47,185 nucleotides of DNA from a virus. The DNA lies in IMG/VR virus record IMGVR_UViG_3300010373_000012, positions 1-47,185 of that record; one strand, 5' to 3'. The notes under the pieces were generated by a model, which saw only the letters and a list, made by a program, of their open reading frames with translations, was not told where the DNA came from and did no database searches. The translations under genes and the position numbers were made by a program. Positions 1 through 47,185 of the stretch are shown piece by piece. Positions within the stretch are counted from its first letter, which is position 1. Each line of letters starts with the position of its first letter.

Positions 1-123
1 CACATTCGCGGTATGTTTCCTCGGCCGATCCGTACACATTCGGAACGACCTTCCATCGCTCAGCAAGCTCTCGCAGGAGCGCGGTCATGGCTTGTTCTCG
101 ATGGTGGTGAAAGTCGCTGTCGC
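1..123. repeat. Left copy of 123-bp terminal overlap
   Basis: These bases are identical to 47063-47185. A perfect repeat exactly at both contig ends is the usual sign of a circular or circularly permuted genome assembled as a line. The sequence contains the end of one small gene and the start of the next (ATGA overlap at 85-88), so translation runs across the junction. The real packaging ends are not shown by this. Confidence 0.95.
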
Positions 124-267
124 ACACTTCGCGCAGATTGGCGAATAGATGCTGCACGGCTCGCCGCAGACGCAGCACACAACGCGCGGGCCTTGTTGCT
201 TAGGAGTATAAGCCCTCTCGCGGATCGGCTTATCTTCTTGCGGGCAGTTGGGGATGGGGTTGGTCAT
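85..267 (-). CDS. Small zinc-ribbon protein (60 aa)
   Basis: A short unrecognised protein with two paired cysteine motifs, CCVCGEPC and ICAKCA, about 15 residues apart, suggesting one structural zinc site. The start at 267 is chosen because its ATG overlaps the stop of the upstream gene (ATGA). Its own stop overlaps the ATG of the next gene across the circular junction in the same way. It belongs to the leftward early operon. No function can be assigned. Confidence 0.75.
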   Translation of the reverse strand: MTNPIPNCPQEDKPIRERAYTPKQQGPRVVCCVCGEPCSIYSPICAKCATATFTTIENKP

Positions 268-467
268 GCTGAGTATCCTTTCAGGTCTTCGTAGCAACGA
301 AGCATCGAAATCACGTCGCCTTTTGCCATCGCGTTGATTGCGCCCTTGATCGAGTTGCGCATCATCGTCGCGGCAAACATGCCGGTCGGGATCGCGTCAT
401 AAAACGGCAGTAGTTCCTGCACGCGCTCAATCTCGCGCGGCAACGCATCGGCCAGTGAATCGCTCAT
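264..467 (-). CDS. Small hypothetical early protein (67 aa)
   Basis: An acidic, probably helical protein beginning MSDSLADALPREIERVQELL. A GAGG ribosome-binding sequence lies a few bases upstream of the ATG, and the 22-nt gap to the previous stop is one of the few gaps in this operon. No family was recognised. Its position beside recombination genes suggests an accessory early function. Confidence 0.75.
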   Translation of the reverse strand: MSDSLADALPREIERVQELLPFYDAIPTGMFAATMMRNSIKGAINAMAKGDVISMLRCYEDLKGYSA

Positions 468-489
468 CCCTCAATCCTCTTCGTGTCGG

Positions 490-771
490 TTAAACGAGCT
501 TCAACTTCCCAGCCTCAATCAGCCGGCTGTGTGTGTTGACGATGGCGCGGTCCATCAGGGCGCGCTTCTGATCGCGGTTGTATTCCTTGCCGTCCGTCAG
601 TTGGCGATGGCAGTTGCCGCACAGGTACGTGGTCATACAGGCTTTCGTCTTGAGTCCCATTCCCTTTCCGTAGTCGCGATGGCATACCTGCTCGCCCTGC
701 GCACCGCAAAGCGCGCACAGTTCGATGGATGCGGTCGCGGCGAACCACTTGCGGTCGGCGGCGGTGGTCAT
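490..771 (-). CDS. YbcO-like (DUF1364-type) putative nuclease
   Basis: This 93-aa protein has a CALCG pair, a CHRDYGKGMGLK segment, a CGNCH pair and the ending DQKRALMDRAIVNT. That order (Cys pair, His, GKGMGxK, CxxCH) is typical of the YbcO/DUF1364 family of small zinc-containing HNH-like phage proteins found in recombination/replication regions. The start at 771 gives an ATGA overlap with the DUF1367-like gene. It sits after the exonuclease and annealing genes, fitting a role in DNA processing. Family assignment is from motif memory; nuclease activity is inferred. Confidence 0.7.
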   Translation of the reverse strand: MTTAADRKWFAATASIELCALCGAQGEQVCHRDYGKGMGLKTKACMTTYLCGNCHRQLTDGKEYNRDQKRALMDRAIVNTHSRLIEAGKLKLV

Positions 772-1253
772 GCGGAAACCCAAACTTCCGCCATCGCCTC
801 GATCTTCTCGGGCGACAGGGATGGCCAATAAGTTTTGCTGACGTAATTGCACATGCTGGCGATCACCTGCTTGAACTCCCCTTCGTCCATCGACTCGAAC
901 GAAAGGCTGCGCGGCACGCGGTAGGTACATGGCCCGACACCGGGAAAGTTCAGTGCGATCTCGTCGCATCCCACGTTGGCCTCGATCTGCAGGCGCTTAA
1001 GCACTTGATGAGCCTCGACGCCATCGAATGGCTCAAGGTTCGCCGCGATCAACCCGCCAAGACCGTGAGCTAGACCGTGAAACTTCGGATTCCTTGGCTT
1101 GCGCAGTTCGGCGATCAGCACATCCCCGATGTGATAGCCCTTGTCTCGCAACTGTGACGTTGTGTAAGCATCGTGCGGTACCAGGACGCCCTTACCGACA
1201 CGCCATAATGTCTTGGGCTTGCGACGCTTCGTGCTGGCGGCATGCGGATTCAT
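768..1253 (-). CDS. DUF1367-like recombination-associated protein
   Basis: A 161-aa protein with the segments RNPKFHGLAHGLGGLI in the middle and RSLSFESMDEGEFKQVIASM near the end. This pattern (RNxxFHxxxF, then SISFxxMDxxEF) resembles DUF1367 proteins, which are common beside phage recombinases and whose biochemical role is unclear to me. The start at 1253 is set by the ATGA overlap with the exonuclease stop. It lies between the exonuclease and the YbcO-like gene. Confidence 0.7.
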   Translation of the reverse strand: MNPHAASTKRRKPKTLWRVGKGVLVPHDAYTTSQLRDKGYHIGDVLIAELRKPRNPKFHGLAHGLGGLIAANLEPFDGVEAHQVLKRLQIEANVGCDEIALNFPGVGPCTYRVPRSLSFESMDEGEFKQVIASMCNYVSKTYWPSLSPEKIEAMAEVWVSA

Positions 1254-1879
1254 GCGGCTTGCGCAACCTTGCCTTGCAGAATGTCGATCCATGCCTGAAC
1301 GCGTGGTTCAAGGATCGCCACGCGCGCCGCCATGGCGTCGCACTCTGCCCGCGTGACGGTGCACGGAATGATGATAAGTCCCGCCTTCGGGTGATCGCAC
1401 AGGAAGTCCATCGAATCCAGTTCACCGACCCACATACCCCACTTCGTCTGCCACAGATACTCGGACGGAATCTTTCCCGTGCGACGCACTTCCATGTAAG
1501 CCTTGTGCAGCTGATTCTTCGCTTCGATGCCATGCTTGAGACCGTGCAGGCCATCGGGTGACCAACCCACATGCGGAATGGTCGCGTGTTCCACGAAGCC
1601 ACATTGATCAATCACGCGGTCAGTGGTGAAGGCATAGCTCTCGCGCGTATCAGGCTCCAGGTTGTTGCCGCGCTCCATCGCCGCAGACTTGAACGTGGAG
1701 TGTTCGACCGGCCCATAGACGCGGCCCCACGCAATATCCATGATCAGGTCGTCAAGACCCTTCGTAGTCAGGCCGCCCATTATCGTTGCCGCGCGTGAAG
1801 CGCTCCACTTGCCGGCGCGAAGTTCATGCCACGGATCCGTGCCCTGCTCGATATTGAAGTGGAAAATGGGGCCGCTCAT
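1250..1879 (-). CDS. YqaJ/lambda-type recombination exonuclease
   Basis: A 209-aa protein of the PD-(D/E)XK family that includes lambda Red exonuclease and YqaJ. Near the N-terminus GTDPWHELRAGKWSASRAAT matches the usual opening (W..R.G..taS). The catalytic core is HVGWSPDGL followed by GIEAKNQLH, supplying the Asp and the E-x-K. The known role is 5'-3' resection of double-stranded ends to give single strands for annealing. The preceding gene is an ERF-type annealing protein, so the two form a Red-like pair. The start overlaps the ERF stop (ATGA). Confidence 0.9.
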   Translation of the reverse strand: MSGPIFHFNIEQGTDPWHELRAGKWSASRAATIMGGLTTKGLDDLIMDIAWGRVYGPVEHSTFKSAAMERGNNLEPDTRESYAFTTDRVIDQCGFVEHATIPHVGWSPDGLHGLKHGIEAKNQLHKAYMEVRRTGKIPSEYLWQTKWGMWVGELDSMDFLCDHPKAGLIIIPCTVTRAECDAMAARVAILEPRVQAWIDILQGKVAQAA

Positions 1880-2625
1880 TTCGCGGACGCCTTCAGCTTG
1901 TTGAACTTGGCGTTGAACGCGGCAAGCACAGGTTTCGGAACATTCTTCACGTCCCCATAGACCTTGATTACTTCGGCCTTTTTCGCCTTGTAATCGTCCA
2001 AGCTGATCAGTCCCTCGGCGGTAGCGATCCAGTCCAGCGCCTTGTCATCTTCCGGCGCCCCCGGCTCTTCCGATCCGCGCCCGTCGTTGTCCATTCCCTT
2101 CGTGGACATGCCGGTGATCGCCAGCAGGGTGTAGCGCTGCAAATAGGTGGTGGTGGATGCGATGGACTGGATGTCGTTCTTCTTGCCTGACTTGTCAGGC
2201 GATCCTGTCATCGTGACCGTTTCGGAATGGCCGAGAACGTGCGTCAGGATGCAGTCAACCTTTATCGCCCCGCTTTCCTGATGGACATTCCAGCGAAAGG
2301 ACAGGCTGTGCTTCGCCAGCGCCGGGCCGATGGCGTCGGTGATGTCGGAAAGCTCGGCGTGCATGTATTTCACGTCAAGGAAAGCGACTTCCTTGCGCTT
2401 GAAGATTTCCACCGGCTCAGCTTTAAAGCCGGTCATCGCGACAGTAAACGCCTTGCGCGCCTCGTTGGCTTCCCAACGGTCCTGTAAGTCCATCATGTGA
2501 TTCAGCTGCTCGATGTTGCCGCCGCCTTGCAGGAACGCCAGCGCGCTACCCATCGGGCTGTTAGACGGCGCTGATACCTGCAATGTCTTGGGTTCGTGTT
2601 CGATGACTCGTGCTGCGTTGCTCAT
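1876..2625 (-). CDS. ERF-family single-strand annealing protein
   Basis: A 249-aa protein matching the ERF superfamily layout: LNHMMDLQDRWEANEARKAF, then a conserved core with LSDITDAIGPALAKHSLSFR and ILTHVLGHSETVTM, and the signature SIASTTTYLQRYTLL. ERF proteins form rings on single-stranded DNA and promote annealing. The start at 2625 is preceded by GGAGAG at good spacing; the open frame extends further upstream without a better signal. The C-terminal part is Lys/Ala-rich. It is paired with the exonuclease gene, with which it overlaps by 4 nt. Confidence 0.9.
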   Translation of the reverse strand: MSNAARVIEHEPKTLQVSAPSNSPMGSALAFLQGGGNIEQLNHMMDLQDRWEANEARKAFTVAMTGFKAEPVEIFKRKEVAFLDVKYMHAELSDITDAIGPALAKHSLSFRWNVHQESGAIKVDCILTHVLGHSETVTMTGSPDKSGKKNDIQSIASTTTYLQRYTLLAITGMSTKGMDNDGRGSEEPGAPEDDKALDWIATAEGLISLDDYKAKKAEVIKVYGDVKNVPKPVLAAFNAKFNKLKASAK

Positions 2626-2636
2626 TTCGCTCTCCA

Positions 2637-3599
2637 CTAGTAAGCGATGCTGGTATGCGCGACCCTGCCGGATGCAATGGCGATCACAACAAGCTTCGCG
2701 GTTTCTTCGGTGCATCCAGCCTTCACCAGATCAGCCACGACTTCGTTATTGATCTTCGCCGCATGCCGCTTGTTCGCCGCACGCTTTTCCTCGGCCACGC
2801 GCTCGCGTTCTTCGGCAGCCAGTCGATCCCGCTCGATTTGTTCGGCCTGCTTACGTGCGCGTTCCTCGGTCTGGCGGATGGCCTCAGCTTGGTCACGCGC
2901 CGCCTTCTCACAGGCGGCGATGGCGGCCTGCTTGGCGGCTTCGGCGTCGCGCTCGGCTTTCGCCTTGGCTTCGGCGGCGGCACGCTCAGCAGCAGCTATG
3001 GCCTCGGCAGCATCGCGTTCCGCCTTGGCGGCAGCTTCCTTACGGATCGCTTCCTCGCGCTCAGCACGGGCCTTGGCAGCCTGTTCCGCAGCTAACGCAT
3101 CAGCGGCAGCTTTTTCCTTCGCCGCAATGGCGGCCTCACGAGCGGCAATTTCAGCCTCGCGTCGAGCCATCTCGGCGGCGGCAGTCTCGGCAGCCTGGCG
3201 CTCGGCTTCGATGGCAGCCAAACGATCCGCCTCGGCCTTGGCGGCGATTTCCTGCTCGATGCGCGCCTGCTCAGCCTCCCAATCATCCAGCGGCTTGCGT
3301 ACCTCATCCTTGAGCGCGTCCAGATAATCGCGAGCCTTTTTGCGGGCCGCATCAACTACCTTGGCCTGATTCTTCCAGTCCTCGACCAACGACTTGCCGG
3401 CGTCGTCAATCGTGGTCTTGCTGCGCGCCACCTTGTAAGCAAGCGAGGCAATTTCCTTGCGACCGCCAGCGGTTGACACGTCCGGCACGATGCTGGCGGT
3501 TTCCTGTCTGATCTTGGCCAGCAAGTCGTCCAGGTTCGGTCCGGTGAAAACTTCGACCGCATTGATCGACTCAAGCGGGATGAGCGATTGTCCGTCCAT
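2637..3599 (-). CDS. Ala/Glu-rich coiled-coil early protein (320 aa)
   Basis: Residues about 1-110 look globular. From about 110 to 290 the protein is an almost uninterrupted Ala/Glu/Arg/Lys heptad-like stretch (EAERQAAETAAAEMARREAE and similar), predicting a long coiled coil. A short C-terminal segment, AGCTEETAKLVVIAIASG, follows. Related proteins are found just upstream of phage annealing proteins, but I do not know their activity. The start forms a TAATG overlap with the preceding gene. The repeated Ala codons leave the opposite strand open as shadow frames. Confidence 0.8.
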   Translation of the reverse strand: MDGQSLIPLESINAVEVFTGPNLDDLLAKIRQETASIVPDVSTAGGRKEIASLAYKVARSKTTIDDAGKSLVEDWKNQAKVVDAARKKARDYLDALKDEVRKPLDDWEAEQARIEQEIAAKAEADRLAAIEAERQAAETAAAEMARREAEIAAREAAIAAKEKAAADALAAEQAAKARAEREEAIRKEAAAKAERDAAEAIAAAERAAAEAKAKAERDAEAAKQAAIAACEKAARDQAEAIRQTEERARKQAEQIERDRLAAEERERVAEEKRAANKRHAAKINNEVVADLVKAGCTEETAKLVVIAIASGRVAHTSIAY

Positions 3600-3793
3600 T
3601 ACAAATCCTTGCCCGGATCGCCGGGCTCGCTGTTGGAAAGGGGTGCCGGGACGGTGACCTTGACGCGCGGCTTCTCGGGTCGGCGGTGAAAGCCGAGCGC
3701 GAAATACTTCGCCGCCCAGTGCGCCATACGCTCATCGTTCGAGCGAGGACGAATCGACTCCATCGTGTCGGCGTGCATCAGCGATGTGTTCAT
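3599..3793 (-). CDS. Small hypothetical early protein (64 aa)
   Basis: Begins MNTSLMHADTMESIRPRSND and contains MAHWAAKYFALGFHRRPEKP, giving a basic C-terminal half. The start at 3793 is chosen for its ATGA overlap with the previous stop; a longer frame upstream has no support. No family was recognised. Confidence 0.65.
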   Translation of the reverse strand: MNTSLMHADTMESIRPRSNDERMAHWAAKYFALGFHRRPEKPRVKVTVPAPLSNSEPGDPGKDL

Positions 3794-4005
3794 GCGGCCT
3801 CCGGGGAAAAGGTGCTGGATTCCGCACGCCCAGGGGGAGTGGCTACCGGCGGGAGGACCGGCGCGGAATCCAGCGTGAAAAGGGCGATGTCCAGCGCATC
3901 GCGGGTGGTGGTGGCGGTCGCGATGGCCTCGGCCAGTACGGCTTGCAGGCGCGCGTCTCGCTCGCGCATGGCGGTCAGCCAGTCGTCGGTGAGCAAATCG
4001 GTCAT
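3790..4005 (-). CDS. Small hypothetical early protein (71 aa)
   Basis: Begins MTDLLTDDWLTAMRERDARL and is rich in Ala and Thr, probably with one long helix followed by a Pro/Ala-rich tail. The ATGA overlap at 4002-4005 fixes the start. No family was recognised. Confidence 0.65.
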   Translation of the reverse strand: MTDLLTDDWLTAMRERDARLQAVLAEAIATATTTRDALDIALFTLDSAPVLPPVATPPGRAESSTFSPEAA

Positions 4006-4235
4006 GACTTGGCCTCGCGGGCGGCGCGGCGTCCAAAGATGTCGCAAGACGTAATCCGTTCAGCGCTTATGCCCTGCGACTGGAGATCGCGGCGAAGAGT
4101 TGCGACGCTGCCCTGAACGTCGCTCCTGACGATTTTCCCGTCCGCGACATAGAGATAATCGAAGTACACCGGATAATCATCATCAAGTTCGCGCTCATTC
4201 AGTGCCGGCCCACCATTTTTGATTTGCTCGTTCAT
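4002..4235 (-). CDS. Small hypothetical early protein (77 aa)
   Basis: Begins MNEQIKNGGPALNERELDDD and continues with YPVYFDYLYVADGKIVRSDV. This resembles short phage proteins that put a small beta-hairpin next to an Arg-rich helical end (IFGRRAAREAKS). The start is defined by an ATGA overlap with the upstream gene. Function unknown. Confidence 0.65.
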   Translation of the reverse strand: MNEQIKNGGPALNERELDDDYPVYFDYLYVADGKIVRSDVQGSVATLRRDLQSQGISAERITSCDIFGRRAAREAKS

Positions 4236-4591
4236 TTGCCTTCCCTCCACGCATCCACCGGCGCCGGCTTGATCACCAAGCCGTTCGGGAATGCGAGCGG
4301 CTGCTGCGCCCACACCTTGAAGTCGGCGCGAACGGAGTCGATCAGGTCGTCATACCGATCGCACAGGATGTCGTCGCGCTCGCTCTTGTCCTTGCGCGGC
4401 AGTCCGCGATCCAGGATCAGCGAGAGCAGGCCGGCGACCGACGACGGGCACGGACGGCCGCTCAGCCAGTGGTCTAAGCAATCCGGCTCGGCGACCATGT
4501 CGTCGATGATCGAATCATCGTCGGCGGAATAGGCGGGGTCGTCGGCGACGGGAGATTGCAGCCAGAGGTCATGGGAAGACAGGGTGGTCAT
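4232..4591 (-). CDS. Acidic hypothetical early protein (119 aa)
   Basis: A strongly acidic N-terminal half (DDPAYSADDDSIIDDMVAEP) is followed by a more mixed region with RSVRADFKVWAQQPLAF-like composition. The gene is joined to both neighbours by 4-nt overlaps. No family was recognised. Acidic small early proteins sometimes mimic DNA or inhibit host enzymes, but nothing here proves that. Confidence 0.7.
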   Translation of the reverse strand: MTTLSSHDLWLQSPVADDPAYSADDDSIIDDMVAEPDCLDHWLSGRPCPSSVAGLLSLILDRGLPRKDKSERDDILCDRYDDLIDSVRADFKVWAQQPLAFPNGLVIKPAPVDAWREGK

Positions 4592-4851
4592 AGGGTGCTC
4601 CCGATGTTGGCGAGGGCGGCACGCAGTCCAGCAAATGCATGCTCGTACTTGACCATGCGTGCAATGTCGTCGATCGCGTATGGTGAGTCATGCGCATCAT
4701 CTGACGCGATGACACGTTGCGACGCCGCGATCAGCTCGGCCACGATATGGCGGACTTCGACAAGCTCGCGAGCATGATTCGGGCAGTGGTTGCGTCCATG
4801 CACACGGATGTGATCGTCCAGCACCGCCAGCACATCCACGGGAGTGTTCAT
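4588..4851 (-). CDS. Small hypothetical early protein (87 aa)
   Basis: Begins MNTPVDVLAVLDDHIRVHGR; His-rich in the first half and helical after. The ATG at 4851 forms an ATGA overlap with the previous stop, so the longer Arg-rich upstream reading is discarded. No function was recognised. Confidence 0.65.
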   Translation of the reverse strand: MNTPVDVLAVLDDHIRVHGRNHCPNHARELVEVRHIVAELIAASQRVIASDDAHDSPYAIDDIARMVKYEHAFAGLRAALANIGSTL

Positions 4852-5141
4852 GCCTGCTCTCCGGTTGCGGCGGCGATGATCCGCTGCGCCTCGTGGGCGA
4901 ACCACTCAAAGTTCGGCACTCCCTCTTCGTGATACGTGGACACAAAAAGTTCGGCGAAAGCCAGCAACCTCGGCGCAGTGGCGATCAGGCGGGCGTTGGC
5001 CTCAGCAGTCTCATCCGAAACCCAAGGGCCAACAGGAGAGCAATCGGCGACCGACGAACCATCGGGTTGGGCGATAATCCAGTGGTGAGAGGCTTGACCT
5101 GGTGGGCAGATATGCCACGGCCCTGGCATATGCCCGCTCAT
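4848..5141 (-). CDS. Phage protein of the PGPW...ANARLI type (97 aa)
   Basis: It begins MSGHMPGPWHICPP and has the segment DETAEANARLIATAPRLLAF. The pairing of TPGPW at the N-terminus with ANARLIAxAPxLL is a recurrent pattern in small phage early proteins of unknown function. The start at 5141 overlaps the stop of the membrane-protein gene (ATGA). Confidence 0.75.
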   Translation of the reverse strand: MSGHMPGPWHICPPGQASHHWIIAQPDGSSVADCSPVGPWVSDETAEANARLIATAPRLLAFAELFVSTYHEEGVPNFEWFAHEAQRIIAAATGEQA

Positions 5142-5446
5142 GCCACGATCTCCCACAACTTAGGCAGCCACGCGATGAACTTGATCGCGCCATACGTGCA
5201 GCCCAGCGAGAACGCCAGCATCCCGATCCACGCCAGCCAGAACTTGACCGGCGGCAGCGAGTCGTCGCCGCGCTCCCACGTCGGGACGGTCTCGGGATCG
5301 GGTTCGACCATGCTCGGCGTGCGCAGCCGGCGATAGCGTTCCTCGCGCGCGGCTTCGTCGGCACGCTTGGCCGCGAGCAGGCGCTCCAGTTCGAGCTGGA
5401 CGCGCAGGTCGTAGTAGGTGTGCGGTTCGGTGGGGCGGGTGTTCAT
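5138..5446 (-). CDS. Small membrane protein, one TM segment (102 aa)
   Basis: The first about 65 residues are charged (ELERLLAAKRADEAAREERY) and likely cytoplasmic. A single hydrophobic segment follows at about residues 69-95 (FWLAWIGMLAFSLGCTYGAI). It is encoded directly after the cysteine-repeat gene with a 4-nt overlap. An inner-membrane early protein could affect superinfection or the host envelope, but there is no direct evidence. Confidence 0.75.
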   Translation of the reverse strand: MNTRPTEPHTYYDLRVQLELERLLAAKRADEAAREERYRRLRTPSMVEPDPETVPTWERGDDSLPPVKFWLAWIGMLAFSLGCTYGAIKFIAWLPKLWEIVA

Positions 5447-6189
5447 ACGACCTCCTCGCCGGCACGCTTGCGCATGTCAGCCATCGCTTCGTCGTTCGAT
5501 TCGTAGAACCTGGCCGGATTGATCGGAGCGCCGCTCTCGCGGTAGATCAGCTGTGCGGCCAACGCGGTGTTGTGGAATCGCTCCAGCGCATAGCCAGCTT
5601 CGCCGGCCAAATGCACTACCCAACCGGCGCGACAGTGCGTGGTGTTGCATGAGTGCCAGTTGCGCATATCGAGCGCTTGCGGCGCGCTGCAGGCCGCAAG
5701 AACGGTTGCGTCGATGTTTTCGATCACCGGTATATTGGGCGCAATGGATGCGTCGCCAGTCTTGCCGTAGCAGCGGGAGCAGCGGGAGCAGCCGGAGCAG
5801 TCGGAGCAGTAGGAGCAGCGGGAGCAGCCGGAGCAGCCGGAGCAGCCGGAGCAGCCGGAGCAGCGGGAGCAGCCGTAGCAGCGGGAGCAGTCGGAGCAGT
5901 CGGAGCAGTCGGAGCAGCGGGAGCAGCCGGAGCAGTCGGAGCAGTCGGAGCAGTAGGAGCAGCGGGAGCAGTAGGAGCAGCCGGAGCAGTCGGAGCAGTC
6001 GGAGCAGTCGGAGCAGTCGGAGCAGTAGGAGCAGCCGGAGCAGCGGGAGCAGCGGGAGCAGCGGGAGCAGTTCGTGCAATCACGGCAGTTTTTCAGGCTA
6101 TCAAGCGCGGCTTGCGCGGCCTCCGTCGAGCCAAAATATTCTACGCTGCAGCGGTTGCCGTTGGCGTCGGTGATCCATGTGGTGCTCAT
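5443..6189 (-). CDS. Cysteine tripeptide-repeat [CSx]n protein (248 aa)
   Basis: Three parts can be seen. Residues 1-34 form a short head (MSTTWITDANGNRCSVEYFG). Residues 35-140 hold 36 cysteines at exactly every third position, nearly all as Cys-Ser-x with x mostly Asp, Arg, Gly or Tyr. Residues about 142-248 form a C-terminal domain with MRNWHSCNTTHCRAGWVVHL, a Cys/His cluster I recall from other phage proteins. A strict three-residue period would put all cysteines on one face of a polyproline-like or beta-helical rod, suited to metal binding or disulfide stacking; this is inference. The start overlaps the first operon gene (ATGA), so it is second in the leftward operon. Frame and period are intact throughout, so it is not decaying. 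Confidence 0.85.
   Translation of the reverse strand: MSTTWITDANGNRCSVEYFGSTEAAQAALDSLKNCRDCTNCSRCSRCSRCSGCSYCSDCSDCSDCSDCSGCSYCSRCSYCSDCSDCSGCSRCSDCSDCSDCSRCYGCSRCSGCSGCSGCSGCSRCSYCSDCSGCSRCSRCYGKTGDASIAPNIPVIENIDATVLAACSAPQALDMRNWHSCNTTHCRAGWVVHLAGEAGYALERFHNTALAAQLIYRESGAPINPARFYESNDEAMADMRKRAGEEVV
5764..6085. repeat. 9-bp tandem repeat (about 35 units)
   Basis: On the plus strand the unit is GGAGCAG plus two variable bases (cc, tc, ta, cg). It encodes the Cys-Ser-x array on the minus strand. The variable positions fall on the x codon and on silent sites, so variation is concentrated at one residue of each triplet. Such an array can expand or contract by slippage in steps of three residues without a frameshift. 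Confidence 0.9.
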
Positions 6190-6389
6190 GCCTCCGCCCC
6201 CGCATCGACCGGCGTCGCTTCCGTGTTGATCGCGTGCAAGTCAGCTTCGAGCTGGACGGATTCTTCGCGGGATAGGCTGATCGCCGCGTCGCCGCTCTCG
6301 ATCCTGATCGCCTGCCAAGGCTGGGCGTCAGCGCTGCCGCGTCGAACCCTGATGGGCTTGTCGAAGGTGCTTGTGAAGATGCTTGCCAT
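6186..6389 (-). CDS. First gene of leftward early operon (67 aa)
   Basis: Begins MASIFTSTFDKPIRVRRGSA and contains SREESVQLEADLHAIN. AGGGAGA lies at good distance before the ATG, and the predicted operon promoter begins transcription about 27 nt upstream. It overlaps the cysteine-repeat gene by 4 nt. Genes in this position often act in lysis-lysogeny or host takeover, but no family was recognised. Confidence 0.75.
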   Translation of the reverse strand: MASIFTSTFDKPIRVRRGSADAQPWQAIRIESGDAAISLSREESVQLEADLHAINTEATPVDAGAEA

Positions 6390-6422
6390 GTGTCTTTCTC
6401 CCTGGCCGGTTGGCTTGGGAGA

Positions 6423-6463
6423 AGCTTAGGCAATCCTATGTTTCGCGTCAATAGGAATCCCTA
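6423..6463 (-). promoter_or_regulatory. Leftward early promoter with two operators (PL/OL-like)
   Basis: Read leftward, TTGACG (6446-6451) and TAAGCT (6423-6428) are 17 bp apart, giving a sigma70-type promoter. The operator palindromes TAGGCAATCCTA (6427-6438, overlapping the -10 and spacer) and TAGGAATCCCTA (6452-6463, just upstream of the -35) have the same TAGG-N4-CCTA form as three sites at the right promoter. Repressor binding here would block the whole leftward operon. Confidence 0.8.
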
Positions 6464-6510
6464 CGCTAATATGCAACGATAGAGTTCAATAATTGCAGGG
6501 AGGCACAAAA

Positions 6511-6530
6511 AAGCCCGCATCAGCGGGCTT
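6511..6530 (-). terminator. Rho-independent terminator after the repressor gene
   Basis: Perfect hairpin AAGCCCGC-atca-GCGGGCTT. Read leftward it is followed by a run of T (plus-strand AAAAAA at 6507-6512). It lies about 70 bp beyond the repressor stop and just upstream of the leftward promoter, so it would stop repressor transcription from entering the early operon. Confidence 0.85.
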
Positions 6531-6601
6531 GTTGTGTTCGTTATTTGACTTTCTTCGGAATTGCGCGACCTGTTGTGGTCTTGGTGTTTAACTGGGCCTC
6601 A

Positions 6602-7162
6602 TCAGGTAACCGTTGATCGCTTACGAGTACCAGTCTTCGTCTTGTTGGGCGTAACAATTTCAATGCGGCGCCCGCTTTTCTCAACAATTCTTCCTTGCTT
6701 TCCGCCATGTCCTAATTCCCCCTGTAACTTGGCCGTTACCATCGCATCGAACTTCCGGTACTCCTCTTTGCTCATGTCGCGGGGAAGGGTGATCCGTTCG
6801 GCGTAGGCATAGGCAATAAGCGGGGCCGCGAGAAAAGCATCCAGCTCCAGGCCAAGGGTATGGAGAGCCTCTTTCACGCTAACGATGGCTGATTTGAGCA
6901 TCTCAAGATCCATGTTCAAGGATTGAGATTGGCTTGCCGTCTCGCCTTGACGACCGGTCATGATGTATTCGGCAGTCGTGCCAAGGTAGATCGCTGCGGC
7001 AACCAGATTGTCGCCGCTGATCATCTTGGTTGGCTTGCCTTTCCCAAACCATCCACTGACTGATCCGCCCTTGATACCACAAGCGCGAGCAAGCCCAGCC
7101 GGCGACTTATCGGGGCTGGATTCCAAGATATCCAGAATGCGTTGTGACCAAGTTGGAAGCAT
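6602..7162 (-). CDS. Prophage repressor, HTH (CI-like)
   Basis: A 186-aa protein with an N-terminal helix-turn-helix, roughly residues 18-45 (SPAGLARACGIKGGSVSGWF), then a region fitting Cro/CI-type domains (LVAAAIYLGTTAEYIMTG). I see no Ser-Lys LexA-type self-cleavage domain at the C-terminus, so SOS induction would need another route, such as an antirepressor. The start at 7162 directly abuts an operator (7163-7174) and has no ribosome-binding sequence, implying a leaderless message. It is divergent from the Cro-like gene, as in lambdoid immunity regions. Confidence 0.85.
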   Translation of the reverse strand: MLPTWSQRILDILESSPDKSPAGLARACGIKGGSVSGWFGKGKPTKMISGDNLVAAAIYLGTTAEYIMTGRQGETASQSQSLNMDLEMLKSAIVSVKEALHTLGLELDAFLAAPLIAYAYAERITLPRDMSKEEYRKFDAMVTAKLQGELGHGGKQGRIVEKSGRRIEIVTPNKTKTGTRKRSTVT

Positions 7163-7228
7163 TAGGCGAGCCTATCCGGTCTAAGAGTAGGATTGCCTAT
7201 TGACGACAAGCGTAGGAATCCCTATGCT
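7163..7228 (+). promoter_or_regulatory. Right operator/promoter region (OR-PR/PRM-like)
   Basis: Three operator palindromes lie here: TAGGCGAGCCTA (7163-7174), TAGGATTGCCTA (7188-7199) and TAGGAATCCCTA (7213-7224). A rightward sigma70 promoter is clear: TTGACG (7200-7205), 17-bp spacer, TATGCT (7223-7228). One operator lies in the spacer and one immediately upstream of the -35. The third overlaps the expected -10 and start point of the leftward repressor promoter, which has no good -35. This is the three-site arrangement of lambda OR. Confidence 0.85.
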
Positions 7229-7234
7229 TGCGCC

Positions 7235-7423
7235 ATGAACGACTCCCAGATCATCGACTTGCTCGGCGGAACTGCCGCCGTGGCCGCTCTCTGCAAGGTC
7301 AAACAGCCCAGCGTCAGCGAATGGCGCCGAAATGGCATACCGGCTGCACGTCGCCAATTCCTTGAATTGTTGCGTCCCGACGTATTCGCCACAGCCAAAC
7401 GCGCCCAGCGAGAAGCCGCCTAA
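7235..7423 (+). CDS. Cro-like HTH regulator (62 aa)
   Basis: Begins MNDSQIIDLLGGTAAVAALC and contains KVKQPSVSEWRRNGIPAARR, a compact helix-turn-helix of the YdaS/Cro type that recognises the operators. The chosen ATG lies 7 bases after the -10 hexamer, so it coincides with the predicted transcription start and has no ribosome-binding sequence. A longer reading from 7193 would start upstream of the promoter elements and is rejected. It is the first gene of the rightward early operon. Confidence 0.8.
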   Translation: MNDSQIIDLLGGTAAVAALCKVKQPSVSEWRRNGIPAARRQFLELLRPDVFATAKRAQREAA

Positions 7424-7426
7424 CCC

Positions 7427-7648
7427 ATGTTCATGAAGAATATTGAGCTTCTCCCGATCCTCACCATCGGCCTGCGCATCAGCATAGACGGTGAAGGTGT
7501 CGAGTCGCGAGTCGTGGTGCTGGCAACCTGCGATCAAGGCGATTACGGCGTCTCGCCAAATGTGGTGTTCGATGCAGCGGTTATCGCGAAGGTTGTTGAA
7601 AAGCTCTGGACTGAGAGCGTCAAGTCCTCGAAGCAAGAGGCCGCCTAA
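7427..7648 (+). CDS. Small hypothetical early protein (73 aa)
   Basis: Begins MFMKNIELLPILTIGLRISI; contains VESRVVVLATCDQGDYGVSP. It follows the Cro-like gene by 3 nt. Its end repeats the junction of the previous gene: GCCGCCTAACCCATG occurs at 7415-7429 and again at 7640-7654. No family was recognised; in position it corresponds to early regulators between cro and O in lambdoid phages. Confidence 0.6.
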   Translation: MFMKNIELLPILTIGLRISIDGEGVESRVVVLATCDQGDYGVSPNVVFDAAVIAKVVEKLWTESVKSSKQEAA

Positions 7649-7651
7649 CCC

Positions 7652-7735
7652 ATGAATGCATCGCGTGTTCATGCCTTTTTTTTAGGCTCGAATCGACCTT
7701 CCACGCTATTCCATTCGGTGGAACGTCATGGCTGA
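7652..7735 (+). CDS. Possible 27-aa ORF after duplicated junction
   Basis: An ATG in the second copy of the GCCGCCTAACCCATG junction opens a 27-codon frame (MNASRVHAFFLGSNRP...) ending in a TGA that overlaps the start of the next gene. It contains a run of eight T. Coding is doubtful; it could be only a translational bridge, or chance. Confidence 0.25.
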   Translation: MNASRVHAFFLGSNRPSTLFHSVERHG

Positions 7736-8132
7736 TGGCCTTGATCTGCGCGTGAAACGTCCGCAACGCGCCATCCCGGAATCGGAATGGACGTGGGCAT
7801 CTGAAGCTGCCGCGATTGCTTCGATGATCTCGCTGAGCGGTCTGCAGGAAAAGACTGTCGCCATCGAAGCGGATATCGACAACAGCACGCTCGCGAAGGT
7901 GAAGCAGGGAACAGCGCGGCCTTCCGCCGATCACCTCGACAAGATGATGGACGCCACCGGCAGCGAAGCGTGGCTGTACTACTGGCTGCTGCGCCGCGGT
8001 TACGACCCGCGCAGCCTGCGCAAGCTCGAATCCGAAATCGAACGCACCTTGCGCGAAGTCCGCGAATCACTCGACGCGGAACGTCTCAAGGTGCGCGTCC
8101 TGACTGCTGCGCTACGTGGGGAATCTGCATGA
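7728..8132 (+). CDS. Putative phage regulator with degenerate HTH (134 aa)
   Basis: The central segment LQEKTVAIEADIDNSTLAKV followed by KQGTARPSADHLDKMMDATG has the spacing of a Cro/CI-type HTH. The C-terminal third is a charged helix (LESEIERTLREVRESLDAER) that could dimerise. GGTGGA precedes the ATG. The next gene overlaps by 4 nt. A CII-like or other lysis-lysogeny role is possible from position but not shown. Confidence 0.65.
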   Translation: MADGLDLRVKRPQRAIPESEWTWASEAAAIASMISLSGLQEKTVAIEADIDNSTLAKVKQGTARPSADHLDKMMDATGSEAWLYYWLLRRGYDPRSLRKLESEIERTLREVRESLDAERLKVRVLTAALRGESA

Positions 8133-8473
8133 GCACATTCGCTGTTTTTGGCATGACGAAGACCGTTGCGATCACTGAGGCACAAAAAAAAACGCCAGCA
8201 GGGGCGATGAGCGAAACGCAATGGTTGAAGAAAGTCGACGAGACTGTCGAGACCATCATGCGCGGGAAGCGCGTCAAACAACTGAGCGCGGCATTCGACG
8301 CGCCACAGTTCGCAGAAGAATTCATGCATATCGCGCTTCGCATGGAAGTTTGCCGCGACATGTCGGTGAAGGCAAGACAAGTGGTCACAGACGCCCACGG
8401 GAAACCCGTCTACACGAAGCGCGGAAAGTCTCCGAAGAAAGCGTGGTTGCCATATCAGGCCAAACGCGCATGA
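8129..8473 (+). CDS. Hypothetical early protein (114 aa)
   Basis: Begins MSTFAVFGMTKTVAITEAQK and has MRGKRVKQLSAAFDAPQFAE and a basic C-terminus (RGKSPKKAWLPYQAKRA). Similar openings occur in small proteins near phage replication genes, but I do not know their role. The start is fixed by the ATGA overlap with the preceding gene, and its stop overlaps the next start likewise. Confidence 0.7.
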   Translation: MSTFAVFGMTKTVAITEAQKKTPAGAMSETQWLKKVDETVETIMRGKRVKQLSAAFDAPQFAEEFMHIALRMEVCRDMSVKARQVVTDAHGKPVYTKRGKSPKKAWLPYQAKRA

Positions 8474-8688
8474 CCACCGCCCGCACCACACTGGACTTCC
8501 GCGACGTCTACGCAACGCCCCTGACGCCCGTGGACACCATGACGGTCGAAATGACTGCGGCCGACCTTGAGGAAGCGGCGTTCACGCTTGCCGAGCTCAG
8601 GATCAAGACGGGCGAAGCGGCATCCGTGCAGAAGCAACTCGACGACAACGAGCACCAGATTCTTCGCTGGGTGGAGGCCATGTCATGA
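8470..8688 (+). CDS. Small hypothetical early protein (72 aa)
   Basis: Begins MTTARTTLDFRDVYATPLTP; the second half is helical (QKQLDDNEHQILRWVEAMS). ATGA overlaps on both sides define its limits. No family was recognised. Confidence 0.65.
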   Translation: MTTARTTLDFRDVYATPLTPVDTMTVEMTAADLEEAAFTLAELRIKTGEAASVQKQLDDNEHQILRWVEAMS

Positions 8689-8861
8689 AACTCGCCACAC
8701 GCCGCCTGATCGCTGCCGGCGTCACGCTGGCCTGTTGCGCAACCTTCCTGTGGCTCTCTGGCCTGCCGTGGGTACGCAGCCCCGCCATGGCGTTCTACTG
8801 GTTTTGCGCCTGCATCTGCGCCGTAATCGTGGCGTTTGTCGGCGTGGGGAGCAGGCGATGA
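8685..8861 (+). CDS. 58-aa membrane protein with two TM segments
   Basis: A short gene read directly between two ATGA overlaps. The protein begins MKLATRRLIAAGVTLACCAT and has hydrophobic segments at about residues 8-27 and 34-54, with only a few polar residues between. The ends are basic (TRR near the start, SRR at the end), predicting both termini inside. It may be a membrane-acting early protein. Function is unknown. Confidence 0.65.
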   Translation: MKLATRRLIAAGVTLACCATFLWLSGLPWVRSPAMAFYWFCACICAVIVAFVGVGSRR

Positions 8862-8995
8862 ACGATGTCATTGCCTGGTGCGTGTACGACCGCGAAACCC
8901 GCGAGCTAGTGATCGTCTGCCAGAGCCGGGCCGAGGCGCGGAAGATCGCGGCGGAGTGCGACGGTGGCGTCGCGGTGATCCGGAGGGTGCGGTGA
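8858..8995 (+). CDS. 45-aa hypothetical protein
   Basis: A tiny gene, MNDVIAWCVYDRETRELVIV followed by CQSRAEARKIAAECDGGVAV. The pattern (strand, turn with DRET, strand, helix) suggests a small beta-beta-alpha fold. It overlaps the previous stop as ATGA and its own TGA overlaps the next GTG, so it is part of the coupled series. Confidence 0.55.
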   Translation: MNDVIAWCVYDRETRELVIVCQSRAEARKIAAECDGGVAVIRRVR

Positions 8996-9222
8996 ACGTC
9001 CCCAATCTCTTCGACAAGCCCACGCAGGACGCCATGCATGCGCTATACGGCACGCCGGGACGTCGAACGGACGCCTGGTACGCCCGACAGCTGAAACACG
9101 CGCAGGAATGCCTTGCGGTGGCCGACAAGGTGCACACGCCGGAAGAGCTGGCGGTGGCACGGGCGGAGCTGGCGATTGACCCTACTTGTCCGCAGAGACA
9201 GATATTCGAGGCCAAAAAGTAA
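8992..9222 (+). CDS. Small hypothetical protein with GTG start (76 aa)
   Basis: GTG at 8992 overlaps the previous TGA (GTGA); an earlier ATG would lie inside upstream genes. The protein begins with residues VNVPNLFDKPTQDAM (V read as Met) and is mostly helical (QLKHAQECLAVADKVHTPEE). Its TAA overlaps the ATG of the replication gene. Confidence 0.6.
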   Translation: MNVPNLFDKPTQDAMHALYGTPGRRTDAWYARQLKHAQECLAVADKVHTPEELAVARAELAIDPTCPQRQIFEAKK

Positions 9223-10064
9223 TGGCTGGTGATTGGATCAAGATGCGCGTCGGACTGACAACAAGCCCCAAAGTCATGCGTCTTGCGGAGTGTCTTGTGG
9301 ACAATCCGGCATTTATTGAGTGGTCTGCGCTTTCATATGGGATTGGCGGATATCCCGCGCTCAGTGATGAAGATGCCCGTTCTGAACGTCACGCCGCGTT
9401 ACGCATAACGCGTTACGTAACGGTAACAGCGTTACTACGTTTCTGGGGTTACGCGAACGAGCACGCGAAAGACGATTTTGTATCCGGAATTCTCGCGCAA
9501 GACATAGACGAAATTGTTGGAATCCCCGGGTTCGCCATCGCACTTTCTCGTGTCGGCTGGGCGAAATTCGACCCGAACGGCGGAATGTATTTGCCTAACT
9601 TCAAAGAGCACAACACTAGCGCTGATGCCCGTTCCGGAGGGGCTGAGCGTCAAAAACGCTACCGTGAAAAGCTGAAAAACAGCGCCCAAACTCAAGGCGT
9701 AAAAGGTGACGAAAATGTAGACGTAACGCGTGACGTAACGGTGACGCACAGAGAAGAGAAGAGAAGAGAAGAGAAGAAAGAGCAAAAGACTGCGCCAGAA
9801 GGCGATCTTCTCGACGGCATTCCCAAGCAAGTCGCCGCTGACTTCAAGCAACTACGGCAGCGCCTTCGTGCGCCGATCACCAAAACAGCGATGCGAGGGT
9901 TAAAGCGCGAGGCAGAAAAGGCCGGCATCACGCTGACCGCAGCGCTGGAAATGTGCTGCGAACGTGGATGGCGTGGGTTCAAATCTGAATGGATTTCCAG
10001 AGACGTCGCTCAACCACAACCGGCCGGCGGAACATCCGTCGCCGCCTCCAGACCGATGCCATGA
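9222..10064 (+). CDS. Replication initiator, lambda O-like
   Basis: A 280-aa protein. The N-terminal half begins MAGDWIKMRVGLTTSPKVMR and resembles winged-helix primosomal/initiator proteins. A linker with HNTSADARSGGAERQKRYRE and a Lys/Glu-rich stretch follows. The C-terminal part (IPKQVAADFKQLRQRLRAPI) resembles domains that contact helicase. Its gene directly precedes and overlaps a DnaB-like helicase gene, and contains clustered repeats that may be the origin, as in lambda O. The start at 9222 (TAATG) is preferred over an earlier in-frame start because of the overlap. Confidence 0.75.
   Translation: MAGDWIKMRVGLTTSPKVMRLAECLVDNPAFIEWSALSYGIGGYPALSDEDARSERHAALRITRYVTVTALLRFWGYANEHAKDDFVSGILAQDIDEIVGIPGFAIALSRVGWAKFDPNGGMYLPNFKEHNTSADARSGGAERQKRYREKLKNSAQTQGVKGDENVDVTRDVTVTHREEKRREEKKEQKTAPEGDLLDGIPKQVAADFKQLRQRLRAPITKTAMRGLKREAEKAGITLTAALEMCCERGWRGFKSEWISRDVAQPQPAGGTSVAASRPMP
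9396..9785. other. Candidate replication origin inside the O-like gene
   Basis: Between 9396 and 9455 the motif GTTACG/CGTAAC recurs in both orientations (GCGTTACGC, ATAACGCGTTACGTAACG, GGTAAC, GCGTTAC, GGTTACGCG). It returns at 9721-9745 (ACGTAACGCG, GACGTAACGGTGACG), followed by a purine run of repeated GAGAA units (9749-9776). Repeats within the initiator gene plus a simple-sequence tract fit the lambda ori plan of iterons and an unwinding element. Origin activity is inferred. Confidence 0.5.
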
Positions 10065-11359
10065 ACCTTCTCGAATCCAGCACCCTGCTCGAAATTGAGC
10101 GATCCCTGCTCGCCACGCTGATGCTCCGGCCAAGCGATTGCCACCGCGTGCAGATCAGCGCCGAATACTTCGCTGGCGAAACGCACGCCGACGTTTACGC
10201 AGCCATCCAATCGCAGCTGGCGGACGCCAAGCCCTTCGATCCCGTCACGCTGGCCGATCTGTTCCAGCAGGCCGGACGCAAGGCTCTAGCGAACCTGGTG
10301 ATGGAGATCGGCTCCGATGCGCTGATCACCGCCGTCCCGGAAGCGTTCGCGCATCGCGTCACGACGGCATGGAGGCATCGGCGGTCCCGCGAAATCGGCA
10401 TGGCCCTGGTCGAATCCACAAGCGAGAAGGCAGTCGATCAGGCCATCAATGCGCTGATGAGCCTGCATGCTACGGAGCAAAACCACGAGTGGGACGCAAG
10501 GCAGGCGGCGAAAGCGGCGTTTGCCGAGCTGACGGCGATCTACAACAGCGGCGGGAAATTGCCGGGGGTGACAAGCGGCCTGGTCGATCTCGACGACAAG
10601 CTTGGTGGCTTTCATCGCGGCGACATGATCGTGATCGGCGGTCGCGCCGCGATGGGGAAAACCAGTTTCCTGCTGAGCATCGCGCGCGCGGCAGCCAAGG
10701 CGGGTCATCCGGTGGGCATCATTTCCGGCGAGCAGCCGGTGGAGCAGATGACGCTGCGCATGATGTCGGCGGCGGCGAACATCGACTCCAAGAAATTTCG
10801 CACCGCGCAGTTCGAGGATTTCGAATGGGGCAAGCTGGCTGGTGTCGTGGGATCTACGTCCGAACTCCCAATGTGGTTTCTGGATCGCTCCGCGCCAACG
10901 ATGGCGGACGTGGCGCGCGTGGCAAGACGCTGGAAACACAAACACGGCATCCAGGCGCTGTACGTCGATTATCTCCAGCGCGTGGGCGGGGAAGGGGAAC
11001 GCAAGTACGAGCAGGTCAGTTTCGTCGCGCGCGCCATGAAGAACCTGGCTCGTGATCTGGATATCCCGGTGATCGTGCTGGCCCAGGTCGCCCGCGCTGT
11101 AGAAAACCGCGCCGGGTCCGTGCCACGCATGAGCGATCTGTCCGATTCCAGCGAGATCGAAAAAGAGGCGGATCAGGTTTTGATGCTGTACCGCGAAGGG
11201 TATTACGACGCGCAGGCGGATCAATCCACGGCCCGCGTGATCGTCGAAAAAAACCGGCACGGCGCCACGGGTTACATCGACCTTTACTGGCAGGGAAACA
11301 CGATGACGTTCGGCAATTTGTCGCGCGGCTACGACGACACCTTTGGGACCAGCGCATGA
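10061..11359 (+). CDS. Replicative DNA helicase, DnaB-like
   Basis: A 432-aa protein. Residues about 1-110 match a DnaB N-terminal domain (EIERSLLATLMLRPSDCHRV, ending near HRVTTAWRHRRSREIG). The RecA-like C-terminal domain has Walker A GGRAAMGKTS (about 193-202), a GEQPVEQMTLRMMS segment, Walker B ALYVDYLQRV (about 300), VARAMKNLARDLDIPVIVLA with a sensor Gln, and DLSDSSEIEKEADQVLMLYR. It unwinds DNA at the phage fork as a hexamer. The start overlaps the initiator stop (ATGA). Confidence 0.92.
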   Translation: MNLLESSTLLEIERSLLATLMLRPSDCHRVQISAEYFAGETHADVYAAIQSQLADAKPFDPVTLADLFQQAGRKALANLVMEIGSDALITAVPEAFAHRVTTAWRHRRSREIGMALVESTSEKAVDQAINALMSLHATEQNHEWDARQAAKAAFAELTAIYNSGGKLPGVTSGLVDLDDKLGGFHRGDMIVIGGRAAMGKTSFLLSIARAAAKAGHPVGIISGEQPVEQMTLRMMSAAANIDSKKFRTAQFEDFEWGKLAGVVGSTSELPMWFLDRSAPTMADVARVARRWKHKHGIQALYVDYLQRVGGEGERKYEQVSFVARAMKNLARDLDIPVIVLAQVARAVENRAGSVPRMSDLSDSSEIEKEADQVLMLYREGYYDAQADQSTARVIVEKNRHGATGYIDLYWQGNTMTFGNLSRGYDDTFGTSA

Positions 11360-11580
11360 CCGGCCCGAAAATCCACGACCGCCGCACCCTTCTGCGCGCC
11401 GATATCACGAAGCTGCTGCAGGGACGCGCACTGACCGCAATCGACATCGGCGCGATGCTCGAAAAAGATCAGGCTGGCGTGGATAGCGCGCTGCGCGGGA
11501 TGGAGCGGCGGGGCGAAGTGGTGCGGTTGCCGTGCCTGCCCGGGACGTGGGCGAAGTGGGCGCTGCGGGGTGGGGTATGA
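11356..11580 (+). CDS. Small winged-helix-like protein (74 aa)
   Basis: Begins MTGPKIHDRRTLLRADITKL and includes LTAIDIGAMLEKDQAGVDSA, then RGMERRGEVVRLPCLPGTWA. Helix, helix, recognition helix and beta wing are laid out as in small winged-helix DNA-binding proteins. It overlaps the helicase gene by 4 nt. The target is unknown. Confidence 0.65.
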   Translation: MTGPKIHDRRTLLRADITKLLQGRALTAIDIGAMLEKDQAGVDSALRGMERRGEVVRLPCLPGTWAKWALRGGV

Positions 11581-11612
11581 CCAACATTCGCAAAACAAAG
11601 GCCGTGCGATGA
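11577..11612 (+). CDS. 11-codon coupling micro-ORF
   Basis: ATG at 11577 overlaps the previous gene's TGA (ATGA). The frame reads MTNIRKTKAVR and ends in a TGA that again forms ATGA with the nuclease start at 11609. It bridges an otherwise 28-nt gap, keeping translation continuous. The peptide itself need not matter. Confidence 0.4.
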   Translation: MTNIRKTKAVR

Positions 11613-11929
11613 GCATGATTCACCATCGCCGCCGCGTAGACCAAAACCAGGCCGGTATTGTCGCTGCGCTGCAAAAGATCGGCGCGTGCGTACTGGATCT
11701 GAGTGGCGCTGGCAAAGGGGTATGCGATCTGATTGTGTGCTATCGCAAACAGGTGCACATGGTCGAGATCAAGAATCCCGGCAAGCCCAAAGCCGACCAG
11801 GCGCTGACGCCAGCGCAGATCAAGTTGCACAAGGCTATCGGTGACGCGGGGTGCGAAGTGCATATCGTGCGGACAGCCGATGAGGCGATCGCGCTGGTGA
11901 CCCAAGCGATCGCGCCGGAGCTTGGCTAA
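11609..11929 (+). CDS. VRR-NUC domain nuclease (106 aa)
   Basis: The core GAGKGVCDLIVCYRKQVHMV followed by EIKNP and LTPAQIKLHKAIGDAGCEVH matches the virus-type replication-repair nuclease fold: G-xPD-like motif (here CDL), E-x-K and Q. The usual Gly-x-Pro-Asp has Cys in place of Pro. Such stand-alone domains occur in phage replication regions and may cleave DNA junctions or flaps. Start chosen for the ATGA overlap; an alternative in-frame ATG lies 6 nt downstream. Confidence 0.85.
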   Translation: MSMIHHRRRVDQNQAGIVAALQKIGACVLDLSGAGKGVCDLIVCYRKQVHMVEIKNPGKPKADQALTPAQIKLHKAIGDAGCEVHIVRTADEAIALVTQAIAPELG

Positions 11930-12186
11930 TGCAAACCACGCAACTGCCACCGCACGGCGCCATCCGCCAAACCATCACCGGCATGGAAGGCTACTGCTAC
12001 CTGTGCCAGCAGCGCGGCGAGCCGCTGGCCGAGTGCTGGTGGCCGCTGACGGATACGTTCTTCCCAGTCAAGCATCGCGGCATGACGCGGGTGCTGCACT
12101 TCGAGAAGTTTTGCCGAGCGTGCCAGCGGGAACGCTCGTCGGTGTATGAGGCGCGCTGTAGGGCGCGTAGGCAGGTTGCGGCATGA
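11929..12186 (+). CDS. Zinc-finger protein (85 aa)
   Basis: Contains YCYLCQQRG and, about 45 residues later, FCRACQRER: two CxxC pairs that would coordinate one zinc. The C-terminus is Arg-rich. ATG overlaps the preceding TAA. It is one of three consecutive Cys-rich small genes. Nucleic-acid binding is plausible but not shown. Confidence 0.7.
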   Translation: MQTTQLPPHGAIRQTITGMEGYCYLCQQRGEPLAECWWPLTDTFFPVKHRGMTRVLHFEKFCRACQRERSSVYEARCRARRQVAA

Positions 12187-12362
12187 CGCCCGTCCAGTGC
12201 CGCACCTGCCGCCACTTTGAGCCTTGGGCACCCAATCCAGACCAGGCCGTCGGCTGGTGCACGCATCCGGCCTTGCATGGCTATCACTTCGCGGGCGAGG
12301 TGCATCGGTGCGCGGATCACAGTGCGAAGCAATCACCCCGTGGCAAGGAAATGAAACAATGA
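12183..12362 (+). CDS. 59-aa zinc-finger protein
   Basis: A short gene bounded by ATGA overlaps on both sides. The protein has CRTCRHF near the N-terminus, then GWCTHP and HRCADH; the order CxxC...C...C with nearby His suggests a zinc-binding fold common in tiny phage proteins. The TGA is at 12360-12362. Confidence 0.65.
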   Translation: MTPVQCRTCRHFEPWAPNPDQAVGWCTHPALHGYHFAGEVHRCADHSAKQSPRGKEMKQ

Positions 12363-12625
12363 GCATGTCTGGATCGCGACTCACGAAGTTCACGAAAGGA
12401 TGGGCCGTCATAATCGGCAACTTCGGGAGAGGTCATTATTTTCGCCGGGTCGGCGCTACGGACGAAGTTATTTCAAGCTGCGGCATGCATTCATCGGTTC
12501 GCCGACTGTTCGGCATCGGAACCTATGCTCCATGTCGAAAATGCCGTCGCAAACATGGCCCACCGACCGATGTGCGGACCTTCGTGGATGCGTGCCGAAG
12601 GGACATTCATGATCCGGCCGCATAA
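12359..12625 (+). CDS. Small hypothetical protein, CxxC-containing (88 aa)
   Basis: Begins MSMSGSRLTKFTKGWAVIIG; an APCRKCRRKHG motif sits near residue 60. Basic overall. The ATG overlaps the previous stop. The next gene starts within its last codons in another frame. Function unknown. Confidence 0.6.
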   Translation: MSMSGSRLTKFTKGWAVIIGNFGRGHYFRRVGATDEVISSCGMHSSVRRLFGIGTYAPCRKCRRKHGPPTDVRTFVDACRRDIHDPAA

Positions 12626-12812
12626 AGCTCCGCGTCCCGACAGCTGCTGCGTGAGCGCCGACGTACTAACCGGCCCCGAGCGCGCCTGCCAGCTGCCGAA
12701 GCTGCCCGACGTCCCCAAGCACCGGCAGGGCATCGAATGGCACTGCGGGCTGCGCTGGGGCGACATCGAATCCATCCGAAATGTGCTTAATTCGATCAGG
12801 AGTGACAAATGA
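12609..12812 (+). CDS. Small Cys-containing protein (67 aa)
   Basis: The start at 12609 (MIRPHKAPRPDSCC...) is supported by GAAGGGA upstream, although it lies 17 nt inside the preceding gene. Contains CC, CQL and WHCG cysteines. Its stop overlaps the Q-like gene start (ATGA). Function unknown. Confidence 0.6.
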   Translation: MIRPHKAPRPDSCCVSADVLTGPERACQLPKLPDVPKHRQGIEWHCGLRWGDIESIRNVLNSIRSDK

Positions 12813-13462
12813 CCCATCCCGCCTATTTGCTCGCTCGGCTCAATCCTTCGAATGCGCGTTTTGACATCGGGTCTGGCGGTATCCAGGAACTCACGCAGCA
12901 GGATGTTGCAGCATCCATCGCCTTCGTGCCGCAAGGCATAGGACGCGAGCTGCTATGCCGCATCTGGTGGCCAGAAGGCGCCAAACTCAACGCGGCCGAT
13001 CTGGACAAGCGGCTTATCGACTTGCAGTTTGGCGAATGGCGCGAACGCATGGATGCACTGGTGACGGCGCAGATTCACATGCAGATCGCGACCACGGGAT
13101 GGGATCGCAGACAGGCGCAACGCGAGCTTTCCGGCGCCCAATACCGCATGTGGCCGCGCATTGATGAAACGTATGCGCTGATCCGCAAGGCGGTCGTGAA
13201 CGAGCTGATAGACCCGCGCACCTGCCCCGATTGCAAGGGGCGCGGCGCCGGCATGGCTGGCGAGCTGGTGAAAGGCTGCATGCGCTGCGCAGGCACCGGC
13301 AAGACGATACGCGGTCCAGTATGGCGGGCGGCGCAATTGCGCATGAAGCACCAGAGCTATCGCCAGCTGTGGGAACAGCCCTACGAATGGATGTTCACCA
13401 GGTGCAACGACGAAGTACATCAGGCAACCCGCGAGCTTTCGTCTGCCGCGTCAGTTCAGTAG
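12809..13462 (+). CDS. Late-gene antiterminator, Q-like
   Basis: A 217-aa protein with a DnaJ-like zinc motif at about residues 138-170 (CPDCKGRG, then CMRCAGTGK) and the ending YRQLWEQPYEWMFTRCNDEV. This arrangement resembles phage 82/lambda-type Q antiterminators, which load on RNA polymerase at the late promoter and let it pass terminators. Context is decisive: it is the last early gene, followed immediately by a promoter, a strong terminator and the late genes. No enzymatic activity is expected. Confidence 0.75.
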   Translation: MTHPAYLLARLNPSNARFDIGSGGIQELTQQDVAASIAFVPQGIGRELLCRIWWPEGAKLNAADLDKRLIDLQFGEWRERMDALVTAQIHMQIATTGWDRRQAQRELSGAQYRMWPRIDETYALIRKAVVNELIDPRTCPDCKGRGAGMAGELVKGCMRCAGTGKTIRGPVWRAAQLRMKHQSYRQLWEQPYEWMFTRCNDEVHQATRELSSAASVQ

Positions 13463-13491
13463 TTGTTCGCCTACCGAATAATTTCTACAAT
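13463..13491 (+). promoter_or_regulatory. Late promoter (pR'-like)
   Basis: TTGTTC (13463-13468) begins right after the Q-like stop codon; a 17-bp spacer leads to TACAAT (13486-13491), a strong -10. The expected start point is near 13498, about 30 nt before a terminator. The early pause-and-terminate layout matches the Q-dependent late promoter of lambda. Confidence 0.7.
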
Positions 13492-13528
13492 GAACTTGAC
13501 GCTCGCCACCACTTGAGCAAATACCCCG

Positions 13529-13561
13529 AACCCCTGCCCGAAACGGCGGGGGTTTTGTTTT
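13529..13561 (+). terminator. Terminator downstream of late promoter (tR'-like)
   Basis: Hairpin AACCCCTGCC-cgaaac-GGCGGGGGTT (one T-G pair) followed by TTGTTTT. It would end a transcript of about 60 nt from the late promoter unless antitermination occurs. It also ends the rightward early operon. It lies directly upstream of the tRNA gene. Confidence 0.9.
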
Positions 13562-13563
13562 CC

Positions 13564-13638
13564 GCGAGCCTGGTCCAATGGCAGGGCACGATCCTTCCAA
13601 GATCGAAGATGCCGGTTCGAGTCCGGCGGTTCGCTCCA
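13564..13638 (+). tRNA. tRNA-Gly (UCC anticodon), CCA encoded
   Basis: A full cloverleaf can be drawn: acceptor GCGAGCC/GGTTCGC (one G-T pair), D stem GTCC/GGGC, anticodon stem CGATC/GATCG with loop CTTCCAA (anticodon TCC, 13596-13598), T arm GCCGG-TTCGAGT-CCGGC, discriminator T, then CCA. It has no recognisable promoter of its own and lies just past the late terminator, so it is probably cut from late mRNA. It would help read GGA/GGG glycine codons. Confidence 0.95.
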
Positions 13639-13779
13639 TTTGTGCGGCAGGCATGCGGAAGCGTGTCTGAACAGGCCGGACGTCCGACCGTCCCGCACGG
13701 CCGGCGCCGTTCTCCCCAGCGGTCGCCGGCCACCTTTCACCCCGCCGCGTGCGGGTTACCACTTGCACGCGGAGGTTCC
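13639..13779 (+). other. Structured late leader between tRNA and first lysis gene
   Basis: No gene is seen in this stretch. Two perfect inverted repeats are present: GGCCGGCG (13699-13706) with CGCCGGCC (13724-13731), and CCGCGTGC (13745-13752) with GCACGCGG (13765-13772). The second overlaps the GGAGG ribosome-binding sequence (13771-13775) of the next gene. Neither is followed by a T run, so they are not ordinary terminators. Confidence 0.65.
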
Positions 13780-14022
13780 ATGACCGATTCGGATTACATC
13801 AGCCTCATCGTGGGAGGCGGGAGTCTGGTTGTGATTATCGTCGGCTGGCTGTTGAAACATAGCGCGAGGCTGACCAGCACTGAGGTTCGCGTGGAAAACC
13901 TCGCCAGCAATGCCCGGGATGACCGCGAACGCGCCGACCGTCAGAACAACAACATCATGGGCGCGCTGATCCGGATCGAGGAAAAGGTGGACCGCAAGAT
14001 GGACAGGCACGGGGCGAACTGA
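13780..14022 (+). CDS. Small membrane protein at head of lysis region (80 aa)
   Basis: One hydrophobic segment at about residues 6-24 (YISLIVGGGSLVVIIVGWLL) is followed by a charged helical domain with DRERADRQNNNIMGALIRIE, likely a coiled coil. Such proteins are annotated as holin-like or holin-accessory in phage lysis regions. GGAGG at good spacing, partly held in a hairpin, supports the start. It overlaps the endolysin start by 1 nt. Role uncertain. Confidence 0.7.
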   Translation: MTDSDYISLIVGGGSLVVIIVGWLLKHSARLTSTEVRVENLASNARDDRERADRQNNNIMGALIRIEEKVDRKMDRHGAN

Positions 14023-14507
14023 TGCCACGCATCACCCCGGAGCAGGCTGGCGGCCAGAATCGGTGTGCCTTTCTGGACATGCTGGCGCAAAGCGAGATCG
14101 GCGCGGCGCTGCTGCAGCACAGCGACGACGGCTACGACGTACTGGTGGGCTCGACAGGCCGCGCACCGCTGCTGTTCGATAGCTACGCCACGCACCCGGA
14201 CGTTTACAACCCGCGCTACAGCTCGACGGCTGCGGGCAGGTATCAGGAGTTGTTCCGCAACTGGCTGGCCTACAAGCAGCTTCTGGCGCTCCCGGACTTC
14301 GGCCCGGTGAGCCAAGACTTGATGGCGCTGCAACAGATCCGCGAAGCGCGCGCGCTCCCGCTGATCGACGCCGGCAAGCTCAATGCCGCCATCGCGCTGT
14401 GTTCGCACCTGTGGGCCAGTTTGCCCGGGAATGACTACGGCCAGCACCAGCAGGCGTTGAATGACCTGCAGACATGGTTCACCCAAGCCGGCGGCGTATT
14501 GCAATGA
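14022..14507 (+). CDS. Endolysin, lambda R-type (GH104)
   Basis: This 161-aa protein follows lambda R across its length: CAFLDMLAQSEIG with catalytic Glu25, DGYDVLVG, STAAGRYQELFRNW, DLMALQQIREARALPLIDAG and SLPGNDYGQHQQALNDLQTW. The family cleaves the MurNAc-GlcNAc bond as a lytic transglycosylase. The usual SEGT at the active site is SEIG here. There is no signal peptide, so release depends on a holin. It is flanked by small membrane-protein genes in a lysis cluster. Confidence 0.93.
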   Translation: MPRITPEQAGGQNRCAFLDMLAQSEIGAALLQHSDDGYDVLVGSTGRAPLLFDSYATHPDVYNPRYSSTAAGRYQELFRNWLAYKQLLALPDFGPVSQDLMALQQIREARALPLIDAGKLNAAIALCSHLWASLPGNDYGQHQQALNDLQTWFTQAGGVLQ

Positions 14508-14785
14508 GCCTGACCACGCACCTTCTCGCCATCCTGACGGTCCTGATTGTCGGCACGGTGGAGGGACTGTTCCTGCACTTCGGCCTACCGTCCGGCATGG
14601 ACGGCGTTGTCGTGGGGCGGATTCTGGGCACCATGGATTCGTCGCTGATGCTGGTGTTGAGCTACTACTTCGGCTCGAGTTCGGGAAGCGACCGGAAGAA
14701 CATCCTGCTGGCCAATTCCGTGCCGGCGCCGAAACCTGAAAAAACTCCTTCGAGTTATCCGTATCCACCCCCTGCGCCTCCCTGA
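14504..14785 (+). CDS. Holin-like membrane protein (93 aa)
   Basis: Hydrophobic segments at about residues 3-24 (TTHLLAILTVLIVGTVEGLF) and 42-58 (RILGTMDSSLMLVLSYYFGS) are followed by SSGSDRKN and a Pro-rich tail. The pattern GTxDxxLMLVLxYxFGSSxGS is common in putative phage holins. It overlaps the endolysin stop (ATGA). Either this protein or the one at 13780 is the likely hole former. Confidence 0.75.
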   Translation: MSLTTHLLAILTVLIVGTVEGLFLHFGLPSGMDGVVVGRILGTMDSSLMLVLSYYFGSSSGSDRKNILLANSVPAPKPEKTPSSYPYPPPAPP

Positions 14786-14795
14786 GGACTACCCC

Positions 14796-15278
14796 ATGAA
14801 AACCAAGACCTTGCTGCTGGCGCTGATCGCGCTGGCCCTGACGTGTGTGTCCGGTTGCACCACTACGGGCGGCCAGAAGCTGTCGCCTGCCCAGATCGCC
14901 GCCATCGCCTGTCCACAGGTCAACCTGGTCAACAGCCAGCTGACCGTGATCAATGCCGCGATGCTGGCTTCCCCGGCCACCGCATCCTTCGCCCAGAAGG
15001 CCAATGCCGAGCTGGTGGCGATCCAGCCGACCGTGGCCGCCGTGTGTGCTGCTGGGGCAAATGTGACGGCTACGAACCTGCAGGCACTGGCACAGCAGGC
15101 ATTGCCGGCGCTCGGGACCATCGTGGGCACCTTGCCGATCACTCCGGCCCAGCAGGCGCAGGCGCAGGCCGGTCTTGTCGTGGCGGAAACGGCACTGGGG
15201 CTCGCGGGTGTGGTCGAGCAGCAGATTCAGGCGGCGAAGGCTCAGGGGGCGCCGGCTCGAGCATCCAGCGTCAAGTAA
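14796..15278 (+). CDS. Lipoprotein in lysis region (160 aa)
   Basis: A clear lipoprotein signal: MKTKTLLLALIALALTCVSG then Cys at position 21 (lipobox VSGC). The mature part is Ala/Gln-rich and mostly helical. An outer-membrane lipoprotein here could act as an o-spanin, although at 140 mature residues it is longer than most and not Pro-rich. A possible inner-membrane partner is the single-TM protein at 15871. Spanin role is inferred from context. Confidence 0.7.
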   Translation: MKTKTLLLALIALALTCVSGCTTTGGQKLSPAQIAAIACPQVNLVNSQLTVINAAMLASPATASFAQKANAELVAIQPTVAAVCAAGANVTATNLQALAQQALPALGTIVGTLPITPAQQAQAQAGLVVAETALGLAGVVEQQIQAAKAQGAPARASSVK

Positions 15279-15281
15279 CCC

Positions 15282-15869
15282 GTGCTGCCCGTCGACTACG
15301 CCAAACTGGCCGAACGGGCGTACAGCGACGCGCCCACCATCGGCAACCCGTCCAGCGCAAGCCGGATGCACGTTTACCAGATGGTCACAGCGACCGGCAC
15401 GGAAACGGTGCACGTCTTTCGGGGTACGGACGATTTGCGCTCCCTGCTGGCCGATGGCGACATCATCGTGCGCGATGTGCCGGGAATGGGCCGGGTACAT
15501 GCGGGATTTCACTGGGCGCTGTCCGCGATACTGCCCGCCTGCCTTGCACTGCCGCGCCCTGACGCGATTGCCGGGCACAGCCTTGGCGCGGCCATGGCGG
15601 TGCTGTACGCCGCCGCGCTGGCGCTGCTGGGCGATGTGGTGCCGGTCTATGCGTTCGAACCGCCGCGACTGTGCGCGGACACGACGCTGCTCGAGTTGTT
15701 CCACGGGAAACCTGTCTATGCCACGCGCAACGGCCGGGACATCGTGACGCAGGTGCCACCGCAACTGGCGCACGCCTGTCCGATCACCCCCATCGGCCAT
15801 GCAGTGCTGCCGTTCGACAACATTCAGGACCACGCCATCGACCGCGTGATCGCCGCGCTTGGAGACTGA
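15282..15869 (+). CDS. Class 3 lipase-like alpha/beta hydrolase
   Basis: A 195-aa protein with the class 3 lipase layout: VHVFRGTDD (oxyanion region, about 44-52), the elbow AGHSLGAAM with Ser100, ATRNGRDIVTQVPP with Asp153, and DHAIDRV with His184. All three catalytic residues are present and in order. The GTG start lies 4 nt after the lipoprotein stop; I see no strong ribosome-binding sequence. There is no signal peptide. In the lysis region it may attack membrane lipid or other acyl esters when the envelope opens; substrate unknown. Confidence 0.8.
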   Translation: MLPVDYAKLAERAYSDAPTIGNPSSASRMHVYQMVTATGTETVHVFRGTDDLRSLLADGDIIVRDVPGMGRVHAGFHWALSAILPACLALPRPDAIAGHSLGAAMAVLYAAALALLGDVVPVYAFEPPRLCADTTLLELFHGKPVYATRNGRDIVTQVPPQLAHACPITPIGHAVLPFDNIQDHAIDRVIAALGD

Positions 15870-15870
15870 C

Positions 15871-16056
15871 GTGGACGCCACCGAAACCGTAGGCACCTGG
15901 ATCGGCTTGAGCTTCGCTACGCTATCGCTGGCGGTGCTGATCGGGATGGTGGCCTACGACGAAATCGCCGGATGGCTGCGCAAGCGCCGGGAGCGCAAGG
16001 CGCCGCATGTCCACTATCACGTTTCCACACCGCGTTCGACGCGCACAGAGGATTGA
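15871..16056 (+). CDS. Small single-TM protein (61 aa)
   Basis: GTG start at 15871 with GGAG upstream inside the lipase end. One hydrophobic segment at about residues 9-29 (TWIGLSFATLSLAVLIGMVA) is followed by a basic tail (WLRKRRERKAPHVHYHV). Topology N-out, C-in is likely. It could be a membrane partner in lysis; no family was recognised. Confidence 0.6.
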   Translation: MDATETVGTWIGLSFATLSLAVLIGMVAYDEIAGWLRKRRERKAPHVHYHVSTPRSTRTED

Positions 16057-16058
16057 CC

Positions 16059-16259
16059 GTGGCTGATGAACCCCTGATCTGGACGAGCAAGGGCAACCTG
16101 CCCATCGCCTCGCTGGAATACACCCATGCATGGGATGAAACCCCCGAATATCTCAAGTTCAGCGAGACCTACCTGCTGGATGGCGAGATCGTCAAGCAAT
16201 CCGCCCACGTCTATGTGAAGCAAGGCGCGCAGGCCCAACCCGAACAGGGGACATTCTGA
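16059..16259 (+). CDS. Small hypothetical protein (66 aa)
   Basis: GTG at 16059, 2 nt after the previous stop. Protein contains KGNLPIASLEYTHAWDETPE and FSETYLLDGEIVKQSAHVYV, which reads as small beta-strand-rich units. It often helps to view such genes as belonging with the following structural genes (TGATG overlap at 16259). Function unknown. Confidence 0.65.
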   Translation: MADEPLIWTSKGNLPIASLEYTHAWDETPEYLKFSETYLLDGEIVKQSAHVYVKQGAQAQPEQGTF

Positions 16260-16711
16260 TGAGCAATACGGCAGCCGTCTGTACCAGTTTCAAGGTCGAT
16301 CAGCTCAACGGCATCCACGCCTTCGGGACGACCGTCACGCGCGGCAGTACCGCCGCCGACACGTTCAAGGCGGCGCTATATTTCGCCTCGGCCACGCTGG
16401 GCGCATCGACCACGGCCTATTCGACCACGGGCGAAGTCACCGGCACTGGCTATACGGCCGGCGGCGTGACCGTGACCAATGCCACCGCGCCGACCAGCTC
16501 GGGAACGACGGCGTACTGGACGCCATCAGGCAACTTCGCCTGGACAACCATGACGGCCTCGGCCTTCGACACGGTGCTGCTCTACAACTCCACGCAGAGC
16601 AACAAGGCTGTCGCGGTCTATACCTTCGGCTCGCAGACGGTGACAGCCAGCAATTTCACCCTCACCATGCCGGCGAATGCGGCAGGAACTGCGCTGTTGC
16701 AGCTCGCGTAA
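16259..16711 (+). CDS. Thr/Ala-rich putative virion protein (150 aa)
   Basis: Begins MSNTAAVCTSFKVDQLNGIH and is dominated by Thr, Ser, Ala and Gly with alternating hydrophobics (GVTVTNATAPTSSGTTAYW), as in beta-rich phage structural proteins. It is followed by the repeat protein at 16725, so both may be virion decorations. No family named. Confidence 0.65.
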   Translation: MSNTAAVCTSFKVDQLNGIHAFGTTVTRGSTAADTFKAALYFASATLGASTTAYSTTGEVTGTGYTAGGVTVTNATAPTSSGTTAYWTPSGNFAWTTMTASAFDTVLLYNSTQSNKAVAVYTFGSQTVTASNFTLTMPANAAGTALLQLA

Positions 16712-16724
16712 AGAGTAGCGCGCC

Positions 16725-18314
16725 GTGACGATCACGCGCACCGATACCACAACAGCGGGCGGCACAGCCAATAACTGGACAGTTGCGACGCCCAGCGGAT
16801 CGGGCGGCCTGTTCGTCATCTACTGCATGGACAACGGTGGCGCTTCGGCGCCGACCGGATTCACCCAGCTGATTCAGCAGCGTTTTGGCGGCAACGGCCA
16901 GTACATCAATGTCTTCTGGCGCGAAGCGGATGGCACGGAGGGATCTAGCTTCACCAGCACCGATGGCGGCGACACCAGCGGATGGTCGGTCGAATGTGTG
17001 CGCTATGCCGGCGCAGCCACATCATCGCCGATCGACGCCTATGCTGGCACCGCGAGCAGCACCGGCGGCGCCAGTCCGAAATCCATGCCAGCCACCGGCA
17101 TCACGACGACGGCGGCGAATGACCTGGTGGTCTATGCCGGCGGCCTGGGCAGCTATAGCGGCGTCACCAGTCCAACCTTCACCCCGCCGAGCGGCTTCAC
17201 CAGCCCGGCAACCCCGCCCACAGGCGGCTCGGCCAACCTGTGCGTGTCGGAGGCGATACAAGTCACCGCTGGCGCCACCGGCACAAAGACGGCCTCGGGT
17301 GCTTTCACTGGCGGCACATGCATCGGCTTCGGTGCGGTGCTGCTGGCGATCAAGGCGGCTGCCGGGGATGTCACGGTCGGCTTGACCGGGCAAAGCATTA
17401 CCTCCGGCCAAGGAACGGTCACCGTGGCATCCACCGGCGTCACTGTGGCCTTGACGGGTCAAGCGGTGACTTCGGGGCAAGGAGCGTTCACGCAAGCCGT
17501 TTCCAATGCGCTTACGGGCCGAAGCATCACGTCCGGTCGCGGCACGCTAAAGGGGACGGTGAGCAAGTCGCTTACGGGCAGCGCGGTCACCAGCGGACAG
17601 GGCGCGACGGTTCCTGCGCTGGCGCCGACATTGACGGGCCAGGTCGGAACGACTGGGGCAGGAGGGGTCACTCCAGACGCGCAGGTGGCAGTTACCGGGT
17701 TGTCCGAAACGGCATCCCAAGGATCGGTCACGCCTGAGTCTGGCGGCATTGCCGTGGCGTTGTCAGGGCAGATGGTCACAGCGGCACAAGGCGACGTCAC
17801 GCCAGCGCTATCGCAAGGTCTTGCGGGCCAGTCCGTCACCATCACCCAAGGCGCGGTCACCGCTGTCCCCGAAGTGCGCATCGCGCTCTCGGGCCAGTCG
17901 ATATCCGTCCAGATCGGAACGGTACAACCAGCCTTCACGGCACCGGTCGACGGTCAAGACGCGAATTACGCCCAAGGCGTCCTGACGGCCACCGCAGGGC
18001 ATGACGTTTCCGTTGGACTGACGGGTACTGGAACAACAGCCGCACAGGGTGAACTTGCCGCCAGCGCATCGGTTGGCTTGCTGGGTTCGACGTTCGGCAC
18101 TACGCAGGGCGGCGTCAGCCCCATTTCTTCCATGGCGATGGCAGGTCGCTCCGCTGTATTCATCGCCGGCACATTGACCAGCAATGGCAAGCTGATCATC
18201 GAGCCGGGGCGCATCGCCATCTTGCCGCCCGAAACGCGCATAGCAGCACTTGACCACGAGACACGTACGGCCATTCTTCCGCCCGAGCAGCGCATCGCTC
18301 GGCTCACCGCCTGA
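16725..18314 (+). CDS. Repeat-rich putative structural protein (529 aa)
   Basis: GTG start. Residues about 1-210 form a beta-rich domain (TNNWTVATPSGSGGLF-like). From about 214 to 500 there are 12-13 degenerate repeats of about 20 residues around LTGQSITSGQGTVT. The end has three ILPPETRIAAL-like units (residues about 500-529), a pattern seen in other phage proteins with such repeats. No enzymatic motif is present. It is probably a surface-exposed virion or host-contact protein, but location is not shown. Confidence 0.7.
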   Translation: MTITRTDTTTAGGTANNWTVATPSGSGGLFVIYCMDNGGASAPTGFTQLIQQRFGGNGQYINVFWREADGTEGSSFTSTDGGDTSGWSVECVRYAGAATSSPIDAYAGTASSTGGASPKSMPATGITTTAANDLVVYAGGLGSYSGVTSPTFTPPSGFTSPATPPTGGSANLCVSEAIQVTAGATGTKTASGAFTGGTCIGFGAVLLAIKAAAGDVTVGLTGQSITSGQGTVTVASTGVTVALTGQAVTSGQGAFTQAVSNALTGRSITSGRGTLKGTVSKSLTGSAVTSGQGATVPALAPTLTGQVGTTGAGGVTPDAQVAVTGLSETASQGSVTPESGGIAVALSGQMVTAAQGDVTPALSQGLAGQSVTITQGAVTAVPEVRIALSGQSISVQIGTVQPAFTAPVDGQDANYAQGVLTATAGHDVSVGLTGTGTTAAQGELAASASVGLLGSTFGTTQGGVSPISSMAMAGRSAVFIAGTLTSNGKLIIEPGRIAILPPETRIAALDHETRTAILPPEQRIARLTA

Positions 18315-18326
18315 CAGGATGTAACC

Positions 18327-18626
18327 ATGCTCATTGTCCTGTCACCGATGAGCCCGGAGGATGAGAACGTACCGACAGCCATTGATTTCAGCGCCTTGCT
18401 GGCCACAAGCGAGACGATCACCAGCGTCACCAGCGTCACCGCTCTCCCTGCCACGATCACGGTGGGGCAAGGCTCCGTGACCGATGGAGCTAAGCCGAAC
18501 AGCGCCGTCCAGTTCACGCTGGGCGCCGGGCAATTGGATCAGGGATACACCGTGACTGCCGAAATCGTCACTTCCAACAACGTCATCTTGGCGCGATCGT
18601 GCTATGTGCCGGTCAGGGCTGTGTGA
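18327..18626 (+). CDS. Small hypothetical protein before terminase (99 aa)
   Basis: Begins MLIVLSPMSPEDENVPTAID; contains TSETITSVTSVTALPATITV and TAEIVTSNNVILARSCYVPV. A beta-sandwich-like composition. It follows the repeat protein and precedes the terminase small subunit by 3 nt. Function unknown. Confidence 0.65.
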   Translation: MLIVLSPMSPEDENVPTAIDFSALLATSETITSVTSVTALPATITVGQGSVTDGAKPNSAVQFTLGAGQLDQGYTVTAEIVTSNNVILARSCYVPVRAV

Positions 18627-18629
18627 TGT

Positions 18630-19067
18630 ATGGGGCGCCCAACCCTTTACACGCCCGAATTGGCGCTGACCATTTGTCATCGCTTGGCTGACGGGGAATC
18701 GCTACGCAGTGTATGTCGAGACGAAGCGATGCCGGGAAGAACGGCGGTGTGGCAATGGTTGGACGCCCATCCGTCCTTTGCGAACCAATACGCCCGCGCA
18801 TGTGAAATGCGGGCAGAGTTTTACGTTGAACAGGCCATGGAGATTGCCGATACCCCGGTGATGGGGCGGAAGACAATCACGAAGGCGAGCGGCGTGGAAA
18901 TCGTTGAAGGGGACATGATTGAGCATCGCAAGCTGCAGATCGACATACGCAAATGGACGGCAGCCCGGATGGCGCCGAAACGCTGGGGAGTTAAATCGCC
19001 GCAGCCACCGACAGGGGATGAGGAAAACGGCCCGAAGCTGATCGACCCGAATGGCGAGATTCCGTGA
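18630..19067 (+). CDS. terS: Terminase small subunit
   Basis: A 145-aa protein with an N-terminal HTH-like region: GRPTLYTPELALTICHRLAD followed by GESLRSVCRDEAMPGRTAVW, typical of Sf6 gp1-like small terminases. The central helix EMRAEFYVEQAMEIADTP and VDIRKW-type segment (LQIDIRKWTAARMAPKRWGV) are also family hallmarks. It recognises phage DNA and recruits the large subunit, whose GTG overlaps its stop. Confidence 0.88.
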   Translation: MGRPTLYTPELALTICHRLADGESLRSVCRDEAMPGRTAVWQWLDAHPSFANQYARACEMRAEFYVEQAMEIADTPVMGRKTITKASGVEIVEGDMIEHRKLQIDIRKWTAARMAPKRWGVKSPQPPTGDEENGPKLIDPNGEIP

Positions 19068-20335
19068 GCCGGAATGTCGAACTGCAGGCGCTTCATGCAG
19101 GTCAGATATCGATTGCGCAGGGATTCGGGCAGCACAAGAAAACCGTATTGCGCTGCGGTCGCCGCTTCGGCAAGACCAGTCTTCTGGAAAACCGGGCGGC
19201 GAAGTGGGCGTTTCAGGGCAAGCGGATTGGCTGGCTAGGACCGAAGTACAAGATCAATGCGCCAACGTATGGAAACCTCATCCATACGCTGAAACCGGTG
19301 ATCGAATCAAAGTCCAAGATCGACCAGCTGATCCAGCTGAAAACGGGCGGCCTGATCGAATTCTGGACGCTGGAGGATGAGAACGCCGGGCGATCACGCA
19401 AATACCACACGGTGATCGTGGATGAGGCGAGCCTTAAAGCGAAGGGCTTGAAGGAGATCATCGACCAGTCCATCCGGCCCACGCTGCTGGACTATAACGG
19501 CAACATCATCATGGCCGGCACCCCAAAGGGTATCGACCAAGAAAACTACTTCTACGAGGCATGCACCAATCCCGCCGAAGGGTGGGTTGAATACCACGCG
19601 CCCACGGCAACGAATCCACACCTGGACCCAGAAGTCGTCGCCAAGCTGATCAATGACTATCCGCCGCTGGTGTATCAGCAGGAATATCTGGCGGAGTTCG
19701 TCGACTGGAACGGCTCAGCGTTTTTCAGCGAAAACTCATTGTTGGTTGACGGTCAGCCCGTCGATTACCCCAGCAAGTGTGATCAGGTATTCGCCGTGGT
19801 GGATACGGCACTCAAGGACGGGGTCGAGCACGATGGCACGGCGGTCACCTACTACGCGCGCAACATCCATTACGGGACCAAGCTGATCGTCCTGGATTGG
19901 GAGGTGCTGCAGATCGAAGGTGCGCTGCTTGAAAGCTGGTTGCCCAGCGTGTTTGCTCGGCTGGATGAGCTATCGGCGATGGTCGGTGCGAGGCAAGGAA
20001 ACCTGGGCGCATGGATCGAGGACAAGGCGAGCGGCATCGTGCTGCTGCAGCAGGCCATTCGGCGCGGCTGGCCGGCGACACCCATTGACGGCGACCTGGT
20101 TTCGATGGGCAAGGAAGGCCGGGCGCTTTCGGTTTCCGGGTACGTCTATCGCGGCGACGTGAAGATCAGCCGCTACGCGCATGACAAGACGGTCAACTAC
20201 AAGGGCCAGGTACGTAACCACTTCATTTCGCAGGTTTGCAGTTTCCGGATGGGGCAGAAAGACGGCCCCCGGGATTTGCTGGACACCTTCACCTACGGCG
20301 TAGCGATCAGCCTCGGCGACACCGAAGGCTACTAG
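19064..20335 (+). CDS. terL: Terminase large subunit
   Basis: A 423-aa packaging motor. Walker A is CGRRFGKTS (about 31-39), Walker B TVIVDEAS (about 116-123), and AGTPKG is a coupling motif. The C-terminal RNase H-like nuclease has VVDTALKDG, GAWIEDKASG and a final Asp in RDLLDTFTYGV. GTG start is set by the GTGA overlap with the small subunit. It translocates DNA through the portal and cuts it at packaging. Confidence 0.95.
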   Translation: MSRNVELQALHAGQISIAQGFGQHKKTVLRCGRRFGKTSLLENRAAKWAFQGKRIGWLGPKYKINAPTYGNLIHTLKPVIESKSKIDQLIQLKTGGLIEFWTLEDENAGRSRKYHTVIVDEASLKAKGLKEIIDQSIRPTLLDYNGNIIMAGTPKGIDQENYFYEACTNPAEGWVEYHAPTATNPHLDPEVVAKLINDYPPLVYQQEYLAEFVDWNGSAFFSENSLLVDGQPVDYPSKCDQVFAVVDTALKDGVEHDGTAVTYYARNIHYGTKLIVLDWEVLQIEGALLESWLPSVFARLDELSAMVGARQGNLGAWIEDKASGIVLLQQAIRRGWPATPIDGDLVSMGKEGRALSVSGYVYRGDVKISRYAHDKTVNYKGQVRNHFISQVCSFRMGQKDGPRDLLDTFTYGVAISLGDTEGY

Positions 20336-20341
20336 GACCCC

Positions 20342-21892
20342 ATGGCCAATATCGACAACAACGCGACGGGTGCCGCGAGCTTGGGTGTGGGCAATACCTT
20401 GTCCCCGGCCTTGACTGATCTTCTGTTATGCGACGACATCCAGCCCGGCAGCGCGCCGTCGTACCAGATCGCCAAGACGATCTATACCTATCATCCGCTC
20501 GGCGCCAAGATGGCCGAAAAGCCGGTGGTAATTGCGCAGAGCCAGCAGCGCGAGATTGAGATTCCCGGAGGCCCGGAAGAGGACTTGATCGACGCCTTTC
20601 GCAAGGAGTGGGACCGGTTGGGCGGCACGGGCGCCACGACGATCATCCGCAACGTCAAGACGCTTTCGCGCGTCTACGGCATCGCGTCCGTGGTCATGGT
20701 CTGCCCGGAAGTGCCAACTGATCAGCCGATCCCGCTGGAGGATCTGTGGAAGCATGACCTGTACTTCAACATCGCTGATCCGCTGAATACGGCGGGCAGC
20801 CTGGTGTTGAACCAGGACCCGAATGCGCCTGACTTCCTGCGCCCCCGGCAGCTGACGGTGGCGGGCAAGTCGTACCACCCAAGCCGCGCCCTGGTGATGT
20901 GCAACGAACAGCCGATCTACATCGACTGGAGCAATTCGGCTTTCGGCTTCGTGGGGCGATCCGTCTATCAGCGCGCGTTGTTTCCGCTGAAAAGCTATGT
21001 GCAGAGCATGATCACGGATGACATGGTGACCCAGAAGGCTGGCCTGCTGGTGGCCAAGATGCAGTCTCCCGGATCTATCGTCGATCAGCGGGCGCGTAGT
21101 TTCTTCGGTTTCCGCCGCGAGTCGATCAAAGGGGCGCGTACCGGGAACGTGCTGTCGATCGGCACGCAGGAGGAAATCGAATCGCTGGACATGAAGAACT
21201 TGCGGGAAGCTGCCGAGTTCGCACGCAACAACATCCTGAAAAACATTGCATCGGCCGACAACATGCCGGCGAGCATGCTGAACGACGAAACGCTGGCCGA
21301 AGGTTTCGGGGAAGGATCGGAGGACGCCAAGCAGATCGCCACGTACATCGACGGTCAGCGCCTGGAAATGACGCCCGCCTATCTGTGGTTCGACACCATC
21401 GTGATGCACCGGGCATGGAATCCGGAGTTCTACGAATCCATGCAGCGGAAGTACCCGGCCGAGCTGGGCGATGTTCCCTATGAGACGGCCTTCTACGGGT
21501 GGAAGAACGCCTTCAAGGCGACGTGGCCAAATCTGCTGACGGAGCCTGACAGCGAAAAGGTCAAGGTTGACGATGTGATCACCAAGGCCGGCATTGCGGC
21601 GGTCGAAGTGCTGGCGCCGCTATGCGACCCGGAGAACAAGGCGCTGCTGGCTGGTTGGCTGTCCGATGTCCTGAACTCACGCACGCTGATGTTCTCGGCG
21701 CCGCTGAATCTCGACTTGGAAGCCATCGCCAGCTATGTGCCGCCACAGCCCATGGGCGAGCAAGAGGAAGATGATCCGGAACCGGTCACTGTGGCGCCCA
21801 ATGAAAAGGACGAGAAGCGCCAGATCAAGCGAGACAGCGTACCGAAAGGCGTCAGCTACGCCTTGTCCGATTACAAGAAGGTGCGCCGGTGA
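20342..21892 (+). CDS. Portal protein (DUF1073 type)
   Basis: A 516-aa protein with conserved stretches AKTIYTYHPLGAKMAEKPVV, SRVYGIASVVMV, FGRSVYQRALFPLKSYVQSM (minor variants) and SADNMPASMLNDETLAEGFG, fitting the DUF1073 portal group found in Bcep781-like myophages. The portal forms the dodecameric ring for DNA passage and neck attachment. It lies directly after the terminase and overlaps the head morphogenesis gene (GTGA). Confidence 0.88.
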   Translation: MANIDNNATGAASLGVGNTLSPALTDLLLCDDIQPGSAPSYQIAKTIYTYHPLGAKMAEKPVVIAQSQQREIEIPGGPEEDLIDAFRKEWDRLGGTGATTIIRNVKTLSRVYGIASVVMVCPEVPTDQPIPLEDLWKHDLYFNIADPLNTAGSLVLNQDPNAPDFLRPRQLTVAGKSYHPSRALVMCNEQPIYIDWSNSAFGFVGRSVYQRALFPLKSYVQSMITDDMVTQKAGLLVAKMQSPGSIVDQRARSFFGFRRESIKGARTGNVLSIGTQEEIESLDMKNLREAAEFARNNILKNIASADNMPASMLNDETLAEGFGEGSEDAKQIATYIDGQRLEMTPAYLWFDTIVMHRAWNPEFYESMQRKYPAELGDVPYETAFYGWKNAFKATWPNLLTEPDSEKVKVDDVITKAGIAAVEVLAPLCDPENKALLAGWLSDVLNSRTLMFSAPLNLDLEAIASYVPPQPMGEQEEDDPEPVTVAPNEKDEKRQIKRDSVPKGVSYALSDYKKVRR

Positions 21893-22704
21893 GCTTCCAC
21901 GAGCTGTTGCAGGAGGCCATTCGCCATTTTTCCGAACAGGGATATGCCGACGTGCCGATGCTCACGCTGTGGGTGAATCGCCTACGCAAGGCGGCCGAAG
22001 CGGAATTGAGGCCCGAGAAAGACGTGGTGAAGGCGCTGGAAAGGTCGCTGCAAGCATCCTTTGATCGCGTCCTGACGCCGATGTCAATCAAGCGCAGGCA
22101 TCCCGATGCGCCGCGTTACACCATCGCGCAGATCAAGCCGGAACTTCGCGATGAGCTTTCCCGGCGCATCGTGGCCAGCGCCAACCTGATCAAGTTGAAC
22201 CGGGAACAGGCGATTGACCGGACGATGCAGCGGTTTTCGGGCTGGGCGACATCCATCCCGGATGGCGGATCGCGCGTGGTCGATAAGCGCGATGTCAAGG
22301 CGGACATCAGCAAGTCACTGCGTCAGTGCAGTTACGAAGAGCGGCGGGTGGCGATCGACCAAGGTCACAAGCTGATGGCATCCATCGACGCGGTGATTGC
22401 CCAGCATACGGGGGCCATTGCGGGACGGTGGCGCGATCATGGAAGCATCGACAAGACCTACGACGCACGCCACTCACACATGCAGCGCGACGGCAAAGTG
22501 TATGCCGTGCGCGGTAGCTGGGCCGCCGACAAGGGACTGATCAACAAGGGCGCCGGCTATCTGGATGAGATGACGGCGCCCGGCGAGGAAGTCTTTTGCC
22601 GGTGTTATGTCGTCTACCTGTCCAACATCCGCGACCTGCCCGAAGACATGCTGACCGCCAAGGGACGCAAGGCGCTGGAGGATGCGCGGAAGGCGGCGGC
22701 TTAA
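21889..22704 (+). CDS. Head morphogenesis protein (Mu F / SPP1 gp7 type)
   Basis: A 271-aa protein. The C-terminal half carries the minor-capsid motif: RWRDHGSIDKTYDARHSHMQ, then KGAGYLDEMTAPGEEVFCRC and VYLSNIRDLPEDML. This matches the domain of Mu F-like proteins that join the portal inside the procapsid. GTG start overlaps the portal stop. Its stop overlaps, on the other strand, the stop of the inverted gene that follows. Confidence 0.85.
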   Translation: MSFHELLQEAIRHFSEQGYADVPMLTLWVNRLRKAAEAELRPEKDVVKALERSLQASFDRVLTPMSIKRRHPDAPRYTIAQIKPELRDELSRRIVASANLIKLNREQAIDRTMQRFSGWATSIPDGGSRVVDKRDVKADISKSLRQCSYEERRVAIDQGHKLMASIDAVIAQHTGAIAGRWRDHGSIDKTYDARHSHMQRDGKVYAVRGSWAADKGLINKGAGYLDEMTAPGEEVFCRCYVVYLSNIRDLPEDMLTAKGRKALEDARKAAA

Positions 22705-23168
22705 TAACCCAGCGGACGCCATTGGTAAATCACGGATTGGCCCGGGCCTTTGAAGATGCCGGCCACGCCATGCTGTACGCCGTGATCGCGCCACGTCGCG
22801 ACGACCAGGCAGTTATAGCCGGCGTGGCTGGGTGTGCCGATGCCTTGGGTCACGCGAAAGTCGACAAGCTCATCACCCATCGGGTTGCCGGCGTAAACCT
22901 GGACCATCTGGGCCAGCTGGACATTCGCCATGTCGGAAAGGCAGGACGCGGGGAATAGCCCGGAGTTGGGCGCACTGGCGGCCATGACGGCGGCCAGCTG
23001 ATCGGAGGCGGCGCTTGCATCCGGCGAGTCGCCCGTCGTGATGGAGATATCGGCGGTTTGACCGGGCGCCACGTTCACCGTCTGCCCGGGTGCGGCATGG
23101 ATGATCTTTGGTTGCTGGGCGAAAGCCGCAGCAGGAAGTAGTGCGGCGAAAAGCAACAGTTTTTTCAT
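22701..23168 (-). CDS. Inverted exported protein (moron-like, 155 aa)
   Basis: The only minus-strand gene between 13.8 and 41.3 kb. It begins MKKLLLFAALLPAAAFAQQ, a classical signal peptide with an AFA-Q cleavage site near residue 17. The mature protein has Pro/Thr-rich PGQTVNVAPGQTADISITTG and a later part with two Cys (CLSDMANV, NCLVVATW), possibly a disulfide. I do not recognise its family. Upstream ATGs (to 23207) lack a signal peptide, so this start is chosen. Inversion within head genes suggests expression from the prophage, as for a moron. Confidence 0.8.
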   Translation of the reverse strand: MKKLLLFAALLPAAAFAQQPKIIHAAPGQTVNVAPGQTADISITTGDSPDASAASDQLAAVMAASAPNSGLFPASCLSDMANVQLAQMVQVYAGNPMGDELVDFRVTQGIGTPSHAGYNCLVVATWRDHGVQHGVAGIFKGPGQSVIYQWRPLGY

Positions 23169-23212
23169 GACGTTCCCCATCGTGGTTTGAGTAGAAAGGA
23201 CAATCAAAAATC

Positions 23213-25126
23213 ATGCCATCCGTGAGCCTCCAACAGCACAAGGCTATGGAGGCGGCGGCGCATGGTCATTCTACGCTGGGCATTCCCGAGAAGGTGGGGA
23301 AAGAGTTCGTTGCGGCGGACGCGGTGCCCATTGCTTGCGCAGGCATCCTGTTGCGTGCGCCCGGACCGCTGTTCCTGCTGGTGCGCAATGCCGATGACGG
23401 GCAATGGGTGCAGCCAGGCGGCCATATGGAAGCCGGTGAGACGCCGGAAGAGGCGGCGGCACGGGAATGCAAGGAAGAAGTCGGAAGCCTTCCTGACGGC
23501 GTTCGCTGGATGCTTCGGCGCAGCCAGTCGGAAGGCATCGACTTCACCTGCTACATGCAAGACGTCGATGTGTTCGAACCGACGCTGGATGATGAATCGA
23601 CGGGATGGCGCTGGGTTTCGCCCAACGAATTGCCGCAAGGGATACATCCGGAGGTCGCGCGTTCGATCGCGCTGGCATCAGGACATGAACTGGACATCGC
23701 CAAGGCCATCCGTGATGGCGAACTGGCCAGCCCGCAGCGATACGAGAACGTCTGGCTGTTCGACATACGCATCACCGGCACCGGCACCAGCTACCGGCAG
23801 TCGCTGGATGAGTACGTCTATCGTCCGCCAGAAGATTTCCTGTCCGATGACTTCGTGCAGCGCTGCAACGGGTTGCCGCTTATTTTCGAGCATCCCAAGA
23901 CTTCACTGCTGGATACCCAGGAATTTCGTGATCGTGCCATCGGCACGGTCACGCTGCCCTACGTCAAAGACGACGAAGTATGGGGCATTGCAAAAGTGTT
24001 CGATGAGGATGGGGCGGCGCTCATGCGTTCGTCCCACGCATCAACAAGCCCGGCCGTTGTGTTCCGTGACGCCGGATCAACTCAGAGCATCGAGCTTAAC
24101 GATGGCTCGACCGTTCTAATCGAAGGCAAACCCTCTTACCTCGACCACCTCGCTATCTGCGTGGAGGGCGTGTGGGACAAGGGCGGCGAGCCGACTGGTG
24201 TCAACCTCGAAGGAGACAGCAAAGTGGAAAATGAAGAGAAGGTGCCGGCCTGGGCTGATGCGCTGGGCAAGAAACTGGATTCCGTGTGCAGTCGCATGGA
24301 CGCCATCGAAAACAAGGGCGGCGACAAGTTCGACGACGCCAAGAAGGATTCCGCGAAGAAGGACAGCTTCGAGGGTCTGGAACACAAGGTTGAGGGCGAA
24401 GGCTACGACAAGGAGTCCGCCGAGAAGATCGCCGGCAAGGTTGCGGAAGAGAAGAAGGCCAAGGCCGACCGCAAGGACTCCGAAGACGAGCTGATGGACG
24501 CCCGCAAGGATTCCGAAAAGGAAGCCGAGAAGGACGGCAAGAAGGAACACGAGGACGAGGAAAAGGCGATCAAGGAAGGCGACAAGGAAGCGAAGGCCGA
24601 GCGCGACGACGCTGCCCGCAAGGACAGTCAGCGCGAGAACGCCGAGCTGCGCCAGCGCATTGCTGCGATGGATGAGCGCTTGTCCGGCCTGACTCGCCCA
24701 CTCAGCTCTGAAGACCGCGATCAGCTCAGCGTGGCCCAGCGCCGTGCCGATTCGCTGGCTCAGCTGTTCGGTGATTCGGTGCAGCCGCCGCTTCATGGCG
24801 AAGGTCCGATCGCCTATCGCAAGCGCCTGGCGGCGAAGTTTCAGAAATACTCGCCGACCCTGAAAACCGTGAAGCTGGATTCGCAGTCTCCCGAAGCGTT
24901 CGCGCTGATGGAAGAGCGGATCTACAACGACGCGCAAAACGTGGCGCTGAATCCGGCGTCCGCGCCCAAAGGCCGCTTGATTCCCTCCGTCCGCGTCGAT
25001 GCCGCTGGCCGTCAGATCACCACCTACACCGGAGACATCGACAGCTGGCTCACCCATTTCAAGTCGCCGGGTTATAGCGCGACGATCAACCGCAACCTGC
25101 ACAACGAAAACAAGGGAGCCCGATAA
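23213..25126 (+). CDS. Nudix hydrolase-DUF2213 protease-scaffold fusion (637 aa)
   Basis: Three regions are joined. Residues about 30-170 are a Nudix domain with a perfect box G70-x5-E76-x7-R84-E85-C-K-E88-E89-V-G91. Residues about 185-335 match DUF2213, the prohead protease-like group (SLDEYVYRPPEDFLSDDFVQ; PLIFEHPKTSLLDTQ; SYLDHLAICVEGV). Residues about 340-480 are a very charged Lys/Glu/Asp region and the C-terminal part is capsid-assembly-like. An internal ribosome start at 24224 would give the scaffold alone. The Nudix part is unusual in a capsid protease and its substrate is unknown. Confidence 0.85.
   Translation: MPSVSLQQHKAMEAAAHGHSTLGIPEKVGKEFVAADAVPIACAGILLRAPGPLFLLVRNADDGQWVQPGGHMEAGETPEEAAARECKEEVGSLPDGVRWMLRRSQSEGIDFTCYMQDVDVFEPTLDDESTGWRWVSPNELPQGIHPEVARSIALASGHELDIAKAIRDGELASPQRYENVWLFDIRITGTGTSYRQSLDEYVYRPPEDFLSDDFVQRCNGLPLIFEHPKTSLLDTQEFRDRAIGTVTLPYVKDDEVWGIAKVFDEDGAALMRSSHASTSPAVVFRDAGSTQSIELNDGSTVLIEGKPSYLDHLAICVEGVWDKGGEPTGVNLEGDSKVENEEKVPAWADALGKKLDSVCSRMDAIENKGGDKFDDAKKDSAKKDSFEGLEHKVEGEGYDKESAEKIAGKVAEEKKAKADRKDSEDELMDARKDSEKEAEKDGKKEHEDEEKAIKEGDKEAKAERDDAARKDSQRENAELRQRIAAMDERLSGLTRPLSSEDRDQLSVAQRRADSLAQLFGDSVQPPLHGEGPIAYRKRLAAKFQKYSPTLKTVKLDSQSPEAFALMEERIYNDAQNVALNPASAPKGRLIPSVRVDAAGRQITTYTGDIDSWLTHFKSPGYSATINRNLHNENKGAR
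24210..25126 (+). CDS. Predicted nested scaffold from internal GTG (24224-25126)
   Basis: AAGGAG (24210-24215) lies 8 nt before an in-frame GTG (24224-24226) at codon 338, exactly at the border between the protease-like domain and the charged region. The product would have 300 residues (starting V/M-ENEEKVPAWADALGKKL). The plan equals lambda C/Nu3, where scaffold is made from within the protease gene. It is a prediction from sequence only. Confidence 0.6.
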
Positions 25127-25722
25127 TGGCCAACGTATCGTTCAACCCCAGCCTGACCACGGCTCCGCAAAACACCTTCCTCGCCCAGACCCAAGGGTTT
25201 GTGCAGGGTGATTTCGTGGATGATCCGTCGTCCCGTATGTACCTCAACTCCGGCGTCATCGACGCCAGCGTGACGCAGCCCGTGTGGGGTGCGCTCGCGA
25301 TTCAGGAACTGGTGCCGGCCAACGGCGACTCCAGCTTGGGCAGCACCCTCAAGCTCGCCACCAACGACGCCACCACCACCGGATTCAGCGTGTTCACCCA
25401 GGGTTACAACATGGTGATCGTGCCGGGCAATTCGGTGCAGACCGCCCAGGCCGGCCAGACGGTGCCGTATTTCCGTCTCGGCTCGGGCGCGCGTATTCGC
25501 GTCAAGTGCAGTGCGGCGCTGGCGGCTGCCGTCGAAAGCGGGCAGATCAGCCAGAACGTGTCGTGGGATTTCACCAACGATCAGCTGATCCCCTACGACA
25601 GCTCCAACGCACTGAACGTGAAAATCCTGTCCGTCAACTCGAACAGCAAAGTCGTCAGCTACAACTCCGGCACCGGCGCGGTGACCTGGGTGGCTGGCTC
25701 CGCTGCCACCATCCTGCTGTAA
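25126..25722 (+). CDS. Capsid decoration/structural cement-like protein (198 aa)
   Basis: Begins MANVSFNPSLTTAPQNTFLA. Rich in Ser, Asn, Gly and beta-forming residues (TGFSVFTQGYNMVIVPGNSV). It lies between the scaffold and the major capsid gene, where many myophages encode a cement or decoration protein. The ATG overlaps the previous TAA. Assignment rests on position and composition. Confidence 0.7.
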   Translation: MANVSFNPSLTTAPQNTFLAQTQGFVQGDFVDDPSSRMYLNSGVIDASVTQPVWGALAIQELVPANGDSSLGSTLKLATNDATTTGFSVFTQGYNMVIVPGNSVQTAQAGQTVPYFRLGSGARIRVKCSAALAAAVESGQISQNVSWDFTNDQLIPYDSSNALNVKILSVNSNSKVVSYNSGTGAVTWVAGSAATILL

Positions 25723-25735
25723 GGAGCCCTGAACC

Positions 25736-26764
25736 ATGAGCAATTACTTCCCGGCGCAAGCCAAGATCACGCCGAGTTTTTCGGAACCGGACCTGATCGT
25801 CACCTACTCGCAGCCTTCCGGCGCCTTCGCGGCACTGCAGGGCGGCAAGCCGCGCGTGAAGATCAGCAGCGAGGATCTGTACGTCTACATCAACTCGCTG
25901 GATCTGCGCACCGACACGCAAGCATCACAGTCGTCGTTCAACCAGCTGCCTTCGGCGACCCTGACGGCCAGTTACTTCTCCACGCAGACCTACCTGATCC
26001 GCACCCGTGCGATCTACGACCACCACGACATGGCGGCGGCCGGCAACTACAGCGTGTCCCTGCCGCATGCGCAGGACCTGGCCATGCGTCAGGGCATCTT
26101 CCAGCAGATGCGTACGGCGCTGCTGTACGGGTTCAGCCCGGCCAACGGCGAAGGCTTGGTCAACACGGCAGGCGCGACGGCCGTTACCTTGCCGCCGGAC
26201 AGCTACGGCAATGACGCGGTGACCACCTACGACAACGGCGAGATGGCGCTGTGGCTTCTGGGCCAGATCGTCGCCCTGAAAACCGGCATGTTCCAGTCCG
26301 GCGCGGTGGTGGGCAACAACATCAAGATCATCTGCCCACAGCGCGTTGGTCTGCAGCTCGGGTACGCCAACATTGTCCAGGTCGTGCAGTACCAGCGTCC
26401 CGGTGCCGGCACGGCGACCACCGCCGAAGTGGTCAGCGAGACCGCCAAGGCCAATGGCGACACCGTCGAGTGGTACTACGACGATACCCTGCTGGGCCAG
26501 GGAGCAGGCGGCACCGACATGGTCATCATGACCCTGCCGGAAATCGAGCAGCCGGACATCCCGGGCATCAATACCAACGTGTTCGCGGATGTGAATCCGA
26601 ACATGAAGGCAGTGAACGTTCAGTACGCCGACATGGCCGCTCCGATGAAGATTCCGACGCCCACGCCGGACGGCGCCATCACCGAAGTCCAGGAACTGCG
26701 CATCACCTCCGGATGGTGCATCCGTCCGCAGGGTCTGCGCCTGATCAGCATGGCTTATAGCTGA
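25736..26764 (+). CDS. Major capsid protein (DUF2184 type)
   Basis: A 342-aa protein with motifs of the DUF2184 capsid group: ALQGGKPRVKISSEDLYVYI, YDHHDMAAAGNYSVSLPHAQ, GFSPANGEGLVNTAGATAVT, and the late VVQYQRPGAGTATTAE and ITSGWCIRPQGLRLISMAYS. These are expected of an HK97-fold shell protein. It follows protease/scaffold and cement genes. Two terminators follow, suggesting transcription is cut back after this highly expressed gene. Confidence 0.88.
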   Translation: MSNYFPAQAKITPSFSEPDLIVTYSQPSGAFAALQGGKPRVKISSEDLYVYINSLDLRTDTQASQSSFNQLPSATLTASYFSTQTYLIRTRAIYDHHDMAAAGNYSVSLPHAQDLAMRQGIFQQMRTALLYGFSPANGEGLVNTAGATAVTLPPDSYGNDAVTTYDNGEMALWLLGQIVALKTGMFQSGAVVGNNIKIICPQRVGLQLGYANIVQVVQYQRPGAGTATTAEVVSETAKANGDTVEWYYDDTLLGQGAGGTDMVIMTLPEIEQPDIPGINTNVFADVNPNMKAVNVQYADMAAPMKIPTPTPDGAITEVQELRITSGWCIRPQGLRLISMAYS

Positions 26765-26790
26765 TCCCAACGCACAGCGTCATCCCGATG

Positions 26791-26811
26791 GCTCCGAAAG
26801 GAGCTTTTTTT
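26791..26811 (+). terminator. Terminator after capsid gene (first)
   Basis: GCTCC-gaaa-GGAGC with a tetraloop, followed by seven T. It lies 26 nt past the capsid stop. The short stem suggests partial termination. Confidence 0.75.
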
Positions 26812-26817
26812 ATGCCT

Positions 26818-26841
26818 CAGCCCCGGATTCGGGGCTTTTCC
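26818..26841 (+). terminator. Terminator-like hairpin after capsid gene (second)
   Basis: AGCCCCG-gatt-CGGGGCT followed by TTTCC. Directly after the first terminator and just before the AAGGGG ribosome-binding sequence of the next gene. The T run is short and mixed, so it is weaker as a terminator but may protect mRNA. Confidence 0.65.
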
Positions 26842-26856
26842 TTTAAGGGGAAAACC

Positions 26857-27360
26857 ATGTCTCTTTTCATCGCCAATACCACCAAGCAGGACTGGCACCA
26901 TCATTTCCGCGTGCTGGAAACCAACCGTCCCTATTACACGCAAATCCCCTCAGGGAGTCAGGTGGAACTGGGCAAGGACTGGAATGCTGCCCAGACCGAT
27001 TCGGTCATTCGCCAGCTGGAAAAATACGGCGCACGTCCGGCCGTCGACGTCAATCGAAAGCTTGGCAAGTTCCACGGCCTGCTGTATCGCACGGACAAGC
27101 CGATCACCGAAAGCCAGATCATGACGGGGCACGATGCCGTGGTCGAAACACAGGAGAAGCGCTCAGCCACGGAAGCGACGCGAGCGGTCCTGGGGTTCGA
27201 GAAGTCCAACCGCGACAAGCGCAGCGGCAAGCGTCTCGCCAAGGTGACGGAAGTGGAAATTCATCAGGACATCCCGCGCCATCAGAAACCCAGCAAGGAC
27301 GACATTCATCTGAAAATCAGCGTGGCCGAAGATGGTCGCGACAGCGTGGATGTCGGCTGA
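26857..27360 (+). CDS. Hypothetical head/neck protein (167 aa)
   Basis: Begins MSLFIANTTKQDWHHHFRVL and has GSQVELGKDWNAAQTDSVIR and YGARPAVDVNRKLGKFHGLL; the second half is charged. Its position between capsid and tail adaptor genes fits a head-associated protein conserved among myophages with this layout. AAGGGG precedes the ATG. Function unknown. Confidence 0.7.
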   Translation: MSLFIANTTKQDWHHHFRVLETNRPYYTQIPSGSQVELGKDWNAAQTDSVIRQLEKYGARPAVDVNRKLGKFHGLLYRTDKPITESQIMTGHDAVVETQEKRSATEATRAVLGFEKSNRDKRSGKRLAKVTEVEIHQDIPRHQKPSKDDIHLKISVAEDGRDSVDVG

Positions 27361-27361
27361 C

Positions 27362-27817
27362 ATGGCCTTCGTCGATCCGACCACGCCCAATCTGGCGGAC
27401 TTCATCACCTTCTGCCAAGCGCAGGGGGTGACGACGACCATTCTTCCGGCCGACTCGGATTACTACGCATGGGCTTTCGACTATGCCAGCGACATCGTGA
27501 CCACGGTGCCGCAGATGCCGCCGGGCTTGTATGTCATGGCGGTCTACAACCTGGGTCTGCATCACTTGTTGACGATCGCACAAGATCAGCCGGGGCAAAC
27601 CTTCTTTGCTGACGCGCGCACGCAATTCAAGCTGATGTCGTTCGTCATCGGCGGCGTGCAGTCCAGCAGCGACGAGGCTACCAGTCAGACGCTGGTGGCA
27701 CCGGACTTCATGAAGAACCTGACTTATTCGGACATCGACGTACAAAAAACGCCGTGGGGTCGCCAGTATCTGGCCTATGCGCAGAGCTGGGGTCCGTCCG
27801 TTTTCGGGGTGTCGTGA
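27362..27817 (+). CDS. Head-tail adaptor-like protein (151 aa)
   Basis: Begins MAFVDPTTPNLADFITFCQA and includes LYVMAVYNLGLHHLLTIAQD, then SSSDEATSQTLVAPDFMKNL. It starts 2 nt after the previous stop; an in-frame ATG 9 nt earlier would overlap it. Position and size agree with the first neck (adaptor) protein of Bcep781-like phages. The assignment is by context. Confidence 0.65.
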   Translation: MAFVDPTTPNLADFITFCQAQGVTTTILPADSDYYAWAFDYASDIVTTVPQMPPGLYVMAVYNLGLHHLLTIAQDQPGQTFFADARTQFKLMSFVIGGVQSSSDEATSQTLVAPDFMKNLTYSDIDVQKTPWGRQYLAYAQSWGPSVFGVS

Positions 27818-28245
27818 TGGAACTCAAGTTCGGCGTGGTGGATGTCGCGTACTCCGATGCCGGAAAAGTCACTACCACGGGCGACGTGGCGGAATATCTG
27901 GAAGAAAGGTATCACGTCATGCGGTCGTTTCTTGAGCTGAACGAGGAGGACATCGGGCAGATTCTTGTCGATCAGGTGGCGGGTGCCATTGAAAACATCG
28001 CGATGGGTGGTGGTGCGCAAAAGGACTTTCTAGCCCCCGCCATGGGAAAGATTGAGGAACGTTTCCGCAACTTCCTCGACAGCGGGGAAATGGCGCGGCT
28101 TCTTCCCGAAACGCAACAGATCGCAGCAGCACAGCAAGGCGTCAACACGCGCAAGAAAGCGAAAAAGAACAAGGGCGGGAAACCTCGGCAAGCATTTGTT
28201 GACACCGGCCTGTATCAGGCCAGTTTCCGGGCGTGGGTCGGCTGA
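27817..28245 (+). CDS. Neck/tail-completion-like protein (142 aa)
   Basis: Begins MELKFGVVDVAYSDAGKVTT; the C-terminal VNTRKKAKKNKGGKPRQAFV ends with DTGLYQASFRAWVG. An ending 'DTGxxxxSxxxWV' is usual for phage neck or tail-terminator type proteins of the HK97 gp10 kind. TGATG overlaps join it to both neighbours. Role inferred. Confidence 0.7.
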   Translation: MELKFGVVDVAYSDAGKVTTTGDVAEYLEERYHVMRSFLELNEEDIGQILVDQVAGAIENIAMGGGAQKDFLAPAMGKIEERFRNFLDSGEMARLLPETQQIAAAQQGVNTRKKAKKNKGGKPRQAFVDTGLYQASFRAWVG

Positions 28246-29198
28246 TGTCCCTTATTTCCGAAGCGTCGGCTGCCTCAGGTCCATTGCAGGCGGCGCTGGC
28301 GTCGGGTGTTGCCAGCATTTCCGGCAACCAGTCGATCACCTTCACGCAATACACGCGGCAAGTGGTTTCTCCGGATGGCATGGTGTTTTGGGTAGCGAGC
28401 GCCACCACGGAGGATTTCACGGGTTCATTGCACTACATCAGCGACCGCCATCAGGACGAAGACGAAACGATTGCGGCCAATCGCTTCATCTTCACCGCCA
28501 CGCAGGAAGTGACTGCGCTTAACGCGGTCAGTCCGTCGACGATGTGGATCGGCACATGGACCGTGGATGGAACGTCCATCCAAATCGCGTTTTCGGATCG
28601 CGGATCGTTCTACGAACAGGCCGGATTGTGGCATTACAGCGGGTATGCCGTTTATCCCGCGATGGCAACGCAGCTTGTCGCGACGCCCTACGACCTGCCT
28701 GCTGGACTGATCGTATCGAACAGCCTGCCGATCTGGCTGGCGCAAAACAGCATGGCCCCGGTGTACCCGTCATTCCTTGTCCCGGACAACGTCGTGCCGC
28801 CCTACATCGTGGCGCACATCGAACCGGCGATGACAGATGCGCTGGGATCGTTTCCCATCTACCGGTGGCCCGGAACCACGCAAAGCGGATCACCCGATCC
28901 CTTGCACGATCTTCCGTCCTCGCAGCTCATGCGCGACACCGTCAAATTGACGCTGTACGGCTTCAACAATCAGCAGGCTATTCAGTACTACGTCTCGCTG
29001 ATGGAGTACTCGCTCGCCACGGATGACTTCGGGTTTTGCAACTCGCCCGCCATTCGTGACGAAAAGCGCGGTCAGGTCGAAATCGCGGCGCTCGCCATGA
29101 AAAAGACCATCACGATCCTCGCTTCCTACTACCAAGGCACAGCCGACGCCGTGGCACGTCGTCTCATTCTTTCGGCCACCGTGACAACCACCCCATAA
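28245..29198 (+). CDS. Neck/tail terminator-like protein (317 aa)
   Basis: N-terminal region LQAALASGVASISGNQSITF and a late segment VKLTLYGFNNQQAIQYYVSL, with EKRGQVEIAALAMKKTITIL, resemble the LIC_12616-type neck protein of myophages, possibly bifunctional since it is longer than a tail terminator alone. It sits between neck genes and the sheath gene. No catalytic motif. Confidence 0.65.
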   Translation: MSLISEASAASGPLQAALASGVASISGNQSITFTQYTRQVVSPDGMVFWVASATTEDFTGSLHYISDRHQDEDETIAANRFIFTATQEVTALNAVSPSTMWIGTWTVDGTSIQIAFSDRGSFYEQAGLWHYSGYAVYPAMATQLVATPYDLPAGLIVSNSLPIWLAQNSMAPVYPSFLVPDNVVPPYIVAHIEPAMTDALGSFPIYRWPGTTQSGSPDPLHDLPSSQLMRDTVKLTLYGFNNQQAIQYYVSLMEYSLATDDFGFCNSPAIRDEKRGQVEIAALAMKKTITILASYYQGTADAVARRLILSATVTTTP

Positions 29199-29210
29199 GG
29201 AGTTCACCCC

Positions 29211-29507
29211 ATGTCGCAGAATCCCATCGTCCCGCGTCCCGGCGGCAACGCCTCGGTCCTGAACATCACGGCGGCCACCGTCGTCAAGGCCGGACCCGGC
29301 ACCATCTTCACCGTGACAAACAATGTATTGGGAACGGCTTCGGCTGGAACCATCCACGACTGTTTGACCACAGGTGCCGCCACTGCCTCCAATCTCGTCG
29401 GGTCCATTCCTCTTGCCGTGGGCGTTTATTCGTTCACGTTCCCTTGCGCGACCGGCATCGTCGTGACTCCGGGGACTTCGCAGGTACTTTCTGTCAGCTA
29501 CGCGTAA
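29211..29507 (+). CDS. Small structural protein before sheath (98 aa)
   Basis: Begins MSQNPIVPRPGGNASVLNIT and ends GIVVTPGTSQVLSVSYA; beta-rich and without charged clusters, typical of small decoration or fibre-like virion proteins. Separated from the sheath gene by 12 nt including GGGGCC-like sequence. Function unknown. Confidence 0.65.
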   Translation: MSQNPIVPRPGGNASVLNITAATVVKAGPGTIFTVTNNVLGTASAGTIHDCLTTGAATASNLVGSIPLAVGVYSFTFPCATGIVVTPGTSQVLSVSYA

Positions 29508-29519
29508 GGGGCCATCATC

Positions 29520-30854
29520 ATGACGACTACCGTCACTCCCAACATCGTCAACGTCAACACGAAGATCACCGCCTCGCCGGCGCCTAACACCCTGCAGCAA
29601 TCCGGTGCCATCGTCTCGGCGGGCGCGACGACGCTGGCCTCGAATACCAGCAGCTTTTGCGGTTCGGTATCGCAGGTCGCATCCTTGCTGGTGGCTCCCT
29701 ATGCGATCACCTCGCTGGCATGGGCATCGAGCACGGTGACGGCGACCGTCGACGCGGCTGATCTGGAAGGCCTGGGCGTGGGCGATACCTTCGCCACCGT
29801 CATCAGTGGCGCCGTGCCTGCCGGATACAACGGCACGTTCGTCGCCACGGTAGCCTCGACCACGACGTTCACCTACGCTGTCAGCGCCAATCCCGGCTCC
29901 GAAACGTCACCCGGCACGTTCACTGGGCCGGAATCGTCGTACATCCTGGATGCGGCAACCACGTTTTTTGCGCAGGGCAGTTCGGTCGGGTTCTACCTGC
30001 TGGAGCTTGGCGTGGCGGCTTCGGATGTGGCGGGCGTGGCGGCCCTGTCCACCTATCTCACCACCTACACCACGCCGCAAGCGTTCTACGCCTACCTGGT
30101 TCCGCCTTATTGGGACGATTCCGCATCGACCCAGCTGGCGGCCCTGGCCCTGGCCTACAACGGACCCACGGCACAGACGTATTTCTTCGTCACGACCACC
30201 AGCGCGCACCTGTCCGCCTACGCCGGCAACAAGGCGGTTTTTGCCATCGTGCCATCGCCGACTCAGACGACGCAGGAAGTGCAAGTTGCTTCCCTGTTCT
30301 ACAACTGGATCGCCAACAATCCCGGCTCATCCAACCCGCTGGCGCCGATGCAGTTCCGGTTCCTGTATGGCGTGACGCCATGGGTTCGCGGTGCCAACAA
30401 CACCACGATCAACGCGATCCTTACCGGGTTCGGCAATATCGCACTCACGGGATCGGAAGGCGGAATATCCAATGCCTGCCTGTTCAAGGGCACCACCATG
30501 GACGGGGCACAATCCGCTTCATGGTTCGGCCTGGACTGGTTCCGCATCAACGTCAAGCAGCGTCTGGCGGCGGCCATCATCAACGGGTCGAACAGCAACC
30601 CGCCGCTGCTCTATGACCAGAACGGCATCAACACGCTGGAAGCTGTCGCCAATCAGGTGGGAAGCTCGGCGGTCGCCTTCGGATGCGCGCAATCGGTGAC
30701 CGTCTCGGCCGTCGATTTCAACACCTACGTCACGCAAAACCCCTCCGACTATGCGGCAGGCATCTACAACGGCCTGACCGCCACGATGACGCTGCAAAAC
30801 GGCTTCATGTCCATCACCGTGAATCTGGACGCCGTCCAGTTCGCCAGCGCGTAA
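29520..30854 (+). CDS. Contractile tail sheath protein (DUF3383 type)
   Basis: A 444-aa protein. The N-terminal part has a Thr/Ser-rich beta domain (PESSYILDAATTFFAQGSSV); the central FYAYLVPPYWDDSASTQLAA and the C-terminal DWFRINVKQRLAAAIINGSN, LLYDQNGINTLEAVANQVGS and NGFMSITVNLDAVQFASA match sheath proteins of Bcep781-like phages. It identifies the virion as a myovirus. The tube gene follows 10 nt later. Confidence 0.88.
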   Translation: MTTTVTPNIVNVNTKITASPAPNTLQQSGAIVSAGATTLASNTSSFCGSVSQVASLLVAPYAITSLAWASSTVTATVDAADLEGLGVGDTFATVISGAVPAGYNGTFVATVASTTTFTYAVSANPGSETSPGTFTGPESSYILDAATTFFAQGSSVGFYLLELGVAASDVAGVAALSTYLTTYTTPQAFYAYLVPPYWDDSASTQLAALALAYNGPTAQTYFFVTTTSAHLSAYAGNKAVFAIVPSPTQTTQEVQVASLFYNWIANNPGSSNPLAPMQFRFLYGVTPWVRGANNTTINAILTGFGNIALTGSEGGISNACLFKGTTMDGAQSASWFGLDWFRINVKQRLAAAIINGSNSNPPLLYDQNGINTLEAVANQVGSSAVAFGCAQSVTVSAVDFNTYVTQNPSDYAAGIYNGLTATMTLQNGFMSITVNLDAVQFASA

Positions 30855-30864
30855 GGAATCCACC

Positions 30865-31305
30865 ATGGCACTCAATCCTGTTACGCAAGGCACCCTGAAC
30901 CGACTTCGCGCCGCTGTCATCGTGCCAAGCTTCCCGAGCCTCAATGTGACCTCGCCTTACATGGGCAAGTCCTTCGTCCATGTCACCCCCAAGGGAAGGT
31001 TCAACAACCTGATCCCGACCGCAACAGGGGCGGTCACTTCCCCGGAACCGTATGTCGAGGCAGACATTACGTTCATGCTTCTGCGTACTCAATCGCTGGG
31101 GGCATCGTGGCGAAGCCAGTGGGAGCTGCAGTCCACCATCGGTCAGGTCAACGTGATCCCCGACTCCATCGCATGGGCATCGGTGACGTTGGATACCTGT
31201 GTGATCGGTGAAGTGGATTTCGGCGCCTACGATGGCACCGACCCGATGATCAAGGTGACGATGTCGGGGATCTACTACATCAACAGCGCGCTGTGGAGCG
31301 TCTGA
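30865..31305 (+). CDS. Tail tube protein (146 aa)
   Basis: Begins MALNPVTQGTLNRLRAAVIV and includes SPYMGKSFVHVTPKGRFNNL and SIAWASVTLDTCVIGEVDFG. Its length and place directly after the sheath match a myophage tube. The beta pattern fits a tube fold. Its TGA overlaps the ATG of the chaperone gene. Confidence 0.8.
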   Translation: MALNPVTQGTLNRLRAAVIVPSFPSLNVTSPYMGKSFVHVTPKGRFNNLIPTATGAVTSPEPYVEADITFMLLRTQSLGASWRSQWELQSTIGQVNVIPDSIAWASVTLDTCVIGEVDFGAYDGTDPMIKVTMSGIYYINSALWSV

Positions 31306-31862
31306 TGCGCATTGACGAGCAATTGCGCCTGGTGACGGCGGTGGAAGGAGATATCCGGGCCTACCATGTGCCGTTGCCCCGAGATGTATTCGAGGCAAAC
31401 TATCGCCTCCTTGCGTCGACCAAAGCGGCCATGATGGCCAAGGGCGCCGCCTTCATGGCGGATGCCGGGCCGCGTATCGCCACCCTCCTACTCAAGGACG
31501 AAGCGCGTGCCGATCGCGAAGATAGCGAAGCGGCGGTGACCAGCCTGTTGCAGGACATCCAGCGCCTTACCACCGTGCTGGTACCTACGCCCAACGGATG
31601 GGAGCAGTTGCCGGTACAGACGGCCATCACACGGCAGGCCATCGACGCGGAAAGCTGGGCAGAAGTGGAATCCTCCCTGCTTTTTTTTACATGTCACTCC
31701 TGCATGAGTCGACGCATGGAGAGAGCGGGCGTCATGAAGGCGCTAGCCTTGATCGTGGGGGGCGAGATTACCTCCTCTTCCATTACGGACTACCTCGCTT
31801 CTTTGCCGACGTCGACGGCAACTTCCGGCACCCAGAAACCGGCCTCATCGGTTCCTTCCTGA
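31305..31862 (+). CDS. Tail assembly chaperone, unshifted product (185 aa)
   Basis: Begins MRIDEQLRLVTAVEGDIRAY and has PLPRDVFEANYRLLASTKAA. Between tube and tape measure genes, this is the G-type tail chaperone. Read in frame, it continues past a run of eight T to a stop at 31862 with a Ser-rich end that looks less natural than the alternative -1 frame. The usual role is to bind tape measure during tail assembly. Confidence 0.8.
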   Translation: MRIDEQLRLVTAVEGDIRAYHVPLPRDVFEANYRLLASTKAAMMAKGAAFMADAGPRIATLLLKDEARADREDSEAAVTSLLQDIQRLTTVLVPTPNGWEQLPVQTAITRQAIDAESWAEVESSLLFFTCHSCMSRRMERAGVMKALALIVGGEITSSSITDYLASLPTSTATSGTQKPASSVPS

Positions 31863-31990
31863 ACGAGCTGATGGGTGAAACGTTTCCGTTGTTCGCCCAA
31901 GACTACGAGTTGCCCTGGTTGACGGCTTCGGAGTTTCGAAACCGCCATTTTTCGATGGCCTTGACGAAGATATTCAGCCGACATGCCTAA
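31305..31990 (+). CDS. Tail assembly chaperone, -1 frameshift fusion
   Basis: A -1 slip on TTTTTTT (31682-31688, codons T-TTT-TTT) gives ...SSLLFF then YMSLLHESTHG and a second domain with GGRDYLLFHYGLPRFFADVD, IGSFLNELMGETFPLFAQDY and PWLTASEFRNRHFSM, ending at 31990. The resulting fusion has about 228 residues. A GT-type product from a slippery run in this place is conserved in tailed phages. The stop overlaps the tape measure start by 8 nt. Confidence 0.8.
31682..31688 (+). promoter_or_regulatory. Slippery heptamer T_TTT_TTT for -1 frameshift
   Basis: It lies within a run of eight T (31681-31688) in the chaperone gene, positioned so that both P- and A-site codons are TTT before and after a -1 slip. 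The downstream frame stays open for another 300 nt. Transcript slippage is an alternative way to reach the same product. Confidence 0.8.
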
Positions 31991-33848
31991 CAAGCCGATT
32001 ATCACGATCCAGGTCAACGACGACCAGTTCAAGGCGTTTTCCGAACTGTTCGACAAACACCAGGAAAAGGTCCAGGCGCTGCCCAAGGATTGGGAGAAGA
32101 TCAGCGGCAGCGCGTCCGAAGGCTCCGAAGCGATGGCGGCGGCCATTGCCACGGTGACGACTGGGCTGATGGAAGCGGGCAAGCATGCCCACCTGTTGTC
32201 ATCGCACCTGCATTCCGCTTCCGAAGCTCAGCGTCAGTTCGGCGTGGCCTCGCGTCAGGGTGCCGTGCACATGCACAGCATGGCCAAGGACGCCAAGACG
32301 GTCGCCGATCGCGTGTTCGGCATCGGCAAGTTCCTGTTCAAGGTCGGCGTACTGGGCGGCGCGTCGGGGCTGCTGGGCGGCTTCGGCCTGGACAAGCTGG
32401 CGCAGAGTGCCGTCAGCAACCAGCGTGGCGCCCGCAGTTTAGGTCTTAGCACCGGGCAATACCGCGCCTTCGGCACGGACTTCGGCCGCTATGTCGACCC
32501 GTCCGCGCTGGAGAATATCGCCAACGCGAAGAACGACTATCTGGGGCGCATCTGGCTGCAGCGCGCTACCGGCATGAGCGCGGATGCTATCCAGTCGCAG
32601 GACGCCGGTACGCTGGCCGGCAGTCTCGCCATGAAGGCGCACGACTGGTGGGACAAGACCCCGGCCGCCCAGCGCACTAGCACGAACCTGCAGACCGCCG
32701 GCTTCACGGAACTGGGCTTCTCGCTGGACGACATGCGCCGGCTGGGGGCTGCATCCAAGGAAGAGCTGGCGCAGGCACAACGCCAATACCAGGCGGACAG
32801 CAAGCGTCTCAACATCACCGACCGCAGCACCGACGCCCTGTTCACCTTCCGGCGCGACTTGCTTCTCGCCGGACAGTCGCTGGAGACGGCGTTCAGTCGC
32901 CGACTGGCGCAGCTCGGGCCATCGTTGGGCGGCCTGATCACGGTGCTGGAGAAGGATGCGGAAATCCTGATCAACAAGATTTTCACCCCGCAGCATGTGC
33001 AGGCCATCGAGCACGGCGTCGATCAGTTCACGAAGTTCCTGGGGTCCGACGTATTCAAGAAGGACATGGACACCTTCCTTGGCGCATTGGACGCCGTCGC
33101 GAGCGCGTTGTGGAAGTTCGCCAAGTGGCTCGCGCCCAACTCGGGGCTGACTGATCCGAATGCCTCGCCTTCGTCTCCCGCGCCTATTGCTGCCCTGAAA
33201 CCGACCACGGAAGGCGTCAGGCAAGCTACTTGGGTCGCCGAAAAATACAACGACATCGTTTCCGGGAAGTCGCATCTTGCAGCCAAGGACAGCGTCATCG
33301 CTGGCTTACTGCGCTCCTATTCGGTGTCTCACGGGATTGAGCCGGCGTTGTTGCACGAATCGCCGCAATACAAGCGCGCTTTTTCGGAGCTTGAATCCGC
33401 GAATCGTCTGCCGGCGGGAATACTTTCAGCCCTTGGTGCGGCCGAGTCGGGATTCGACCCCAAGGCAAAATCCAACAAAGGTGCGCAAGGGTTGATGCAA
33501 CTCATGCCCGCCGTTTCCAAAGCGCTAGGCGTGCAGAATCCTTATGACCCCATGCAGTCCGCCATGGGCGGATCGGTGCTTTTCAAGCAACTACAGGGGC
33601 GGTATCACGGCGATCTGCGCAAGGAGATCGCGGCATGGAACTGGAATCCCCGATCGCTTGACGCCGATATCCGAAAAAATGGGGAGAACTGGGAAAACCA
33701 CGCGCCGAAGGAAACGCGGGATTTCATCGAACGCGTCATGCGCAATCTGGCGCAGATACAGCGTGAGCAGCCCATCAAGGTCGAAGTGCACGTCACCAAC
33801 AAAACCGGGACCAACGTGGCGGTTTCCGCCAACGCGGCGCGTCTGTAA
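31983..33848 (+). CDS. Tape measure protein with C-terminal transglycosylase (621 aa)
   Basis: The N-terminal part is helical (LFDKHQEKVQALPKDWEKIS). A hydrophobic Gly-rich stretch (FGIGKFLFKVGVLGGASGLL) lies at about residues 113-135. The C-terminus at about 475-590 is an SLT/lysozyme-like domain (GILSALGAAESGFDPKAKSN with catalytic Glu, then GLMQLMPAVSKALGV and AAWNWNP). It sets tail length and probably makes a local hole in peptidoglycan. At 621 residues it implies a short tail, roughly 90 nm by the usual 0.15 nm per residue. Confidence 0.9.
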   Translation: MPNKPIITIQVNDDQFKAFSELFDKHQEKVQALPKDWEKISGSASEGSEAMAAAIATVTTGLMEAGKHAHLLSSHLHSASEAQRQFGVASRQGAVHMHSMAKDAKTVADRVFGIGKFLFKVGVLGGASGLLGGFGLDKLAQSAVSNQRGARSLGLSTGQYRAFGTDFGRYVDPSALENIANAKNDYLGRIWLQRATGMSADAIQSQDAGTLAGSLAMKAHDWWDKTPAAQRTSTNLQTAGFTELGFSLDDMRRLGAASKEELAQAQRQYQADSKRLNITDRSTDALFTFRRDLLLAGQSLETAFSRRLAQLGPSLGGLITVLEKDAEILINKIFTPQHVQAIEHGVDQFTKFLGSDVFKKDMDTFLGALDAVASALWKFAKWLAPNSGLTDPNASPSSPAPIAALKPTTEGVRQATWVAEKYNDIVSGKSHLAAKDSVIAGLLRSYSVSHGIEPALLHESPQYKRAFSELESANRLPAGILSALGAAESGFDPKAKSNKGAQGLMQLMPAVSKALGVQNPYDPMQSAMGGSVLFKQLQGRYHGDLRKEIAAWNWNPRSLDADIRKNGENWENHAPKETRDFIERVMRNLAQIQREQPIKVEVHVTNKTGTNVAVSANAARL

Positions 33849-34603
33849 TGGCCAATAACATCATCGCCAATGCTGGACGCTTGGCCTACGATCTGGCGTT
33901 CCAGATATCGCCCATCGTGTTGGTGGGCGGGATCGCTTCATCGAGCATCGGCAATGCATTGCCGATCATCGCGTTGCTGGGTCAGTCTCTGGGGCTTTTG
34001 CAGGGTATCGTCAGCAGCGGCATCAATGATCAAGACCCATTCGCGCGATTCGTGCCCATCCCGGGCGGAACGCTGGTCAATAACACTATCGGCACGTATC
34101 CCTTCGCGAATCAGACGGTTGCCGCCAACGCCGTGATCCAGCAGCCGTTGAACATCTCGCTGCAGATGATCGCGCCAGTCAAGGATCTAGGCGGCTACTA
34201 CACGAAACTGGCGATCCTGACGGCGTTGCAAGGAAGCCTCCAGACGCACAGCGCGCAAGGCGGCACCTTCACCATTGCCACGCCAGCCTATCTCTACACA
34301 AATTGCCTGATGACGGCGATGACGGACATTACCTCGGGCGATACGCGGCAACAGCAAGTGTTGTTTCAACTCGACTTCACGCAGCCCTTGATCACCCAGC
34401 AATCCGCAGCGAATGCCTTGTCGGCCTTCATGAACAAGCTTTCTGGCGGTGGCATCCTGACGTCGTCCGCTCCCTCCAGTGCGAGCGCATTGGGCGGTAG
34501 CGCCGCGCAGGGTGCCGCTGGCGCGCTTTCCGGGTCGCCGGCAGGGATCATTACCTATCCACTCGGCGCGCAGCCGACAGCGCCACTTCTGGGGGCCGGG
34601 TGA
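33848..34603 (+). CDS. Tail/baseplate protein (251 aa)
   Basis: Begins MANNIIANAGRLAYDLAFQI with a hydrophobic N-terminal third (PIVLVGGIASSSIGNALPII), then TIGTYPFANQTVAANAVIQQ and CLMTAMTDITSGDTRQQQVL. This order appears in the baseplate start of Bcep781-like phages after the tape measure; exact role unknown. The C-terminal Ser/Ala/Gly-rich tail looks unstructured. Confidence 0.7.
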   Translation: MANNIIANAGRLAYDLAFQISPIVLVGGIASSSIGNALPIIALLGQSLGLLQGIVSSGINDQDPFARFVPIPGGTLVNNTIGTYPFANQTVAANAVIQQPLNISLQMIAPVKDLGGYYTKLAILTALQGSLQTHSAQGGTFTIATPAYLYTNCLMTAMTDITSGDTRQQQVLFQLDFTQPLITQQSAANALSAFMNKLSGGGILTSSAPSSASALGGSAAQGAAGALSGSPAGIITYPLGAQPTAPLLGAG

Positions 34604-34881
34604 TGACGACGCTTATTCCTTTTCAACCTAACGGCAAGGTGCTGCCGCCTTTTCAGACGACCTTGATGCTGGACGGGCAATCCGTTGGCGCGCAGGCGCA
34701 ATGGAGCATGGCAGCCCAGCGCTGGTATCTGATCCTGATCGACAGCCAGGGTAACCGCCTCTGGACCGGCCCGATGGTGGGTTCCTCGCTTGATTTCGAC
34801 ATTCCCTTGGCACCGGGAATTTTCACCACCTCCACGCTGATCTATCGCGCACCGACCGGAAACCTGGAAGTTTCTCCGTGA
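34600..34881 (+). CDS. Baseplate plug-like protein (93 aa)
   Basis: Contains PFQTTLMLDGQSVGAQAQWS and QRWYLILIDSQGNRLWTGPM. The 'LDG..Y/Q..W....RWYL.I.D..G' pattern is characteristic of small baseplate plug proteins (DUF6983-like) in contractile phages. It lies between the first baseplate gene and the hub, with overlaps on both sides. Confidence 0.75.
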   Translation: MMTTLIPFQPNGKVLPPFQTTLMLDGQSVGAQAQWSMAAQRWYLILIDSQGNRLWTGPMVGSSLDFDIPLAPGIFTTSTLIYRAPTGNLEVSP

Positions 34882-35846
34882 GGTATTACGACATCGCCAT
34901 CATCCCCCCGTCCGGAGGCAAGCCTTCGCTCACCTTCCAGTCGCACCCGCAGGGCCAGTTCAACGCGTCGGCACTGGATATCGAGTTCGACCTGCCAGTG
35001 ACGCAGGCGGGTATTCCGATCGGTGGCCAGACGATCACGATCCACGGCATCTCGCTGGACAACCTGAGCCAGGCGCAGCAGTTCGCCGGCCAGAACCTGA
35101 CCATGAAAGGGGGTATGCAAGCCGGGTTGCCGCTGAACAACCCGGCGCAAGCGGGCCTGATCGTGCAGGCGCAGATTTTCCAGTCCTACGCCAACTGGGT
35201 CGGGACGGACATGACGCTGGACTTCATGCTGTACGCGCCGATCTACACGACAGACAACCCGGGCAACCTGGTGTTGGACTGGCAGCCGGGCATGTCGCTG
35301 GCTACGGCGCTCAAGAACACGTTCAACGTCGCCTATCCGAACATCCCCGTGCAGATGAACATCGGCGATCAGTACGTGCCATCGACGGGGCGGCCGCATT
35401 TCGCCGGCACGCTGGACGAAATGGCGCAGTACGTCGCCGACACCACGCAGGGGCTTTTCAAGCAGACCGTCCATATCGCGATGCAGACCGGCCAACTGCT
35501 GGTTTACGACACCACGACGTACAAGCCGTCCCCCGTGCAGCTGGTGTTCACCGACCTGATCGGCCAACCGACGTGGATTGAACCGGGAACAATGCAGATC
35601 AAGACCGTCATGCGCGCGGATCTGCAAATTGGATCGCTGTTGCGCATGCCGCAGGGCATGCAAAACGTGCCGGGATTCGTTACTACGCAGTCTGGATCGC
35701 TACCGTCGAGCATGAAATATCAGTCCACGTTTCAAGGTCAATTTCAAGTGATCGCCCTTCGCCATCTCGGACATTTCAGGTCTAGCGATGCCGGGGACTG
35801 GTGCACCGTGTTCAACGTCATCCCGGATTCCGCCAGTGGCGCATAA
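34878..35846 (+). CDS. Baseplate hub protein (322 aa)
   Basis: GTG start (GTGA overlap). The chain reads IAIIPPSGGKPSLTFQSHPQ, ITIHGISLDNLSQAQQFAGQ, MKGGMQAGLPLNNPAQAGLI and LRMPQGMQNVPGFVTTQSGS, matching the hub protein group of such myophages, which shape the centre of the baseplate around the tube. Its end overlaps the GTG of the spike gene. Confidence 0.75.
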   Translation: MRYYDIAIIPPSGGKPSLTFQSHPQGQFNASALDIEFDLPVTQAGIPIGGQTITIHGISLDNLSQAQQFAGQNLTMKGGMQAGLPLNNPAQAGLIVQAQIFQSYANWVGTDMTLDFMLYAPIYTTDNPGNLVLDWQPGMSLATALKNTFNVAYPNIPVQMNIGDQYVPSTGRPHFAGTLDEMAQYVADTTQGLFKQTVHIAMQTGQLLVYDTTTYKPSPVQLVFTDLIGQPTWIEPGTMQIKTVMRADLQIGSLLRMPQGMQNVPGFVTTQSGSLPSSMKYQSTFQGQFQVIALRHLGHFRSSDAGDWCTVFNVIPDSASGA

Positions 35847-36480
35847 CTACGACAAGTTATGGGTTCAGCAGACCCTGAATGAAGGCGCGACGCGACGTGC
35901 GCAACAGATGGTTCAGCGCCTGGGTCGAGCGCTTCCGTGCCGGGTTACCGCCATCTATGGCGCGCTGGTTACCGTGTCTTTCGAGATGGACTCGGCACCT
36001 TACACCTTGCCACAGATCACCATCCCCAAGGCAGAAAGCAACTGGATACGGATGCCGACGCAAGTCGGGGACTTGGGCGTCACCATGCCGGCCGATGTTT
36101 ATCTTGACGGGATCACGGGACAGGGCGGAACGGCCAACCTGACGCAGCCCGGCAATCTTGCCGCTCTGGTCTTTGTTCCCGTCAGCAGCAAATCCTCTGC
36201 GCCGTCCAATGGCAACGCCGCCATTGTTCAGGGTCCGGAAGGAGTCATCGCGCAGACGACGCAAGGCACCACAAGCAGCGCCGTCATCAATCAGAGCGGA
36301 ACCACGCTTACTTTCGGATCAACCACCATCGTCATGAACAGTTCAAGCATCACGCTGACCGCAGGCGGAATCAGCTTGGTCATCAATGGATCGGGCATCA
36401 CGCTGGACGGAAAACTGTGGGAGGCCCATAAGCATAGTGGCGTCCTTCCCGGCGGTGGCACGTCGGGGCCGCCGGTATGA
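35836..36480 (+). CDS. Baseplate spike (gpV/Gp138-like, 214 aa)
   Basis: GTG start at 35836 inside the hub end. An N-terminal OB-like part (RALPCRVTAIYGALVTVSFE; KAESNWIRMPTQVGDLGVTM) resembles Gp138 N. Then short repeats (SGTTLTFGSTTIVMNSSSIT; GISLVINGSGITLDGK) predict a trimeric beta-helix, ending with HKHSGVLPGGG, typical of the metal-binding spike tip (HxH). It pierces the outer membrane on contraction. Confidence 0.85.
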   Translation: MAHNYDKLWVQQTLNEGATRRAQQMVQRLGRALPCRVTAIYGALVTVSFEMDSAPYTLPQITIPKAESNWIRMPTQVGDLGVTMPADVYLDGITGQGGTANLTQPGNLAALVFVPVSSKSSAPSNGNAAIVQGPEGVIAQTTQGTTSSAVINQSGTTLTFGSTTIVMNSSSITLTAGGISLVINGSGITLDGKLWEAHKHSGVLPGGGTSGPPV

Positions 36481-36824
36481 GGACCTACGGCCGCATCTAC
36501 GACGAAAATGGAAACCCGACATGGATCGAGGTTACGACAGACGCCAATGGCCTGAACGACGCGGTTTATCTCACGTCATTGGTGCAGGCCATCAAGCTGA
36601 ATCTGGGCGAATCGCCGTTCTATGCAAACGTCGGCATCCCGCAATATCAGACCGTCGTGACCCAGGTGCTTCCCGATTACTACATGTTGCAGATGCAGGC
36701 GCTTTATGCGCCTTTTTTTGCGTCTCTGATCGTCAATCGGCTCGCCTCATCCAACCCTCCTACCTATCAAGTCACCGCCATTACGCATAGCGGCGCCTTG
36801 CTCACCACGGCGATTGCCACATGA
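36477..36824 (+). CDS. Baseplate wedge protein, gp25-like (115 aa)
   Basis: Includes VYLTSLVQAIKLNLGESPFY and ANVGIPQYQTVVTQVLPDYY. A 'lxL..GE.p...n.GiP' motif is common to gp25-like/LysM-less wedge proteins of contractile systems. It lies between spike and J-like genes and overlaps both by 4 nt. Confidence 0.8.
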   Translation: MRTYGRIYDENGNPTWIEVTTDANGLNDAVYLTSLVQAIKLNLGESPFYANVGIPQYQTVVTQVLPDYYMLQMQALYAPFFASLIVNRLASSNPPTYQVTAITHSGALLTTAIAT

Positions 36825-38245
36825 CCCTGATTCCTGGAACGCCCATCCCTGTCGTCATCGACGCCAATGGCCCCGTGGCAACACCAGCGGCGACTCTTCG
36901 ACAAGACATCCTGAATGCCGTTGCGTCCACCAATCCAGGCTATACCGCCAATCTCCCCGGCTCACTGGTTGAGGACATCCTTTCCACGGACACCTCGTCC
37001 CTGGCGATGATCGACCAAGCGCGCGTGGATGCGATCAATTCGGTATCCCCCTACGGCGCCAATGTCGCCGTACTCAATCAACTGGGCGTTCAATTCGGGC
37101 TTTCCTTGGGCGCGCCGTCGAACGCTTCCGTCCTGGTGGTGTTCACGGGATCGGCCGGATATGTGCTGTCGCCGGGATTCCTGGTAAGCGACGGTACGCA
37201 TCAATATGCGCTGCAAGACGGCGGAGTCATTCCAACGTCCGGAGTCAGTTCGCCACTCTTTGCCGTCTGCACGGTAAGCGACAGTTTCGCCATTCCGGCT
37301 AACACGGTGACGCAAATCGTTACCTCGGTCGACGCGGCCTACACCATGGCGGTGAACAACCCCCAAGCGGGAACCCCGACGGAATCTGCCGAAAGCGTCG
37401 AAAGCTACCGATCGCGGATATTGCAAGCCGGCCGCGTGGCGTCCGTGGGAACGCCTGCCTACCTGTTGACTTTGCTGCAGGCCATCATTGGCGTCCAGTC
37501 GAATCGCGTCTCCATCAACCAGGTTTCTGGAGGCTGGCAGGTCATTTGCGGCGGCGGCGATCCCTATCAGGTAGGGCTTGCCATGTTGCAGGGCGCGGGT
37601 GACATCGCGCTCCTGACCGGATCGCAACTGGCGATTACCGGCATGACGAACGCCAATCCCGTCGTGGTGACAACGAATCTCAATCACGGCTATGCAGTAG
37701 GTCAGACGGTTGTTGTCAAGGGAGCGACACCCAGCGGATTCAACGTGACCTACACCATCGCCTCGGTGACGGCCAAGACGTTCACGACAACCACAAACGG
37801 AAGTGGATTCGGCACCTATACGGGCGGCGCGAAGCTTACGCCGAATCCTAGAAACGTAGGCGTGTCGATTTTCCAGAATCCCAACATCTACAACCTGACC
37901 TACGTCAACCCTCCGGCCCAAGTTGTCTTGATGTCGGTCCTGTGGAATACCACGCTTCCCAATTTCACGGCTGGCGCATCGGTCAACCAATCGGCCGCCC
38001 CGGCGCTGCAGTCCTACATCAACAGCATCGTGGTCGGTCAGCCGATCAATATGCTGGAAATGACGGCCGTCTTTCAAGAGGCCACCAGCGACATCATCGA
38101 CGCAATCAATATCACGACGCTTACATTCACCGTGACCATCAACGGTGTCGTCACCTCGCCCTCGGCAGGGACCAGCATCATCACCAGTGACCCGGAAAGC
38201 TATTTCAGCGCGTCGGCGACGGCCGTCACGGTGTCGCAAGCATGA
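36821..38245 (+). CDS. Baseplate J-like protein (474 aa)
   Basis: Early segment LPGSLVEDILSTDTSSLAMI, then GVQFGLSLGAPSNASVLVVF and ESAESVESYRSRILQAGRVA followed by VGTPAYLLTLLQAIIGVQSN match baseplate assembly J proteins (T4 gp6-like wedge). An additional immunoglobulin-like insert (about 270-345, GMTNANPVVVTTNLNHGYAV) is present. It links hub to fibres. Start overlaps the gp25-like stop. Confidence 0.88.
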   Translation: MTLIPGTPIPVVIDANGPVATPAATLRQDILNAVASTNPGYTANLPGSLVEDILSTDTSSLAMIDQARVDAINSVSPYGANVAVLNQLGVQFGLSLGAPSNASVLVVFTGSAGYVLSPGFLVSDGTHQYALQDGGVIPTSGVSSPLFAVCTVSDSFAIPANTVTQIVTSVDAAYTMAVNNPQAGTPTESAESVESYRSRILQAGRVASVGTPAYLLTLLQAIIGVQSNRVSINQVSGGWQVICGGGDPYQVGLAMLQGAGDIALLTGSQLAITGMTNANPVVVTTNLNHGYAVGQTVVVKGATPSGFNVTYTIASVTAKTFTTTTNGSGFGTYTGGAKLTPNPRNVGVSIFQNPNIYNLTYVNPPAQVVLMSVLWNTTLPNFTAGASVNQSAAPALQSYINSIVVGQPINMLEMTAVFQEATSDIIDAINITTLTFTVTINGVVTSPSAGTSIITSDPESYFSASATAVTVSQA

Positions 38246-39135
38246 ACGAGTCGTTTTCTTCGCCGCCGCTGCTGGACGTATCGCCCTCGTATCTGTACGC
38301 GGAATATGCGGACGATGCTGACCTGCAGGCTTTCGTGGCGGCATACAACAGCTACGCGCAAGGATACCTTGACTGGTTCAATGGGACGCCACTGGGGGTC
38401 TACAACAACGCCACGATAAGCGGCGCGCTGCTTGATTGGGTCGGCATTGGACTGTACGGCATTCCTCGTCCTGTGCTTTCCACGCAAACCTCGTCACTGA
38501 CGGCCGGTTACAACACGGTCCCGTACAACACCATCGCCTACAATGCGCTGATTTACTCTTCCAGCGGTACGTCCTACATCGCAAGCGATTCGCTGTATCG
38601 GCGAGTTCTGACGTGGCACCTCTACCGTGGCGATGGTCAGGTTTTCAATCTTCAATGGCTCAAGAACCGCATTGCGCGATTCTTGAGCCCGACGCCTTTT
38701 GCGCCATCTGCCATCCTTGATGCGCAGCCGAGCATTGATGTACTTGGAACAACGTTCTATGTCTTGCTCGCGCCAAGCACGGACGTTACCAATTTCCATC
38801 TGTGCTATGGGAATGAGTCTCTGGCATTCCCGTTCCTTTACACGCTGAACATCGCCACCGACGCATTTACCAATGCTTCCGGCGTGCTTCACATGGATGT
38901 GGCCAACGGATATCCGACGTCCTCTTCCGGGTTGTCCGCTGGGGCCGTCTGGTACAACAGCGGAAGCATCCAGGTTGTTTCTGGCATCACGCCCGATGCG
39001 TCAGCCGCCCCTTTGTTTTATGCCACGACGTCACCGGCCTATTTGCTGGCGCTTGGCGGTGGAAATCTTCCGCTCTCCAATCCGTCCAATACCGGCCAGC
39101 TCTGGAACAACGCTGGACAGATCGCCATTTCATAA
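38242..39135 (+). CDS. Tail protein, P2 I-like (DUF2612 type, 297 aa)
   Basis: Contains DADLQAFVAAYNSYAQGYLD followed by ALLDWVGIGLYGIPRPVLS and YLRVLTWHLYRGD-type sequence (SDSLYRRVLTWHLYRGDGQV), then LQWLKNRIARFL. These match DUF2612 tail proteins, the functional equivalents of P2 gpI, which connect baseplate wedge to fibres. The C-terminal third is beta-rich. It follows J with a 4-nt overlap. Confidence 0.82.
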   Translation: MNESFSSPPLLDVSPSYLYAEYADDADLQAFVAAYNSYAQGYLDWFNGTPLGVYNNATISGALLDWVGIGLYGIPRPVLSTQTSSLTAGYNTVPYNTIAYNALIYSSSGTSYIASDSLYRRVLTWHLYRGDGQVFNLQWLKNRIARFLSPTPFAPSAILDAQPSIDVLGTTFYVLLAPSTDVTNFHLCYGNESLAFPFLYTLNIATDAFTNASGVLHMDVANGYPTSSSGLSAGAVWYNSGSIQVVSGITPDASAAPLFYATTSPAYLLALGGGNLPLSNPSNTGQLWNNAGQIAIS

Positions 39136-39144
39136 GGTCGCCAT

Positions 39145-40083
39145 ATGACTACTTTTGTCTTTGCCAACAACATCAGCACGCAACTTGCATCGCCCGTCTC
39201 TTCGGGCGATACGACGATCACGCTTTCAAGCACGGCAGGGCTTCCATCGTCCATTCCTGCGGGATCGGTGCTGGTGATCACCCTGAATGACCAGGCGACA
39301 CATGCCGTATTTGAAATTTTGTACGCTACGGCCATTACCGGAGCCACGCTGACGGTCATGCGCGCCCAGGAAAGCACGACGGCGCTTTCATGGTCGACGG
39401 GTGACGTGGTGTTCAGCGGACCAACGGCTGGCCAGATGCAAGGCTTTTACCAAGGCGCAGGCTCCGGGCGATTGGTGAACACCGTCAAATACACATCATC
39501 GGGCTCGTGGACCCCTGCGGTGGGCGCCACGAAATGGCGTATTCGGGGGACCGGTGGCGGCGGCGGCGGGGCGGCGAGCACGACCAGTGGAGCGGGTGTC
39601 TGCTCGGCGACTGCCTTCGGCCAATCGGCGGCAGCTGGCGAATTCTGGTTTACCGGCATCTCCGGCACCCAGACGGTCACCATCGGCGGCGGCGGCCTCG
39701 CCGGTGTCACCAATGGTGCGGCAGGGGGCAATGGCGGCAACACCGTCCTCGGCAGTTTGCTGACGCTGCCCGGTGGCAAGGGTTCGTTGGCTGTCACTCC
39801 TGCGGCCGCGCCATACAATTCCGCAGGTCCCACGACCATCACCAATCCCACGGTTGGCGCGGGCGGTTCAACGGTCTGGTCGATCGGTACCACTCCAGCA
39901 GGTGGCGGCAATGTCGCGCTGTCCAATACTGTGAATGCCTCCGGCTTCTCGAATTCGTCGTTCGGCGGTTCGGCACAAGGGTTCGGCGCAGGCGGCAACG
40001 GCACCTTTACCGCTGCCTCCAATTCATTTTCGGCGGGCGGTGCGGGCAACAGCGGCTTCCTATTCATCGAAGAATACGCATGA
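39145..40083 (+). CDS. Glycine-rich tail fibre protein (312 aa)
   Basis: An N-terminal adaptor domain (SGDTTITLSSTAGLPSSIPA; LRAQESTTALSWSTGDVV-type, at VMRAQESTTALSWSTGDVVF) occurs widely in fibre proteins. From about residue 125 on there are Gly-rich blocks (GTGGGGGGAAS, TIGGGGLAGVTNGAAGGNGG) ending GFLFIEEYA. The Gly-rich distal part with a hydrophobic tail looks like adhesin tips that bind the host. It is followed by a spike gene with ATGA overlap. Confidence 0.8.
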   Translation: MTTFVFANNISTQLASPVSSGDTTITLSSTAGLPSSIPAGSVLVITLNDQATHAVFEILYATAITGATLTVMRAQESTTALSWSTGDVVFSGPTAGQMQGFYQGAGSGRLVNTVKYTSSGSWTPAVGATKWRIRGTGGGGGGAASTTSGAGVCSATAFGQSAAAGEFWFTGISGTQTVTIGGGGLAGVTNGAAGGNGGNTVLGSLLTLPGGKGSLAVTPAAAPYNSAGPTTITNPTVGAGGSTVWSIGTTPAGGGNVALSNTVNASGFSNSSFGGSAQGFGAGGNGTFTAASNSFSAGGAGNSGFLFIEEYA

Positions 40084-41291
40084 TCCCGCCCATCAGGATT
40101 GCTCCAGCGCCCGCTCCCGCGCCGGCCGCCGCAGATACGCCGCTCGACAACCCGCCACGATGGATCGACGCGCAGTACGACTTCGGCGTGATCCCGGACG
40201 GCGTCACCGACAACACGGCGGCGCTGCAGGCGGCGATCAATGAGGCATGCGCGAGCTATCGCAAGCTGATCCTGCCGCCGGGCGACATGCTCTGCGGCGC
40301 GCTCACGATACCCGGCACGATCCGCATGGAGGGCGCGGGCAGCGGTGACTTCGCCTACGGCGGCATGCCGGCCAGCTCCATCAGCCGCCTGCTGTACGCG
40401 GGCGCCCCGGCGCCGATGATCACCATCGCGCAGGCGAGCGCAGGCGGCTCCATTGAGGGGCTGGTGTTGGAGTGCGGCGGCATCGCCACCACGGGCCTGC
40501 GGATGCGATCCGTGCTGGGCATGAAAGTGTCCGACCTGTACATGCACAACTTCACCGGCTCCGGGTTGCTGCTCGATCCGGACCCGGCGCTTGTCGCCAA
40601 TTGCATGTTCAACGAGTTCCACCGGGTGCATGTCAGCTCGAACCAGTCCGGCTCCATTGGTGTGCACTTGACCGGCTCCGGAGCGGCCTGCAATACCTGC
40701 CACAACGTGTTCTCGATGACGCGGATCGAATTCGGCGGGGCTGGGTCCTACGGCCTGATAGTGGGCCATTCTGACAACAACGTCCTGATCCAGACCTACA
40801 TCTTCACGGCCGGGACTGGCGTGCGCGGCGTCTATCTCAAGAACGAGTACGGCGGCTTCCCGATCAGCACCGAGTTCCACCACCTGCAGGCCAGCGTGCT
40901 GGGCTACGAGCAGGATGAACACGCCAACGACAACTTCATCTTCGGCTACGCGCAGGACAACGCCCAGCCCGATCCCATCACGAACGGCGGCAGGCTCTTC
41001 TGCGTCTCGACGAACGGCGGCGCATTCCCCACGCGCTCGATCGGCGGCCTGGGCACGAAGCCGGGGTCGAACGTCGCCGGCATCCAGCCTGTCGCTTTGG
41101 GCGCCACGACGGCGACGGTCAACTTTGAGTGGCCCGCAGAGCCAGATCGCAACTACGCCATCCAGCTCACGCCGACCTGGTTCACGCGCTTCGCGATCAC
41201 GTCCAAGTCGACCACGGGGTTCAGCGTGGCGTTCGATACGCCTGCGCCCGCCAATGCGAACGTGCACTGGGCCATCGCGCGCACGGGCTGA
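40080..41291 (+). CDS. Tailspike, right-handed beta-helix (403 aa)
   Basis: After a Pro/Ala linker, WIDAQYDFGVIPDGVTDNTA with LQAAINEA is the start of a pectate-lyase-3-like fold. Parallel beta-helix signs follow: SISRLLYAGAPAPMITIAQA, GSIEGLVLECGGIATTGLRM, VSDLYMHNFTGSGLLLDPDP, TGVRGVYLKNEYGGF. The C-terminal TATVNFEWPAEPDRNYAIQL domain resembles a trimerising cap. Likely function is recognition or cleavage of surface polysaccharide. Catalytic residues are not assigned. It is the last late gene. Confidence 0.85.
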   Translation: MIPPIRIAPAPAPAPAAADTPLDNPPRWIDAQYDFGVIPDGVTDNTAALQAAINEACASYRKLILPPGDMLCGALTIPGTIRMEGAGSGDFAYGGMPASSISRLLYAGAPAPMITIAQASAGGSIEGLVLECGGIATTGLRMRSVLGMKVSDLYMHNFTGSGLLLDPDPALVANCMFNEFHRVHVSSNQSGSIGVHLTGSGAACNTCHNVFSMTRIEFGGAGSYGLIVGHSDNNVLIQTYIFTAGTGVRGVYLKNEYGGFPISTEFHHLQASVLGYEQDEHANDNFIFGYAQDNAQPDPITNGGRLFCVSTNGGAFPTRSIGGLGTKPGSNVAGIQPVALGATTATVNFEWPAEPDRNYAIQLTPTWFTRFAITSKSTTGFSVAFDTPAPANANVHWAIARTG

Positions 41292-41350
41292 CCTGACGCC
41301 ACGATCATCCTGCGCCGACAGCGCCATTTTCCTGACGCCACGAAAATGGT
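41292..41350. repeat. 13-bp direct repeats and hairpin after late operon
   Basis: CCTGACGCCACGA occurs at 41292-41304 and 41331-41343. CCATTTTC (41324-41331) pairs with GAAAATGG (41342-41349) around a 10-nt loop. The hairpin may slow transcription at the late-gene end, but no T run follows. Between 41351 and 41550 I see no gene, only the left arm site. Confidence 0.5.
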
Positions 41351-41450
41351 CTCGCCCCGGCCGTCAGGCCTCATCCGGCGATAGTCAGGCATGGAGCCGA
41401 CGTGCGATCAGGCGCGGGCCGATGGTCGGGGCATTTTCGCTCAACGCGCC

Positions 41451-41462
41451 TAACACGCAACT
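41451..41462 (+). repeat. Left integrase arm-type site
   Basis: TAACACGCAACT, same orientation as TAGCACGCAACT (41649-41660) and TAACACGCAACG (41660-41671) on the other side of the attP core. Repeats flanking the core at 90 and 50 bp are what is expected of arm sites bound by the N-terminal part of a tyrosine integrase. Confidence 0.55.
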
Positions 41463-41550
41463 GAAACGCACTGGCGTCGCAAGCCGCATTCCTACGTAAT
41501 CCAAAGCGGCGCCGAGAAACCGTAAACACCTGTATTCCTTGATCTTCCCG

Positions 41551-41600
41551 CACCTTGACATGGTAGGGGTCACAAGTTCGATCCTTGTACCGCCCACCAA
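41551..41600 (+). other. attP core: 3' part of tRNA-Val (GAC)
   Basis: From 41552 the DNA reads as the 3' part of a tRNA: anticodon loop TTGACAT (GAC at 41557-41559), 3' stem GGTAG, variable GGGTC, T arm ACAAG-TTCGATC-CTTGT (41572-41588), acceptor ACCGCCC, A and CCA (41597-41599). The 5' side of the anticodon stem already differs, so no complete tRNA is encoded. On integration this fragment would restore the host gene. It lies 25 bp from the integrase stop. Confidence 0.85.
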
Positions 41601-41624
41601 TTGTATCAATCACTTAGATCGCCT

Positions 41625-42710
41625 TCAACGGGCGGCCTTTGTGTTTTCTAGCACGCAACTAACACGCAACGCGTTCATGTACCCGTCGATGGCTGCGGCG
41701 GCATGGCTCAGAAAGTCCGGCTGATACCGCGCATACACTTCCGTCTTGCCGCTGTACGCATTGTGGCCGAGCATGCCCTGTATCTCGGCCGCATCCACGC
41801 CAGACGCGCGCAGGTGCGTCGCCATCGTATGTCGGATGACCTTGGGCACAGTGTCGGGTGCAAGGCCCGCAGCGGCCCGCATTTTGCGCCACGCTGTCTT
41901 GAAGCTGGCAATCTCGCGCCCGCGCCACTGCACCAGCGGCCCATCGTCCGCATGCTTGATGCATGGCAGCAGGAAATCACAGATCGGCACCACGGGTCGG
42001 TGTTTCTTCGTCTGTCGGCGCCCGGGCGGATTTTGGTTCAGCGTTCGCCGGTCCAGGTCAGCGAATGATCGGTGCATGCCAAGGATCGCCTCGGGACGGG
42101 CCAGCGTGCAATATGCCAGCGCGAGGTACATCCGTTCATGAGGGGCTTCGGCCGCATTCCACAGTGCGATGGATTCAGCGACGGACAGGATTTGTTCGCG
42201 CGCCATGCCATCTCGGCCCGGAATGACGAACGGCACGGTATCAATCTCGCCTTCCTTGTACGCGCGGTTCAGCGCCGACTTGCCCACCGTGAGTACGCGC
42301 TTGATATACCCATCGGATAGTGGCGTCTCGCGCCTCGCCTTCAGCCATTCCATAAACTCGCGCTGCCGTGCTGGCGTGACTTCGGACACCGTAGCGCCGC
42401 TGAAAAAGTCTGACCAATAGCCGAGAGCTACACGGGCCATCTCTGCCGACGGCAACGCTTCGGCGTGCTGCTGGTAGTACCGCACCAGCACCAGTTCAAG
42501 CGACGTCTCAGCGGCCTGTTGCTTGCCAACGCGACCGTACTTCGCGAACCACTCCCACAGCGCTACTTTGGCCGCTTGAAGATCGTCTGTGCCAAGTGAT
42601 GCGCGTCGCGTCTGCCGAGTGTTGGCGTCGTACCACGTTCGGCACCATTGCGCGGAGCCTGGCCGTTTGGTGAGCCAGTAGTCACCGATTTCTCCGATAC
42701 GTTCCTGCAT
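41625..42710 (-). CDS. int: Tyrosine recombinase, phage integrase
   Basis: A 361-aa integrase. The N-terminal part is an arm/core-binding region (LELVLVRYYQQHAEALPSAE; YWSDFFSGATVSEVTPARQR). The catalytic domain has the first Arg in LARPEAILGM, Lys in TKKHRPVVPI, PKVIRHTMATHL with the second Arg, LGHN, and Tyr in VYARYQPDF. The usual His of HxxR is Lys here (PKVIRH). CTGGAG precedes the ATG. It acts at attP 25 bp downstream. Its start lies inside the excisionase gene. It lacks the extra alpha helix I know from integron IntI. Confidence 0.92.
   Translation of the reverse strand: MQERIGEIGDYWLTKRPGSAQWCRTWYDANTRQTRRASLGTDDLQAAKVALWEWFAKYGRVGKQQAAETSLELVLVRYYQQHAEALPSAEMARVALGYWSDFFSGATVSEVTPARQREFMEWLKARRETPLSDGYIKRVLTVGKSALNRAYKEGEIDTVPFVIPGRDGMAREQILSVAESIALWNAAEAPHERMYLALAYCTLARPEAILGMHRSFADLDRRTLNQNPPGRRQTKKHRPVVPICDFLLPCIKHADDGPLVQWRGREIASFKTAWRKMRAAAGLAPDTVPKVIRHTMATHLRASGVDAAEIQGMLGHNAYSGKTEVYARYQPDFLSHAAAAIDGYMNALRVSCVLENTKAAR
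41649..41671 (+). repeat. Right integrase arm-type sites (two tandem)
   Basis: TAGCACGCAACT (41649-41660) and TAACACGCAACG (41660-41671) overlap by one base and lie within the last codons of the integrase gene (RVSCVLENT). They match the single copy on the left arm. Two on one side and one on the other fits directional intasome assembly; binding is inferred. Confidence 0.55.
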
Positions 42711-42895
42711 GACTCCAGATACTCATTCAAGATGGCGTCGGTGTAGCGGATGATGCGCTGGCCGATGCGATAGGGATGGATGCGCCCAGCGATCCGCTCA
42801 CGCATGAGCGACGCCTTGCTGATGCCAAGACGATCGGCCGCCTCGGTTTCGGTGAATCGCTTATCTGCATCCACGATATGCGTACTCTGGGTCAT
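42563..42895 (-). CDS. xis: Excisionase-like protein (HTH, 110 aa)
   Basis: Begins MTQSTHIVDADKRFTETEAA and contains DRLGISKASLMRERIAGRIH followed by PYRIGQRIIRYTDAILNEYL, a winged-helix excisionase/MerR-like DNA-binding layout. The C-terminal half is basic. It overlaps the integrase gene by 148 nt in another frame, which is unusually long. The ATG at 42895 is chosen because the domain starts there; a longer version from 42934 is possible. Confidence 0.75.
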   Translation of the reverse strand: MTQSTHIVDADKRFTETEAADRLGISKASLMRERIAGRIHPYRIGQRIIRYTDAILNEYLESCRNVSEKSVTTGSPNGQAPRNGAERGTTPTLGRRDAHHLAQTIFKRPK

Positions 42896-42983
42896 TCGGT
42901 TTACCGCCTCTCTGTTTTCATTGCCCCGCCCCACCTCGACAACCTCGCAGGGTGCTTATGCGACGATTGGCGGCCTATCTTGT

Positions 42984-42990
42984 GTTAGGT
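42984..42990 (+). other. Solitary attC-type R box (GTTAGGT)
   Basis: GTTAGGT fits the core-site consensus GTTRRRY. The adjoining GGC also matches the inner flank of site A (GCCACC/GGTGGC). It lies 9 bp past the stop of the first cassette-like gene, in the place where the next site's box is expected, but no second half is seen, so it may be a remnant or chance. Confidence 0.45.
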
Positions 42991-42998
42991 GGCTAGGC

Positions 42999-43319
42999 TC
43001 ATACTGCAACCTCGCTGTGTTGCGATTCAATCGAAACTATCGCCTCTCCCAACGCCTTCAGGGTTTCGGATTTACTATCTTCCGCGTCTATCGGGTGAAT
43101 GTATTTGATGAAATCACCATGTATCTTTACGAGTTCCGCAAGGCGGATTGCCACTTCGACGGAATCTCCATCATCGTCAATAAGCTCCAGGCAAATGTAC
43201 CCGCCTTGAAGCCGGACGCCTTCTAGCCGATTAAGCACTGCTGCTTTCCTGTCAGCCGGCCCGTACCACAATTCAAGTTTGTTGTGAAATTCAAGTTGTT
43301 CCTGTGTTTCTTCAAACAT
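42999..43319 (-). CDS. Cassette-associated hypothetical protein 1 (106 aa)
   Basis: Begins MFEETQEQLEFHNKLELWYG, continues with ADRKAAVLNRLEGVRLQGGY and ICLELIDDDGDSVEVAIRLA, and ends with a helical segment. The fold looks like mixed beta-strands with acidic loops. The ATG is preceded by GGAGAGACG. The frame is open upstream only because it runs through an attC-like palindrome, so the longer reading is rejected. It is flanked by site A (43338-43393) and a solitary R box. Function unknown. Confidence 0.75.
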   Translation of the reverse strand: MFEETQEQLEFHNKLELWYGPADRKAAVLNRLEGVRLQGGYICLELIDDDGDSVEVAIRLAELVKIHGDFIKYIHPIDAEDSKSETLKALGEAIVSIESQHSEVAV

Positions 43320-43337
43320 ATCGTCTCTCCAATCGCC

Positions 43338-43393
43338 ACCTAACAATTCATTCAAGCGGACGGCTGCGCCGCAGCTCAATTTAATCGTTAGCA
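43338..43393. other. attC-like site A (56 bp)
   Basis: Boxes ACCTAAC (43338-43344) and GTTAGCA (43387-43393) bound an imperfect palindrome with AAGCGG-A-CGGC on the left. The right arm (CAGCTCAATTTAA) is diverged, so it is the most degenerate of the four sites. The left half is the classical TAACAATTCATTCAAG of integron recombination sites. Confidence 0.7.
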
Positions 43394-43394
43394 C

Positions 43395-43595
43395 TCACCA
43401 GCCGTTGTCGCACAACGTGCACGGTTCTTCGTGTCCACACTCGGGCCAGACCTTTCGCGGAAGGGGTATTTGTCCGCGCAGCACATTGATGCATTCGTCA
43501 AACAGTTCCAGCCCTTCCGGCTGTTTTATCCGTTCACGCGTCGCCAAAAACACGCGAATGCCAGCAATCAGGTCAACCGCTTCTCGCGCCTCCAT
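43395..43595 (-). CDS. Cassette-borne hypothetical protein 2 (66 aa)
   Basis: Begins MEAREAVDLIAGIRVFLATR and ends with a zinc-type pair: CGHEEPCTLCDNGW. The start is 11-18 nt after a GTTAGCA box with GGAGACG as ribosome-binding sequence, and the stop is just inside the next site. It is the single gene of a unit of about 269 bp between sites B and A. No promoter is seen, so it depends on the leftward operon. Function unknown. Confidence 0.75.
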   Translation of the reverse strand: MEAREAVDLIAGIRVFLATRERIKQPEGLELFDECINVLRGQIPLPRKVWPECGHEEPCTLCDNGW

Positions 43596-43606
43596 TGTCG
43601 TCTCCG

Positions 43607-43662
43607 TGCTAACACGTCATTCAAGCCGACGCCTACGGCGCGGCTTAATTCAGGGGTTAGGC
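43607..43662. other. attC-like site B (56 bp)
   Basis: Boxes TGCTAAC (43607-43613) and GTTAGGC (43656-43662). The inner stem is perfect: AAGCCG-A-CGCC / GGCG-CGGCTT with one extra A on the left arm, the architecture of integron attC (L'' with extrahelical base, L'). It contains the stop of the gene at 43657 in its right box. Confidence 0.82.
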
Positions 43663-43872
43663 GTTTTCGATGATCGCCTCAATTTCGCCTCGGGTGAGTT
43701 CCTCTTTTCGCCAAAACTTGAGCGTAAGCGGACCGTCTGCGCTGTACATCATTTCGTAGTGCTCAGCTTCGGCGAGCGCACTATCTGCATCGGTAGTTGT
43801 CCCGCCAGCCAGAAATTCGCCTTGCTGCTCCACTGCGAACTCGTATTCAATTCCCATCGTCCATTTCCTCAT
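43657..43872 (-). CDS. Cassette-borne hypothetical protein 3 (71 aa)
   Basis: Begins MRKWTMGIEYEFAVEQQGEF and has TTTDADSALAEAEHYEMMYS then LTLKFWRKEELTRGEIEAII. The start follows GTTAGGC by 10 bases and the TAA stop is part of the next GCCTAAC box, the tight fit expected of a gene cassette. The protein is acidic. No family was recognised. The unit (site C to B) is about 277 bp. Confidence 0.78.
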   Translation of the reverse strand: MRKWTMGIEYEFAVEQQGEFLAGGTTTDADSALAEAEHYEMMYSADGPLTLKFWRKEELTRGEIEAIIENA

Positions 43873-43883
43873 GGTGATTCGTC

Positions 43884-43939
43884 GCCTAACACGTCATCCA
43901 AGCGGACGGCTTCGCCGCCGCTTAATTCAAGGGTTAGGC
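43884..43939. other. attC-like site C (56 bp)
   Basis: Both outer boxes fit the consensus: GCCTAAC (43884-43890) and GTTAGGC (43933-43939). The stem AAGCGG-A-CGGC / GCCG-CCGCTT is perfect apart from the extra A. Between lie ACGTCATCC and AATTCAAGG spacers. It is the best-formed of the four sites. Confidence 0.85.
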
Positions 43940-43941
43940 CG

Positions 43942-44130
43942 CTAATCGTTTACCGGCGCATATGTGCCGAGCTCAGGCGACCAGTTGCATTTTTCGCATC
44001 GGTGCTTGCCGTTCGGGCAAAGGCAAAGGCGACTACGCCCGCAATTCGGGCAGCCATGCTCACCATTGTCGTATTCACCAAGACGCCATTCCTCGCGCAG
44101 CTTCTCTTCTTTTTCGTCGTGCATTTCCAT
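43942..44130 (-). CDS. Cassette-borne zinc-ribbon protein (62 aa)
   Basis: Contains CPNCGRSRLCLCPNGKHRCE followed by KCNWSPELG: CxxC, CxC, CxxC, a likely two-zinc or rubredoxin-like knuckle. The ATG at 44130 is spaced 7 bases from GAGGA; an ATG at 44136 is too close to it. The stop TAG is 2 bases before the site C box. Unit length site D to C is about 265 bp. Function unknown. Confidence 0.75.
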   Translation of the reverse strand: MEMHDEKEEKLREEWRLGEYDNGEHGCPNCGRSRLCLCPNGKHRCEKCNWSPELGTYAPVND

Positions 44131-44148
44131 CTTCATTCCTCGGTCGCG

Positions 44149-44204
44149 TCCTAACAATTCATTCAAGGCGGACGGCACGCCGCCGCTTAATTCAGGGGTT
44201 AGGC
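44149..44204. other. attC-like site D (56 bp)
   Basis: Boxes TCCTAAC (44149-44155) and GTTAGGC (44198-44204); left spacer AATTCATTC as in site A; stem AAG(G)CGG-A-CGGC / GCCG-CCGCTT. The stop of the upstream operon gene (44199-44201) lies in the right box, marking the edge of the array. Confidence 0.8.
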
Positions 44205-44408
44205 CGCAGTCACAGATGGCTGCACGGCGATGGCTTCACTTGGCAGCGCAAGCTCAGCATCCAGCCAATAACGCGCCTCGCCGCCCGCTAGTGTTTCCAC
44301 ACACAAATCCATCTTGTCGGCATCGGATTTCGCGCCATCCCATCCGCAAGAGTTCCATCTGCCCTTCGCGTCAACCGCTACCGCAATTCGCACCTTTACT
44401 GTCGTCAT
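44199..44408 (-). CDS. Operon gene ending in attC-like site D (69 aa)
   Basis: Begins MTTVKVRIAVAVDAKGRWNS with CGWDGAKSDADKMDLC, and LAGGEARYWLDAELALPSEA; a small beta-rich protein. The start has an ATGA overlap with the gene upstream, as in the rest of the operon, whereas its TAA is embedded in GCCTAAC. It therefore forms the border between normal operon and cassette-like units. Function unknown. Confidence 0.72.
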   Translation of the reverse strand: MTTVKVRIAVAVDAKGRWNSCGWDGAKSDADKMDLCVETLAGGEARYWLDAELALPSEAIAVQPSVTAA

Positions 44409-44608
44409 TTCAATCTCCTCATCGCTTCGAATAGATCCAGCTGCGGCTCGCGCATCGCCGCAGCATTGCGCCGGCACTCCGCCGCGTAGTCCAGGTACTG
44501 CCAGAAGCTGCGCCAGTACCACGGAAGTTCAGCCGCGCGGAATCGCCAGACGCGAGCCTGCGCGAGATAGACGCGGGCGCAGTGAATCTGGAAGGCGCGG
44601 TCAGTCAC
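44405..44608 (-). CDS. Small phage protein (67 aa)
   Basis: MTDRAFQIHCARVYLAQARV is a familiar opening in small early phage proteins; it continues with YWRSFWQYLDYAAECRRNAA and ends QLDLFEAMRRLK. Mostly helical, basic. ATGA overlaps on both sides. No known activity. Confidence 0.75.
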   Translation of the reverse strand: MTDRAFQIHCARVYLAQARVWRFRAAELPWYWRSFWQYLDYAAECRRNAAAMREPQLDLFEAMRRLK

Positions 44609-44919
44609 TCTTGCCGCTCCGATGTGCGCGTCAATGCGCGACTGATACGCGACAGAAGAGTGTCCGGCTGCACATCTTCCGCGATTTTGTGTCGTTCAAC
44701 CCCAGCCTGCTCGATGATCTTGCACGTCATATCACTCGCGGCACGCTTTGCTGTTTCGATGATGCCATTCGCGCAAACGCTGAATATTTGGTCGATGTGT
44801 TCACTCGACAGATTCAGGGATACTTCGCCGCGTTCGTCGCCGAACTTAGCCGCGCCTTTGTATTGACCCTTGTTCTCTCCCCAGCGCTCAATCTCGATTT
44901 TCAATTCTTGAAGAATCAT
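44605..44919 (-). CDS. Hypothetical early protein (104 aa)
   Basis: Begins MILQELKIEIERWGENKGQY and has LSSEHIDQIFSVCANGIIET, then AASDMTCKIIEQAGVERHKI. The early part is strand-like, the rest helical. The ATG overlaps the previous stop by one base. Function unknown. Confidence 0.7.
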   Translation of the reverse strand: MILQELKIEIERWGENKGQYKGAAKFGDERGEVSLNLSSEHIDQIFSVCANGIIETAKRAASDMTCKIIEQAGVERHKIAEDVQPDTLLSRISRALTRTSERQE

Positions 44920-45182
44920 CACTCCACCTCCGGTGTGCGTCGGTCGGTTGGCGGCTTGCTGAATGAGTCTATCCACATAAACCAATCAACCATGATGCGA
45001 TACGGCCAGCTATAGCGCCTCCTCCTTGCCTCAACCATACGATCAGCGTAGGCGATGGCTCCCGATGCTATTAGGGCGAAAATCTCATCGTCATATGTTG
45101 TGACGCCTTTCCGATTGTTCTTGGCAATCAGGGCATGAAGCGCGCGCGCAGCGCACAGTGCGTGGAACTGCTTATCCCTCAT
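44919..45182 (-). CDS. Hypothetical early protein (87 aa)
   Basis: Begins MRDKQFHALCAARALHALIA; contains KGVTTYDDEIFALIASGAIA and YSWPYRIMVDWFMWIDSFSK. The start at 45182 overlaps the previous TGA by one base; a longer Arg-rich reading upstream is rejected. Function unknown. Confidence 0.68.
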   Translation of the reverse strand: MRDKQFHALCAARALHALIAKNNRKGVTTYDDEIFALIASGAIAYADRMVEARRRRYSWPYRIMVDWFMWIDSFSKPPTDRRTPEVE

Positions 45183-45352
45183 CACGCATCCTCCCCGGTA
45201 TCGAAGCGGTGTTCGGCAAGCTCTTCCCCGCAGTAACAGCAGAATTTCATGTCGTTTTCCGATGGCGTACCTTCGGTGATAACGAAGATGTTGTCGCAAT
45301 CGGTAAGCCAGTTTCCGTCTTGGTCTTGAGACCACGAGCACTTAAGCTTCAT
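45182..45352 (-). CDS. Zinc-ribbon phage protein (56 aa)
   Basis: MKLKCSWSQDQDGNWLTDCD, then FVITEGTPSENDMKFCCYCG and EELAE. The pattern C-x-W...DGxWxTxC...G.P.EN.m.FC.yCG is a recurring small phage zinc protein: first Cys pair in the N-terminal strand and second in FCCYCG. Too short for most gene finders but with ordinary operon overlap. Confidence 0.75.
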   Translation of the reverse strand: MKLKCSWSQDQDGNWLTDCDNIFVITEGTPSENDMKFCCYCGEELAEHRFDTGEDA

Positions 45353-45587
45353 CGCCAGCTCCTTGCAGGTGTTCGTCGATTTTCTTGATCGCTTCGGCGT
45401 AATGGCGCGGGTCGAGATAGCGTGATAAGTACCGCAGCAGCGCATTCGCCGCAGCGAGGCGGGATTCAAGACGCTCAACCACGCACACATGCTCCCATTC
45501 GCGGCAATCGCAGGCGTAGTGATGCGTGACGCAGTGATCTGCGCGCCCTTTCGTCGGGCCGGTGGCGAGAGGATTCGGATCGGTCAT
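45342..45587 (-). CDS. Small His/Cys protein (81 aa)
   Basis: Near the N-terminus CVTHHYACDCREWEHVCVVE carries several Cys and His, then a helix LESRLAAANALLRYLSRYLD follows. ATG at 45587 overlaps the previous TGA; an in-frame GTG 3 nt earlier is an alternative. A zinc-binding early protein of unknown role. Confidence 0.68.
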   Translation of the reverse strand: MTDPNPLATGPTKGRADHCVTHHYACDCREWEHVCVVERLESRLAAANALLRYLSRYLDPRHYAEAIKKIDEHLQGAGDEA

Positions 45588-45838
45588 CACGCCGCTCCCT
45601 TGATCGCCGCTTCGAGCTTGTCAGTTTGCTCCGTCAGATAGTCGATCGACTCCTGATCGTGTTTATTGCATAGCTCGATCTCGCGGCGATGACTGGCAAT
45701 CACCTCGCGCACAGCGACAAGATACGCGTCGATGGCGTCGGCCATTTCGTTAGCGGTCTCGTTGGTAAGGGTCCGGTAATCTGGGTCATCGCTCCGATGG
45801 CGAAGTTGATTTTTCACCTGTTCCAGCGTCATCGTCAT
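45587..45838 (-). CDS. Helical hypothetical protein (83 aa)
   Basis: Begins MTMTLEQVKNQLRHRSDDPD; the rest is helical (ANEMADAIDAYLVAVREVIA, IDYLTEQTDKLEAAIKGAA). ATGA overlap with the preceding gene. No family was recognised. Confidence 0.68.
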   Translation of the reverse strand: MTMTLEQVKNQLRHRSDDPDYRTLTNETANEMADAIDAYLVAVREVIASHRREIELCNKHDQESIDYLTEQTDKLEAAIKGAA

Positions 45839-46125
45839 GACGGATCTCCTTTGAGGATTCTATCTGCCCGCATCTGCGCCGCCTGTGCTGGCGGGTGGCC
45901 GAGAAAGTACGGTTTCCAGTCTCCGTACTCACCGGGCTTGTCGGACCAGTAGCGTTTGCCATCACTGAGCAGCGCGGTATAGCCGTCCGGCACCGCCCCC
46001 TCGTCCGCCTTGATGCGCTCAAGGAGGTCGGCGTAGTCGTTGAGCATGCGCATTGGTACTTCATCGAATACTCGCGCGTGCCTGTCTGCTTCAGCCCGCA
46101 CTTCCTTCACCGAATACTTACTCAT
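45835..46125 (-). CDS. Hypothetical early protein (96 aa)
   Basis: Begins MSKYSVKEVRAEADRHARVF; a middle segment YTALLSDGKRYWSDKPGEYG resembles a small phage motif (DGxRYWSxxPG). GGGGAG precedes the ATG at 46125. The gene overlaps the preceding one by 8 nt. Function unknown. Confidence 0.68.
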   Translation of the reverse strand: MSKYSVKEVRAEADRHARVFDEVPMRMLNDYADLLERIKADEGAVPDGYTALLSDGKRYWSDKPGEYGDWKPYFLGHPPAQAAQMRADRILKGDPS

Positions 46126-46393
46126 GGCGTTCTCCCCACTTTGATTCAATTCTTTTTCTAGTTTCGCGAGAAAGGCCAGAGCCATTTCCATGACCAGGCA
46201 TGCTTTCCTCCAGCTCCTTGCATGCGCGTATATCGCACGACTCCGAGCAAACCCATCCGCCGTAATAGCAGGCACGCACGATACCTAGCTCGTTTAACGG
46301 GTAGTAAGCACGGCCGCCTTTTCGGTACGGGCTGCCACGCAACTCTCGTCCACAGCCACGGCATATCGGCGTTGTGTCGGTACAACTATGCAT
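46118..46393 (-). CDS. Zinc-finger early protein (91 aa)
   Basis: Contains CRGCGREL near the N-terminus and GGWVCSESCDIRAC about 35 residues later, together able to hold one zinc. Strong ribosome-binding sequence AAGGAG at 6 bases before ATG 46393. Its C-terminus is polar (RETRKRIESKWGERHE). It overlaps its upstream neighbour by 8 nt. Function unknown. Confidence 0.7.
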   Translation of the reverse strand: MHSCTDTTPICRGCGRELRGSPYRKGGRAYYPLNELGIVRACYYGGWVCSESCDIRACKELEESMPGHGNGSGLSRETRKRIESKWGERHE

Positions 46394-47150
46394 GGCGTTC
46401 TCCTTTGCGGGCGGCGTCGATCCACGAATCCCATTCTCGCTCTGGCTCGTCGCAGTTAAGCGAAGGCCCGGAAGACAGTCGCATAAACCCATCGACGGCC
46501 TTATTGCGCAAAAACCGCCACCTCGCTGCATCCTCCGCATCCCCGCTCACCTCCGCCACTTTGGCGAAGTGGGTGAGGGCGGCTCGCATCCAGCGCATTG
46601 GCTGTTCTTGTTCCATGCGCAGCCAGCGCTCGCCGTAAAAGGCGCGGCAAGCTCCACGCACATCCGCATCGCTCACCCCGCCAGATTGTGCGGGGTTGGT
46701 TACTGGCTTGAGCATTTCGTGGGCCTGTTTTGCGCGTCCGGGGCCGTTGTGCCGTTCAACATGGCCTATTGCTGCCAAAGCCGACTCACGCGATACAACT
46801 TCACCTACCGCCCCGCCATCGCCGCCAGATCGCGCGGAGTCGTGGCGCGTTACCAGATCAGATCGGATGTACTTCACTTCGCAGTCAAGCACCGAATCTG
46901 CACACCACGTAATTTCGTCGCCGTGATCGGCAGGGAAAGCTTCTTCATGATCGGATTCGTCGTCGCTGATCTGCAAATAAATCTGCTCCGGAGCGGTGCG
47001 GATAAGCTCCGTCACCGCGCAGCCATCGCCCTCGGCGTCGAGGATGGAGAGGAGTTCGTCAGCACATTCGCGGTATGTTTCCTCGGCCGATCCGTACACA
47101 TTCGGAACGACCTTCCATCGCTCAGCAAGCTCTCGCAGGAGCGCGGTCAT
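46386..47150 (-). CDS. Multi-segment hypothetical early protein (254 aa)
   Basis: N-terminal helical half (AERWKVVPNVYGSAEETYRE), a central acid region with ITWCADSVLDCEVKYIRSDL, and a C-terminal half combining RGACRAFYGERWLRMEQEQP with AARWRFLRNKAVDGFMRLSS. The last two patterns recur, singly, in small phage proteins, so this gene looks like a mosaic of such modules. The start lies in the terminal repeat and overlaps the preceding gene across the junction (ATGA at bases 85-88). Function unknown. Confidence 0.75.
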   Translation of the reverse strand: MTALLRELAERWKVVPNVYGSAEETYRECADELLSILDAEGDGCAVTELIRTAPEQIYLQISDDESDHEEAFPADHGDEITWCADSVLDCEVKYIRSDLVTRHDSARSGGDGGAVGEVVSRESALAAIGHVERHNGPGRAKQAHEMLKPVTNPAQSGGVSDADVRGACRAFYGERWLRMEQEQPMRWMRAALTHFAKVAEVSGDAEDAARWRFLRNKAVDGFMRLSSGPSLNCDEPEREWDSWIDAARKGERHA

Positions 47151-47185
47151 GGCTTGTTCTCGATGGTGGTGAAAGTCGCTGTCGC
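47063..47185. repeat. Right copy of 123-bp terminal overlap
   Basis: Identical to 1-123. Bases 47147-47185 again hold the end of the 60-aa zinc-ribbon gene, so that gene should be counted once when the genome is circularised. Confidence 0.95.

Follow-up and report, generated by a model that had tools for sequence, protein, structure and literature searches.

An attC array in a temperate phage genome with cassette genes directed against their recombination sites

The window, comprising the whole of IMG/VR virus record IMGVR_UViG_3300010373_000012 (47,185 bases), is a complete temperate phage genome. Its completeness follows from an exact terminal repeat of 123 bp, and its genes include those for the portal, baseplate and tail and for an integrase. 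The features of the region of interest, a series of four attC sites with small genes between them to the right of the integrase gene, are collected in Table 1. A tRNA-Gly (TCC) gene is also present (13564-13638). A megablast comparison of the array region with isolated phages gave no counterpart, and the sole attC match in a search of isolated phages was a class 1 integron carried by an isolate of P1. Shewanella phage vB_Sb_QDWS, which among isolated phages has the closest portal protein (64%), gave no attC match. Records OK094664 and OP650936, attributed to Shewanella and to a Tenericutes bacterium, are both 47,902 bp long with nearly equal match scores; they are possibly a single genome, of doubtful host.

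Table 1. Features of the array and its surroundings (positions in the window)
Feature	Position	Strand	Basis and remarks
Exact terminal repeat	1-123 with 47063-47185		Sequence identity
Phage tyrosine integrase, not IntI	41625-42710	-	phrog_1, PF00589
GTTAGGT box, left (attI-side) array end	42984-42990	+	Sequence; first crossover G42984|T42985
Cassette 1	42985-43387		Crossover to crossover
Cassette 1 gene, 106 aa, SD GGAG	42999-43319	-	Coding and SD call
attC 1	43338-43393	+	R1 37.4 bits, E 2.7e-8; right arm diverged relative to L008
Cassette 2	43388-43656		Crossover to crossover
Cassette 2 gene, 66 aa, CxxC-type	43395-43595	-	Coding and SD call
attC 2	43607-43662	+	R1 52.1 bits, E 1.3e-12
Cassette 3	43657-43933		Crossover to crossover
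Cassette 3 gene, 66 aa; TAA stop within the attC 2 R' box (GCCTAA|C, gene strand)	43657-43857	-	
attC 3	43884-43939	+	R1 59.0 bits, E 1.2e-14
Cassette 4	43934-44198		Crossover to crossover
Cassette 4 gene, 64 aa, zinc-ribbon-like, phrog_24897	43942-44136	-	Coding and SD call
attC 4, array right end	44149-44204	+	R1 48.0 bits, E 2.1e-11
Array-adjacent gene, ends approximate	44199-44410	-	Sequence reading; stop codon from the attC 4 R' box

Scans for attC with regular expressions proved too loose, matching the window no more often than shuffled sequence, and a covariance model (R1) was used instead. The model was built on attC from clinical class 1 cassettes, seven in all, with the sites of the window excluded; the loops of two of the seven were shortened before model building because MAFFT misaligned the long attC when full-length loops were retained. 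R1 finds the four sites at exactly the positions given in an earlier note on this sequence, all with significant scores (E 2.7e-8 to 1.2e-14), and no fifth locus at E<=1 over all 47,185 bases. For two of the sites the opposite strand also matches, but at no more than 24 and 18 bits. When folded, the bottom strand of every site forms the R/L hairpin typical of attC, with 9, 0, 0 and 2 of 200 shuffles folding equally well for attC 1-4. An Rfam scan found nothing. The four sites are thus real attC, far from chance. A cluster of attC lacking an integron integrase (CALIN) is recognized by at least two closely spaced attC with R'', L'', L' and R' boxes and an extra-helical base, and the array has four such sites.

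The sites delimit four cassettes of 403, 269, 277 and 265 bp from crossover to crossover, and the GTTAGGT box at 42984 is all that is seen of a possible attI side. Each unit contains one ORF, as in a CALIN: an ATG gene preceded by an SD sequence, on the minus strand in all four cases and co-directional with the leftward phage genes. These minus-strand genes outscore every plus-strand candidate for coding. A sigma-70 scan of 42700-47185 found no promoter-like site, which agrees with the single promoterless gene per unit described in the earlier note and lends no support to the promoted operon in which these genes had been placed. None of the four cassette proteins has a Pfam match, and those of cassettes 1 and 2 have no PHROG match either. 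The protein of cassette 4 belongs to a family (phrog_24897) with relatives in many phages that have no array.

Both R1 and the position of the extra-helical base on the left arm, as in aadA1, place the top strand of the attC sites on the plus strand of the window. On the gene strand each attC therefore precedes its gene, and gene and attC are opposed. The order that is usual in a CALIN, although not strictly required, is a gene followed by an attC in the same direction, and this order is not found here. The earlier note had described a standard cassette structure, with each gene starting after GTTRRRY and stopping at RYYYAAC; that description was read on the wrong strand, the genes being on the minus strand and the attC on the plus strand, and the polarity was overlooked because attC boxes are near-palindromic. 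Backward insertion of a whole canonical array was considered and ruled out, as gene and attC are opposed within every unit.

The generality of this layout was assessed on IMG/VR array contigs gathered by an attC pattern scan that ignored gene direction and by protein searches, with integrons fetched by their IntI as bacterial controls. Of 150 sites in phage arrays, 143 have the extra base on the left arm of the model-called strand, as do 88 of 90 sites in bacteria. Gene direction between adjacent attC, called from a dicodon model and SD sequences, was reversed in 85 cases on phage contigs and canonical in 16, with 3 ambiguous and 4 giving none; the bacterial integrons gave 11 reversed, 49 canonical and 10 ambiguous calls, so that bacterial cassettes as a group, unlike those of the window, have their genes in the attC direction (49:11). 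The contrast in reversed to canonical calls (Fisher p ~1e-16) depends on coding models for short genes and counts cassettes of the same contig that are not independent, but it persists without SD information (83:16 in phages versus 11:48 in bacteria), with the coding models swapped (84:16 versus 11:49) and when counted per contig (22:2 versus 1:15, p 5e-8). On the phage contigs an SD sequence was found for 60 of the 85 reversed calls but only 1 of the 16 canonical calls, and many of the latter are therefore likely to be noise. In the array contigs that were checked, terminase, portal, head-tail or tail genes are present, and these are of several kinds. L063, which is distantly related to the window phage, has six attC, and of its five reversed cassettes one encodes a DNA methyltransferase and none is in common with the window; most relatives of the window phage retrieved by its tail protein have no attC match. 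The reversed layout is general among many unrelated tailed phages, and this polarity class is mainly a phage one.

Two further observations concern the collected contigs. Long attC in L086 (11117-11216) and L098 (11551-11653 and 12021-12120) have a ribosome-binding site and a start codon in the terminal loop, so that a gene would start within the attC itself. Contigs L110, L092, L087 and L170 are from isolate genomes in IMG/VR and seem to be ordinary chromosomal integrons with canonical cassettes.

The cargo of the reversed cassettes was examined for 67 proteins, most of which have no Pfam match. Nine matches were to DNA methyltransferase families (PF01555 six times, PF00145 twice and PF02086 once), and single matches were obtained to the Acb2/Tad1 hairpin, to the restriction alleviation protein Lar, to NinX and to dATP/dGTP diphosphohydrolase.

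No IntI is encoded in the window, as the earlier note had stated: the phage integrase reaches 27 bits with TIGR02249, for which the cut-off is 265, and the intI in cis that belongs to a complete integron is absent. The suggestion that IntI would have to come from the host was too narrow, since other phages with similar arrays encode one. True IntI is present in two array phages, G013 and G020, and VchIntIA (2a3v) is matched by the G013 protein across its full length. A scan of IMG/VR gave 49 IntI loci. In a quick tree in which the bacterial sequences are the 80 best matches only, virus-only groups take in 39 of the 42 viral IntI (28 with SH-aLRT support of 98 and 11 with 82). The three outside these groups are the G020 IntI (L149), which lies beside Thiobacillus and Nitrosomonadales sequences, that of the isolate integron L170 and the long-branched L184. 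The intI gene is directly upstream of terL, or overlaps it, in at least three contigs (L119, which is G013, L145 and L147). In one viral subgroup (L152, L161, L174, L176 and L187) attC lies past the 3' end of intI and in the intI direction, a placement that differs from that of ordinary integrons.

Comparison of cassettes between phages bears on whether the units move. In a sister phage (L008), with a tail region 98% identical to that of the window and a different integrase, cassette 1 is the only cassette, and the identity spans ~385 bp, beginning at the box GTTAGGTGG (42984) and ending midway through attC 1, with the 60-80 bp immediately to the left of the box clearly diverged. The gene that adjoins the array on the right, between attC 4 and the sequence shared with L008, is absent from L008. 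A relative of cassette 1 in L011 (77% over 355 bp) adjoins another attC. A contig whose terminase and portal genes are those of a different phage, L005, has a counterpart of cassette 3, with 88.7% identity along 256 of 277 bp and 94% amino-acid identity of the gene product; the similarity starts at the first base past G|TT, and the attC across the crossover is dissimilar. Cassette 4 is 82% identical to a cassette of the tailed phage L036/L139, over the first 116 bp only and again from the crossover base. The boundaries of shared units thus lie at G|TTRRRY, with the right boundary of cassette 1 as the exception. These comparisons indicate that cassettes move as units and are shared among unrelated phages. 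The differences between related phages concern whole units and not the gradual divergence that the earlier note had named as its refutation, and its placing of cassettes exchangeable as units in the phage early region is supported; units are shared with L008, L005, L036 and L011.

The exception deserves separate consideration. The identity with L008 stops inside attC 1, ~27 bp short of the right crossover; only the right half of attC 1 differs from its L008 counterpart (8076-8131), and the right arm in L008 is that of attC 4 of the window. The L008 site may be a hybrid attC formed through homologous recombination, and the end of identity within attC 1 implies that some exchange is homologous or proceeds in another way without IntI, with homologous recombination of attC copies probably also at work. 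Taken further, this would make the attC-like repeats mere homology linkers at which phage or host homologous recombination swaps genes, with no current role for IntI. The pattern at cassette 1, as expected of an attC × attC crossover, and the lack of IntI in the window are consistent with such an explanation, which is nevertheless unlikely: cassettes 3 and 4 match from exactly the G|TT base with dissimilar attC across it, strongly different attC retain the boxes, the arm pairing and the extra base, none of which linkers would need, and IntI genes are present in phages with the same arrays.

It is considerably less probable that the array is the relic of a chromosomal integron of the host, part of which a prophage acquired by chance and in backward orientation. 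Vibrio phages are known to capture pieces of host integrons (Qi et al., 2023; PMC9892861), but an inverted piece would keep gene and attC co-directional, whereas they are opposed here and in many other phages; in addition, cassette 4 is from a phage protein family and cassettes are common to several phages. That the repeats merely resemble attC and function in the RNA of the phage operon (as terminators, or processing or translation-control hairpins) is hardly credible, for although the sites separate genes of the same direction and both strands can form hairpins, they match clinical attC with E down to 1e-14, GTT boxes and extra base included, a scan shows no T-run terminator at them, unit boundaries fall at the crossover base, and the GTTRRRY boxes and extra base are conserved across phages despite diverged hairpin stems.

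The locus is thus very probably a genuine attC array without integrase, of the CALIN type, in a complete temperate phage genome, with each attC upstream of an opposed gene and belonging to the mainly phage polarity class. IntI could be supplied by a chromosomal integron of the host or by a co-resident or co-infecting phage that encodes it, and would recombine folded bottom strands, with cassettes entering or leaving at G|TT. Transcription of the leftward phage operon would read through into the cassette genes, in place of expression from an integron Pc promoter. The recombinogenic bottom strand would be the non-template strand of this operon, and transcription may therefore help to expose it. 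Selection may act on these small early genes as a set whose members can be exchanged, and many of them are probably directed against host defences.

Attachment-site clusters without intI in tailed phage genomes, like that of the window, have been published for Tetrasphaera phage TJE1, Pseudoalteromonas phage PH101 and Polaribacter phage P12002L (Qi et al., 2023; PMC9892861). In the available text of that paper the TJE1 and PH101 arrays are called typical of bacterial arrays, IntI1 recombined five of six tested phage attC with attI1, and no sharing of cassettes between phages is described. In the isolated phage TJE1 the attC and genes point in the same direction, which is the canonical polarity, whereas the genes of the window run against the attC. 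Chromosomal integrons of Xanthomonadales (Lysobacter tabacisoli L245 and Luteimonas aestuarii L271) have short attC of the same type as those of the window, but intI adjoins the array. Class 1 cassettes (aadA, aadB, aac(6') and qacL) share the R''-L''-L'-R' order and the extra base on the left arm, with the gene preceding the attC instead of following it, and the window has neither Pc nor intI, nor an identified attI. Treponema-type integrons are a known case of unusual layout, in which it is the orientation of intI that is unusual; in the window the opposition is between gene and attC within the cassette. A search of open-access journal papers found no report of reversed cassettes, of phage cassette sharing or of a virus-only IntI lineage, and the reversed polarity, the phage-to-phage sharing of cassettes and the virus-only lineage appear to be new.

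Taken together, the observations favour, with less assurance than the nature of the locus itself, a broader interpretation in which tailed phages own an integron system with a largely viral IntI lineage, attC-first cassettes and expression from phage operons. Small early genes and genes for counter-defence would form a pool, swapped cassette by cassette between unrelated phages, and the window phage would be a member without IntI that obtains the enzyme in trans.

Bacterial integrons have recently been described as carriers of anti-phage defence genes, and phage arrays with methyltransferases, Acb2/Tad1 and Lar would be their counterpart. How small genes are swapped between unrelated mosaic phages is an old question for which the units, the sites and a candidate recombinase can now be named. 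The reversed polarity leads to a prediction of the strand that recombination needs exposed, and it provides a signature by which such arrays can be spotted in sequence data.
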